Part shown: piece after piece, positions 1 to 42,906 of the stretch | Layout of the letters: each line of letters starts with the position of its first letter | How positions within the stretch are numbered: the stretch's first letter is position 1 | Made by a program: the position numbers and the translations under genes | Source: Chromatiales bacterium | GTDB taxonomy: Bacteria > Pseudomonadota > Gammaproteobacteria > JAGRGH01 | Reading direction: 5' to 3' | Assembly: GCA_020445605.1 (NCBI GenBank) | Contig: JAGRGH010000033.1 | Location: forward strand, 1 to 42,906 | Length of the DNA: 42,906 bases | Notes under the pieces: generated by a model | Database searches by the model: none | The model's input: the letters and a program-made list of their open reading frames with translations, nothing else | Told to the model about the DNA's origin: nothing

Positions 1-1
1 C

Positions 2-400
2 GCCGAGCAATTGACCGTGTTGCAGGCAATGGCCCGTGTCGAGCTGGAGTCGGAAGATAGCCAAGAATTGCTTGCGCGGATTCTCGGAAAGCCTTCGATT
101 CAAAACCGCGACAAAGGCGACGATGGCGCCCCGAAAATCAGCAAACCCGAGCAAGAGATTCTGCGTCTATACGCTGGCGATGCACGGGGCGCCGATATGG
201 CGGGACAAACCGCTTACGGCCTGTTGAACGCTGTCACGGAGTACACGGACCATCATTATGGCCGCAGTGCCGATGCACGAATCAATTCGATGTTGATGGG
301 ACCGAATGCCCAGCTCAAAGACAAGGCGTTCTCCGTCCTCGCCGAGCATACGCGCGAATGCACGGGTTCTGATTTGCTCCGCTCGCTGCTGGCCAAGTAA
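2..400 (+). CDS. DUF932-like phage/plasmid protein, 5'-truncated
   Basis: The reading frame is open to the left edge of the window, so the N-terminal part is missing; about 132 residues are visible. The stretch around residues 65-105, with LLNAVTEYTDHHYGRS and an ARINSMLMG segment followed by LKDKAF, matches the C-terminal signature of DUF932 (TIGR03299) proteins as I know the family. These are found on phages and plasmids and have no settled biochemical role. It is the first of a run of small plus-strand genes. The stop codon lies inside an AAGTAACTT palindrome (395-403). The in-frame Met at 41 is probably internal, because the homology continues upstream of it. Confidence 0.7.
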   Translation, partial: AEQLTVLQAMARVELESEDSQELLARILGKPSIQNRDKGDDGAPKISKPEQEILRLYAGDARGADMAGQTAYGLLNAVTEYTDHHYGRSADARINSMLMGPNAQLKDKAFSVLAEHTRECTGSDLLRSLLAK

Positions 401-413
401 CTTTTCAAGGAAT

Positions 414-433
414 GGCCCGCCATCGTGCGGGCC
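414..433. other. Perfect inverted repeat (hairpin) after the DUF932 gene
   Basis: GGCCCGC (414-420) pairs with GCGGGCC (427-433) across a six-base loop. No T run follows, so it is not a classical terminator; it may be a processing or attenuation hairpin. The same stem sequence recurs in the real terminator at 3342-3364. Confidence 0.55.
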
Positions 434-464
434 GACAATCCACATTCAATTGATAGGTGCACTC

Positions 465-617
465 ATGAGTGAATTTAAAACCCTGCTGGCCCGCCCCGTG
501 AAACTCGGCGATCACAAAACCAAGTTTGCCAAGGATGGCGTCGACGTCCTTCTGGCCCGCCTCATGGAACCCGCTGGCAAGGCTCAAGCGGAAAAGGCGA
601 AGGCCCGCGCAAAGTAA
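465..617 (+). CDS. Small hypothetical protein (50 aa)
   Basis: A 50-residue protein beginning MSEFKTLLARPVKLGDHK and ending in an Ala/Lys-rich helix (AEKAKARAK). The ATG at 465 follows AGGTG at a workable distance, and the frame upstream of it gives a sequence unlike a protein. It is basic, with no Cys and no membrane segment. No family is recognised. It sits in the early-type small-gene run, and its AAG-TAA end is embedded in a perfect AAAGTNACTTT palindrome. A small DNA- or protein-binding accessory factor is only a guess. Confidence 0.5.
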   Translation: MSEFKTLLARPVKLGDHKTKFAKDGVDVLLARLMEPAGKAQAEKAKARAK

Positions 618-621
618 CTTT
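611..621. repeat. AAAGTNACTTT palindrome over a stop codon
   Basis: Perfect 11-mer (centre A) overlapping the stop codon of the 50-aa gene; one member of the dispersed family described in the findings. Confidence 0.7.
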
Positions 622-639
622 CTAGGGTTCCAGCTCATA

Positions 640-657
640 CCCATTCGATTGAATGGG
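640..657. other. Perfect inverted repeat, CCCATTC/GAATGGG
   Basis: CCCATTC (640-646), loop GATT, GAATGGG (651-657), in the gap between two small genes. No T tract follows. It may be an mRNA-stabilising hairpin or a protein site. Confidence 0.5.
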
Positions 658-698
658 CATGTGCGGCAATCCTGCCGATTCAGATCATAGGGGCAATC

Positions 699-854
699 AT
701 GGCGTCCAATCTCTGTTTGAAAGCAAAGCATGCACTGCGTGCCGTCGACCTTGAGCATTCTTGCGGTCCACGTACGGCAAGAGCCTATGCCGCGGCGCAT
801 GGGGTTTTCCGCTTGTACATTCTCGCGCGTCTCTTGCGCCGCAATTCGATTTAA
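699..854 (+). CDS. Small hypothetical protein (51 aa)
   Basis: A 51-residue basic protein beginning MASNLCLKAKHALRAVD, with a predicted helical C-terminal half ending LYILARLLRRNSI. The ATG at 699 is preceded by AGGGG at a good spacing, and the next gene follows 12 bases after the stop, so it fits the run of coupled genes. No known domain is recognised. The middle segment (CGPRTARAYAAAHGV) looks like a short helix-turn-helix-sized unit, but this is not enough to assign DNA binding. Confidence 0.5.
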   Translation: MASNLCLKAKHALRAVDLEHSCGPRTARAYAAAHGVFRLYILARLLRRNSI

Positions 855-866
855 CAGGGGATTGCC

Positions 867-1064
867 ATGAAAACGGTCCACGAATTCGTCGACGGGGATT
901 TTCCCGTCAAACTGGAGCAATCGGCGCGGGGAAAATTCCGCGCCACCTATGGCGCGGAAGTCCACGCCAATTTGGATTATGCGATTGCCGCCGAGCAATA
1001 CGGATACTGCGTTTTTCATTCGCTGGCATGTGCGGGAAAACTCGATAACGGCGCGGGGGATTGA
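867..1064 (+). CDS. Small hypothetical protein (65 aa)
   Basis: A 65-residue protein beginning MKTVHEFVDGDFPVKLEQ. The ATG follows CAGGGGATTGCC, a reasonable ribosome binding site. It has alternating hydrophobic residues that suggest a small beta-rich fold, two Cys near residues 47 and 54, and no signal or membrane segment. The next gene starts 3 bases after its stop. No family is recognised; probably an early accessory phage protein. Confidence 0.5.
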   Translation: MKTVHEFVDGDFPVKLEQSARGKFRATYGAEVHANLDYAIAAEQYGYCVFHSLACAGKLDNGAGD

Positions 1065-1067
1065 ATC

Positions 1068-1508
1068 ATGACTGGATCGAATCACGTTTTCAGTAGCAGT
1101 GCCCATAGTGGCGACGTCGAAAGCCGAATTGATGAGCTGTTCACAATGGCCCGCTTGTGCCATTGGTCGCATTCGGAAATTCTTGAGCATTTGCAAACCC
1201 GTGTTTACGCCCCGCTGGCCATGCGCGCCCCGAATGGTCGACGCAAGCATTCGCAATGGCTGGCAGGGTTCGCCAACGGATACGTGCACGCCAAAATGAA
1301 AGAGATTTGGCGAATGGTCGAATTTGTCTATCAAGACGTGGACGGCACGTTGTATTCAACTTACCGCGATTCAACCTTGCGCAAGACTGCCGAATGGCAC
1401 GAAGCGGGGCGGGGCGCCGAGCTGGGCAAACTCCCGCGCGGGTTCGTATGGTCGGATTGTTCGAAGCCTTTCACGCCGATTCAACCCGAGCAAAGGACCG
1501 CATCATGA
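1068..1508 (+). CDS. Hypothetical phage protein (146 aa)
   Basis: A 146-residue soluble protein. It is rich in Trp and His in its middle part (HSQWLAGFANGYVHAK, residues about 61-76), with no membrane segment and no motif I can name. Its stop overlaps the next start by four bases (ATGA), showing translational coupling. It lies inside the plus-strand small-gene run and is conserved in length with nothing I recognise. Function unknown. Confidence 0.6.
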   Translation: MTGSNHVFSSSAHSGDVESRIDELFTMARLCHWSHSEILEHLQTRVYAPLAMRAPNGRRKHSQWLAGFANGYVHAKMKEIWRMVEFVYQDVDGTLYSTYRDSTLRKTAEWHEAGRGAELGKLPRGFVWSDCSKPFTPIQPEQRTAS

Positions 1509-1822
1509 ATTTCGTCGACCGCAATGGCGTGCACCTATCTATTGGAGCGCGAGTGCACGTCCACCGTCCTCGGGGCGCGCATGGCCAAATGGAAACGATC
1601 GAAGGCAAAATCATGGCGCTTTACGACAATCCGCCGTCCGTCACACTGCTACTGCTGGCCGCCTATCGGCGTGAATTCAAAAACGTAGTTGAATACCTTG
1701 AGCGGGGTGCTGGCTTCTTCGTCGCTCTTCCGGGCCGATGGAACGGCGAGCAATTTACTTGCGACACGGTGCACGACGACATCGAGCATTCTTTTCACGC
1801 ATGGGCTGAAGTCCAAAAGTAA
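1505..1822 (+). CDS. Hypothetical phage protein (105 aa)
   Basis: The start at 1505 is fixed by the ATGA overlap with the gene before; a longer upstream frame exists but would run through that gene. The 105-residue product begins MNFVDRNGVHLSIGARVHVHR, and this N-terminal third (D-x-x-G..L.IG.RV.V) resembles a small beta-barrel, as in KOW or SH3-like phage proteins; this is shape resemblance only. It ends in AAAAG-TAA inside a perfect palindrome at 1815-1827. Confidence 0.55.
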   Translation: MNFVDRNGVHLSIGARVHVHRPRGAHGQMETIEGKIMALYDNPPSVTLLLLAAYRREFKNVVEYLERGAGFFVALPGRWNGEQFTCDTVHDDIEHSFHAWAEVQK

Positions 1823-1827
1823 CTTTT
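1815..1827. repeat. AAAAGTAACTTTT perfect 13-bp palindrome
   Basis: Member of the AAAGTNACTTT family with the longest perfect arms. It covers the stop codon of the 105-aa gene and ends 14 bases before the next ATG, adjoining its Shine-Dalgarno (GGAG). Confidence 0.75.
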
Positions 1828-1841
1828 CTGGAGCGCACATA

Positions 1842-2090
1842 ATGCCCACCGTTCAAATCAAAACCTACACGTTGCCCTATTTCTGGTCGTCCTATCTGGT
1901 CAACGGCGATCATTCCGGAATGGATGATTCCGAGCTGAAAGGCATTCTCGAATGGCTGGCGCAATTCGACGCGCCCCACCATTGCGTCGACGTATCCGAG
2001 CAATCGCAATTCTGCTGGCGCCATGATGCAATCAACTATGCAAAGGCTTGCTCTTGCTACGTCTACACTTTCGAAATTTCGGGGAATTGA
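1842..2090 (+). CDS. Hypothetical phage protein (82 aa), DUF6926-like
   Basis: An 82-residue protein beginning MPTVQIKTYTLPYFWSSYL and continuing with VNGDHSGMDD. The pattern TLPxxWxSYLxNGDxSGxxxxE is one I associate with small phage and plasmid proteins grouped as DUF6926; the assignment is from memory and tentative. The ATG is preceded by GGAG. The C-terminal half carries four Cys (residues about 48-75), which could bind metal. The next gene starts 3 bases after the stop. Confidence 0.6.
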   Translation: MPTVQIKTYTLPYFWSSYLVNGDHSGMDDSELKGILEWLAQFDAPHHCVDVSEQSQFCWRHDAINYAKACSCYVYTFEISGN

Positions 2091-2092
2091 AA

Positions 2093-2476
2093 ATGAAAAA
2101 GAAACTTTACCGGGCCATTGCGTCGCGGATCGCTGCACAAGCAAATTGTCTTGAACGCGGCAATTCGGAATGGCATGCAAAACACGGTGCCGTTATCGCC
2201 GAATTGATCCGCGACCATTCGCCCAGCGGATCTGGTTTCGACGCTGGCACTCAATTGGACAACAAGTCCACGCCCGAAAGACTGGTATTCAAAACGTCCT
2301 TTCATCACATGAACGACGGTGGCTATTACGACGGGTGGACGGAACATAGCGTTATCGTCACGCCTTCGCTTGTCTTTGGTTTCAATCTGCGCATTACGGG
2401 GCGCGACAGAAACGCAATTAAGGACTACATCGCCGATTGTTTTAATACGGCACTGAGGAAGGAAGTCGACGCATGA
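2093..2476 (+). CDS. Hypothetical phage protein (127 aa)
   Basis: A 127-residue protein beginning with a basic helix (MKKKLYRAIASRIAAQANCLERG). The start at 2093 was preferred to an upstream in-frame codon inside the previous gene, because GGGG sits a short distance before it and the protein composition improves. A central segment reads FKTSFHHMNDGGYYDGWTEHSV, typical of a beta-hairpin. Its stop overlaps the next gene by four bases. Small proteins of this look are common on phages and conjugative elements; no function is known to me. Confidence 0.6.
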   Translation: MKKKLYRAIASRIAAQANCLERGNSEWHAKHGAVIAELIRDHSPSGSGFDAGTQLDNKSTPERLVFKTSFHHMNDGGYYDGWTEHSVIVTPSLVFGFNLRITGRDRNAIKDYIADCFNTALRKEVDA

Positions 2477-3084
2477 GCAAACTAACTTTCGCCAGCAGCG
2501 TCAACCGCTGGCACGATGAAACCGCGCTAGATCATGCGATGCACGACGTCGACGGCGTGAGCCTTCCAATCTGCGGCGCAAAGCAATACGCTTTCACGGG
2601 CCATCGTGCCGCGCCGTCAAAATCACTTTGCGGCAATTGTCGGCGCATCATTGGCGGGGCGATAACCCGCGGCATGCGTCGCGCGTTCTTCGCCAGTGCA
2701 TGGGCCGAGCAAGCGGAGGAAACCGGGCATAGCGCCGAGCTGGTAGGCAAAGACATTATGGAAATAATGCCCCGTACCGTCGACGCGTCGTGCCATTGCG
2801 CCGCGCGTACGCTTTGGTTTGACATGGAGGCACGCAATGGCGGGAGCCTGGACGTCGTCGACCTTTTCGCCCGTGCATGTGGATTGCCGACCGATGGCGC
2901 CGATAGAGAATTGACGCCGGAAGCATTCGGCCACTATTGCGCAATGCAAGCAATGGGGCATGGTGTCGGATTGGAATCATTCGGCCATGCGGTCAACGAT
3001 TCAATTCATGTGCCCCGTGTTGAATTTGGATCGTATTCGCTGGCCCGCGATTATTTCGTCGACCTTACTTCCACCCATGATTGA
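2473..3084 (+). CDS. Hypothetical phage protein (203 aa)
   Basis: The largest gene of the left module (203 residues). The N-terminal half contains a Cys/His set: a Cys near residue 34, then CGNC near 53-56, which could form a small zinc site, followed by a Cys-x-Cys pair in SCHC near residue 108. The C-terminal half (FGHYCAMQAMGHGVGLESFGHAV) is helical. The start overlaps the previous stop (ATGA). A near-match to the dispersed palindrome (AAACTAACTTT) lies just inside the gene at 2479-2489. No family recognised. Confidence 0.6.
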   Translation: MSKLTFASSVNRWHDETALDHAMHDVDGVSLPICGAKQYAFTGHRAAPSKSLCGNCRRIIGGAITRGMRRAFFASAWAEQAEETGHSAELVGKDIMEIMPRTVDASCHCAARTLWFDMEARNGGSLDVVDLFARACGLPTDGADRELTPEAFGHYCAMQAMGHGVGLESFGHAVNDSIHVPRVEFGSYSLARDYFVDLTSTHD

Positions 3085-3096
3085 GGCGTGCACACC

Positions 3097-3291
3097 ATGT
3101 TGATAGACATTCTCAGATTGATCGGCGCGGGGTTCGCCTTTGTGTGTGCCTTTCTGGCACTGCTGGCCAAAGTGATCGAAGGCGATTTAATCAGCGGTCT
3201 ACTCTGCTGGGGCGGGCTGTTTGTCGTTGGGGTTTTCACGCTACCCGACCCGATGCAAGCGGAAAGAATCCGCCGAGCTGTGCGGGATTGA
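3097..3291 (+). CDS. Small two-helix membrane protein (64 aa)
   Basis: A 64-residue hydrophobic protein starting MLIDILRLIGAGFAFV. Two membrane segments are visible, about residues 5-24 and 31-50, separated by a short KVIEGD loop, then a charged tail. I chose the ATG at 3097 rather than the GTG at 3088 because GAGG (3083-3086) is at the right distance for it. It is the last gene before a terminator. It could be an inner-membrane accessory factor such as a superinfection-exclusion protein, but nothing in the sequence proves that. Confidence 0.55.
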   Translation: MLIDILRLIGAGFAFVCAFLALLAKVIEGDLISGLLCWGGLFVVGVFTLPDPMQAERIRRAVRD

Positions 3292-3303
3292 ATCCGCCTG
3301 TCA

Positions 3304-3320
3304 CTAAACCGAAGGTTTAG
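3304..3320. other. Perfect hairpin CTAAACC-GAA-GGTTTAG
   Basis: Seven-base perfect stem with a three-base loop, 13 bases after the last stop of the left gene run and just before the terminator. It may protect the mRNA 3' end or be an operator. Confidence 0.55.
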
Positions 3321-3341
3321 ATTCAACCCGTTTCAGCCATT

Positions 3342-3365
3342 GGCCCGCGCAATGCGGGCCTTTTG
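3342..3365 (+). terminator. Rho-independent terminator of the left gene run
   Basis: GGCCCGC, loop GCAAT, GCGGGCC, followed immediately by TTTT and a further T-rich stretch. It lies about 50 bases after the last gene and closes the plus-strand operon. Confidence 0.85.
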
Positions 3366-3469
3366 CTTTCCGCCCCGCTGGCGCCCCGTGAACCCCGCTT
3401 GGCTATCTCCCCACCTTGGCCCATGCGATCGGCTGGCCACGGGGCGCGTATTGCGTTCTAGCGGCATGT

Positions 3470-3645
3470 CTTGAGCTGGCCCGCCCCGAGCTGGGGTGCA
3501 TGGCTGGCCCGTCCTTCCGTCCTTGGATTGAAACCCGCTGCACTCGGATGCGCCGAGCTGTGCATTGCATCGTGCTGTGCATTGCATCGTGCCCCGAGCT
3601 GGCCCGCTGTGCCCCGAGCTGGCCCGTGCTGCTGTGCATTGCGTA
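3470..3645. repeat. GC-rich direct-repeat cluster, no gene
   Basis: The stretch from 3366 to about 3870 holds no convincing gene. It contains two perfect tandem 17-bp units CTGTGCATTGCATCGTG (3558-3574 and 3575-3591), followed by two imperfect 20-bp units beginning CCCCGAGCTGGCCCG (3592-3611 and 3612-3631) and a partial CTGTGCATTGC (3632-3642). GAGCTGGCCCG also occurs near 3473. The 13-base core CTGTGCATTGCAT recurs once more at 16915-16927, just before the late genes. An imperfect AAAGGTACTTT lies at 3655-3665. Confidence 0.7.
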
Positions 3646-3872
3646 GATAGGTCAAAAGGTACTTTCTGGACTTGCTTTCCGGGGCGGGGGTGCGCCGAGC
3701 CCCGATTTCGAAGAGGTTATGAAATGCATAGAGGCACCTACTGAAGAAATTTACTTGGACCCCGTTTTTCCGTGCAAAAGGAAACCCCCGTACAGAAAAG
3801 CACGAGTGTGCGGATCTGCCGGGGGCCGGTTACGCCAAATTTTTTTTGGATTCAGGTCATGGGCACCGATCC

Positions 3873-4307
3873 TTACTCGGCGTGTCCTTTATATGTGGGG
3901 CTCGTGATTTCGATGATCCGGGTCGCATTGCCCATCATGTCGTGTGCCGTTGAGATTGGGGCGCAGACAATCCACGAATGCACTTCGCCGATGATCCCCT
4001 TCAATCGATCAATCTCCTGGCTGGCGCAATGTTGGTGGTAGTCCGCCATGCTGACTGGGGTATGTCCAGAATCCAGCGGGTCGGGGTGCCCCTCCATCGG
4101 GGCTCCGCAGCAACACACGTCGACGCCTTCCCCGTATTGCTGGAGGGCTTCATAAAGCCGGCTGACGGCTTCGGCCGCTTCGATGGGGTTGCAGCCCTCT
4201 TGCCTAGACTGGCACAGCAGGCATTCACCGCCCCGCTGTTCGTAGATTGACGCGAATGGGGTCATCCGTACCCCACACCGGGTGCACGTGTTCGATTTAG
4301 AGGTCAT
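3873..4307 (-). CDS. Cys-rich zinc-finger-like phage protein (144 aa)
   Basis: The predicted product begins MTSKSNTCTRCGVRM and has two CxxC pairs (CTRC near residues 8-11 and CLLC near 29-32) spaced like a small zinc ribbon, followed by a CCC cluster near 65 and a His/Cys-containing stretch. I chose the ATG at 4307 because it overlaps the end of the upstream gene within GATGACCTCTAA, which signals coupling; a longer frame to 4367 would run deep into that gene. Together with its neighbour it forms a two-gene minus-strand unit flanking the putative origin. A nucleic-acid-binding role is plausible but unproven. Confidence 0.65.
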   Translation of the reverse strand: MTSKSNTCTRCGVRMTPFASIYEQRGGECLLCQSRQEGCNPIEAAEAVSRLYEALQQYGEGVDVCCCGAPMEGHPDPLDSGHTPVSMADYHQHCASQEIDRLKGIIGEVHSWIVCAPISTAHDMMGNATRIIEITSPTYKGHAE

Positions 4308-4647
4308 CATCGCTCTCGTCCTCGTTGTCCTCGCTCTCGGGTGTCCAGGGGCCGTCCAAGTCCTCATCCCAATCCGCGGGAGCTGCCGCCGCGCCCTGGG
4401 TCTTCGCCGCGCCCGAAGTGGTCTTCGCCGCGCCTGCCGGGCTCTTCGGTTGAAACGGTCGGTAGGCGTGAAGGGGGCAGAGTTCGACGGTGCAATCGCG
4501 AACTTCCTGGCGATCGTAGTTTGTGCATTGCAGACATTTTCCTTTCAGGGCGTTCGTCCGCGAGCTGGATTTCGCGAAAGCGCGTTCGAGAATCCCCTTT
4601 GCAGAGGGTGGGACGGTGTTCAGGTACTCGGCTTGCTTCGGGGTCAT
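4297..4647 (-). CDS. Small Cys-motif phage protein with acidic tail (116 aa)
   Basis: The middle of this protein (residues about 38-66) carries CLQCTNYDRQEVRDC followed by CPLHAYRPF. The pattern CxxC-x6-EVxxC-x5-CPLxxYRP is a recurring small domain of phage proteins in replication or early regions; its four Cys probably bind zinc. The C-terminal third is Ala-rich and then strongly acidic (DEDLDG, ESEDNEDESDDDL). A strong ribosome binding site, GGAGGAG, precedes the ATG. It is the first gene of the minus-strand pair, with the next gene overlapping its end. Confidence 0.7.
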   Translation of the reverse strand: MTPKQAEYLNTVPPSAKGILERAFAKSSSRTNALKGKCLQCTNYDRQEVRDCTVELCPLHAYRPFQPKSPAGAAKTTSGAAKTQGAAAAPADWDEDLDGPWTPESEDNEDESDDDL

Positions 4648-4698
4648 GACTCCTCCGGTGTAAACATGGGTCGTGCGTCGTGAACGATACCAGAAAAA

Positions 4699-4719
4699 TG
4701 AAGTGAATCGTCCACTTCA
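4699..4719. promoter_or_regulatory. Inverted repeat TGAAGTG/CACTTCA, operator candidate
   Basis: Perfect 7-bp arms with a 7-bp spacer, upstream of the minus-strand Cys-protein pair. A TGGTATCGT extended -10-like element on the minus strand lies between it and the gene, so the repeat would sit near the -35 region of their promoter. Confidence 0.4.
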
Positions 4720-4908
4720 GGTGGAAGGTGCTACCAGGGTACTTGCAGGGGGGGTGTGTCCTCCAAAAAAGGTCAAATTTGCGGGGGTCGGCCAGGTGGG
4801 CTTTTTCGCCGAGGTCGGACCGGGGTCGGACGGTGGTCGGCGGATCGACGATAGACCCGGATGGCCGGAAAATCAAAAAACCTCAAAAAATGCACTGTTT
4901 CCGAAAAG

Positions 4909-5226
4909 TCGCCGGATAATCGCTGGATCGCCGGAAAAAGGGCATATTTGCCTTTGTGTACGCTGTCTTTTTTTTATTTTTTTTCCCTGGGGGCGCGGAG
5001 TCAAAACAGGGGGTTATCCAGCGATTCAGCGATTATCCGGCGACTTACCTGGTTTGCTCGTGAAAATTTTTTCGAAAATGTGCAGAAATGGCCAAAATAG
5101 TAGGAAAATTGCAGTCTTCCGACCAAAACTCGCTGGATAATCGCCGGATACGGGTTAGGGGCGGCTTCGAATTTTCGAAATTCTGACGGTCCGTCGCCCC
5201 GTTTTTCACGATTATCCGGTGATTCG
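4909..5226. other. Putative replication origin with iteron-like repeats
   Basis: The 4648-5358 region has no gene. It holds four exact copies of GGATAATCG or its complement: 4914-4922 (+), 5030-5038 (-), 5135-5143 (+) and 5209-5217 (-). They are embedded in longer repeats of the type CGCYGGATAATCGCYGGAT; additional partial units (GGATCGCCGG at 4925, TTATCCAGCGATT at 5014) adjoin them. Long A/T tracts (around 4969-4984, 5065-5072, 5228-5233 and 5290-5298) lie between and beside the repeats. The region ends at the primase-helicase gene. Iterons plus AT-rich tracts next to an initiator-type gene is the classic layout of an origin. Confidence 0.6.
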
Positions 5227-5358
5227 ATTTTTTTCGGGCTTCGGAAAATTTTTTTCGCGGTTTGAGCAGTTGACACACTCGTGCAAGAAATTTTTTTTCC
5301 GATCGTCGTTTTTCGCACTTTCGAACTCCCGCCGGCCGCGATCGGGTCGCGTAAACGT

Positions 5359-5382
5359 AAAAAAGGCGACCCCTTGGCCGCC
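5359..5382 (-). terminator. Rho-independent terminator of the primase-helicase gene
   Basis: Read on the minus strand: GGCGGCC, loop AAGG, GGTCGCC (one G-U pair), then TTTTTT. It lies 26 bases past the stop codon at 5408. Confidence 0.8.
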
Positions 5383-5407
5383 TGGTGGTTCTCGGGTCCG
5401 AGCCCGA

Positions 5408-7936
5408 CTACAAGTCATCGTCGATTTCCGATCTGCGTTGTTCGAGCAGCTTTCGGACGATCGTTTTGTTCGGAATCGGGTTGCCGTAATCGTCCCTTTC
5501 GTTGAATACGTCAGGCTCGCGGGTCCACATTCGATGTTCCCTTTCGTTGTTGATTTGGAACCTGCCGACCAGCTCGAACCCGTATCGCTGAAGGTGCATG
5601 GATAGCGTTTTCGGTGGCGGAACTTCGATCCCGACTGCCGCCATATAGTCGACTGTGAAGGTGATATCGAGCAGTTGCGAGCTGATTTCCGCGATGCGGT
5701 TTTCGGCGATTGCGTCTTCGATCCACTGGATGCACTCGGGCATGGCGTTTCGGATCATCTGCCCCCTGGCCCCCGTAATCGGGGCGGTCCCTTTCGGGTT
5801 GAATTTGGGGGAGAACTCGTGTTCGAGGAACCAGCGACGAATAGCGCCGGGGTATTCCTCGATCTGGCTATACAGGGTCGAAAAGTAGTTTGGGTTCTCC
5901 CGCGTGAACCTGTCGATCGCCTGCCGGCTCTGCCACTGGCTGAACAAGACCAGGTATCGCCGGTCGTGGTCGTCGATCGGGATCGCGTCCTTGTAATTGG
6001 TGAACAGGATGTAGGCCGTAGTGTTGCGCACGTTGCGCACCGCTTGGCCCTTGGGGTGTACCTCGATCACCGAGTTCGTAATGAACGGCTTGATGCGGTT
6101 CAGCGTCTCGTACTTGTTGCGGTCAGCGATCAAGCGCACTTCTTCGACCGCGGCTAGGCACTGCCCTTCGGCCCAATCGGTAAACTCACTTTGGAGAATG
6201 TGGGCGTTGAGCATGGACACGTTCGACGGCCCCATGGTCGCCCGCATCATTTCGGCAAGGAACGTCTTACCATCACCCGGCGTGCCTTGGAGAAGGATCG
6301 CGTAGTTCGGGCGTTCGCCGGGGTTCTGGACGATGTAGGCCAGCCAGTCGATCAACATCAGCCGTTCCGTAGGGTCTGGCAGTAGGTGGGCAAAGTGAGT
6401 TTCTATAATGCGGACGGCGACGGAGTGGGCGGGTAGGTGGTCCTTCGGGATTTTCGGGATTTCGTGTTCAGGGTAGGTGTTCGCGTAGCGTCCCTCGACA
6501 GTGGAGAAGATCCGGTCGCGACCCGGCTCGTAGCGCTGACCGTCAATGTTCTCGATGCGGTATAGATTCAAAGCAAGGCTCGATGCGTTCTGCGACGGCA
6601 TGGCCCGGTTGTTCAGGATGTCGCTCTTCGTCAGGGCGTGCCGGTCGTGCATGGCGTTAAAGCCCTGCTGCGTGGCCGACAGCTTCGTTTCCAGATTGAA
6701 AAAGCGGTCCAATCCGACGTTGTAGACCCACGGGCGACACCACTCGGGGGCCAGCTCGCCGATCTTGGGGACGTAGGAAAGAGCCTTCTTGACATCGACG
6801 AGGGGGACTTTCTTCCCGGTGATCCGCTCCCAAGCGGCTTTCGCCGTATTGGCCAGGCCCGAGCGGGCGAGGATGTTGATTTCAGCCGTGCGTGCCTGCT
6901 TCTTGGCCCGCTCCCACTCGCTCATGTTCTTGGCAACGAGGAAGGCGTGATTCAGCTCCATCGACAGCTTGGTTTCGGCTTCCTCGGCCGCCTCTTGGGC
7001 GAGGCGCAGGATGTAGCGAGCGGTGATTGGGGCACGCTGCTTGCCGTCGATGCGGAACTTCTCCCAGCGCTTGTCCAAGGCTTCGCGCTCATAATTCTCG
7101 GCTGTCTCGCTCCATTCGTTCCAAAGCTCGAAGCCGAGTTCGTCCCCGTTGTACTGGTGATAGAGCGCCATCCCCACCCGTACCCAATAGTCGTACTCTT
7201 GATTACAGGGGATCACCATCAAGTGCCGTCGTAGGTCGGCGTCTTGGATGTCGATCGGCCGACTGTCTTCGACGAAGGGGTTGTCGGGATCGATCGCCGC
7301 GGCCTTGCCGTGCCCGTTGGCTACCAGCTCCCACCCCTCGCTACTGGCCAGTCCTTCGAAGAACTCGATCAGGTCGTCGACCAGGTCCGGGGTCAGCGTG
7401 GGCAGCTCGTGCGCGGGCACGTCCAGTAACGACTCGCCGCCGACCCATCGGTACGGCTTCCCCGTCTCGGGGTGGGTGTGGAACGCCACGTACTGCTGGC
7501 CGTCCCCGAGCACTTCGATGCGGTTCGTCTGGCCCCATTCGTCTTCATACTTGGACGAGGCGCGTTTACGCATGGGCTCGTCACAGCGAAAGGGCAATAG
7601 GCGTTTCGGGGCGCGACCGATTCGAACGGGGGTGAACCCGATGTTCTCGGTGCACCAATTCTCGATCTTTTTGGCCGCATCTTCGTCGAGCACGTCAATG
7701 TCGATCGCCGGGTGATCCCTGGTCAAGATGCCGACCCCCGACCATTTGTGCCCGTTTTCGATCCATTCCCGCAACTGGTCGGATGTTGCTTTGGAGTTCT
7801 GCCACCCTGAGAAGCCCGGTGATTTGCTGCCGATCAAGATCGGGACGATTCTGTATCCGTTGGAAAGCAGTCTCGCTCCGTACTTGACTAGCGGCCCCCC
7901 GTTATTCTCCAGGCGTTGATCGCCTTTTTTCGTCAT
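5408..7936 (-). CDS. Prim-pol / SF3-type helicase, phage replication initiator
   Basis: An 842-residue multidomain replication protein. Residues about 15-190 resemble a bifunctional DNA primase/polymerase (PF09250): acidic pair in AIDIDV (D79, D81) and EVLGDGQQYVAFHTH at 141-155. Residues about 235-300 look like PriCT_2 (PF08707). The C-terminal half is a DUF5906/SF3-like helicase: Walker A GTPGDGKT at 551-558, Walker B-like CLAAVEEV at 593-600, a sensor Asn in ILFTNYKD near 647, and the DHDRRY arginine finger near 657-661. It should prime and unwind at the adjacent iteron region. Its start overlaps the stop of the HTH gene (ATGA), so the two are co-transcribed. Length is typical for the family. 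Confidence 0.92.
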   Translation of the reverse strand: MTKKGDQRLENNGGPLVKYGARLLSNGYRIVPILIGSKSPGFSGWQNSKATSDQLREWIENGHKWSGVGILTRDHPAIDIDVLDEDAAKKIENWCTENIGFTPVRIGRAPKRLLPFRCDEPMRKRASSKYEDEWGQTNRIEVLGDGQQYVAFHTHPETGKPYRWVGGESLLDVPAHELPTLTPDLVDDLIEFFEGLASSEGWELVANGHGKAAAIDPDNPFVEDSRPIDIQDADLRRHLMVIPCNQEYDYWVRVGMALYHQYNGDELGFELWNEWSETAENYEREALDKRWEKFRIDGKQRAPITARYILRLAQEAAEEAETKLSMELNHAFLVAKNMSEWERAKKQARTAEINILARSGLANTAKAAWERITGKKVPLVDVKKALSYVPKIGELAPEWCRPWVYNVGLDRFFNLETKLSATQQGFNAMHDRHALTKSDILNNRAMPSQNASSLALNLYRIENIDGQRYEPGRDRIFSTVEGRYANTYPEHEIPKIPKDHLPAHSVAVRIIETHFAHLLPDPTERLMLIDWLAYIVQNPGERPNYAILLQGTPGDGKTFLAEMMRATMGPSNVSMLNAHILQSEFTDWAEGQCLAAVEEVRLIADRNKYETLNRIKPFITNSVIEVHPKGQAVRNVRNTTAYILFTNYKDAIPIDDHDRRYLVLFSQWQSRQAIDRFTRENPNYFSTLYSQIEEYPGAIRRWFLEHEFSPKFNPKGTAPITGARGQMIRNAMPECIQWIEDAIAENRIAEISSQLLDITFTVDYMAAVGIEVPPPKTLSMHLQRYGFELVGRFQINNEREHRMWTREPDVFNERDDYGNPIPNKTIVRKLLEQRRSEIDDDL

Positions 7937-8229
7937 TTGGATTTGATCGCCAGGGGGTTCAGCAGGTCTTCAATCGTAAAACGCACTTTCCCGTCTGCGC
8001 TCGTGCCGCAGGCGTCGACAATCTTCTGTGCGACTGCCTCGCTCAGTCGCCCTCTTCGCAGATTCCAGAACAGCGTGGAATGATCGAGTCCGCATGTTCT
8101 CGACAGCGCACGAATTGATGGCGCCGGCAGGATCTCGACAGCGGTTCGATTCATTATGTACGTCAGCCGGGCTTTCGCGCGTTTCTCGTCGCCTTCTTTC
8201 GGGTCGTCGACCCACGGGGGGAACTTCAT
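7933..8229 (-). CDS. Small HTH regulator (Cro/YdaS-like), 98 aa
   Basis: I start this at the ATG 8229, beginning MKFPPWVDDPKEGDEKR, because AGGAG stands 9 bases before it; the longer frame to 8289 has no such site. Residues about 38-72 (PSIRALSRTCGLDHSTLFWN and following RRGRLSEAVAQKI) form a helix-turn-helix of the XRE/Cro or YdaS kind. It is the first gene of the minus-strand operon with the primase-helicase and lies next to divergent promoters, so it is a candidate for the lysis-lysogeny or replication-copy switch. It has no peptidase domain, so it is more Cro-like than LexA-like. Confidence 0.7.
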   Translation of the reverse strand: MKFPPWVDDPKEGDEKRAKARLTYIMNRTAVEILPAPSIRALSRTCGLDHSTLFWNLRRGRLSEAVAQKIVDACGTSADGKVRFTIEDLLNPLAIKSK

Positions 8230-8262
8230 TGGTTTGACTCCTGGTAATGGGGCGGGTGCCAG

Positions 8263-8305
8263 ATTACACAAATGTATTGACAGAATCAACCGACAGTGGA
8301 ATCAT
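8263..8305. promoter_or_regulatory. Divergent promoter region between HTH gene and replication operon
   Basis: Plus strand: a perfect -35 TTGACA (8277-8282), 17-bp spacer, -10-like AATCAT (8300-8305), leading to the gene at 8335. Minus strand: TGTAAT (8268-8263) as -10 with TTGATT (8289-8284) as -35 at 15 bp, leading to the HTH gene. The two overlap, so one regulator could switch between them. The plus promoter is clearer than the minus one. Confidence 0.5.
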
Positions 8306-8334
8306 GGCGCCGAAGTTGAATTCGGGGGCGGCAC

Positions 8335-8805
8335 ATGCCAACATTGGGCAACTTACCTGAAGACGTCGAACGCTACATGCGATTTGGCGGTTACAAGATA
8401 GAGACGAGAGACGTTCACCAGACCATGCAATTCACGGCAAACCAGCTCGAATCTTTTGCATCGAAATTCGTCGCCATTGCCGGCGGTTGCGTGGAGCCTG
8501 GGCGAAGAGCCCACTTCATGAACCTGGCGAGCATCCTCCGGTTCGAAGCGGCGGAATTCAGAGCCGGGAAACACCGTGGCGACATCATGCGGTCCACCCT
8601 GGCCGATATCCTTGCTGCGGATCTCGGGGGTGCATGGTACTCCCTCTGTTGTGCGTTCTCGAATTGCCAGAACATCGGCGGTGCGATCACCGAGTTTGCG
8701 TCGCATCAAATCTCTGCCGTTCGGCAAAGTCAGTTGTTCCCCAAGCCCGATTTATCCAGATTCATCGCCTCGTTTGAACGAGACGACGGAGATCCTGCGC
8801 GCTAA
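8335..8805 (+). CDS. Hypothetical protein, first gene of the replication operon (156 aa)
   Basis: A 156-residue soluble, mostly helical protein starting MPTLGNLPEDVERYM after a GGGGGCGG ribosome binding site. It contains no motif I recognise. A central stretch (QLESFASKFVAIAGGCVEPGRRAHF, here cut into QLESFASKF and GRRAHF) suggests paired helices. Being directly under the TTGACA promoter and ahead of all replication genes, it may be an early regulator or replication accessory factor. Function unknown; the call that it is a real gene rests on start, spacing and composition. Confidence 0.65.
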   Translation: MPTLGNLPEDVERYMRFGGYKIETRDVHQTMQFTANQLESFASKFVAIAGGCVEPGRRAHFMNLASILRFEAAEFRAGKHRGDIMRSTLADILAADLGGAWYSLCCAFSNCQNIGGAITEFASHQISAVRQSQLFPKPDLSRFIASFERDDGDPAR

Positions 8806-8853
8806 TCGGCTCGCAGTCGTTGCACCATTCATTTCAACAGCAAGGAATTCGAC

Positions 8854-9198
8854 ATGCTCGAACAGAAAATCGAAGCACTCGCGGAAGCGATCAACAACCT
8901 GGCCGCAGCGTACAAGGCCGGCGGCGGTGCCGCTCCGTCCGGTTCGACCGGCGGCGGTCGCAAGGGTGGTGCTGCCAGCTCGTCGGCGTCCAAGCCGAAG
9001 CACAGCAAGGCCGAAATGCAGGCGGCGGTGAACGAGGTCAAGGAAAAGCTGGGCACCCCGGCCGCGAAGGAACTCATCAAGTCGGTCGGCTTTGAGAAGC
9101 TGGCCGAAGTCACCGAGGACAAGTTCGACGCGCTCTACGAGGCCGCGAAAGCCAAGGTCGCCGACGACGGCGACGGCGAGGGCGAGGGCGGCCTGTAA
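8854..9198 (+). CDS. Hypothetical phage protein with coiled N-terminus and Gly/Ser linker (114 aa)
   Basis: Three parts are visible: a short amphipathic helix (residues 1-22, MLEQKIEALAEAINNLAAAY), a Gly/Ser/Ala-rich linker (about 23-50), and a helical C-terminal domain (about 51-100) with the pattern KxxVNEVKEKLGTPAAKELIKSVG, then an acidic GDGEGEGG tail. I know this architecture from small proteins next to DUF2815/DUF2800 genes in other phages, where the function is also unknown; a replication accessory or ssDNA-protein partner is possible. AAGGAA precedes the ATG. A strong terminator follows. Confidence 0.7.
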   Translation: MLEQKIEALAEAINNLAAAYKAGGGAAPSGSTGGGRKGGAASSSASKPKHSKAEMQAAVNEVKEKLGTPAAKELIKSVGFEKLAEVTEDKFDALYEAAKAKVADDGDGEGEGGL

Positions 9199-9251
9199 CC
9201 GCCAGTACCGAGTCTCCCTCTTGGCCAGTCGCGAAGGTCTGGTCTTGAGTT

Positions 9252-9303
9252 GACGCCGGGGGTGCACCCCCTCCCTCCCTTTGCACCCCCTGGCGTCCTT
9301 TTT
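9252..9303 (+). terminator. Strong rho-independent terminator
   Basis: Left arm 9252-9266 (GACGCCGGGGGTGCA) pairs with right arm 9282-9297 (TGCACCCCCTGGCGTC) with one bulged base; TTTTT follows. It splits the replication operon between the linker protein and the DUF2800 nuclease, so downstream transcription needs read-through, antitermination or its own promoter. Confidence 0.85.
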
Positions 9304-9313
9304 CCGATAAGCG

Positions 9314-10630
9314 ATGAGCGAACACAAAGTCAATTTGACGGCATTGGCGAAAGGTCGGAACGGCCATTCGGCCTACGGGCCGTCCTCGTCGTCGATGTAC
9401 CTCCATTGCGCTGGATCGTTGATCCCGAACCTATTGGCGCCTGACGATGCCGGCGAAGACGCGGCATACGGCACGGTGGGTCACATGGTCACGGAAACCT
9501 GGCTCACGAGTGGTAAGCGACCCGTCCATCTGGTAGGTCAGGTCGAGTGGGTCGAGGCCGGCGATTGGGGCTTCTTGATTGAAATCGATGAAGTCATGCT
9601 GGATTACGCCCAGCAGTGCGTCGACTGGGTCGAGTTCCTGCCCGGCGACCATTTCATCGAGATCCGTGTCGACATTTCCAGACTGACGCCGATCCCGAAT
9701 CAAACGGGGACCGCAGACTTCATTGCGTGTCGGCCCGGCCGGATGGTGGTCGCGGACTGGAAATTCGGCAAGGGGTACATGGTCTTTGCCAGGGAGAATA
9801 CTCAAGCCCTCTTGTACGCACTCGGGGCGTTCTGGCAATACGACGCGAAATATCACTTTGAAGAGATCGAAATTCGGATCGGCCAGCCACGGCTCGATCA
9901 TTTCGATGTTTGGATTATTTCCCGAGCCCAATTGCTTGAGTTCGCGAAATGGGCCAAGCCGCGGATGCATGCCGCATGGGAGATCAACGCCCCTCGTACG
10001 CCAGGCCCGAAGCAATGCCGCTGGTGCAAGGTCAAGACCACTTGCGGGGCGTACGCAAAGTCGCTTTCCGACATGCTGGAAGGGGTCTTCGACGACCTGG
10101 TGGAGCGGGACATCACGCCGAGCGACGTCGAGGAATTCAAGGACCATCTTGATTTGACGGTGATCCCCAAGGTTGCCGATCTCATGACGTTGTCCACGGT
10201 GCACATGGAGCAGATTTACGCATGGCGCCCGACCGTGGACGCGTGGTTCAAGGCGATGCAGCTCGAACTATTCCGTCGCCTGTCGCGCGGCGAAAAAGCT
10301 ACCCTTTGGAAGATTGTCGAAGGTCGCTCGAACCGGGCTTTCCGTTTTCCGAACGATGCCGGCTCAAAACTGGTCGAGTACGGCTGTCCCAAATCAAAGG
10401 TGTTTGTCGAATCCGTCGTGAGCCCTGCCGAAGCGGAAAAATTGCTTCGAAAGAGCGGATACCGGACGCGGCAACTGCCGGAATTGCTCGACGGCTTGGT
10501 CTACAAGCCGAAGGGCAAACCGACATTGGCGCCGGCCGCAGATCCGCGACCGGCGCTGGTGGATCTATCGGACGGGGTGTTTGACGATCTGGTAGAAAAC
10601 TGTGAAACCCGTGAAATCGAGGATATGTAA
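9314..10630 (+). CDS. DUF2800 RecB-like nuclease with Fe-S cluster motif (438 aa)
   Basis: A PD-(D/E)XK nuclease of the DUF2800 family (PF10926). Visible catalytic positions: H57 in GTVGHMVTE, E117, D135 in GTADFIACR, D148-x-K150 in VADWKFGKG, and Q164 in NTQALLYALG. Four Cys (C32, C235, C238 and C244, the last three as CRWCKVKTTC) match the Cas4/AddB-type pattern that holds a 4Fe-4S cluster. It probably acts as an exonuclease in phage recombination or replication. The next gene begins directly after its stop. The Shine-Dalgarno is weak and a terminator sits just upstream. Length is usual for the family. Confidence 0.88.
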   Translation: MSEHKVNLTALAKGRNGHSAYGPSSSSMYLHCAGSLIPNLLAPDDAGEDAAYGTVGHMVTETWLTSGKRPVHLVGQVEWVEAGDWGFLIEIDEVMLDYAQQCVDWVEFLPGDHFIEIRVDISRLTPIPNQTGTADFIACRPGRMVVADWKFGKGYMVFARENTQALLYALGAFWQYDAKYHFEEIEIRIGQPRLDHFDVWIISRAQLLEFAKWAKPRMHAAWEINAPRTPGPKQCRWCKVKTTCGAYAKSLSDMLEGVFDDLVERDITPSDVEEFKDHLDLTVIPKVADLMTLSTVHMEQIYAWRPTVDAWFKAMQLELFRRLSRGEKATLWKIVEGRSNRAFRFPNDAGSKLVEYGCPKSKVFVESVVSPAEAEKLLRKSGYRTRQLPELLDGLVYKPKGKPTLAPAADPRPALVDLSDGVFDDLVENCETREIEDM

Positions 10631-11287
10631 ATGTCGAATCTGACAGTGGTAAAGAAGGTCGAAAATGCGGTGCTGTATACGGACAGCTCGGGTGGCCGTG
10701 TGATCCGCTTGGATAACGTCCGCCTGTCCTATCCGTTCCTCGGAACGCCGAGCGAGGACGAGAGCGACGACGGGGACAAAAAATTGTCCTGGCGCGTGCA
10801 AGGCATGCTGCCCAAGGCGACGCACGTCGCGGCGAAAGACATCTGCAAGGAAGTCATTCAGAAGTTGTGCGCCACCAACGAAGTCAAGATCCCGCAGGCC
10901 CAATGGTTCTTGTCGAACGGCGACGACAAGGAAGCCGAGGAAATGCATGGGCATTTCCTCGTGTCGGCTTCGGACATGAAGGTGCGCCCGCGCTGCCGTG
11001 ACCGTAAGGGGGTCGTGATCGACGACATCGCCAAGATCGACGACCTGTTCTACGGCGGTTGCTGGGGTTCGATCCTCATCCGCCCGTGGTATTTCAACGG
11101 CAAGCGGAAGAACTCGGCGAAGATCTACCCGAAGCGGATCGTTGCCGGCTTGAACTCCGTGATGTTCCTGCGCGACGACAAGCCGTTCGGCCAAGGACGG
11201 ATCGACGATAGCGAGTGCTGGGACGATCTGGCCAGCGGCGACGACGGGTACGACAGCGGCGGTTTCGACGACGACGACGGCCTTTGA
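10631..11287 (+). CDS. DUF2815 protein, probable ssDNA-binding protein (218 aa)
   Basis: A member of DUF2815 (PF10991), which in phages almost always follows DUF2800 and is thought to be a single-stranded-DNA-binding protein. The N-terminal part has RVIRLDNVRLSYPFLG and the core has CWGSILIRPWYFN near residues 140-152, both family hallmarks as I know them. The C-terminal about 25 residues are very acidic (GYDSGGFDDDDGL), like the tails of SSB proteins that recruit partners. The start codon follows GAGGATATGTAA. It should work with the neighbouring nuclease and polymerase. Confidence 0.85.
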   Translation: MSNLTVVKKVENAVLYTDSSGGRVIRLDNVRLSYPFLGTPSEDESDDGDKKLSWRVQGMLPKATHVAAKDICKEVIQKLCATNEVKIPQAQWFLSNGDDKEAEEMHGHFLVSASDMKVRPRCRDRKGVVIDDIAKIDDLFYGGCWGSILIRPWYFNGKRKNSAKIYPKRIVAGLNSVMFLRDDKPFGQGRIDDSECWDDLASGDDGYDSGGFDDDDGL

Positions 11288-11317
11288 TCGGCCTCCAAAT
11301 CAACTTTTGATGGAGTG

Positions 11318-11351
11318 CGCCCCGAGCAGTGGAAAGCTGTAGGGGCGTTTT
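11318..11351 (+). terminator. Terminator or attenuator hairpin just before the polymerase gene
   Basis: CGCCCC (11318-11323) and inner AGC pair with GCT and GGGGCG (11342-11347), followed by TTTTCATTTT. The T run ends at the ATG of the polymerase gene (11358), and the right arm GGGGCG is also the only Shine-Dalgarno-like sequence, so the hairpin could control both transcription and translation. Confidence 0.7.
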
Positions 11352-11357
11352 CATTTT

Positions 11358-13388
11358 ATGCGCTATTCGGAAACCCGACCGATTGCAGTCTGCGATACCG
11401 AGTGCTACCCGAACTACTGGTCGATCGCGTTCAAGTGCCTTGAGACGAACCGGGTGAAGCTCTTCCGGCGCACCCGATCAAACGAACTTGACCGGGTAGG
11501 TGTTGCTCGCATCATTCGAAATTTCCGAATCGTCACGTTCAACGGCAACGGTTACGACTGCCCCATGATTGCCCTCGCCATGAGCGGGGCTACGAATTCG
11601 CAGCTCAAGCAAGCGAACGACGACATCATCATGGGTGGGATGAAGCCTTGGGAGTTCCGGGACAAATACGGTGTCAGGCTTCCCAAGTATTTCGATCATG
11701 TCGACTTGATGGAGGTTTCCCCCGGAAGCCCGCAACACCCGTCACTGAAGCTGTACGCCGGCCGGATGCACTCGCGCCGGATGCAGGATTTGCCGCTAGA
11801 TCCGGATCGCTCACTTTCGGAAGACGAGACTAGAGCCCTGGACGATTACCATATCAACGACCTTGATGTCACTGCCGACCTGTATTTCGAACTGCGTGAA
11901 CAAGTCACTTTGCGGTCGGTGATGAGTGATGAGTACGGCGTCGACGTGCGCAGCAAGTCAGATGCACAAGTCGCTGAAGCCGTTATTAAGGTCGAGATCG
12001 AGCGTATCACGGGCAACACCGTGCGAAGGCCCGCCAATGTGACGGGGGTGTTCCACTATCGCCCACCGAACTGGATCACGTTCGAAACCCCCGAGCTAAA
12101 GGACGTTTACAGCAAGCTCGTCACGGCTCGATTTGCCGTTGGATACGACGGCGTGGTCAAGATGCCCGAGCGGCTAAAGGGCCTGACTGTTTCGATTGGA
12201 AATAGCGTCTACCGGATCGGCATCGGCGGGCTTCATTCGAGCGAAGAGAAAGTAACGCACCGTTCCGACGATCAGTTCGTTTTGATTGATCGTGACGTGA
12301 CCAGCTTCTACCCGAAAATCATTTTGCTTTTGCGCCTTTTCCCTAAACACCTTGGGGAAGTATTTCTTCAGGTCTACGAAAAGCTCTTCGACCGCCGAGT
12401 GGATGCAAAGCGGAATTCCCTTGCGACCATTGCCGAAACGCTGAAGATCGTTTTGAACGGAACATATGGAAAGTTGGGGTCGCCCTACTCGATCCTCTGT
12501 TCTCCAGACCTGATGCTGCAAGTCACTTTGACCGGGCAGCTCGTGATACTGATGTTGATCGAAAGGCTGCACCTGGCTGGCTTCGATGTCGTTTCGGCGA
12601 ACACCGATGGGATTGTGATTCGAGTTTGCCGAGATCGTATCGACGATTTCAACACCTACATTTTCGATTGGGAATGCGATACGGGGTTCATGACTGAGGA
12701 AGTGCGATACAAGTCCGTGCATTCGCGAGACGTCAACAACTACATTGCAATCTACGACGACGGCAAGAAGGTGAAATTGAAAGGTGCTTTCGCGCCCCCT
12801 GGACGGGGGCAGAAGGGGGCATCTGGATTGAAGAAGAACCCGACCGCCGAAGTGGCGATCAGTTCGGCAGTCAACTTCCTTCGCGATGGTGTGCCGATCG
12901 AGACGACGGTTCGTGAGTGCGACGACGTGCGGCAGTTCTTGACCGTGCGCAAGGTGGCCGGCGGTGCGGAGAAGAACGGCGAGTACATCGGAAAGGCGAT
13001 TCGCTACTACTACGCAGAGGACGACGTTACGGCGATCCATTATCGGAGCAACGGCAATACCGTGCCTCGAACGCTCGGGGCTCGTCCCATGATGGAACTG
13101 CAAAGTGACTTGCCGGAAGACTTGGACCTGTCCTGGTACATCCGAGAGGGGTACGCGATCTTGCAGGACGTCGGCGCCTCGTATAGCGACCCCGAGCTAG
13201 TCGGACGAACCGGCCGAATGTTCGCACGCTTACCCGATCAAAAAAATTTCCACATTGTCGAGCTTCCGAGTGGTGTCGCGATCTGCGGCAAATCGCGCGA
13301 ATCGATCCGCGACGCTTGGGTTGAACGGGCCAAAATCCCCGATGGGCACAGGTTGTGCCCTCATTGCCGCCGGGAGGATTCACTTTGA
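11358..13388 (+). CDS. Family B-type DNA polymerase with 3'-5' exonuclease (676 aa)
   Basis: Exonuclease motifs: ExoI CDTEC (D13, E15), ExoII FNGNGYD (N64, D67) and ExoIII YHIND (Y164, D168). Palm motifs: A IDRDVTSFYP (D311, D313 near S316-Y318), B KIVLNGTYGKLG (K363, N367, Y370, G371) and C SANTDG (D417). These are family B signatures, with NTDG replacing the usual DTDS. At 676 residues it is short for the family, and TPR1/TPR2 insertions of protein-primed polymerases are not obvious. It ends with CPHCRRED, a single zinc-knuckle-like pair. It is the phage's own replicative polymerase. Its stop overlaps the TTG start of the methyltransferase. Confidence 0.88.
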   Translation: MRYSETRPIAVCDTECYPNYWSIAFKCLETNRVKLFRRTRSNELDRVGVARIIRNFRIVTFNGNGYDCPMIALAMSGATNSQLKQANDDIIMGGMKPWEFRDKYGVRLPKYFDHVDLMEVSPGSPQHPSLKLYAGRMHSRRMQDLPLDPDRSLSEDETRALDDYHINDLDVTADLYFELREQVTLRSVMSDEYGVDVRSKSDAQVAEAVIKVEIERITGNTVRRPANVTGVFHYRPPNWITFETPELKDVYSKLVTARFAVGYDGVVKMPERLKGLTVSIGNSVYRIGIGGLHSSEEKVTHRSDDQFVLIDRDVTSFYPKIILLLRLFPKHLGEVFLQVYEKLFDRRVDAKRNSLATIAETLKIVLNGTYGKLGSPYSILCSPDLMLQVTLTGQLVILMLIERLHLAGFDVVSANTDGIVIRVCRDRIDDFNTYIFDWECDTGFMTEEVRYKSVHSRDVNNYIAIYDDGKKVKLKGAFAPPGRGQKGASGLKKNPTAEVAISSAVNFLRDGVPIETTVRECDDVRQFLTVRKVAGGAEKNGEYIGKAIRYYYAEDDVTAIHYRSNGNTVPRTLGARPMMELQSDLPEDLDLSWYIREGYAILQDVGASYSDPELVGRTGRMFARLPDQKNFHIVELPSGVAICGKSRESIRDAWVERAKIPDGHRLCPHCRREDSL

Positions 13389-14188
13389 CACGGGCCGAAA
13401 TTTACTTTGGCGACTGCCTGGACCTGATGGGCGTATTGCCCGACGCAAGCGTCAATCTCATTTTCTGCGACCTTCCCTACGGTACGACAAACTGCAAATG
13501 GGATTCGCCGATTTTGCTTTCGGAGTTGTGGCGCCAGTACAAGCGAATTCTCGCGCCAGGTGGTTGCGTGGTCCTGTTCGGGGCGATGCCGTTTACCGCC
13601 CACCTGGTCATGTCGAATCCGTCCTGGTTCAAGGATCACCTGGTTTGGAATAAGAACAAGTGCGGGTCGCCGGGCCTGGCTAAATACAGACCGATGCGCG
13701 TGCACGAGGACTTGCTTGTCTTTGCACCTGGCACGACGGTCTACAACCCGCAGATGGAAGAAGGCGAGCCGTACGCGAGAAAGAGCAAAAACCCTGACGG
13801 GTATGTCGGCAGAAAGAACGATCACGGGTATGGGCTGAAGCCTCGCACCGAGTTCAAGAACGAAGGCACCCGCTACCCAAAGTCGATTTTGAATTTCTCG
13901 CGGGACTTTTCGGCGCAACAGCAGATCCATTCCGCGCAAAAGCCGGTTTCCCTGTGCAAGTGGGTTGTGCTGACCTACAGCAAGCCGGGGGATGTTGTCC
14001 TTGACAACACGATGGGCAGTTCGAGCAGCGGGATCGCATGCCATGAGACGGGGCGTTCGTACATCGGAATGGAAAACGATCTCGAAGAATACCGAAAGGC
14101 CAAGGGGCGCGTCCCGCACGCAACCCGAATGGTCCAAGTCAGTTTGCGAGTCGCAATCGAAGGGCTTGCGCGCCACATTGGAGAGTAG
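13385..14188 (+). CDS. DNA N4/N6-methyltransferase, beta-type order (267 aa)
   Basis: The catalytic motif IV appears as DLPYG (residues 29-33, a variant of DPPY) and lies before the SAM-binding motif I, LDNTMGSSSSG (206-216), which is preceded by HSAQKPV (182-188). This motif order is that of beta-class amino-methyltransferases (PF01555). I set the start at TTG 13385 because GGGAGG stands 8 bases before it and it overlaps the polymerase stop (TTGA); an ATG-like start further upstream would lie inside the polymerase. A solitary phage methyltransferase would protect DNA from host restriction. No cognate restriction gene is present. Target unknown. Confidence 0.87.
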   Translation: MTRAEIYFGDCLDLMGVLPDASVNLIFCDLPYGTTNCKWDSPILLSELWRQYKRILAPGGCVVLFGAMPFTAHLVMSNPSWFKDHLVWNKNKCGSPGLAKYRPMRVHEDLLVFAPGTTVYNPQMEEGEPYARKSKNPDGYVGRKNDHGYGLKPRTEFKNEGTRYPKSILNFSRDFSAQQQIHSAQKPVSLCKWVVLTYSKPGDVVLDNTMGSSSSGIACHETGRSYIGMENDLEEYRKAKGRVPHATRMVQVSLRVAIEGLARHIGE

Positions 14189-14192
14189 GACT

Positions 14193-14459
14193 GTGACAAG
14201 AGAATCGGATATTGAAGCTGCAATCACGCAATACGCGGAAGTGCACGGATGGTGGCAGTGCAAATTCACTTCTCCGTCGTTTCGAGGCGTGCCGGATCGG
14301 ATTTTCATTCGAAAGGGGCGTCACGTCTTTATCGAGCTGAAGGCGCCAGGTGAGACGGCGAGTCCCCAGCAGCAGAAGCGCCACCGTGAAATGAGAATGC
14401 ACGGGGCTGAAGTCTACGTCGTCGATTCGATTGAGGAAGGTTATGCAGTCCTTCGATGA
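14193..14459 (+). CDS. VRR-NUC domain nuclease (88 aa)
   Basis: A compact stand-alone VRR-NUC (PF08774) protein. The signature is SFRGVPDRIFIRKG followed by FIELKAPGETASPQQ: Asp of GVPD, Glu-x-Lys of IELK and the following Gln form the PD-(D/E)XK active site. The GTG at 14193 follows GGAGAGTAGGA; an upstream frame runs through the methyltransferase gene and is not real. Phage VRR-NUC proteins are thought to resolve branched DNA and commonly sit beside an SNF2 helicase, as here, where the helicase start overlaps its end. Confidence 0.88.
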   Translation: MTRESDIEAAITQYAEVHGWWQCKFTSPSFRGVPDRIFIRKGRHVFIELKAPGETASPQQQKRHREMRMHGAEVYVVDSIEEGYAVLR

Positions 14460-16071
14460 GCGCATCGCGGGCCTACTGTCCAAAGTCACTTTGAGTCGGG
14501 ACAGGTTGCACCGTTACCAGGGCGAACTCGCGATACCGTTTCTCTATGAGAACCCGTACTCGGGCCTTTTCATTGATATGGGGCTCGGAAAGACGATATC
14601 GAGTCTGACGGTGATTGCCGACTTGCTCGGCCGGTTTGCTATGGAGCAGTTCTTGATCGTCGGGCCGCTGCGCGTGGCCACGGAAACCTGGCCCAATGAG
14701 ATCGAGTCTTGGGAGCATGTGGCACCGTACGGCTACAACCTGATTCACGTCTTCGACGATGATCCGCGAGTCGATGCGGTTCGTGATCGAGCCCGAAACA
14801 AGGCCCGCCGGGATGCGGCCGAGCTGGGATTGACTCCGCGCGAGTGGCAGCAGTTCGTGACCCATCAAGGGCAGAAGGCGGAAACGGCCGAGAAGAACCG
14901 CATCCGGGCCGAGGCGGCAAGGCGGCGCAGCTCGATCAACATCATTTCTCGCGATTGGGTCGAATGGCTCGTAAATTTCCACGGACCGAAATGGCCGTAT
15001 CGGGGCGTGATTATCGACGAGAGTTCGAGTTTTAAGGATCACACGTCGTCGCGCTTCAAGGCACTGGCCAAGGTGCGCAATACGCCGGGATTGATTCAGC
15101 GTTTGCACATTCTGACGGCGACGCCCGCGGCCGAGACGTACGAACACCTTTTCGCGCAGATATTTTTGCTCGATGGCGGGGAAAGGTTCGGCAAGGGGAT
15201 CACGAAATTCCGGGAAAGGTACTTTGTCGAGAACAGGTACAACCGGCGGCGGAAGTTGCGCCCAGGCGCGAAAGACGAGATCACGGAGAAGATCAAAGAT
15301 ATCTGTATGGTCCTCCGTGCCGAGGAATACCTTGATGTCAAGAAACCAATCTTCGTCGAGCGGAAGATTTGTCTTTCCAAGTCACAGATGGACCTATACC
15401 GCAAGCTGGAAAAGGACTTTGTGATTACCCTGCCTGACGGGACCGAGATCGAAGCGGAAACAGCGGCCGAGCTTTCGCAAAAGTTGCTTCAGATGGCTTC
15501 GGGCACGTTGTACGAAAGCTACTTGGAAGAGCAGGAAGACGGAGAATTCGTTCGTAGGAAGCGGGTTCACCATATTCACGATGCCAAGCTGGACGTGCTT
15601 CGCGAGATCGTAGAGGAATCGCAGGGTGAGCCGATCTTGATCGCATATTGGTTCAAATCTACTTTGGACCGATTGAAAAAGGCGTTCCCGAAAGCCGTTC
15701 TCATGGACCGCGAGGGAAAGTGCGTTAAGGATTGGAACGCGCGCAAGATCCCCTTGCTGTTCGTGCACCCGCAATCGGCCGGGCACGGCCTGAACCTGCA
15801 ACATGGTGGGCATACGGTCGTTTACTTCGATCTGCCTTGTAGTCTCGAACTGTACCTGCAATTGATCGGTCGGCTTGCGCGCCAGGGTCAAAAGTCAGTT
15901 GTCACAGTACACATGCTGATGGCGTCAGGGACGCGGGACGAGGAAGTGTACGCGGCATTGCAGGACAAAGAGAATTTTCAAGATGCTTTCCTGGAGTCCT
16001 TAAAGCGTCGAGTCCGGAAGTACCGAGCGGAGCTGAAGAAGGGGTCAGTGGCGGATTTTACGGACTTGTAA
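14443..16071 (+). CDS. SNF2-family DEAD/DEAH-like helicase (542 aa)
   Basis: SF2 helicase motifs are clear: Walker A MGLGKTI (residues 46-52, K50), a DESS box in place of DEAH (192-195), motif III LTATPA (224-229), and a C-terminal motif VI QLIGRLARQGQ. This is the short SNF2 type common in phage replication modules. The ATG at 14443 follows GAGGAAGG; the TTG 12 bases upstream is less likely. It overlaps the end of the VRR-NUC gene and is the last gene of the replication operon. It likely remodels or translocates on phage DNA together with the VRR-NUC nuclease. Confidence 0.9.
   Translation: MQSFDERIAGLLSKVTLSRDRLHRYQGELAIPFLYENPYSGLFIDMGLGKTISSLTVIADLLGRFAMEQFLIVGPLRVATETWPNEIESWEHVAPYGYNLIHVFDDDPRVDAVRDRARNKARRDAAELGLTPREWQQFVTHQGQKAETAEKNRIRAEAARRRSSINIISRDWVEWLVNFHGPKWPYRGVIIDESSSFKDHTSSRFKALAKVRNTPGLIQRLHILTATPAAETYEHLFAQIFLLDGGERFGKGITKFRERYFVENRYNRRRKLRPGAKDEITEKIKDICMVLRAEEYLDVKKPIFVERKICLSKSQMDLYRKLEKDFVITLPDGTEIEAETAAELSQKLLQMASGTLYESYLEEQEDGEFVRRKRVHHIHDAKLDVLREIVEESQGEPILIAYWFKSTLDRLKKAFPKAVLMDREGKCVKDWNARKIPLLFVHPQSAGHGLNLQHGGHTVVYFDLPCSLELYLQLIGRLARQGQKSVVTVHMLMASGTRDEEVYAALQDKENFQDAFLESLKRRVRKYRAELKKGSVADFTDL
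14480..14493. repeat. CAAAGTCACTTTG perfect palindrome inside the helicase gene
   Basis: Perfect AAAGTNACTTT (14482-14492) with matching C/G flanks, within coding DNA. Other perfect 11-mers inside genes are at 22337-22347 (protease) and 30854-30864 (tape measure). Confidence 0.7.
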
Positions 16072-16141
16072 TAATTCTCTCGTTCGATAGTTGATTTCCC
16101 TAGTTGCAAGGTTGGCCTTTATGTTCCACAATCGGTTGAAC

Positions 16142-16158
16142 CCTCACAATCCGTGAGG
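16142..16158. promoter_or_regulatory. Inverted repeat CCTCAC-AATCC-GTGAGG, operator candidate
   Basis: Perfect six-base arms, nearly extended to AACC/GGTT by flanking bases, 27 bases before the ATG of the XRE gene. A weak promoter TTGCAA (16104-16109), 18-bp spacer, CACAAT (16128-16133) ends just before it. It could be an autoregulatory operator. Confidence 0.4.
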
Positions 16159-16184
16159 TTGAATTGTTGAACACGAGGAACACC

Positions 16185-16868
16185 ATGTCGTCAACTGAAG
16201 AGTTTCGAAGGGAGTTCGTAGCTCGCCTGGTACTGGCGTGCGATGAGAGTCAGACAATCCCACCCAAGGATCAAGGGCGTCAACAGTACATATGTGAACG
16301 CCTTCAGGTAGCCCCCGAAGCGGTGAGCAAATGGTTTAACGCGAAGTCGATGCCGCGCCCGTTGCTAATGCAGAAGTTGGCATCGCTGCTGGGCGTGGAT
16401 CACACCTGGCTGCACTACGGCATCAAGCCCGAGCTGGATCGCCGGGAGCGCCAGATCCATGCCAAGGGCTTGGAGGGGGCCGTGCACCTGGTGTGGGGGT
16501 TGATCGCACTGGCCGGCGGTCATTGTGGCACGCTGTCGGAGAAAGACCCACGACGCGACTATGTTGATTTCGTCGCAATGGTGAAGGGGGTTTCCTACCC
16601 CATGCGCGTCACCCTGGCCCGAGAGATCGCGCCGGATGTATACGAAGCCACTGTCGCCAAGGAATTCCGCGAATTGCGAAACGTACTTGTTGTCCAGATC
16701 GCGGACGGGAAGTTCCATTTTCTCGATCTTCCGTCCGATCTGGTCGAGGCGAAAAAGGAATTGAAAGAGGGCAATTTCGCCCTTCGTATCAAACGAGATT
16801 CCAAGCGCTACACGGTCGACGGGGAGTTGATTCCAAGGATCGTATCTTTCACCGACTTTTCGGATTGA
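16185..16868 (+). CDS. XRE-type HTH regulator (227 aa), repressor or late regulator
   Basis: Residues about 33-70 form an XRE helix-turn-helix: RQQYICERLQVAPEAVSKWF followed by KSMPRPLLMQKLASLLGV and DHTWLHYG. The remaining 150 residues are not an S24 peptidase: I see no Ser-Lys dyad pattern, so RecA-driven self-cleavage is unlikely. The start at 16185 is supported by GAGGAACACC; TTG codons at 16164 and 16167 are rejected. It lies alone between the replication and late operons, under its own promoter with an inverted repeat, so it may be the prophage repressor or a late-gene switch. Confidence 0.75.
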   Translation: MSSTEEFRREFVARLVLACDESQTIPPKDQGRQQYICERLQVAPEAVSKWFNAKSMPRPLLMQKLASLLGVDHTWLHYGIKPELDRRERQIHAKGLEGAVHLVWGLIALAGGHCGTLSEKDPRRDYVDFVAMVKGVSYPMRVTLAREIAPDVYEATVAKEFRELRNVLVVQIADGKFHFLDLPSDLVEAKKELKEGNFALRIKRDSKRYTVDGELIPRIVSFTDFSD

Positions 16869-16888
16869 AAAGCCGAAAGGTGGAGGAC

Positions 16889-16930
16889 TTGCCGAAAAGT
16901 TGAATTTGATGATACTGTGCATTGCATAAT
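16889..16930 (+). promoter_or_regulatory. Late-operon promoter candidate with CTGTGCATTGCAT site
   Basis: TTGCCG (16889-16894), 16-bp spacer, GATACT (16911-16916). The 13-mer CTGTGCATTGCAT at 16915-16927 overlaps the expected transcription start and is identical to the two tandem units in the 3.56 kb repeat cluster. An alternative -10, CATAAT, lies at 16925-16930. Confidence 0.4.
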
Positions 16931-16947
16931 GGTGCGGTGCGCAGATC

Positions 16948-17160
16948 GTGAATAACACAGTCCTCGAATTCGAAGACCAAATTGGTTTGAAACCGACGTC
17001 AGCTTGCCGGCTGATGGGTGTCGCCTATTCGACGTACGCGCAATACCGTTCCGGTCGACGCGATCTCCCCCTGTATCACGAACATCACATGCGGGCCTTG
17101 TTGTTGCTCGCCAAGGGGGAGTTGCGTTCATTGATTCTGGAATATGTCGATGACCTCTAG
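16948..17160 (+). CDS. Small HTH-like protein (70 aa) before the terminase
   Basis: A 70-residue protein with a GTG start. Residues about 12-45 (LKPTSACRLMGVAYSTYAQY and RSGRRDLPLY) look like a helix-turn-helix with the usual Gly-Val turn. Small HTH proteins of this size directly before DUF1441 terminase small subunits are familiar from phages and probably regulate the late operon. The Shine-Dalgarno is poor. The terminase gene starts inside its last codons, showing coupling. Confidence 0.6.
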   Translation: MNNTVLEFEDQIGLKPTSACRLMGVAYSTYAQYRSGRRDLPLYHEHHMRALLLLAKGELRSLILEYVDDL

Positions 17161-17713
17161 CATAAAAAGGTCCGCCGGCCTGGATGATGCGAGCAAAGCT
17201 CTTTTGTTTGAGGGTGCGAACCTTTCTCAACTTGGCGTGTTGTTCCGGATGGATCACCGGGTCCTGGTGGAGAAATTGCACGGCGTTGCGCCTAGCGGAA
17301 AGCGCGGTCACGCGTCAACATGGATGGTTCACGAAGTTGCCCCTTACTTGGTACGGCCTCACTATGACATTGAGGCGTACATCAAGCGGATGAACCATGC
17401 CGACTTGCCGAAGATGCTCACAAAGGAATTTTGGAGCGGGCAGCGGGCGAAGCAAGAATACCTGTTACTCGAAGGCGACCTTTGGCCGACTGCGAAGGTG
17501 GTTGAGGAAGTCGGCGAGCTGTTCAAACTGATGCGGATGCAAATCCGTCTCGCGAGCGATGCGGTTGAGCGTCAAACCGATTTGACGCCTCGCCAACGGA
17601 CAATCATTCGCGGCCTGCTTGACGGCACGCTGAGTGATCTAACCGAGGCGATCAAGAAAAAATTTGCCCCGAAAGAAAGTGGTAATGCGGACCATGACGA
17701 CGAAGAACTATGA
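17150..17713 (+). CDS. Terminase small subunit, DUF1441-like
   Basis: A protein of about 187 residues with an N-terminal HTH-like DNA-binding segment (LSQLGVLFRMDHRVLVEKL, residues about 25-43 counted from the ATG at 17150), a VAPSGKRG turn and a long helical C-terminal part ending acidic (DHDDEEL). The pattern NLSQL...VAP..G is that of DUF1441 (PF07278), found immediately before GpA-type large terminases. It should recognise the packaging site and bring DNA to the motor. I prefer the ATG at 17150 over 17144 because GGA is at proper distance; the end overlaps the large-subunit start. Confidence 0.8.
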   Translation: MTSSIKRSAGLDDASKALLFEGANLSQLGVLFRMDHRVLVEKLHGVAPSGKRGHASTWMVHEVAPYLVRPHYDIEAYIKRMNHADLPKMLTKEFWSGQRAKQEYLLLEGDLWPTAKVVEEVGELFKLMRMQIRLASDAVERQTDLTPRQRTIIRGLLDGTLSDLTEAIKKKFAPKESGNADHDDEEL

Positions 17714-19769
17714 GTCTGTCGGGGAAATCATTGCCGACCTTTCCGCATTCCTGAAGCCCCCCGAGAGATTGAGCGTAGCAGGGGCGGCAGAGAAATACCG
17801 CTATGTGAATCAGCCTGGCGCATTCGTCGGGCAGTGGGACAACACGGTCGCCCCGTACATGGTCGAGCCGATGAACGTCTTCGGCTCGCTTGAATACCAG
17901 GGGTTGATTTTCTGTGGCCCTGCGCAGTGCGGGAAGACGGACGGATTACTTATTAATCCGGTCCTGTATTCCGTCGTTGTTGATCCGATGGACACGATGC
18001 TTGTCTGTCCGACACAGGCCGCAGCGCGCGACTTTTCGATTCGACGGATCGACCGTTTGCACCTTCATTCGAAGGACGTCGGCGCGATGTTGTTGCCGAA
18101 GTCTGACGCCGACAACGTGTTCGACAAGCGCTACCGAAACGGGATGATCTTGTCCTTATCGTGGCCGACAACGACCGAACTTGCAGGTAAGCCGGTCGGC
18201 CGGGTGATCCTCACGGACCGCGACCGGATGGACGACGACATCGGCGGCGATGGTGAGCCCTACGACCTGGCCGCCAAGCGGACGACGACCTTCGGCAGTT
18301 ACGCCATGACAGTGGCTGAATCTAGCCCGAGTCGATCAGTCAAGGACGACGGCAAGAACTGGATTCCATCGAGCCCGCACGAGGCGCCGCCGGCCGGCGG
18401 GATCATGGCGCTCTACAACCGCGGGGACCGCCGCCGCTGGCAATGGCCCTGTCTCTCGTGCGATCGATATTTTGAAGGGAAATTCGAAGACCTCCGTTAC
18501 GACCGGCATCCGGGCATGACGAACCTCGAAGCGGCTGATTCCGTGCGTATGGTGTGTCCCCATTGTGGCGCCGAAATGCGCCCCGAAGATCGCGAGGAAA
18601 TGCAGGCGTGGGGTCGCTGGGTCAAGGATGGTCAGTCGGTCGACCGTAGCGGCCGAATCGTGGGGCCTTCGCCGAGGACGATGATCGCATCCTTCTGGCT
18701 TCGCGGGGTGGCCGCTGCGTTCGTCTCGTGGCGAAAGCTACTTGCGCTCTACCTGGACGCTCTTGATGATTTCGAGCGCACCGGCAATGAAGAGTCATTG
18801 AAGAAGTTCTATAACAACGATCTCGGGGAACCCTACTATCGTCGCGCGAATAGCGATGTTCGAGTTCCGGAAGCGCTCAAGGGTCGGGCTGAAAATCTCC
18901 GGGAACGGCATATTCCCGTGGGTGTCCGCTTCCTGGTAGCGACGATCGACGTTCAGCGTAACCGTTGGGTGGTGCAGGTATTCGGCATCTTGCCAGGCAC
19001 GCCGTTCGATACCGTGCTGATTGACAGATTTGAAGTGAAAAAGTCGAAGCGCGAGGACGAGGACGGGGAACGGCTATGGGTCAAACCTCACGCTTACCTG
19101 GAGGATTGGGACGAGTTGATTGAGCATGTCATCCTCAAGGAATACCCGCTCGATGATGACACAGGTCGAATGATGCGCTTGCGCCTTGTCGGTTGCGACT
19201 CGGGCGGTAAGGCCGGCGTGACCATGATGGCGTACAACTTCTATCGTCGACTGCGTAAGGACAACCTGCATCGCCGGTTCACCCTGGTCAAAGGTGAGCA
19301 TACTCCGGGTCATCCGAGGGCTCGTATCTCCTATCCGGATAGCGATCGCAAGGACCAGAAGGCAGGGGCTAGGGGCGATATCCCCGTGCTGATGCTGAAT
19401 TCGAATGTGCTGAAAGACGACTTAAACGGGCGCCTCGATTGTCTGGTGCCCGGATCTGGAATGTTCCGAATCCCAAATTGGATGCCGGATGCGGTTTACA
19501 ACGAACTTTGCGCGGAGGTTCGCGGGGAAAAGGGATGGAAGAAGGTTCCAGGCAATCCGAACGAATCCTGGGATTTGAGCTATTACTGTATCGGGATGTG
19601 CGTTTCCGAGCTGTTGCGGGTCGAGCATTTGGATTGGAACAACCCGCCGGGGTGGGCCGAGGAATGGGACAAAAATGATTTGGTCCGTACGGCTGACGCA
19701 GAGCGCCGCTTTACAACCGGGGCCGAATCGGCTTACGATTTCGCCAAATTCGCAAAAGCCCTAGCATAA
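17685..19769 (+). CDS. Terminase large subunit, GpA family
   Basis: A large terminase of the lambda gpA type (PF05876), about 694 residues. The ATPase has Walker A GPAQCGKT (residues 78-85 from the ATG at 17685), and the family segment RDRMDDDIGGDGEPYDLA with ASFW-type motifs follows. A zinc-like CPHC with an upstream CLSC occurs near 250-295, and the C-terminal nuclease half carries VATIDVQRNRW and the VGCDSGGKAG metal-binding motif. It cuts concatemers and drives DNA into procapsids. GpA-type enzymes usually make cos ends, so the phage is probably cos-packaging. The start could also be ATG 17694. Confidence 0.95.
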   Translation: MRTMTTKNYESVGEIIADLSAFLKPPERLSVAGAAEKYRYVNQPGAFVGQWDNTVAPYMVEPMNVFGSLEYQGLIFCGPAQCGKTDGLLINPVLYSVVVDPMDTMLVCPTQAAARDFSIRRIDRLHLHSKDVGAMLLPKSDADNVFDKRYRNGMILSLSWPTTTELAGKPVGRVILTDRDRMDDDIGGDGEPYDLAAKRTTTFGSYAMTVAESSPSRSVKDDGKNWIPSSPHEAPPAGGIMALYNRGDRRRWQWPCLSCDRYFEGKFEDLRYDRHPGMTNLEAADSVRMVCPHCGAEMRPEDREEMQAWGRWVKDGQSVDRSGRIVGPSPRTMIASFWLRGVAAAFVSWRKLLALYLDALDDFERTGNEESLKKFYNNDLGEPYYRRANSDVRVPEALKGRAENLRERHIPVGVRFLVATIDVQRNRWVVQVFGILPGTPFDTVLIDRFEVKKSKREDEDGERLWVKPHAYLEDWDELIEHVILKEYPLDDDTGRMMRLRLVGCDSGGKAGVTMMAYNFYRRLRKDNLHRRFTLVKGEHTPGHPRARISYPDSDRKDQKAGARGDIPVLMLNSNVLKDDLNGRLDCLVPGSGMFRIPNWMPDAVYNELCAEVRGEKGWKKVPGNPNESWDLSYYCIGMCVSELLRVEHLDWNNPPGWAEEWDKNDLVRTADAERRFTTGAESAYDFAKFAKALA

Positions 19770-19790
19770 TTTCGCCGGAGTTTCAACCAA

Positions 19791-20015
19791 ATGGCAACGA
19801 TTCAACAGCAATTGGACGAGGCGAAAGCCGCTTACCACGCTCTCAAGACGGGCCGTTCGGCGCGCGTCGTGGTGGACCAGAACGGCGAGCGGGTTGAATT
19901 CACCGCAGCGAATCAGGTCGGCCTCTACAACTGGATCAAGAGTCTCGAACAGCAGTTGTCGGGCTCGATCGGTGTTGTCCCGCAGAACATCGGCCCGGCG
20001 AGGTTCATTTTCTGA
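19791..20015 (+). CDS. gpW-like head-tail joining protein (74 aa)
   Basis: A 74-residue protein between large terminase and portal, the exact place of lambda gpW. It begins with a helix (MATIQQQLDEAKAAYHALK), followed by a beta-hairpin (ARVVVDQNGERVEFT) and a second helix (QVGLYNWIKSLEQQL), which is the gpW fold (PF02831) including the GRSARVVVDQNGERVE-type signature. gpW sits in the portal channel to complete the head. CGGAG precedes the ATG; its stop overlaps the portal start. Confidence 0.88.
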   Translation: MATIQQQLDEAKAAYHALKTGRSARVVVDQNGERVEFTAANQVGLYNWIKSLEQQLSGSIGVVPQNIGPARFIF

Positions 20016-21634
20016 TGGCTGACGTGACGATTCTCGGAGCGGATCAGAAGCCGCTACAGAAGGTGGCGCTAGGGGGCGGCCTGGAGGGTGCGGATCGCAG
20101 TAATCGCGAGCTGGCCCGCTGGTCCCCTTCTGTCGTGTCTGCCGACCAGCAAATCAACCCGGTCAAGGACGATGCCGATTTCCGTTCTCGTGACACGGTG
20201 CAGAATGACGGTTACACCGCAGGCGCCGTCTTCGTCCATCGAGATTCGATCGTAGGTTCCCAATTTCGTTTGAACGTGCAGCCGGATTACGACCTGTTGG
20301 GTGGTGACGAGGCTTGGGCCGAAGAGTATCAGCGGGTTGTCGAGTCTCGATTCAACCTGCTGGCCGACAGTGAGGAATGTTGGTTCGACGCCGGGCGAAA
20401 GCGGACGTTGACCGGCCTCATCCGTCTGGCTGTCGGTGGCTTCCTGTATACCGGGGAGATCCTGGGGGCGGTCGAGTGGATTCGCGAGCAGGATCGGCCG
20501 TTTCGGACCGCAATCCAGCTCACTTCGCCGAGCCGGCTATGCAACCCAGATGGGCAGTCGGACACTCGGTTCCTCCGTCGCGGTGTCGCTTCGAACTATC
20601 ACGGTGCCCCGGTGGGGTACTGGTTTCGGAACGGACATGCGACCGAGACGTACGATCACCTGTCGTGGACGTGGCGCTACGTGGAAGCCCGCAAGCCGTG
20701 GGGTCGTCGGCAAGTGCTGCATATCTACGATCCGTTGCAACCCGACCAGACCCGCGGCATCGCCGACATGGTTGCAGCCTTGAAGCAAATGCGCATGACG
20801 CGCAAGTTTCAGGAAGTTGTCTTGCAGAACGCCGTCGTCAACGCGACCTACGCGGCAGCGATCGAATCCGAGCTGCCCCGAGAAGTGGTGTTCGGGTCGC
20901 TCGGCGCCGGGCAAACTGGCTTTGCCGAAACGCTATCGTCGTACATGGGTGCGCTTTCCGATTACGTCGGCAGCGCGAACAACATCGCGATTGACGGGGT
21001 GAAGCTGCCCCACCTGTTCCCCGGAACCAAGCTGAATTTGAAACCAATGGGCACGCCCGGCGGGGTCGGTAGCGGATTCGAGGAAAGCCTGTTGCGCTAC
21101 ACCGCGGCAGCGCTCGGGGTGTCGTACGAAGAACTTTCGCGCGATTACAGTCGCGGTAGCTATTCGTCGATTCGGGCCTCTGCGCTCCAGACCTGGCGGC
21201 ACATGCAGGGGCGCAAGAAGAACGGCGCCGACAAGCTCGCGACCATGATTTTCACGCTTTGGCTTGAAGAAGAAATCAACGCGGGCAATATCCCGCTACC
21301 TCCGGGCAAGAAGCGCGACATCTTCTATGATCCGGTCATGCGCGAAGCGCTGTGCTCGTGCACCTGGATCGGATCGAGCCGGGGCCAGGTGGATGAGCTG
21401 AAAGAGACGCAATCGGCCTTGATGCGGATCAAAGGTGGCTTGTCGACGTACGAGAAGGAATGCGCGTCGCTGGGTGAGGACTATCGGCGGGTGTTCAAGC
21501 AACGTGCGCGCGAGCAACGAATGATCGACAGTCTCGGCCTTGAGTTCGACATGGACGCCAGGAAGTCGGGTTCGAACTCGGCGCAGAAAACCATGAAGGA
21601 AGACGAAGAAAGCGAGGATGTGGAAACGACCTGA
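20015..21634 (+). CDS. Portal protein, lambda gpB family (539 aa)
   Basis: A lambda-type portal protein (PF05136). Typical features are an N-terminal RSNRELARWSPSVVSADQQI segment (here in two parts), DTVQNDGYTAGAVFVHRDSIVGS, then VLHIYDPLQPDQTRGI and MAALKQMR-type helices, and EELSRDYSRGSYSSIRAS, the portal hallmark near residue 370. The dodecameric portal forms the DNA entry vertex of the head. The ATG overlaps the gpW stop by one base. The acidic C-terminal tail (EDEESEDVE) is ordinary for the family. Confidence 0.93.
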   Translation: MADVTILGADQKPLQKVALGGGLEGADRSNRELARWSPSVVSADQQINPVKDDADFRSRDTVQNDGYTAGAVFVHRDSIVGSQFRLNVQPDYDLLGGDEAWAEEYQRVVESRFNLLADSEECWFDAGRKRTLTGLIRLAVGGFLYTGEILGAVEWIREQDRPFRTAIQLTSPSRLCNPDGQSDTRFLRRGVASNYHGAPVGYWFRNGHATETYDHLSWTWRYVEARKPWGRRQVLHIYDPLQPDQTRGIADMVAALKQMRMTRKFQEVVLQNAVVNATYAAAIESELPREVVFGSLGAGQTGFAETLSSYMGALSDYVGSANNIAIDGVKLPHLFPGTKLNLKPMGTPGGVGSGFEESLLRYTAAALGVSYEELSRDYSRGSYSSIRASALQTWRHMQGRKKNGADKLATMIFTLWLEEEINAGNIPLPPGKKRDIFYDPVMREALCSCTWIGSSRGQVDELKETQSALMRIKGGLSTYEKECASLGEDYRRVFKQRAREQRMIDSLGLEFDMDARKSGSNSAQKTMKEDEESEDVETT

Positions 21635-21639
21635 TGTCG

Positions 21640-21650
21640 AAAGTTACTTT
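21640..21650. repeat. AAAGTTACTTT palindrome between portal and protease genes
   Basis: Perfect family member six bases after the portal stop. A TATAGT (21666-21671) lies 16 bases downstream of the TTACTT half, so it might overlap a weak promoter. TTGAATTCAA (21677-21686 region) follows. Confidence 0.6.
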
Positions 21651-21712
21651 TTGCTTTCTATCGGGTATAGTGCCGCATTGAATTCAACGCAAAGTGGAGC
21701 GCAAACGAAAAA

Positions 21713-23017
21713 GTGGATACCTCTCCGATTGAAAACCGCAGTGCGACGCGCGAGTTCGTGGCTCGACAAGCCATCGAGCGCATGAATCTGCGACAGGTTG
21801 CAGTAGCCCCGCATTACGGCGCCTTGATGGCGGATTTGCGGCGCATGTCTGCAATGTCGAACGAAGAGGCGACGGAAGCACTTTTCGCCAGGCGTTCCGA
21901 GCTGTGCGCCGCGTACGGGTTTGGTCCCGACAATCGGTCCAAGCCGTTCGCCTTCGCCAATGGCGTTGCGATCATTCCCGTGTCGGGGACACTCATCAAT
22001 CGGTTCTCGGGTAGCTACGGCTTCGTTACCGGCTACAACTTCATCCGTTCGCAGAAAGACCTCGCGATGGGTGACGACGACGTGGACGGGATCATCTTCG
22101 ATCTCAGCTCCTACGGCGGCGAGTACGCCGGATGCCTCGAAACCGCTTACGACATCATGTCGTCCCGCGGGCAGAAACCGATGCTCGGGGTGATCGATTC
22201 GAACTGCTATTCGGCGTGCTATGCCATCGCATCGAGTCTCGATCGTGTCGTGTCGATCCCCAGCGGCGGGGCCGGCTCGATCGGCGTCGTCACGATGCAC
22301 GTCGACATGAGCAAGCTCCTGGACGATTGGGGCATCAAAGTTACTTTCATCCACTCGGGCGATCACAAGGTCGACGGCAATCCGTACGAATCCCTGCCCG
22401 ACGATGTGCGCGCGAACATCCAGGAAGGTTGCGACGTCGCGCGCAAGGAATTCTGCACCCTGGTATCGGAGGGCCGTTCGCTTGATTTCAAGAAGGTCTT
22501 CGATACCGAGGCGCGATGCTACCGGGCCGAGGAAGCCGTGAATCTCGGCCTTATCGATGCCATCGCGTCGCCTCGTGAGGCGGCGTCGGCATTTCTGAGC
22601 GAGCTTTCCGGCTCGACACGTCAAAAAGCCAGCAAGGAACCTACCATGACCACCGAAGCGAATCAGCCGGGAGCTGCCAATACCCAACAGGCCGCGACCG
22701 AAGCCCGCAACACCGAACGTGCCCGGATTTCGGGGATCGTCGGCTGCGCCGAAGCCGAAGGCAAGAGCCAGCTCGCCAATCACCTGGCGTTCAAAACCGA
22801 CATGAGCGTCGACGAGGCGAAGGCTGTTCTTGCCGCTGCCACGCCCGCCCCCGCCGCCGACCCGGCACCCGCCGCCGAGGCGAACCCCTTCAAGGCCGCG
22901 ATGGATCGCGACAAGCATCCCGAGATCGGCGCCGCTGGCGACAGTGGCGAGAAGATGACGCCCGCGCAGCAGATCATGCGCGCCCAGGCCGCGGCGCACG
23001 GCAAGCCGTTGAACTGA
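21713..23017 (+). CDS. Head maturation protease, S49 (SppA-like), with C-terminal scaffold domain
   Basis: A 434-residue lambda gpC-like protein. Residues about 75-280 form an S49 peptidase: the nucleophile Ser167 is in SNCYSACYAIA and the general-base Lys219 in SGDHKVDGNPYE, both in the expected contexts. The C-terminal about 125 residues, Ala/Pro/Glu-rich with helical DEAKAVLAAA, are a scaffold. The start is GTG 21713 with GTGGAG 13 bases upstream, rather distant. The protease processes portal and scaffold during head maturation. A nested start gives the scaffold alone. Confidence 0.9.
   Translation: MDTSPIENRSATREFVARQAIERMNLRQVAVAPHYGALMADLRRMSAMSNEEATEALFARRSELCAAYGFGPDNRSKPFAFANGVAIIPVSGTLINRFSGSYGFVTGYNFIRSQKDLAMGDDDVDGIIFDLSSYGGEYAGCLETAYDIMSSRGQKPMLGVIDSNCYSACYAIASSLDRVVSIPSGGAGSIGVVTMHVDMSKLLDDWGIKVTFIHSGDHKVDGNPYESLPDDVRANIQEGCDVARKEFCTLVSEGRSLDFKKVFDTEARCYRAEEAVNLGLIDAIASPREAASAFLSELSGSTRQKASKEPTMTTEANQPGAANTQQAATEARNTERARISGIVGCAEAEGKSQLANHLAFKTDMSVDEAKAVLAAATPAPAADPAPAAEANPFKAAMDRDKHPEIGAAGDSGEKMTPAQQIMRAQAAAHGKPLN
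22646..23017 (+). CDS. Nested scaffold protein (Nu3-like), internal start in the protease gene
   Basis: Inside the protease frame an ATG at 22646 is preceded by AAGGA (22634-22638) at ideal spacing and begins MTTEANQPGAANTQQ just where the peptidase domain ends. The 123-residue product would be a free scaffold, as lambda Nu3 is made from an internal start within gene C. It shares frame and stop with the protease. The sequence is Ala/Glu-rich and helical, as expected for a scaffold. Confidence 0.75.
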   Translation: MTTEANQPGAANTQQAATEARNTERARISGIVGCAEAEGKSQLANHLAFKTDMSVDEAKAVLAAATPAPAADPAPAAEANPFKAAMDRDKHPEIGAAGDSGEKMTPAQQIMRAQAAAHGKPLN

Positions 23018-23070
23018 ACGGCGACCGGCATCGAGTTTCAATCGAACATCCATCATCGGAGAACTGAAAA

Positions 23071-23445
23071 ATGAGCATCCTTGCATCGAGCGAGTCGCAA
23101 GACCTGAGCCCCGTCACCCCGTTGTTCGCGGGTTCGGCGCCGATCACCACGAACCGGGCGGCCGGCGGCGCGAACGTGAACCTCGCGGCGGGCACCGTTA
23201 TCGCCCTGGTGAACGATCTCATCGTCGCCCATGACGCGGACGCCGTGAACGGTTCCGAAGTCGCGGTCGGCATCCTGACCGAAGCGCTGAACACCGTCGC
23301 TCAACCCGGCTCGTGGGCCGCCTACTACACGGGCGGCGACTTCAACCACGAGGCCCTGGTGTGGGACGCTGCCTTGAACACCCTGGCGCTTCGTCGCGCG
23401 GCGTTCGCGCAAACCGACACGATCAAGATCAGCGCAGTCAAGTAA
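23071..23445 (+). CDS. Head decoration protein, lambda gpD-like
   Basis: A 124-residue homologue of the gpD head-stabilising protein (PF02924). Characteristic parts are TPLFAGSAPITTNRA near the start, GTVIALV in the middle, and VGILTEALNT followed by AAYYTGGDFNHEAL. Trimers would clip onto the expanded capsid. GGAGAACTG precedes the ATG, and it lies between scaffold and capsid as in lambda. I see nothing unusual. Confidence 0.9.
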   Translation: MSILASSESQDLSPVTPLFAGSAPITTNRAAGGANVNLAAGTVIALVNDLIVAHDADAVNGSEVAVGILTEALNTVAQPGSWAAYYTGGDFNHEALVWDAALNTLALRRAAFAQTDTIKISAVK

Positions 23446-23494
23446 GCGACTCGACGCGCGAACCAAACTCACTTTTGAATAGGAGTCCGCAATC

Positions 23495-24550
23495 ATGGCA
23501 TTCAGCCCCTTCGATCTCGCGACGTTGCAGGAAGTGCAGCGTCAGCAGATCACCCTTCCGATCTTCTGGCTGGCGTTCTTCGGCCGTACGATCAACTTCG
23601 ATACCCCGTACATCGATTTCGAGACGGTCGATCGCCGTTACAAGAAGCTGGCCCCCTTCGTGGCGCCGACTGCGCAAGGCCGTATCATCAAAACGCAAGG
23701 CTCTTCGATGAAGCGGTTTTCGCCGGCCTACGTCAAGCCGAAGTCGGTCGTCGACCCGGCCAAGGTGTTCTCGCGCCAGCCGGGCGAGTTCATCTACCGG
23801 CAGATGAGTGCCGGCGAGCGGCGCCTGGCCGTCATCGCTGAAGAGCTGAAAGAGCAGAAGCAGCGCATCCAGAACCGGCTCGAATGGATGGCCGCGCAGG
23901 CTGTCATCATGGGATCGGTCACGGTGGCCGGCGAGGACTATCCGACCCAGGTCGTCGACTTTCAGCGTGACGCTTCGCTGACCGTCGTCCTCGCGGGCGG
24001 TGCGAAGTGGGACCAGGCCACGGGCGACCCGCTCGGCGACCTGCTGGACTCCCGTCGCAACGTGAACAAGCTGGCCGGTGTCACGGTGCGGCGCGTGGTC
24101 TTCGGTGCCGGCGCGTGGGATCTGCTGGCGACTCGCCTGGAGCTGAACAACCCGGCGAACGGCAATCTGCTGGATACCAACTTCCGCGGCAGCACAACCG
24201 ACGTTTCGCGCATTCTCGAAGGCTTCGAAGGCGCCGAGTACGTGGGCACGCTGGCCGGTCGTAACGGGCAGGGCGCCATCGAGTGCTGGGTCTACAGCGC
24301 CACGTACGACGACGACTCGGACGCCGAGCAAGCCATGATGCACACGAACGACGTCGTGGGTGTCGGCCCGATCGACGGCGTTCGCTGCTTCGGCGCGATC
24401 CAGGACGCACAGGCCGGATACCTGCCGCTGGAGACGTTCACGAAGAACTGGTTTTCGGACGACCCCAGCGTCGAATGGCTGATGAGTCAGTCGGCGCCGC
24501 TGATGGTCCCGGCCGAGCCGAACGCCAGCTTCCGTATCCGCGTCGCCTGA
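23495..24550 (+). CDS. Major capsid protein, lambda gpE-like (351 aa)
   Basis: A 351-residue major capsid protein of the gpE family (PF03864). It starts MAFSPFDLATLQEVQRQQ, has INFDTPYIDFETVDRRYKKLAPF near residues 35-57 (given here in parts: INFDTPYIDFETV, KLAPFV) and ends with a ASFRIRV strand. The E-loop and P-domain region carries NRLEWMAAQAVIMGSV, the long helix seen in this family. AGGAG lies before the ATG. Codon use is biased to G/C-ending codons as expected for a highly expressed gene. A strong hairpin follows. Confidence 0.92.
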   Translation: MAFSPFDLATLQEVQRQQITLPIFWLAFFGRTINFDTPYIDFETVDRRYKKLAPFVAPTAQGRIIKTQGSSMKRFSPAYVKPKSVVDPAKVFSRQPGEFIYRQMSAGERRLAVIAEELKEQKQRIQNRLEWMAAQAVIMGSVTVAGEDYPTQVVDFQRDASLTVVLAGGAKWDQATGDPLGDLLDSRRNVNKLAGVTVRRVVFGAGAWDLLATRLELNNPANGNLLDTNFRGSTTDVSRILEGFEGAEYVGTLAGRNGQGAIECWVYSATYDDDSDAEQAMMHTNDVVGVGPIDGVRCFGAIQDAQAGYLPLETFTKNWFSDDPSVEWLMSQSAPLMVPAEPNASFRIRVA

Positions 24551-24559
24551 TGGCAACGA

Positions 24560-24585
24560 GGCGGCCCCCTTGACCGGGGGTCGCC
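24560..24585 (+). terminator. Strong hairpin after the major capsid gene, no T tract
   Basis: GGCGGCCCCC (24560-24569) pairs with GGGGGTCGCC (24576-24585), including one G-U pair. No U run follows, so it is more likely a pausing or mRNA-stabilising structure that helps set high capsid-protein yield than a full terminator. Confidence 0.55.
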
Positions 24586-24612
24586 AATTCAATTTACAAA
24601 GGAACTTTCAAC

Positions 24613-24876
24613 ATGCCCAAAATGGTCCCCCTGCAATCCGTCGTGCTCTTCCGCGAAGGCAAGCGTGTTCGTCCGCAGATCGGCAAGGTTTTCAATTTCA
24701 CTGCCGACGAGATCGAAGAGCTGACCGAGGCGTCGCCCGAGTGTCTGCGCAAGCCGATCGCCGAAACGGACGGCGACCAGGCCGCCGACGCCAAGGAAGC
24801 TGCGGTCGGTAAGGCGCCGACGAAGGAACCCGCAAAGTCGGCGGCCGGCGGCAAGAAAGGCAACGACGAGCTGTAA
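24613..24876 (+). CDS. Small protein in lambda FI position (87 aa)
   Basis: An 87-residue protein right after the capsid gene. Residues 1-55 form a compact domain (VPLQSVVLFREGKRV and VFNFTADEIEELTEASPECL) followed by an Ala/Lys/Gly-rich low-complexity tail (about 58-87). Proteins with this FTAxEIxxL pattern and tail are common after phage capsid genes and are called head-tail connector or FI-like accessory proteins. A near-palindrome AAAGGAACTTT overlaps its ribosome binding site at 24598-24608. Its stop overlaps the next start (TAATG). Confidence 0.65.
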   Translation: MPKMVPLQSVVLFREGKRVRPQIGKVFNFTADEIEELTEASPECLRKPIAETDGDQAADAKEAAVGKAPTKEPAKSAAGGKKGNDEL

Positions 24877-25235
24877 TGGCTTTCGATTTCGCCGCTTTGA
24901 AGTCAGAAGTTCGCCAGGCCGTCCACGACGTCCTGGCGGTTTCTGCTGTCTACTCCGACAGCGTTGTTCTCGAACCCGTCGAGATCACCGTTCGGTTTCA
25001 TACGAAAATCGATCGATTCGGCGACCTGACGGAAGCCGGATGGTCCGAAGTGGTGGAGAACATCAATCGGGTCATCCTCAACGTGCCGCAGCTCGATGAA
25101 TTGAACATCACTCCCCGCCGGGGTGGGGTCATCCAGATGACCGGAACCGGATTCGATGGTGTTCAATTGATCCTGAATGTGCAAGAGGCCGACACAGGTC
25201 CGATCGAAGAAATTTGGCAGGTGACGCTACCATGA
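24876..25235 (+). CDS. Head-tail adaptor, lambda FII-like position (119 aa)
   Basis: A 119-residue beta-rich protein starting MAFDFAALKSEVRQAVHDVL, a helix that is followed by alternating strands (EITVRFHTKIDRFGDLTEAG). Size and place correspond to lambda gpFII, which attaches to the completed portal and receives the tail. The helix and beta-sandwich layout agree, but sequence identity to gpFII is not evident by eye. Both ends overlap neighbouring genes, so it is translated in a coupled block. Confidence 0.65.
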   Translation: MAFDFAALKSEVRQAVHDVLAVSAVYSDSVVLEPVEITVRFHTKIDRFGDLTEAGWSEVVENINRVILNVPQLDELNITPRRGGVIQMTGTGFDGVQLILNVQEADTGPIEEIWQVTLP

Positions 25236-25822
25236 CGGTCGGCGTTGTCTTGCTCGGCGGAACGGATCTCGCGCGCTATTTCGAAGAGCTTCCCGAGATC
25301 GCGGAAAGAGCCGCGTCCCTGGCAATCAATCAGGTTGCCGAGCGTGACGGCATGACGCTGATTCGTCGCGACATGCGCGAGCAAATCGACTTTCCCCCGC
25401 GCTACCTTGAAGACGGGCGCCTGCGCGTCAAACGAAAAGCGTCCCCTTCGAACCTGCAAGCTGTGATCTCCGGTCGGGACCGCCCGACGTCCCTCGCTCG
25501 GTTCGCCGCCGGTCAGAATCCCGAGAACACCCGAGGACGTGGGGTTCGTTTGACCGTCAAGCGCGGAAAACGAGTGCTACTTTCGAAGGGTTTTCTAGTC
25601 AAACTCAAGGGCGGCAATACCGGACTAGCTGTGCGCCTCAAGAAAGGCGAAAAGCTCGCGAATTCGCAGGGCGCCCAGCGGCTCGCGGACAACCTGTATT
25701 TGCTGTACGGCCCTTCCGTCGATCAGGTGTTCCGCGGTGTCGCCGACGATCGCACCGACGATCTCGGGCGGATGGTGACAAACCAATTCCTGCGACAGTT
25801 CGCGAGGCTTTCCCGTGGCTGA
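25232..25822 (+). CDS. Minor tail protein Z-like (196 aa)
   Basis: A 196-residue basic protein. The N-terminal part, with SLAINQVAERDGMTLIRRDMREQI (in parts: LAINQVAERDG, RRDMREQIDFP), and the central LTVKRGKRVLL resemble the prophage minor tail protein Z family (PF06763), which helps build the head-proximal tail end. I took ATG 25232, which overlaps the previous stop (ATGA), instead of the GTG-like start 18 bases upstream. The next gene starts 8 bases before its end. Confidence 0.75.
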   Translation: MTVGVVLLGGTDLARYFEELPEIAERAASLAINQVAERDGMTLIRRDMREQIDFPPRYLEDGRLRVKRKASPSNLQAVISGRDRPTSLARFAAGQNPENTRGRGVRLTVKRGKRVLLSKGFLVKLKGGNTGLAVRLKKGEKLANSQGAQRLADNLYLLYGPSVDQVFRGVADDRTDDLGRMVTNQFLRQFARLSRG

Positions 25823-26315
25823 TTCCTACCGACTGGCAGTCCTCAAGGCTCTGACGGCCCAACTTGAAACGATCGCCGTTGCCGATGGCTATACGCACGA
25901 CCTGGCGGGCCTCGTCTTCCGCGGTCGCAATCGCTGGGGTGAAAGCGACCCCGACGTCATGATTTCAATCCTGGAGAATCCGCGACCCGACATCGGCCAG
26001 TTTGCGGGCGAGCCGGAAGGGGCGCGGGCCGAGTCCTGGCCGCTCTTCGTTCAAGGCTGGGTGCCCGACGATATCGAGAACCCGACCGACCCGGCTTACG
26101 GGCTGATGGACGACGTTGAAACGTGCCTTGCCCGGATTACGGCAGTTGTCGACGCCACGGGCGAGCCGAAGTATCAAAGTGAGTTTTTGTTGGGCAACCG
26201 GATCACGAGTTTTCGATTCGGACCCGGCGTCGTTCGGCCGCCGACTGACGGGCTCTCGGTCAGAGCGTTTTTCTACCTGCCCGTCTACGTGGGTCTTGCC
26301 GTCACCTACGGCTAG
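25815..26315 (+). CDS. Tail terminator, lambda gpU-like position (166 aa)
   Basis: A 166-residue protein between the Z-like and tail-tube genes, the position of lambda gpU. The N-terminal helix (RLAVLKALTAQLETIAV) followed by LVFRGRNRWGESDPDVMISI strands agrees with tail terminator proteins, which cap the tail tube and set its end. It starts at GTG 25815 with GAGG seven bases before it. A one-mismatch palindrome (AAAGTGAGTTT) is at 26176-26186. Confidence 0.7.
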   Translation: MADSYRLAVLKALTAQLETIAVADGYTHDLAGLVFRGRNRWGESDPDVMISILENPRPDIGQFAGEPEGARAESWPLFVQGWVPDDIENPTDPAYGLMDDVETCLARITAVVDATGEPKYQSEFLLGNRITSFRFGPGVVRPPTDGLSVRAFFYLPVYVGLAVTYG

Positions 26316-26375
26316 GCGTATCGTTTGCGGGCGAAATCCACCGCAAGTTGAATTCAACACAAGGAGTTTTCAATC

Positions 26376-27194
26376 ATGAGTATCACCGCAGACCTGAACG
26401 GCAAGAACTACGTCCTCGGCCGCGGCCGGGTGTATTTCGATCGCTACGACAGTAACGCCACCATCGACGCGAACACGGTCGGCCAGGGCGAGCTGTATTT
26501 CGGCAACACGCCCGAGTTCAACACGACCAGCGATTCGGAGAACCTGGAACACTTCGACAGCGACGACGGTATCAAGGTGAAGGACGATGCCGTCCAGCTC
26601 ACGATGAACCGTTCCGGCACTTTCAAGTGCGACAACATCGCGTCCAAGAACGTCGCCCTGTACTTCCTTTCGGACGTCACCGCAGTTGCCCAAGCCGCGG
26701 CCGTCGACACCACCTATCAGGTCACGGTCAAGCCCGGCCTGTTCTACCAGATCGGCGCCGATGCTGCGAACCCGACCGGCGATCGTCTGATTTCGAACGT
26801 CACGATCGGCAAGGGTGTGGGCTTCGCGACCGACGTGCCGACCGCGGGCAACTGGCAGGTCGACGAAGTCCTGGGCCGGCTCTACGTGCTGCCCGAGTCG
26901 ACCGACATCGACGCCGCCGGCACCCTGGTGCAGATCACCTACGACACGGCGGCCGGCAGTCGCGAGCAGATCGTTTCCAGCTCGGACTCGATCTACGGCG
27001 CCCTGCGTTTCGTGGCGAACAACCCGAAGGGCGAGAACAAGGACTACTACTTCCCTTATGTCAAGCTCGCTCCGGACGGCGACTACAACCTGAAGGGCGA
27101 CGACTGGCAGGTGATGGGCTTCAAGTTCGAGATCCTGACGAAAGCCAGCAACATCAAGTCGGTCTACATCGACGGTCGCGCGGTCGCCGAGTAA
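26376..27194 (+). CDS. Major tail tube protein (272 aa)
   Basis: A 272-residue protein with an excellent AAGGAG site and G/C-ending codons, as expected for an abundant structural protein. It starts MSITADLNGKNYVLGRGRVYF and has the strand pattern FGNTPEFNTTSDSENLEHFDSD (in parts) typical of tail tube proteins. An insert around residues 140-190 (GKGVGFATDVPTAGNWQVDE) looks like an added surface loop. It precedes the tail assembly chaperone and tape measure, the standard place for the lambda gpV equivalent. Confidence 0.85.
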   Translation: MSITADLNGKNYVLGRGRVYFDRYDSNATIDANTVGQGELYFGNTPEFNTTSDSENLEHFDSDDGIKVKDDAVQLTMNRSGTFKCDNIASKNVALYFLSDVTAVAQAAAVDTTYQVTVKPGLFYQIGADAANPTGDRLISNVTIGKGVGFATDVPTAGNWQVDEVLGRLYVLPESTDIDAAGTLVQITYDTAAGSREQIVSSSDSIYGALRFVANNPKGENKDYYFPYVKLAPDGDYNLKGDDWQVMGFKFEILTKASNIKSVYIDGRAVAE

Positions 27195-27197
27195 TCC

Positions 27198-27686
27198 ATG
27201 CTGCGCGATTTCAAACCAGAAACGCGCGGGGTCAAGTTCTCGGGCGGTTCCTTCGAAGTTCGGGGGATCTCGCTTGAGGACTTGGCCGTCCTGGTGCGCA
27301 CCCACCTTCCAGACCTGGAAACCCTGTTCCAGCTTTTCGAGCGGGCCGAGGAAATCGACGGCGGGGATCTCGACTCCCTGGCCGCTGCGGTCTTCCGCGA
27401 GGCGCCCGGCTTCGTGGCCAATGTGATTGCCCTGGCCGCGGGTGAACCTGACGAGGCGCCGACAGCTCAATTGCTCCCGTTCCCTGTGCAGGTCCAGGTC
27501 ATCAAGGACGTCGCCGAACTGACTTTCAGCGAGGTCGGGGGCGTAAAAAAGTTTCTGACTATCGTCGCCTCTATGCTGGGGAGTCCGACGACGATAGGGG
27601 CGATGCGGGACAAGATTTCGAAGGGATTGGCGAAGGCTACGAAAGCCCCGTCATTCGCAGTTACATCGGACTCCGAAGAGACGTAA
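27198..27686 (+). CDS. Tail assembly chaperone G-like (162 aa)
   Basis: The unshifted product of the tail assembly chaperone locus, 162 residues, beginning MLRDFKPETRGVKFSGGSF. It is a helical, acidic protein that would coat the tape measure during tail polymerisation. It lies between tube and tape measure genes, as gpG does in lambda. Codons 116-118 of the gene include A AAA AAG, the slippery sequence for the -1 frameshift that makes the longer GT product. The unshifted tail after it (FLTIVASMLGSPT) reads as a normal protein. Confidence 0.85.
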   Translation: MLRDFKPETRGVKFSGGSFEVRGISLEDLAVLVRTHLPDLETLFQLFERAEEIDGGDLDSLAAAVFREAPGFVANVIALAAGEPDEAPTAQLLPFPVQVQVIKDVAELTFSEVGGVKKFLTIVASMLGSPTTIGAMRDKISKGLAKATKAPSFAVTSDSEET

Positions 27687-27892
27687 GCCTACTGCTGAGC
27701 GAAGGACATTGCGAGGCCAGGCGATACCCGATCGCTGTTGCCTGGTCCGAAGCCAGGATCGTGCGACAACGACACGGGGCGCGGGCGAAAAGGGACGCAG
27801 TAACTATGCAAATGGTTCTGGCGTCCCTTTTCTCAAAGGACGCCGGCAAGGCACTAGAAAAGCAACTTTCGAGGCTTGACGAAAGTGATTGA
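27198..27892 (+). CDS. GT fusion chaperone by -1 programmed frameshift (about 231 aa)
   Basis: Translation slips back one base at A AAA AAG (27545-27551) and continues from 27551 in the -1 frame to a TGA at 27890-27892. I read this frame codon by codon: 113 further residues without a stop, including SDYRRLYAGESDDD, RSYIGLRRDVSLLLSEGH and ASLFSKDAGKALEKQL. The first 118 residues are shared with G. As in lambda gpGT, the T part should bind the tail tube while G binds the tape measure. The end overlaps the tape measure start. Confidence 0.82.
27545..27597 (+). promoter_or_regulatory. -1 ribosomal frameshift signal: A AAA AAG plus downstream stem
   Basis: Slippery heptamer A AAA AAG in the zero frame at 27545-27551, a 7-base spacer, then a perfect 9-bp stem CTATCGTCG (27559-27567) with CGACGATAG (27589-27597) and a 21-base loop. 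Slippery site, spacer length and structure are all in the range for efficient -1 frameshifting; the heptamer is that of E. coli dnaX. Confidence 0.88.
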
Positions 27893-30800
27893 TCGCAAAG
27901 AAATCGAACTTCTAATTCGTGCCCAGCTCAAGGGCAAGCAAGACCTTACGACAATCACGAAGTCGATTCGGGATCTCGAACTTGCCATTACCGAGCAGGC
28001 CGCGGCAGCAAAACGTGGCGAATCGTCGATCGACGATCTCAAAGCTACTTTGCTCGGGCTCCAACAGGTCCAGGATCGCCTCGCGTCGAATGCCGACCTG
28101 ATAGGCCGTTTCCAGCGGCAGTCCGATGCGATCGGAAAAACGGCCGAACGGGTCGAACGCACGGCGAAGGCGTACGAGGAATACCAGAAGAAGCTCGCCG
28201 CCGCCGATTCGGTGACGGAGAAGCAACAGGATCGGCTCGTCAAGCTGTCTGTCGCCGCAGAGCGTGCACAGACCGCATTTGACCGGCAGAAGGGCAATAT
28301 CGAGAAACTGGCGTCCGCCCTGCGGGAAGCCGGGGTCGCGACCGACGATCTTGCAGGCGCCGAAACCCGAGTACGCGACATCGCGGCGCAGATCGGCGTG
28401 GCGATCGGCACTGCCCAGCAAGCCATTGCAACCTATGCGACCGACGTGCGGTCCGCTCGCGATGCGCTGCGCGAGAAAGAGCAAGTCGAGAAGGACGCAA
28501 TCAAGACCGCGCGCCAGTTTGCCGAGGCCGAGGATCGAGCCGCGGACGCCGAGCGTCGACGTGCCGAGAACGCCGCCGAGGTCGACCGCATCCTGTCGGA
28601 GCGGAAGGCCCGATCGGCAGCGCAAGGGAACGAGTTCCAAGCCCTGGCCGAAGAGTCGGCCCGAGCCCGCACCCTGGCTGAATTGAAAGCCGACATCATC
28701 GCTCGATCTGAAGAGCAGTTGAAGATCGAGAAAGAGCTGGCGAAGACCGATGCCCTCGGGAAGACCGCGGACGAAGCCGTTACGGCAGCTCGGGCTTACG
28801 GCACGCTGGGCAGGGCGTCCGACGATCTGCGCAACAAGGGGGCATCGCTGCGCGATACGATCGCCGGCATCGTCAACCCGGCTCAAGGTGCGCGCCGTTC
28901 AATCGAAGGGATCGAGCAAGAGCTGGCCCAGCTCGCGACCGGCATCCGCTTGATCGACGGCCCGGTTCAGGAAGCCAACGGCAAATTCACCGCCCTGGCC
29001 GCAGTCAGCCGGGAGCTAGGCAAGCAAGCCACCCTGGTCGACGGATTCCGGAACCAGGTGGCCGCATTGCGCGCCGCTCGTGCCGAGTACGTCAAGGCTC
29101 GCGATGATGTGCGCAAGTTCGCCGACCAAGTGCGCCAGGGTGGCGTCGAGGGTGAGCAGGCGACAGCGAAACTCGCATCCGCATCCGCCCGAGCAAAGGT
29201 CGCCGGGCAAGCCCTCCGTCAACAGGTTGAGGCGGCCCGTGCCAGCCGACAAGCCCTGGCCGACGTCGGTCTTGAAACGAACAACCTGGCAGCGTCCGAA
29301 AAGCGTCTGACCGATGCCGCTCGATCCGCCACGTCTTCGGTCGAGAGTCTGTCGCGTGCGGTGAATCAGTACGGCCGGGCAACGGAGGATGCGAGCAAGA
29401 AAGTTCGTTTGTTCGGCGACGGCGGTCGGACGACCCTTTCCCTGTTGCAACGGATTCGAGGCGAGATCCTGGCTCTTGCGGCAAGCTATGTCGGCTTGTA
29501 CGGCGCCGTCCAGCTCGCGGGCGACGCGATCCAAGCGGCTTCGGCTCGCGAGGGGATCAAGAATCAGTTGTCCCTGTCGGTCGGGAACAACCGCGAGGCG
29601 ATCGACGCCGAATACGCCTACGTCAAGGCGCAGTCAGACCGTATCGGAATTGAGTTCGAAACGGCGGCACAGGGTTACACGAAGTTCGCTGCCGCCGCCG
29701 CCCTGGCCGGTCGAAAACGCACGGAAATTCGCTACATTTGGGAAGCCTTCGCCGAAGTTGGACGGGTTGCCAATCTTAGCGCCGCCGACATGCAGGGCGT
29801 TTTCAAGGCAATCGAGCAGATCACTTCGAAAGGAAAGATCCAGGCCGAAGAACTTCGGGGACAGCTCGGCGACCGGCTCTTCGGCGCCTTCCAGGTGGCC
29901 GCAAAGGCACTTGAGGACCAGTTCCCGAATCTCGATAAGGCGATGGAGCGGGGCGAAGTTTCCGCGAATCAGCTCATCGCGATTGCCCTCAAGTACCGCG
30001 AGATCGTCGGCGCCCAGCTTCCCGCGGCAATCAACAGCACGTCGGCCGCGCAAGCGCGGTTTGCGAACGCCGTTCTTGATTTCAAGCTGGCCATTGCCGA
30101 CTCGGGCTGGCTGGAAACCTACACCGAGACGATCGGCAAGCTGACCGAGTTTCTGCGAAGCGATGACGGACAGCGCACGGCGCAGAACATTTCAAGGGCG
30201 TTCGAGGCGTTCGGTAGCTTGGTGATCTTCCTGCTGGACAACCTGGAAGCCGTGAAAGTTGCGGCCGGCGGAGCGGGCCTGGCACTAGGTTCGATCATCG
30301 CTGCTACGACTATCCGTTCGATCGGAACCCTCGTGACCGGCCTCAAGGCTCTCCGTTTGTGGGCCGTACAGGCAGGGGGTGCACTCGGGGCGTTCTCCGC
30401 TCAATGGCCGATCTTGGCGACCGTGGTCAAAGGGGCGATCGGGGTCATCGGTTCGGCGTTCCTCGGCTGGCAGATTGGCACATGGGCAAATGAGCAGTTC
30501 GCCATCGTGCGGAAGGGCGCCGTCCTGCTGGTGACGGGGCTCGATGAGGGCTGGACGCGGATCAGCTACGGTGCACGAATCCTGTTCGCCGACCTGGGCG
30601 AGTTCGCTCGCCGCGGGTTTGCAACGATGGTGACGGCTGCATCGAACGGGCTGAAAGGCATTCTTGGCACGTTCCGCGATGGCCTGCTGGCTCTCGGCAA
30701 CACGGAAGCCGCGGAAGGGCTCGGCCGGATCATCGACGGGTTGACGGTGAGCTTCGACGTTCAGGGGAGCAAGGCCGGCGAGCTGCGTAAACAGATGGAG

Positions 30801-32372
30801 CGCGACCTTGCGCAGATCCGGGCCATCCGAAAGGACATGCTCGCGGATGCTGAAAAGTCACTTTCCGAAGCTGGCAAGTCGACGAAGCGGGCCGTCAACC
30901 AGCTTGGCCAGCCGACCCCGTTCCCCGGCATCACCCCCGGAGGGAAACCCCCCGCTGCGACAGAAAAGGACATCACCGCTCGCCGGAATTTGATCGAAGA
31001 GATTACCCGTTCCCTGGAAACCCTTGATGCAAAAATCGACCGGAGTTCGAATCAAACTCTTGCGAACCAGCTTGAAGCGGTGGATCTTCAATATGCCGCT
31101 TTGGCGCGCAAGATCGAGAAGGTGGGTGGGGATACCGGCAAAGCGTTCATGACGCGCTTGGCCGAGTCGACGGGTGAATTGAAGGTCCAGATCACGGACA
31201 AATTCAATCGAGACTTGGTACGTGCGCAAGAAGAGCTGCAAAACAAGTTGGAGGACGGCGAAGCCCTGGCCGGCAAGCGTAGCAAGTTCGAGCTGGACAA
31301 GCGACTAGATGCAGTCGCCAAGTCGTACGCCGACAACTACCGGAAGATCGCGGATCTCCGGGAAACCCTGTTGCGCAACGACCTGGACACGACGCCCGCC
31401 GATCTTCAGCGGGATCGCCTGGACGGCCTCGTCCTTGAATTGCAGAACATCGAGCGGATCAAGTTCGCCAAGGAAGAATTGAATCGACTCGACGGGCAGG
31501 CCATTGACTTGATCGATCTGCGCCGCGAGCGTATCGAAGCGGTGCGATCCGCTCTCGAAGCGGGCTTCATCGACGACAAGGCGGCGGCCGAGCAGATCAA
31601 TCGAATTCACGCCGAAGCGATCCCGAACATCGTTGCTGCCGCCGAGGCTACGAAGGCATGGGCTATCGCTCATTCCGCGATCTTCAAGAGTCCCGAGGAC
31701 ATGGATCTCTACATCGCGCGGCTCGACACGATCATCAATCGGGCTCGAACGGTGCAGACCGAGTACACGACGCTGGAGAAGGTGGCGATCCGCTCGGCGA
31801 CAAACGCTGCGAACGAAGGTATCGAGAAGATGGTAGACGCCTTCGCCGACGTGGTGAGTGGGCAGAAAGGCGTCGTGAGTGGTTTCGAAGCAATCCGCCA
31901 ATCGACGATCGGGCTGTTCAAACAGTTCTTCAAGGATATCGTCGTCGCGATTGCCAAAATGGCTTTTTTCAATGCCCTCAAGCGTTCGTCGATCCCGTTT
32001 GTTTCAGACATCGGGCAGGCGGGCCTGGCGAGCGTCGGTGTCTTTCACTCGGGCGGCATCGTCGGCGCCGGCCCAAGTCGTACTCGGGTCGTGCCTTCCG
32101 CCCTGTTTGCGAATGCACCGCGGTATCACTCGGGCGGATTCGTGGGCCTGCGACCCGACGAGTACGCGGCAATCCTGCGCAAGAATGAAGAAGTCCTTTC
32201 GGAAAGCAACCCGAGGAACATCCGGAACATCGGGGCAGTTCCGGAGAAGCGCGGAAGTGGTCAGCCGGTCGTGCAGGGGCCGCTTCAAGTCCAACTCCAC
32301 CCCGACGCTATGCGCATGACCCTGCGCGACTGGTTCGAAGGTGAGCTTACCCGTTCCCTGGCTACCCGATGA
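27885..32372 (+). CDS. Tape measure protein (about 1495 aa)
   Basis: The longest gene. Residues about 1-480 are almost continuous charged coiled coil. Around residues 530-740 is the tape measure domain (TIGR02675 type): EILALAASYVGLYGAVQLAG, NQLSLSVGNNREAI, EELRGQLGDRLFGAF. Hydrophobic segments follow near 790-870 (GLALGSIIAATTIRSIGTL and ATVVKGAIGVIGSAFLGWQI), then more coiled coil and a C-terminal Gly/His-rich end with repeated FHSGGIVG and YHSGGFVG. Its length sets tail length, about 220 nm by the usual 1.5 A per residue rule (inference). I prefer GTG 27885, with GAGG ten bases before it, over TTG 27876. Confidence 0.93.
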   Translation: MIDRKEIELLIRAQLKGKQDLTTITKSIRDLELAITEQAAAAKRGESSIDDLKATLLGLQQVQDRLASNADLIGRFQRQSDAIGKTAERVERTAKAYEEYQKKLAAADSVTEKQQDRLVKLSVAAERAQTAFDRQKGNIEKLASALREAGVATDDLAGAETRVRDIAAQIGVAIGTAQQAIATYATDVRSARDALREKEQVEKDAIKTARQFAEAEDRAADAERRRAENAAEVDRILSERKARSAAQGNEFQALAEESARARTLAELKADIIARSEEQLKIEKELAKTDALGKTADEAVTAARAYGTLGRASDDLRNKGASLRDTIAGIVNPAQGARRSIEGIEQELAQLATGIRLIDGPVQEANGKFTALAAVSRELGKQATLVDGFRNQVAALRAARAEYVKARDDVRKFADQVRQGGVEGEQATAKLASASARAKVAGQALRQQVEAARASRQALADVGLETNNLAASEKRLTDAARSATSSVESLSRAVNQYGRATEDASKKVRLFGDGGRTTLSLLQRIRGEILALAASYVGLYGAVQLAGDAIQAASAREGIKNQLSLSVGNNREAIDAEYAYVKAQSDRIGIEFETAAQGYTKFAAAAALAGRKRTEIRYIWEAFAEVGRVANLSAADMQGVFKAIEQITSKGKIQAEELRGQLGDRLFGAFQVAAKALEDQFPNLDKAMERGEVSANQLIAIALKYREIVGAQLPAAINSTSAAQARFANAVLDFKLAIADSGWLETYTETIGKLTEFLRSDDGQRTAQNISRAFEAFGSLVIFLLDNLEAVKVAAGGAGLALGSIIAATTIRSIGTLVTGLKALRLWAVQAGGALGAFSAQWPILATVVKGAIGVIGSAFLGWQIGTWANEQFAIVRKGAVLLVTGLDEGWTRISYGARILFADLGEFARRGFATMVTAASNGLKGILGTFRDGLLALGNTEAAEGLGRIIDGLTVSFDVQGSKAGELRKQMERDLAQIRAIRKDMLADAEKSLSEAGKSTKRAVNQLGQPTPFPGITPGGKPPAATEKDITARRNLIEEITRSLETLDAKIDRSSNQTLANQLEAVDLQYAALARKIEKVGGDTGKAFMTRLAESTGELKVQITDKFNRDLVRAQEELQNKLEDGEALAGKRSKFELDKRLDAVAKSYADNYRKIADLRETLLRNDLDTTPADLQRDRLDGLVLELQNIERIKFAKEELNRLDGQAIDLIDLRRERIEAVRSALEAGFIDDKAAAEQINRIHAEAIPNIVAAAEATKAWAIAHSAIFKSPEDMDLYIARLDTIINRARTVQTEYTTLEKVAIRSATNAANEGIEKMVDAFADVVSGQKGVVSGFEAIRQSTIGLFKQFFKDIVVAIAKMAFFNALKRSSIPFVSDIGQAGLASVGVFHSGGIVGAGPSRTRVVPSALFANAPRYHSGGFVGLRPDEYAAILRKNEEVLSESNPRNIRNIGAVPEKRGSGQPVVQGPLQVQLHPDAMRMTLRDWFEGELTRSLATR

Positions 32373-32584
32373 TTATCGCCCTCCCGTCCTCAGTTCGCGC
32401 TGATGCATCCACCCTGGTGGTTGTTTTGGCACAGCCGTTTCGCGGCGTGACCTGGTCCCTCGATGGACCCGGTACCCTCGATGTCATTTCAAATTTCACC
32501 GACGATGCCGGTCGTGCGTACGCGAGGTTCACGCCCGCTGCGGCCGGCGACGTCGCGACCGTGAGCGCAGAATATGGCACTTAG
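32369..32584 (+). CDS. Small Ig-like domain protein (71 aa)
   Basis: A 71-residue protein that is essentially one bacterial Ig-like (Big_1-type) strand set: VTWSLDGPGTLDVIS, then FTDDAGRAYARFTPAAAGDVATV. It overlaps the tape measure stop (ATGA) and the next gene start, so it is translated in a coupled manner. A free single Ig-like domain on a tail may decorate the virion and bind carbohydrate weakly; that is known for phage Ig domains in general and not shown here. The next protein ends with a related Ig-like unit. Confidence 0.6.
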   Translation: MIIALPSSVRADASTLVVVLAQPFRGVTWSLDGPGTLDVISNFTDDAGRAYARFTPAAAGDVATVSAEYGT

Positions 32585-33515
32585 TTTACTGGCCGGTCCG
32601 ATCACCCTTACTTACAAGGGTCAGCCTGTCGTCCCTGTGTCGAGCAAAGCCACCATGTGGGCCGACGAGGTCGGTTTTGTTTTCGGGGCAAATACAGTCG
32701 ACGGTTACCTTGGGGGCCTGGTGGCAGGGCTAGACGGCGTTGCGCGGCACCGTGGCAGTTCGCATGGGGACGTGTTTGCGGCGATCGTTCACAATCTATC
32801 AGATAAGACGCTCGCGCTATGGTTATCAAACGCCACTGAATACGACAGCGCCGATCCGTTCGTTTTCGCAGGGCAAGGGGTGTCGTACCCTGTCGACTGG
32901 CAAGGACCGTTCGCGATCGTCAAAGACCGCTGGTTGAGCTGTCTGAATCAGACCCTATACTTCATCCCACTGCACACCGCCGCCGCCGCAGTGAGCGAAG
33001 TCGCGTTGCCTGTGCATCTGAATCAGTACGGGTGGATTACTCCGGGCAGGTTTCGCAACTCGATGATGATCGCCGGGCAATCCGGGGTGGGCTTTGAATA
33101 CGATTGGGTTGAAAAGTCATTTTTCGGATTCACTCGTCAATTCGGAATTACTTGCAGTGATGGCGTTTTCTATTCAAAACGACTTGGCGTCTGGTTGACT
33201 TTTTCGAGAGCTACCGGGCCGACTCGAACCGAAATGCGAATTTGGGCCGATGAAGTTGTGCCTGTGAATGCTTCCGACCCGGTTGCAGGCGGGAACGTTG
33301 AGAAGGGGCGTCCAGTCACCATGCAATCGACTTTGACCGGCGCGCATGGTGATCCCTGCATAGGGTTTCCGGTAAATTGGTCGATCGTTGCTGGCCAGGG
33401 TTTCATCAACCCGACCCAATCCGTGAGCAATGAAAACGGGACCGCCGAAACCACTTTGATACTCGGGGCTCAGGCGAGCGGCAATATTCAAATTCAAGCA
33501 GACTGGGTGTTTTGA
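32574..33515 (+). CDS. Tail protein with C-terminal Ig-like domain (313 aa)
   Basis: A 313-residue tail-region protein. The first about 225 residues (for example GVSYPVDWQGPFAIVKDRW and WITPGRFRNSMMIAG) have no family I recognise; the C-terminal part (about 235-313) reads VVPVNASDPVAGG, then VNWSIVAGQGFINPT and NENGTAETTLIL, an Ig-like unit resembling the preceding small protein. It is probably a virion surface or tail-tip component. AT content rises towards the 3' end. The start at 32574 lies 11 bases before the previous stop. Confidence 0.65.
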   Translation: MALSLLAGPITLTYKGQPVVPVSSKATMWADEVGFVFGANTVDGYLGGLVAGLDGVARHRGSSHGDVFAAIVHNLSDKTLALWLSNATEYDSADPFVFAGQGVSYPVDWQGPFAIVKDRWLSCLNQTLYFIPLHTAAAAVSEVALPVHLNQYGWITPGRFRNSMMIAGQSGVGFEYDWVEKSFFGFTRQFGITCSDGVFYSKRLGVWLTFSRATGPTRTEMRIWADEVVPVNASDPVAGGNVEKGRPVTMQSTLTGAHGDPCIGFPVNWSIVAGQGFINPTQSVSNENGTAETTLILGAQASGNIQIQADWVF

Positions 33516-34684
33516 TGCCTTTGAAGAAAGTCTTCGAAACGGTAAATATCCCTTACCGAGATTATCGGCGCCCATTCGGCACCGGGATTTATGCATCATT
33601 TCCGGATTCCCACCCGGAACTCATTGCGCCGCCACGTCAGTATTACGAAACCCTATGGTTTTCGAATCAAGGGGGGATTCAGGGGTTGTTCACAGAAGGC
33701 GGTCAAGATAGCCCTGTTATCATTTGTCTGCAGGCCAAAGTTCAGACTGTCGAATGGCCTGGCTATCAAATGGTGATCTATCGTTTTAACGGGGTCACGG
33801 GTGATGCATATTCATACGAAGAACTGCCATTCGATATTGATGCCCTAATTTCGCCGGCTTATCTGTATATGCGGTATATGACGACAGTGGGTGACGGAAA
33901 CTACTGGAGTTCAAACGGCCTGTCGCAGCCAATACGGAAATTCGATCGGCCGTTGGGTTCGGTGATAGCCTCTATTGAAAATAACTTTTGGGGGAAAAAT
34001 CCGGATGACAACCCGTCATTGCAGCCTGCCCCTTATCTATTCTTTATCGATGAACCTAACGATCTGGTAGTAGGGTATCCCTATTATTTCGGATCTCCGT
34101 ACGGTAATGTGAAAACTGGTCTTTACGTGTGGCGTTTTTCTGACGGTGCCTTTATTCGTCGGATACCAGTGATCGGGCAAGGCAGTGATGTTTTCCGCGA
34201 AGACGGCACGCGCTGCTACGCAGTTTCAACAACCGGAATTCTAACCCTGGTTAATTACGCGAGCGGCGAAGTTCTCGGGGTGCTTGGCTTTGGTACACAA
34301 TTTGAAAAGGCTTACGGCAGAGTTCGATTTGCATGGGATCGTTTCTATCGAAGGATTCTCGTCGCAATCTGGACATCAGATAACGCCGATGGATCTTCTA
34401 CCGTCAAGGTCGAAGCGTACTATCCACAATCGTCTGTCGTTGGAATGAGTAAGCCGATCCCTCTTGCGGTTCCACGAAAAGGGCGTACAGTTCCACTTTT
34501 AGTTGAAGTGCGAGGGGACGCCGGGGAATTTGTACAGGCGCAAATGATCGACCAGGTGTCGTCAGGACAGGCGAGCGTCAAGCCGGCCCGGAAAGCGACC
34601 GATGGTTACGGGTGCGCGACGTTCTCGATGAAATGCACGGATACCGGAACTGTAACAACTGACGCAAGCACGGTGATTGAATGA
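33515..34684 (+). CDS. Tail-associated protein, unknown, Ig-like end (389 aa)
   Basis: A 389-residue protein rich in Tyr, Trp, Phe and Gly (GDGNYWSSNGLSQPIRKF, YLFFIDEPNDLVVGYP), suggestive of a beta-propeller or jelly-roll surface protein. The last about 80 residues (VPLLVEVRGDAG, then ATDGYGCATFSM) resemble a Big_1-like domain. The DNA is visibly richer in A/T than the genes on either side and uses different codons, hinting at separate ancestry. It starts at ATG 33515, overlapping the previous stop. A host-recognition role is inferred from position and composition only. Confidence 0.65.
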   Translation: MPLKKVFETVNIPYRDYRRPFGTGIYASFPDSHPELIAPPRQYYETLWFSNQGGIQGLFTEGGQDSPVIICLQAKVQTVEWPGYQMVIYRFNGVTGDAYSYEELPFDIDALISPAYLYMRYMTTVGDGNYWSSNGLSQPIRKFDRPLGSVIASIENNFWGKNPDDNPSLQPAPYLFFIDEPNDLVVGYPYYFGSPYGNVKTGLYVWRFSDGAFIRRIPVIGQGSDVFREDGTRCYAVSTTGILTLVNYASGEVLGVLGFGTQFEKAYGRVRFAWDRFYRRILVAIWTSDNADGSSTVKVEAYYPQSSVVGMSKPIPLAVPRKGRTVPLLVEVRGDAGEFVQAQMIDQVSSGQASVKPARKATDGYGCATFSMKCTDTGTVTTDASTVIE

Positions 34685-35217
34685 CAACTCTTACCAGCTC
34701 GGCAACCCTGGCAATCGGTGACGCCCCGACCGCGGTCGAGTCCGTTCAAATCAACGTCATTCCCGTTGCTGCCCCTGGCACTGGCAAGGGGCGCCTCGTG
34801 CACCCGACTCTCGGGACGTACGATTACCACTACAAGCCCGATGCCTGGCGCAATTTCGACGGCGATATCGTCGTCCCGCCGGTATGGGGTTCTGCGCAGA
34901 CCCTGACGAGTGCGACCAATGCCGTTTGGCCTGGCTCCATCCGTGATGTCACCGTGGAAGAGCTGTGGACCGGCGAAGGCGGGATCTCGATGCGCACCGA
35001 ACAACTGCGCATGTTCCTGGCCATGTGGGCGACCCCGGTCGATCCGGCCGATGGTGCAATCGAGTGGTATCCGAGCTACACGTCATCACTTGGATTCAAA
35101 GTCGCAATCGTCGAAGTGATCTCGGGCCAGCAAGTTACTTTTGACGACCTGGCCCGTGCCAAGGATCGATTGCGCTACCCGGTCACTTTGAAAATGAGGA
35201 TTCTCGATCGTGCGTGA
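34681..35217 (+). CDS. Tail protein, unknown (178 aa)
   Basis: A 178-residue protein beginning MTTLTSSATLAIGDAPTAVES and continuing with VHPTLGTYDYHYKPDAWRNFDG and a C-terminal SLGFKVAIVEVISGQQVTFDD. It looks like a beta-sandwich with paired strands, perhaps a distal tail protein analogue, as it lies just before the hub-like gene. Start and stop overlap the neighbours. A CAAGTTACTTTTG palindrome member lies inside it at 35131-35141. Confidence 0.65.
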   Translation: MTTLTSSATLAIGDAPTAVESVQINVIPVAAPGTGKGRLVHPTLGTYDYHYKPDAWRNFDGDIVVPPVWGSAQTLTSATNAVWPGSIRDVTVEELWTGEGGISMRTEQLRMFLAMWATPVDPADGAIEWYPSYTSSLGFKVAIVEVISGQQVTFDDLARAKDRLRYPVTLKMRILDRA

Positions 35218-36667
35218 TGACGTCAGCGCGTATGCATCGAAAGACGTTGCTCGGAACGTCTCGATCAAGGTGTTTGCGAGTTCGACTTGGGCCGCCCTCG
35301 TGTCCGAAACCGCAACTGGTGGTTTCGAGCTGGGGCCGTTCGCCGCATCTTGCCGTCACTCTTCGTCTGAGCTTGCCGTCAACCTGACGTTCTCAAATGA
35401 ACTGTATGGGGCTAATCAGCCGAAGCCGGGCGACCTGGTTTCGGTCGTTGTCGACGGCATGGTCAGCTTTAACGGCCAGATCGAATCCGTGTCGGACTAT
35501 CGCGAACAGCGGGGCAATCGCAGCATGTCGATCACCGCGAGATCGCGCGACGCCACGCCAAACTGGCGGGATCTGCGGTGGACTACGGAAATCTACCCCC
35601 CTGGAAGTGACGTGATGCAGATTGTGCGCGACGTCTTGCGGGGCCTTGGCATGACAGGGACGCAAGTCCGTCTGCCGAACACCAGTGTTCGTACAGTGCA
35701 TTCCGGGGTACAGCTTGCCGATATGGACGCCTGGCGGATGCTGGAAGCGTTGTTCTTCCCGCTGCTGGCCTATCCGACGATCGATGCGGTCGGGCGTTTT
35801 CATTTCATGGACCGCGACGTCACCCGAGAAGCCGACGTCGAGCTGGGGTCGGATCGGGTAGTTTCGATTCAAGGGTCAAGGTCGAAGGCCCCGATTACGG
35901 CAATGCGGATCAAATGGCTTGACCCGAGCATGACCAAGTCGATTCAGCAGTCGCAGAAGCTTGCGACAGTGAGTCTGACGGCTGGATTCTTCCAACAGCA
36001 TCAAAAGCAACGCACTTATTGGTCTGACGATCGCAGGCAGCGCGCGCAAAACACTTACATGGAAATCATTCAGTCGGTGAACAGCGGCTTATTGCCAGTC
36101 GGCGATGAGGATTATGAAATCATCGACGACTGGCACGGGAAAGTCACAGTTACTACAAAAGCCTGGGTGCCAACCTTGGCAACGGCCGCAATCGTTGCAA
36201 AACTCGCGGCTCACAAAATTCCGGATTACGCACCCCCTTTCGGTGGGCCGACGATTCCGATCGGCCGTATTGTTGAGGGGACGGCGGACGTGTTTCTGTT
36301 TTTAACGATGATGTCAATCGGCAGTGGGGTCTACGACATCTACGGTGAACCTTTCGAGTGGATTCACCAAATCAACACGACCGAAGCTTACAACGATGCT
36401 TCGCCAGATTGGATTCGAAATGAAGTTGAAATCGAATCCGATTTGATCGTATCAAGCGAGCACGCGCAATCACTGGCCGCATCTGAGCTGCTGTATCGCA
36501 GCTATGAGCCGCAGTCCTGGAATGCCACGATCGTCGACGATCTGCGTATCGAGAAGGGCGATATCGTCGCCCTGGCTGACGGCTCCAGGCTCTACGTGAC
36601 CGACTACAACCGCGATTTGAGCCGCGGGGCACCGGCCGTCCTTGCCTTGCAGGGGTTCCGGGTATGA
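35210..36667 (+). CDS. Baseplate hub / tail-tip protein (485 aa)
   Basis: A 485-residue protein probably of the gp27/gpD-type hub fold. Visible features are PKPGDLVSVVVDGMVSFNGQ (residues about 67-86), a typical hub beta-barrel strand pair, VRDVLRGLGM, and VSIQGSRSKAPITAMRI. The GTG at 35210 follows GAGGA at nine bases. It lies between distal tail-like and small baseplate proteins. The fold assignment is by pattern and gene order; an enzymatic domain such as a lysozyme or peptidase was not seen. Confidence 0.7.
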   Translation: MRDDVSAYASKDVARNVSIKVFASSTWAALVSETATGGFELGPFAASCRHSSSELAVNLTFSNELYGANQPKPGDLVSVVVDGMVSFNGQIESVSDYREQRGNRSMSITARSRDATPNWRDLRWTTEIYPPGSDVMQIVRDVLRGLGMTGTQVRLPNTSVRTVHSGVQLADMDAWRMLEALFFPLLAYPTIDAVGRFHFMDRDVTREADVELGSDRVVSIQGSRSKAPITAMRIKWLDPSMTKSIQQSQKLATVSLTAGFFQQHQKQRTYWSDDRRQRAQNTYMEIIQSVNSGLLPVGDEDYEIIDDWHGKVTVTTKAWVPTLATAAIVAKLAAHKIPDYAPPFGGPTIPIGRIVEGTADVFLFLTMMSIGSGVYDIYGEPFEWIHQINTTEAYNDASPDWIRNEVEIESDLIVSSEHAQSLAASELLYRSYEPQSWNATIVDDLRIEKGDIVALADGSRLYVTDYNRDLSRGAPAVLALQGFRV

Positions 36668-37182
36668 GCGGGCTATTAACCTACCTTTCGCAAGCGGTCG
36701 TCGACGGCAGTGTGCGCGAGATCGACGGAAAGGTGCTTTCTCGCCCGGCCTTACTCGTGTCGGACGGGGTTGGGGCCACCTATGCCTGCGACGTCGACAT
36801 CGGCCAGGTGGGGCGCAATGCCGTGACGGCCGAAGAAGAGGCCGTCCCGCTGCGAAATGTGCCAATTTCGACCGGCGTGCGCGAGCTGACGTATGCCGAT
36901 GTCGGTTCGGCGGTGCGCTTGCGTCGATCGGACAGCGGGCGTTTCGAGATCGTCGGCTTTTCCCGTCGCGCGCCTGGCAACTACACACGGGTTCCGGTGA
37001 CGGTGCCCGAGCCCGCCATCGGTCCGGTTCAGTACGACATCGGCGCGGTGGTTGAAATTGGATTGAGTACCAGGGTCATCCCATACGACGAGCTGCAGGA
37101 TCTGCCCGGAGGTTACGGGGCCGTCCCGTATGGCGCTTACGGTATCTATCGCGGATCAATACTTATTGAGATCAAAGCATGA
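36664..37182 (+). CDS. Tail / baseplate protein (172 aa)
   Basis: A 172-residue beta-rich protein starting MSGLLTYLSQAVVDGSVREID. The N-terminal half has small barrel-like strands (SRPALLVSDGVGATYACDVD) and the C-terminal part is Gly/Tyr-rich (PGGYGAVPYGAYGIYRG). It is translated in coupling with the hub gene before (ATGA) and the fibre gene after. It may connect hub and fibre; this rests on position alone. Confidence 0.65.
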   Translation: MSGLLTYLSQAVVDGSVREIDGKVLSRPALLVSDGVGATYACDVDIGQVGRNAVTAEEEAVPLRNVPISTGVRELTYADVGSAVRLRRSDSGRFEIVGFSRRAPGNYTRVPVTVPEPAIGPVQYDIGAVVEIGLSTRVIPYDELQDLPGGYGAVPYGAYGIYRGSILIEIKA

Positions 37183-38570
37183 CTATTGCATTGCAACGAT
37201 TCGTCAACGGCGACACCGCGTACATCGGAAAGCACAATTCAAACGCGAGTGCGATCGAAACGGCGATCAATTCGCTCGAATCCGCTGTCGCCGCACAAGT
37301 GGCCGCCGCTGGAAAGTTCCTTGCCTTGACCGATGCTCCAGGTAGCTACGTCGGTAGCGCCAACAAGGTCGTCACGGTAAAGGCAACGGAAGACGGCTTG
37401 CAGTTCTCCGATGCCGCGGCCCCATCATCCTTCGTTGGATTGAGCGACACCCCGGCGGCATTCACTGCGCACGCCGGGCAGCGGGTTGAAGTCAACGGGA
37501 CGGAGGACGCCCTTGTTTTCGTCGATAACGGCTTTCTCAATCTCGGGGACACGCCGACAGACTACGGCGGGCACGGCACAAAGTTAATTGCGGTCAAGTC
37601 CGACGAAAGCGGGGTCGAGTTTGTCGCGGCTTCCGCCCCATCCAGTTTGCTTGGATTGAGCGATACGCCCGCGGCTTTCACGTCTCAAGGGGGCAAGGTT
37701 CTGGCGGTAAACGTTACCGAAGATGCTGTCGAGTTCATCGACATTGTCGGAGCCACTGGCGGCACGTTCCTCGGGCTGACGGACACCCCGGCGGCCTTCA
37801 CAGGCGAAGCGGGCAACGCACTGGTTGTTAACGCCACCGAAGATGGCGTCGATTTTGCGCCAATCGTACCGACCAGTTTTCTCGCGTTGAGCGATACTCC
37901 GGCAGCTTACACAGGGCTTGCTTACAAGCTTCTGATGATCAACGGCGACGAGGACGGCATCGAAGTTACGGACGCCGCAACGCCGACCAGCTTCATTGGT
38001 CTGACGGATTCGCCGGGTTCCTACGCGGGCCAGGGTGGACGGTTCGTCCAGGTGGCCGGGGACGCCTCGGGCTTGACCTTCGTCGACATTGTGAGTGGTG
38101 ATATTTCCGACATTTCGGAAACGATCCAGGACGTAGTGGCCGCAGCTTTGATCGGGGCCGGGCTCACTGTCGGCTACGACGATCCCAGCGGTCAAATAAC
38201 AATAACTTTGCCGGCACAACCGTACGTGATGGGAACGACCATCAACGGTAAGCCGGCGGCAAACTCCAGACTGTTGTATCACCCTGTCCCTGGTGGAATT
38301 ACTGCAACCATCCCTGCGGGAATGACCAATACGCGATTTGAAGCGTCGACGGCGGCAACAGCTCAAACAGATTTTGACGTTCAAAAAAACGGGGTCAGTG
38401 TAGGCACGATTCGATTCGCTGCCGCCGGTACTGTGGCCACGTTCATTGCGGCGTCCGCGATCACCCTGGACGGCAGCGCAGGCGATTACCTGGAAGTTTT
38501 TGCGCCAGGTACTCAGGATGCAACGCTGTCCGATATCGGCGGTTCAATTTATTCGACGAGGGCTTCGTAA
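37179..38570 (+). CDS. Tail fibre with seven tandem repeats (463 aa)
   Basis: After a 46-residue N-terminal segment, likely the attachment part (MTIALQRFVNGDTAYIGKHN), come seven repeats of 34-40 residues, about 47-308, each of the form FLGLTDTPAAFTGxxGxxLxVNxTEDGVEF. They start at about 47, 85, 119, 157, 197, 234 and 272. A distinct C-terminal domain (about 309-463) with VAAALIGAGLTVGYDD and PVPGGITATIPAG strands follows and may form the trimer tip. Repeats of this DTP...EDG kind are familiar from phage fibres. It starts within the previous stop. Confidence 0.82.
   Translation: MTIALQRFVNGDTAYIGKHNSNASAIETAINSLESAVAAQVAAAGKFLALTDAPGSYVGSANKVVTVKATEDGLQFSDAAAPSSFVGLSDTPAAFTAHAGQRVEVNGTEDALVFVDNGFLNLGDTPTDYGGHGTKLIAVKSDESGVEFVAASAPSSLLGLSDTPAAFTSQGGKVLAVNVTEDAVEFIDIVGATGGTFLGLTDTPAAFTGEAGNALVVNATEDGVDFAPIVPTSFLALSDTPAAYTGLAYKLLMINGDEDGIEVTDAATPTSFIGLTDSPGSYAGQGGRFVQVAGDASGLTFVDIVSGDISDISETIQDVVAAALIGAGLTVGYDDPSGQITITLPAQPYVMGTTINGKPAANSRLLYHPVPGGITATIPAGMTNTRFEASTAATAQTDFDVQKNGVSVGTIRFAAAGTVATFIAASAITLDGSAGDYLEVFAPGTQDATLSDIGGSIYSTRAS
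37317..38102 (+). repeat. Seven-fold coding repeat in the fibre gene
   Basis: DNA encoding the seven about 37-codon units. The copies have diverged (DTPAAF, DTPAAY, DTPTDY, DSPGSY, DAPGSY variants), so the array is old enough not to be a recent tandem duplication, but recombination between copies could still change fibre length. Confidence 0.75.
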
Positions 38571-39610
38571 TGGCACTGCTTTGGCACGACGGGTTCAATC
38601 TCCAGGACGCCGACGACGTAAAACTGTTTTACGACTCCCTGGCTGGAGGGGTCAATTGCGGTAATACGCAACCCCGTACCGGGCAAAGTTACTTCAGGGC
38701 GTTTGCCAGCGGCACCGTCGATATTCGAAAGAATATTTCCCCTGGCAGCACTACGCTAATCATTGGTTTCGGCTTTCGGATCGACAGCGGAAGCAGTGCG
38801 ACAGAAACGACGATTTTCGAGGTAGGTGAAAGTGCGATCACGCACTTGACGCTTCGGCTCGTGAGTTCAACCGGGCTTATTCGTCTTTACGATGGGGCCG
38901 GTTCCATGCTTGCCGAGGGGGCTACCGTGTTTCCGATCGGACAGGGTGCGAACGACTGGCGATTTGTTGAACTGAAAGTCACCCTGGCGGACTCCGGTTC
39001 CTACGAATTGAAAATCGAAAATGCGGTTGAGTTTTCCGGGTCTGCGGATCTCAATAACGGCGGGACCGGGGTTGCGACCTATGTCGCGATGAGAAACACA
39101 AACGGTTCTGTTTTCGCTGCATGGGACGATTTGTATGTACTCGACAACACAGGTTCGGATTTGAACGACTATTTGACAAGTTCGTTCAAAATCGAAAGCC
39201 TCTTCGTCACTGCAGCCGGGGACTTGGCGCAGTGGACTCCCAGCGCCGGATCGAATTACCAGAATGTCGACGAGAACACAGCGTCTGGCCATGACGGAGA
39301 CACGACATACAATTCTGCAGGCTCTACGGGCCTGATCGATGCGCACAATTGCGCGGACTTGACCGGGAGCCCGAGTACGATCCTGGCTGTTTGCGGAGGG
39401 ATGATTGCTCGAAACGACGACGTCGGATCATCGGCAGTGAAAATTGGGGTGCGTAGCTCCGGTGTTGCCAGCACAGAAACCGAGCGAACGCTTCAGCCGG
39501 CCTACGATGGGTATCACGGTGATTATCAAAAACTAGATCCGAACACCGGATCGGCATGGGCGTTGTCTGCGGTTAATGCCGCACAGGTGCAGTACGAGAG
39601 GACGACATAA
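38570..39610 (+). CDS. Lectin-like tail/receptor-binding protein (346 aa)
   Basis: A 346-residue protein. Residues about 45-190 have the alternating strands of a concanavalin A-like jelly roll (SPGSTTLIIGFGFRIDSGS, FVELKVTLADSGSYELKI, WDDLYVLDNTGSD), a pattern I know from phage virion proteins that precede the lysis genes. The rest (about 200-346, FVTAAGDLAQWTPSAGSNYQ, VCGGMIARNDD) is another beta-rich domain. It probably binds the receptor or decorates the tail. The start overlaps the fibre stop (TAATG). A palindrome member CAAAGTTACTTC is at 38684-38695. Confidence 0.75.
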   Translation: MALLWHDGFNLQDADDVKLFYDSLAGGVNCGNTQPRTGQSYFRAFASGTVDIRKNISPGSTTLIIGFGFRIDSGSSATETTIFEVGESAITHLTLRLVSSTGLIRLYDGAGSMLAEGATVFPIGQGANDWRFVELKVTLADSGSYELKIENAVEFSGSADLNNGGTGVATYVAMRNTNGSVFAAWDDLYVLDNTGSDLNDYLTSSFKIESLFVTAAGDLAQWTPSAGSNYQNVDENTASGHDGDTTYNSAGSTGLIDAHNCADLTGSPSTILAVCGGMIARNDDVGSSAVKIGVRSSGVASTETERTLQPAYDGYHGDYQKLDPNTGSAWALSAVNAAQVQYERTT

Positions 39611-39813
39611 TGGCTGCGCGCGTCACGAAAGTATGGGTTGACGCGATCAGTCTGACCGATCCCAAACCTCGCGTTACGAAGGTGTGGGTTGACGTGCTGA
39701 GCGGCACAACGCCAGACCCACGTGTAACCATGAGCTGGATCGACGTTATCTATATGGAATCGCTGGCCCCTGAAAGCGAACAACAACAGCCGATCGTGAG
39801 TATTTGCACATGA
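39610..39813 (+). CDS. Small protein with triple RVTKVWVD repeat (67 aa)
   Basis: A 67-residue protein built of three near-tandem units: ARVTKVWVDAISLTDPKP, RVTKVWVDVLSGTTPDP and RVTMSWIDVIYMES. Each unit is one or two strands with conserved V-W-V-D. It starts with TAATG overlap to the lectin-like gene and ends with ATGA overlap to the membrane gene. It is probably a small virion or fibre-tip component; no family is known to me. Confidence 0.6.
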   Translation: MAARVTKVWVDAISLTDPKPRVTKVWVDVLSGTTPDPRVTMSWIDVIYMESLAPESEQQQPIVSICT

Positions 39814-40220
39814 CCAGTTTGTGGAGCTTTTTACCGGCGCACGGGACCGTCTGCCTCGCCTACGCGCCCCCGTGGTACGTCCCGCTCCTGGCCACATTGC
39901 TCGCAATCACGGTCGCAAGCTACTTTGCGATAGGCATCGTGCTTGTGTCGCACGCCCTCCGTCGACGTCTTGCGATAGCCCGAGAATTGGCATGGATGTA
40001 TGGTGTTTTTGTTTTTGTTTGCGGAATTACACACGCTGTTGCTGCTGTGACTTTGTATGTCGGAGGGAAAGCATACCTTTGGTTGCTAATCACGACACTC
40101 GTAATGGCGTCGACATCACTAGCAGCGGCCGCCGCAACCGTCGTATTGAAAAGGAAAGCTGATGCTATCGGATCCCGCATCGATCACATATCGCTGGCTG
40201 ACAAGCTTCGCGACAACTGA
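39810..40220 (+). CDS. Three-helix membrane protein resembling ethylene-receptor (ETR1) N-terminal domain (136 aa)
   Basis: Three membrane segments (about 24-46, 61-83 and 88-112). TM2 has Cys71-Gly-Ile-Thr-His75, the spacing and context of the copper-binding Cys65/His69 pair (CGATH) of ETR1. The N-terminus LPAHGTVCLAYAPPW resembles the PHGxCxxWxP start of bacterial ETR1-like sensor domains, and SYFAI in TM1 matches the YFSI position. The TM1 Asp of plant receptors is not seen. No kinase, PAS or output domain follows: the frame ends soon after TM3. It lies where a holin would be. Homology is by eye but spread over three segments. Confidence 0.7.
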   Translation: MTSLWSFLPAHGTVCLAYAPPWYVPLLATLLAITVASYFAIGIVLVSHALRRRLAIARELAWMYGVFVFVCGITHAVAAVTLYVGGKAYLWLLITTLVMASTSLAAAAATVVLKRKADAIGSRIDHISLADKLRDN

Positions 40221-40668
40221 TTTTGCCAGTCTTTTAAAAGCGGCTTTCGGTGGGTTTTTTGCAGCCGGTGGGGCCGTACTTGCTGGCGTTTCGGACGGCG
40301 TGCTTGTTGCGACGATCGGGGCGATCGGGACTGTTTTGGTTGCGATCGTCGGGGTTGTGCCTGCCATGCGCAGGATCGGTATCGAGCAGTCCGATAGCTT
40401 AATGCGGGCTCAAGTTGGCCTTGTCGAACAGCTACAAGATGAAATCAAACGTTTGCACGACGAGCGTATAGCTCGACGTTCGGAGTTCGCGATAGAACAC
40501 GCATCGATGCGCGCTGAAGTGGCGCAGCTAAGGCAAGACCGTGATGTAACAATGAAGGCACTTCGGGAGGCGCATGAAAAATTGTGCGAGTGCGTTAAAT
40601 GCCGTGACGATCTCGCGTCCAAAATTGGTGGACGTCGATTCACAGACCAGCCGGGCGACGGGTCGTGA
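40162..40668 (+). CDS. Membrane protein with coiled coil, holin- or spanin-like (168 aa)
   Basis: Two Gly/Ala-rich membrane segments (about 24-43 and 47-68: FGGFFAAGGAVLAGV, LVATIGAIGTVLVAIVGVV) are followed by a long charged coiled coil (about 80-141, VEQLQDEIKRLHDERIARR) and a Cys cluster (C142, C144, C147). The first 58 bases overlap the previous gene in another frame, a feature common among lysis genes. Membrane anchor plus coiled coil is like an inner-membrane spanin or a fused holin; I cannot decide between them. No lipobox protein partner is seen. Confidence 0.65.
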   Translation: MLSDPASITYRWLTSFATTDFASLLKAAFGGFFAAGGAVLAGVSDGVLVATIGAIGTVLVAIVGVVPAMRRIGIEQSDSLMRAQVGLVEQLQDEIKRLHDERIARRSEFAIEHASMRAEVAQLRQDRDVTMKALREAHEKLCECVKCRDDLASKIGGRRFTDQPGDGS

Positions 40669-40685
40669 AACAGGAGGTTAGGAAG

Positions 40686-41063
40686 ATGGGAACGAAAGAT
40701 TCAAATCAAGCGAAACACATCGTGGACAGTCGGACATTTATTTCGGTGTTCGCGATGGCGATCCTGACGTACTTCACGGAAGAGCACGGGTTGCTTGTCG
40801 AGCTGCTGGGTGAAAAAGCGGCATCGAAAGTAGCAATCATCATCGGCGCAATCGCCGTTGGCTGGAGAGCGGTCACTACTCAGCGGATATCGATGAGTGC
40901 GCCGATCACGTTCCTCGGATTGCGGAAGCCCCGAGATCGTCAGCGAGGGTCGGCAGTCTGGCAGATCCTCGCGGTGATCGTGCTCATTGCGATCGTTGTA
41001 ACACTAATCGAAGTGGAAGCTGTGCGCTTTTTTCTTCGATCCCTAATTTGGCTACCCATCTAA
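40686..41063 (+). CDS. Small membrane protein, holin candidate (125 aa)
   Basis: A 125-residue protein with hydrophobic segments at about 17-33, 48-61 and 91-110 (FISVFAMAILTYF, VAIIIGAIAVGW, WQILAVIVLIAIVVTLI). The start at ATG 40686 follows AGGAGG at eight bases; the GTG at 40665 is less likely. It is the last gene before a strong bidirectional terminator. Size, several membrane helices and a basic loop (RKPRDRQRG) fit a holin, but the family is not recognised. Confidence 0.6.
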   Translation: MGTKDSNQAKHIVDSRTFISVFAMAILTYFTEEHGLLVELLGEKAASKVAIIIGAIAVGWRAVTTQRISMSAPITFLGLRKPRDRQRGSAVWQILAVIVLIAIVVTLIEVEAVRFFLRSLIWLPI

Positions 41064-41074
41064 GGGACGCCAGC

Positions 41075-41121
41075 GGAAACCGACTAAACGATTCAAATTT
41101 CGCAGTGTTTAGTCGGTTTCC
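41075..41121. terminator. Perfect 15-bp inverted repeat, bidirectional terminator
   Basis: GGAAACCGACTAAAC (41075-41089) and GTTTAGTCGGTTTCC (41107-41121) with a 17-base loop, placed between the convergent lysis and integrase genes. The right arm forms the last codons and stop of the integrase gene. T/A-rich arms substitute for a long T run. Confidence 0.75.
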
Positions 41122-42230
41122 ATCGGTGTTAGAGACTCGGGGAGAAGGGCGGCCGATCGCGAGGCGTCAGCAGCGTAGTACGTGTCCCTGAGCAAGCGGA
41201 CGTCCTTCGTTCCAATCGCGTACGAGAGTTCGAGCACGTCCAGGTGCTTCGCGAGCCGCGTCGCCGCCTCGTGCTTCAGATCGTGGTAATGCAAGTCTTC
41301 GATCCCCGCCATGTCGCGGGCCTTGCGCCAAAGGCTGTCCCGCTGGCTGTCGTCAAGACCCACGATGTAGGGTGGCCGGGTAAAGCCTGGCTTGGGGAGC
41401 TGGTCCGCCGGCATCGAGGCAACCAGGGCGTCGAGTACCTTGATCGCCCGCCTGGTCAACGGCACGTTGCGACTCGGGTCGACCTGGGCTCGACCGCTGC
41501 GCGAGGACTTGCGCCCGCCTCGCTCGATCGCGGCAACGTGGATGGTCTTCCGATCGCGCCAGTAGTCGGCGGGCCTCAGTCGCAGGATCTCGCCCGAGCG
41601 CATGCCAGTCTCAAGAGCCAGCAGGAACGAGGCGCCCACCCTGGCCGTCAGGGTTCGCAGCTCGGGATCTGAGGCTAGGCCGGTGCTGATTTCAAGGGCG
41701 CGAATCTCGCTTGGGGACAGCAGGGGACGCTTGCGGGGACGGCCCCGTTCCGGACGGCGTGCCCCGTAGCATGGGTTCACCATCAGCCAGTGGCGATCCT
41801 TGATCCCGTAGCTGAAGGCGGCCGACATCAAATTCAGTTCGCGGTTCACGGTGGCCGGGCTGACGGTGCGCCCTTTGCTGTCGGGCGTCGTGAGGCGCCG
41901 TTCAATCCATTCGTTCACGTCGTGGGTGATGACCTTGCCCAGCTTCAGCTCGGCGATCGGGTCCGAAAGCCACTTGACGATCCGTAGGTGGTTCCACTTG
42001 GCCGAGTCGGTCTTGCTCGCGACCGCCACCAGGTAGGCATCGAAGAGCTGGCCGACCGTCATCGAGGCGCCCCGGATGCCTTCTACCTTGTTGACGGCCT
42101 TCCGGCGCTCCATTTCCTCGCCCCAATACTCGGCCTCGGCCATCGTGTCGAAGGTGGCCGACTTCTTCTTGCCCCCCGGCAGTCTGACCACGGCTCGCAC
42201 GGAGTCGCCGCGAGGTTCGTACGATGCCAT
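41109..42230 (-). CDS. Tyrosine-recombinase integrase (373 aa)
   Basis: A phage-type tyrosine recombinase (PF00589) with an arm-binding N-terminus (MASYEPRGDSVRAVVRLPGG), a core-binding domain (about 58-150) and a catalytic domain (about 170-365). Active-site positions: R211 in ETGMRSGE, H316 in HDLKHEAATRL where Lys319 stands at the usual second Arg, Thr341 in AIGTKDVRLL where most have GH, and the nucleophile Tyr at 351 or 352. It inserts and excises the prophage. I start at 42230 with GGGGA before the ATG; the frame continues upstream to 42284 without a ribosome site. The start region carries GGGGACA heptamers. Confidence 0.9.
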   Translation of the reverse strand: MASYEPRGDSVRAVVRLPGGKKKSATFDTMAEAEYWGEEMERRKAVNKVEGIRGASMTVGQLFDAYLVAVASKTDSAKWNHLRIVKWLSDPIAELKLGKVITHDVNEWIERRLTTPDSKGRTVSPATVNRELNLMSAAFSYGIKDRHWLMVNPCYGARRPERGRPRKRPLLSPSEIRALEISTGLASDPELRTLTARVGASFLLALETGMRSGEILRLRPADYWRDRKTIHVAAIERGGRKSSRSGRAQVDPSRNVPLTRRAIKVLDALVASMPADQLPKPGFTRPPYIVGLDDSQRDSLWRKARDMAGIEDLHYHDLKHEAATRLAKHLDVLELSYAIGTKDVRLLRDTYYAADASRSAALLPESLTPMETD

Positions 42231-42234
42231 ACTG

Positions 42235-42481
42235 TGTCCCCAACCGATTGTGTGGGGACAGTTTTGGGGACGTCCGGGGGGCATGTCAACCGGGAAGAGG
42301 CGCAGATAGTGGGGTTAAAATGGGGGACAGTGTCCCCAAAGAATCGTAGGGCGTGGAAAGAAAAAGCCCCGCAAATCAAGGATCTACGGGGCTCTCTCGG
42401 TTTTAGGTTTGGTGCCCAGAAGAGGACACAGAGGGTGCGCCGTTGCTGGGATTCCGGAGGTTTGGGGACAGACCTGTCCCC
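42235..42481. promoter_or_regulatory. GGGGACA/TGTCCCC heptamer cluster upstream of the integrase
   Basis: Six heptamers in 250 bases: TGTCCCC 42235-42241 and GGGGACA 42254-42260 (12-base spacer); the perfect palindrome GGGGACA-G-TGTCCCC 42323-42337; GGGGACA 42464-42470 and TGTCCCC 42475-42481 (4-base spacer). A further GGGGAC is at 42266. The first overlaps the integrase ribosome binding site. They are candidates for integrase arm sites or an operator of the integrase gene. Confidence 0.55.
42361..42393 (-). terminator. Rho-independent terminator on the minus strand
   Basis: On the minus strand: AGCCCCG, 15-base loop, CGGGGCT, then TTTTTC. It ends transcription of the small gene at 42481-42714 before the integrase. 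Confidence 0.75.
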
Positions 42482-42714
42482 TAGTTCTTACGGTCGTCCG
42501 TCGTTGCGTAACTGATTCCAGCCAGGAACGCCTCGCGGATTGCCCATCCGTGCCATGCCGGCGGATCTGTAAAGTCGCTCGTTGGGAGTACGGAGTTCAC
42601 GTACGCATAGGCCGCCTCAACGTCTGCGTGGAGCGGCCCACCATCGGTAGGAGCGCGTTTGTCGTGCTCCGGTGTTATCACCGCAGGGTAATTCAAAGGA
42701 CTTCTGCGTTCCAT
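42481..42714 (-). CDS. Small hypothetical phage protein (77 aa)
   Basis: A 77-residue protein beginning MERRSPLNYPAVITPEHDK, with a conserved-looking end AYAYVNSVLPTSDF and PAWHGWAIREAFLAGISYA. I know similar AWHGWALREAFLAG segments from small phage proteins of unknown function near integrases or early genes. The ATG at 42714 follows GAGGAAGAG, and a perfect AAAGTNACTTT palindrome lies just upstream of that (42728-42738). A terminator follows. It may be excision- or early-region-related; this is unproven. Confidence 0.65.
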   Translation of the reverse strand: MERRSPLNYPAVITPEHDKRAPTDGGPLHADVEAAYAYVNSVLPTSDFTDPPAWHGWAIREAFLAGISYATTDDRKN

Positions 42715-42727
42715 TGCTCTTCCTCGA

Positions 42728-42738
42728 AAAGTTACTTT
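42728..42738. repeat. AAAGTTACTTT palindrome upstream of the 77-aa gene
   Basis: Perfect member 13 bases before the start codon of the minus-strand 77-aa gene, adjoining its ribosome binding site, the same arrangement as at 1815-1827 on the plus strand. Confidence 0.7.
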
Positions 42739-42780
42739 CTATATCCTGGAGATATTTGCCTGCGGGCATATTAACGTCTG

Positions 42781-42906
42781 TTATGCGGCATCAGCATTCA
42801 GCTTTTCCATGATGTCAGCCGCAAGCTGTTCCAGCGCCTCTGGTGGCATTTCAATCTCAGAGGGCGTCTGCGCTCCACGCGACCGAACAGAAAGAGTCAA
42901 CGTGCC
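42781..42906 (-). CDS. C-terminal end of a minus-strand gene, cut by the window edge
   Basis: On the minus strand a frame open to the right edge ends with TAA at 42783-42781. The 41 visible residues read GTLTLSVRSRGAQTPSEIEM, PPEALEQLAADIMEKLNADAA, an acidic helical C-terminus. It is followed by the 77-aa gene in the same direction with a 66-base gap. The start lies outside the window. No family can be named from this fragment. Confidence 0.5.
   Translation of the reverse strand, partial: GTLTLSVRSRGAQTPSEIEMPPEALEQLAADIMEKLNADAA

Follow-up and report, generated by a model that had tools for sequence, protein, structure and literature searches.

In this work, we identified a cluster of palindromic repeats that flanks the predicted cohesive-end site (cosN) of a phage and that, as judged from sequence comparisons, probably represents a set of sites bound by a small phage regulator. 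The stretch of DNA analyzed, referred to here as the window, has a length of 42,906 nucleotides and carries the repeats in a region at 3.5 kb and a matching site at 16.9 kb, in the leader of a gene for a 70-aa helix-turn-helix (HTH) protein, ORF70. Comparative genomics indicates that the link between the two places is real and that ORF70, and not the XRE repressor encoded nearby, is most likely the protein that binds at both. We consider it probable, though well short of certain, that the repeats are extra ORF70 sites, that ORF70 represses its own terminase operon, and that occupancy of the sites at cos links the supply of terminase to cos. The computed support for this consists of the assignment of cos by homology, a shared family of sites, the location of the operator at the ORF70 promoter, the pairing of sites with cos in most ORF70 phages, and the covariation of a protein residue with the operator; from it, we infer binding by ORF70, repression by ORF70, and a role at cos.

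The window is the whole of contig C33 of its assembly, and its predicted genes identify it as a contig of a temperate, Chi-like relative of the Casjensviridae. PHROG matches were obtained for a primase (minus strand, 5408-7936), an exonuclease, a single-stranded-DNA-binding protein, a DNA polymerase, a methylase, a helicase, an XRE repressor, the small and large terminase subunits (TerS and TerL), a portal protein, a tape measure protein, and an integrase, the gene for the last lying at 41109-42284, near the contig end. The DNA polymerase shares 50% identity over its whole length with that of Burkholderia phage AH2, which also has the same gene order of helicase, repressor, small regulator, and TerS; by profile search, the small regulator of AH2 is not a relative of ORF70. 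TerS (17144-17713, plus strand; PHROG 141, E = 1.4e-38) is followed by TerL (17664-19769, plus strand; PHROG 15, E = 7e-213), which is about 60% identical to the proteins of Cronobacter phage JC01 and Aeromonas phage phiWae15; among the matches listed, relatives of TerL number at least in the hundreds, and the Casjensviridae have many sequenced members. The contig measures 42.9 kb, compared with mostly 56 to 62 kb for the related phage records, and the phage may be incomplete here, with its remainder absent or located on other contigs. Contig C34 (5,759 bases; locus L012) ends in 366 bases (5394-5759) that are 94% identical to window positions 1-366, and it carries GAGCTGGCC words as a 10-bp tandem array (the GAGCTGGCCC array, 4196-4328) and a perfect TATGCATTGCATA at 3847-3859 between divergent genes; it is either the left neighbor of the phage in the window or part of a sister phage. 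A search of related host genomes gave no phage relative, with two extra matches being weak (E = 1e-4 to 6e-4), and neither single-sequence polymerase protein scans of viral and genome contigs nor the A3 scan of genome contigs provided a useful lead.

A first-pass annotation of this DNA had described two perfect tandem 17-bp copies and a partial third copy at 3558-3642, and this was confirmed by the sequence: the 17-mer CTGTGCATTGCATCGTG occupies 3558-3574 and 3575-3591, and the intact part of the third copy, CTGTGCATTGC, lies at 3632-3642. Also as described, the 13-base core CTGTGCATTGCAT is found again, without a mismatch, at 16915-16927, outside the 3.5-kb cluster. In the 3.36-Mb host assembly, this 13-mer has only three full copies, all in the window, and the same word read backwards, as a control, has 0 matches. 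With up to 3 mismatches, the 17-mer occurs four times in the window versus 0.09 expected, the palindrome core TGCANTGCA occurs five times versus 0.7 expected, and TATGCANTGCATA with at most 1 mismatch is present at three places in the whole host assembly, all of them on phage-type contigs. An exact search with the 17-mer beyond the window matched two viral contigs and gave no lead. The earlier argument that chance sharing of an exact 13-mer is low fails on its own, since the window contains 100 exact matches of at least 13 bases lying >200 bp apart, compared with 44.6 ± 4.9 in Markov-1 random windows. Sharing of this kind being common in the window, the 13-mer match was dropped as stand-alone evidence, and the case must rest on comparison between phages.

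For this comparison, sites were scored with a symmetric leave-one-out profile that was built without the phage's own operator. In the 3.5-kb region, three strong palindromes and one weaker one flank cosN as putative extra ORF70 sites. Palindromes A (AGCTGTGCATTGCATCGTG, 3556-3574; score, 13.0) and B (3573-3591; score, 10.1) correspond to the first and second tandem copies, with centers 125 and 108 bp left of cosN, and palindrome C (TGCTGTGCATTGCGTAGAT, 3630-3648; score, 15.0), which corresponds to the partial third copy, is centered 51 bp left of cosN and is the top site of the window (p = 0.0006; rank 1 of 42,888 positions after masking of the phage's own operator). The 20-bp GC-rich unit GTGCCCCGAGCTGGCCCGCT is present twice between the palindromes (3589-3626, plus strand) and consists of the same words as the array on contig C34. 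The first-pass annotation had overlooked the weaker fourth copy, palindrome D (GGTTATGAAATGCATAGAG, also given as TATGAAATGCATA; 3715-3733, centered 34 bp right of cosN; score, 6.1), which differs from TATGCANTGCATA by 1 mismatch, as well as the cos site between copies three and four and a further well-scoring palindrome, GTTTGTGCATTGCAGACAT, at 4519-4537, inside an ORF on the minus strand in the gene block on the primase side.

The predicted cosN, a 12-nt 5' cohesive end with the sequence GGTGCGCCGAGC at 3689-3700 (plus strand), was assigned by homology to phage Chi, with whose measured cohesive end it shares 11 of 12 positions; according to the available text of PMC4342425, the Chi end is 5'-GGTGCGCAGAGC, as determined by primer extension. 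A sensitive DNA search with positions 3300-3760 matched window positions 3647-3705 to gene-free or terminal stretches of Chi-like phages, with weak E values of 0.1 to 6. The homologous stretch is annotated as "cos overhang" in Smarc1, and the records of AH2 and Jing313 are linearized there, with that of Jing313 ending at it; for AH2, a 12-bp 5' overhang was found by sequencing, as stated in the accessible part of PMC3483164. An alignment of 19 cos regions revealed a shared element ending in GCGCNGAGC; this conserved element, left of cosN, reads GGTCAAAAGGTACTT in the window (3650-3664, plus strand) and GGTCAAAAGGTACTC in Smarc1, MA11, and phiAxp-2. Like the cos sites of Chi, AH2, and Jing313 in the Casjensviridae, the predicted cosN combines a near-identical 12-nt 5' end with a position that has the right-arm genes on one side and the primase gene on the other and is >10 kb away from the genes for terminase. 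Unlike the window, however, the Chi-like phages without ORF70 (Jing313, BUCT552, and AH2) have no ORF70-type palindrome adjoining cosN. The cos pattern was absent from 14 of 16 further viral records. A second sequence that is 11/12 identical to the Chi end, GGTGCGCAGATC (0.125 such matches expected in the window), is present at 16936-16947 between the ORF70 operator and the start codon, touching the start of ORF70; it was rejected as a second cos because the ORF70 leaders of relatives have no equivalent.

The 3.5-kb region is gene free and is bordered by convergent genes, both pointing towards it. Within 330 bp of the four cos-side sites, there is no start of an ORF of at least 45 aa that has a Shine-Dalgarno-like sequence, and a scan of 2900-4400 for sigma-70-like pairs gave none. 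On these grounds, we rejected the suggestion that the repeats mark another regulated promoter, serving a protein-coding gene. The gene-free nature of the cos region may by itself explain why noncoding sites lie there. In 14 of the 19 phages, the 400 bp left of cosN are repeat rich, with words that are specific to each phage; L054, L060, L055, L053, L058, and AH2, for instance, have short direct repeats of their own in up to 8 copies. The tandem doubling in the window may reflect slippage in this repeat-rich stretch. It could further be argued that the operator words as a whole were spread by slippage or recombination and have no function at cos, given the abundance of other short repeats in the stretch, the unrelated repeat words found at this location in relatives, and the high frequency of exact 13-mer sharing in the window. 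However, in relatives whose words are quite different, a lone ORF70 site with a good match is retained near cosN, in each case resembling that phage's own operator, and we regard this explanation as unlikely.

In AH2, L053, and L058, all of which lack ORF70, repeated copies of the word CCGAATA occur to the left and to the right of cosN, and one inverted copy is found at +54, +54, and +55, respectively; these copies are possibly origin iterons or terminase sites. The idea that they form a parallel to the window, shared with the terminase promoter of these phages, was rejected, as that promoter has no copy. Such iteron-like words, together with the end of the primase gene beside cos, are compatible with a replication origin in the gene-free region at which bound ORF70 would control initiation. 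On the other hand, no origin has been mapped in these phages in the literature covered, and the window is not repeat rich over the 400 bp to the right of cosN (p = 0.61); we hold this to be unlikely as well, slightly more so than a functionless spread of the repeats.

The ORF70 gene (16948-17160, plus strand) overlaps the TerS gene, and the palindromic ORF70 operator, TACTGTGCATTGCATAATG at 16913-16931, contains the shared 13-mer. The 16.9-kb copy does sit at the start of the late operon, as had been noted, namely in the leader of ORF70, the gene with which the terminase operon begins; no promoter-like hexamer pair passed a scan of 16.7 to 17.1 kb. Relatives of ORF70 with 47 to 52% identity were detected by tblastn directly upstream of TerS in Smarc1, UF_RH7, MA11, phiAxp-2, AXY1, and FoX4, and one with identity in the same range was detected in SS2019XI, the record of which breaks off immediately after ORF70. 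When the panel was searched with a profile, 39 matches were obtained, or 29 after removal of 10 duplicates, and 28 of these have upstream sequence. A palindrome of the form NNTNCA-N-TGNANN is located close upstream of ORF70 in 25 of the 28 loci, with the three exceptions, L047, L097, and L098, encoding the most divergent ORF70 proteins. Three viral contigs (L043, L044, and L045) start 12 bases before the ORF70 match (at position 13), which suggests that, in this lineage, a prophage or the record has its boundary at ORF70. A second operator-like palindrome was noticed in two loci, L142 (4166; G096:C1 4166) and L151 (4366; G103:C1 44365), in each case 25 to 27 nt before a small gene that runs leftward and has a Shine-Dalgarno-like sequence, the encoded proteins (128 and 118 aa) being alike by eye. 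These second sites are not at any cos that could be found, and an ORF70-type regulator may control a second operon there.

ORF70 of the window matches Pfam only below the cutoff. Its AlphaFold2 model (pLDDT, 93.4) has five helices, of which helix 27-35, containing Q32, is presumably the recognition helix, given the usual HTH layout. The structural neighbors are small repressors, namely HigA2 (Z = 8.7), MqsA (Z = 8.0), Aca2 (Z = 7.8), and Aca10 (Z = 7.7), although for a helical domain of this small size, a Z score of around 8 is indecisive. All 15 loci with a TGC half-site have Q or E at residue 32, and all 10 loci with a TGA or TGG half-site have A, K, or H there; these loci are related sequences and not independent events, of which at least two can be discerned. 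In L056, nested among Q-type proteins as sister to L048 (support, 0.89), both residue 32 and the operator are switched. Position 11, which is very variable, ties with residue 32 in mutual information.

The operator at its leader and the tracking of half-sites by residue 32 make the 70-aa HTH protein the likely binder among the two regulators named in the first-pass annotation. The other one, an XRE-type lysogeny repressor of 234 aa (16164-16868, plus strand; PHROG 2967 and Pfam HTH_3), is encoded just upstream of the 16.9-kb site, and the sites could in principle be its operators. Against this, the operator is retained in the lytic relatives Smarc1, UF_RH7, MA11, phiAxp-2, AXY1, and FoX4, which have no repressor gene at the corresponding position, whereas AH2, L053, L058, AchV4, L081, and L090 have the repressor and no significant site near cos. 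This distribution does not fit the repressor, which we judge not to bind the motif and consider highly improbable in this role.

Pairing with cos was assessed in 10 nonredundant ORF70 phages, with Smarc1/UF_RH7/MA11 and phiAxp-2/AXY1 counted as one lineage each and the cos position of AXY1 set by comparison with phiAxp-2. In 7 of them (the window, SS2019XI, FoX4, L054, L055, L060, and G097), the best site other than the operator is no more than 500 bp away from cosN (p ≤ 0.05), and in 6 of the 7 it is rank 1 of the locus. The combined p value is 4e-11, or 3e-9 without the window, with a profile made from 18 operators that were chosen by eye as a CANTG palindrome before ORF70, some of them from related phages, and with a region size of 500 bp that was chosen after a first look. 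By the same profile, distance, and threshold, a cos-side site was found in none of 8 phages classed as lacking ORF70, the TerS neighborhood being seen in 6 of these controls and L081 and L090 having been classed without a terminase region in view; when these two are excluded, the comparison is 7 of 10 versus 0 of 6 (p = 0.01, calculated by hand). A weak site is present in L090 at -92 (p = 0.08). The cos-side sites also resemble the operator of their own phage (14.4 of 19 positions) more than those of other phages (12.0), with 3 of 5,040 permutations being as good, and half-sites match at both places (TGCG in L060 and G097; TGAA in L055). Together, these comparative profiles support the earlier suggestion that the 3.5-kb and 16.9-kb places bear the same site. 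No cos-side site accompanies the operator in the remaining 3 lineages, Smarc1/UF_RH7/MA11, phiAxp-2/AXY1, and L056, so a role at cos would be inessential to the family and an addition.

The positions of the cos-side sites vary (-424, -192, -125/-108/-51, +34, +55, +57, +65, and +333), with several lying 55 to 65 bp right of cosN. The inverted CCGAATA of the three ORF70-lacking phages, in a similar place, hints that a position of about +54 to +65 matters, a correspondence noticed post hoc. In phage lambda, base pair 56 is named for R3, and N15 has a simple, one-site cosB, according to the available text of PMC4669245. The sites at +55, +57, and +65 are close to the R3 position, and along with the location of the repeats around cosN and the short phage-specific repeats left of cosN in 14 of 19 phages, this would suit an alternative in which TerS recognizes the repeats as a counterpart of the lambda cosB R sites and regulates itself through the copy before ORF70. 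Yet TerS is present in the ORF70-lacking phages AH2, L053, L058, Jing313, BUCT552, and AchV4, none of which has a site near cos, and in the three ORF70 lineages without a cos-side copy; in addition, the operator half-sites track the recognition helix of ORF70 instead. We therefore rejected TerS as the binder, and this alternative appears very unlikely.

With ORF70 as the preferred binder, similarities to and differences from two known systems can be drawn. The autorepressors Aca1, Aca2, and Aca10 are small HTH proteins of the XRE fold, which ORF70 is predicted to resemble, and they too have an inverted repeat in the promoter of their own operon, as described in the accessible part of PMC9410906. 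In contrast to theirs, the ORF70 operon encodes terminase and, by annotation, no anti-CRISPR protein, the annotated neighbors being helicase, repressor, and terminase genes, and additional sites are found at cos, 13 kb away. The cosB sites of lambda and N15 are also protein-binding sites within about 60 bp of cosN, and N15 has an accessory copy in the TerS gene (PMC4669245, available text). The sites described here differ in that they follow ORF70 and not TerS, vary in place, lie left as well as right of cosN, and are absent from some lineages.

In the mechanism that we propose, ORF70 would bind, within its own leader, the palindrome TRTTCA/TGCA-N-TG(C/A/G)A and, once bound, would most likely repress the ORF70-TerS-TerL operon, as Aca proteins do theirs; autorepression of this operon is likely the core role of the protein. 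At cos, the most likely effect would be that ORF70 bound beside cosN modulates the access of terminase. Next most likely, the sites would titrate ORF70 as phage DNA multiplies and in this way relieve the terminase operon. A more far-reaching version, in which ORF70 is a dual-role packaging regulator and a third, detachable part of the terminase system that gates cutting or recruits terminase at cosN and represses the terminase operon by the same specificity, is possible but doubtful. If it were true, the start of packaging and the synthesis of terminase would be wired together by one palindrome that coevolves with one recognition-helix residue.

The accessible portions of the literature covered, which includes PMC3483164, PMC9746216, PMC4342425, PMC9022528, PMC9410906, and PMC4669245 and few subscription journals, contain no account of ORF70 or of operators at a Chi-like cos, and within the same scope, nothing was found in print on the control of a Chi-like terminase operon. 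For these phages, the present analysis provides a concrete candidate regulator together with its operator, names Q32 as the residue predicted to set specificity, and unexpectedly places a second location for the regulator at cos. Should the cos-side sites be functional, production of the packaging motor would be tied, through a single small protein, to the stretch of DNA at which that motor cuts.
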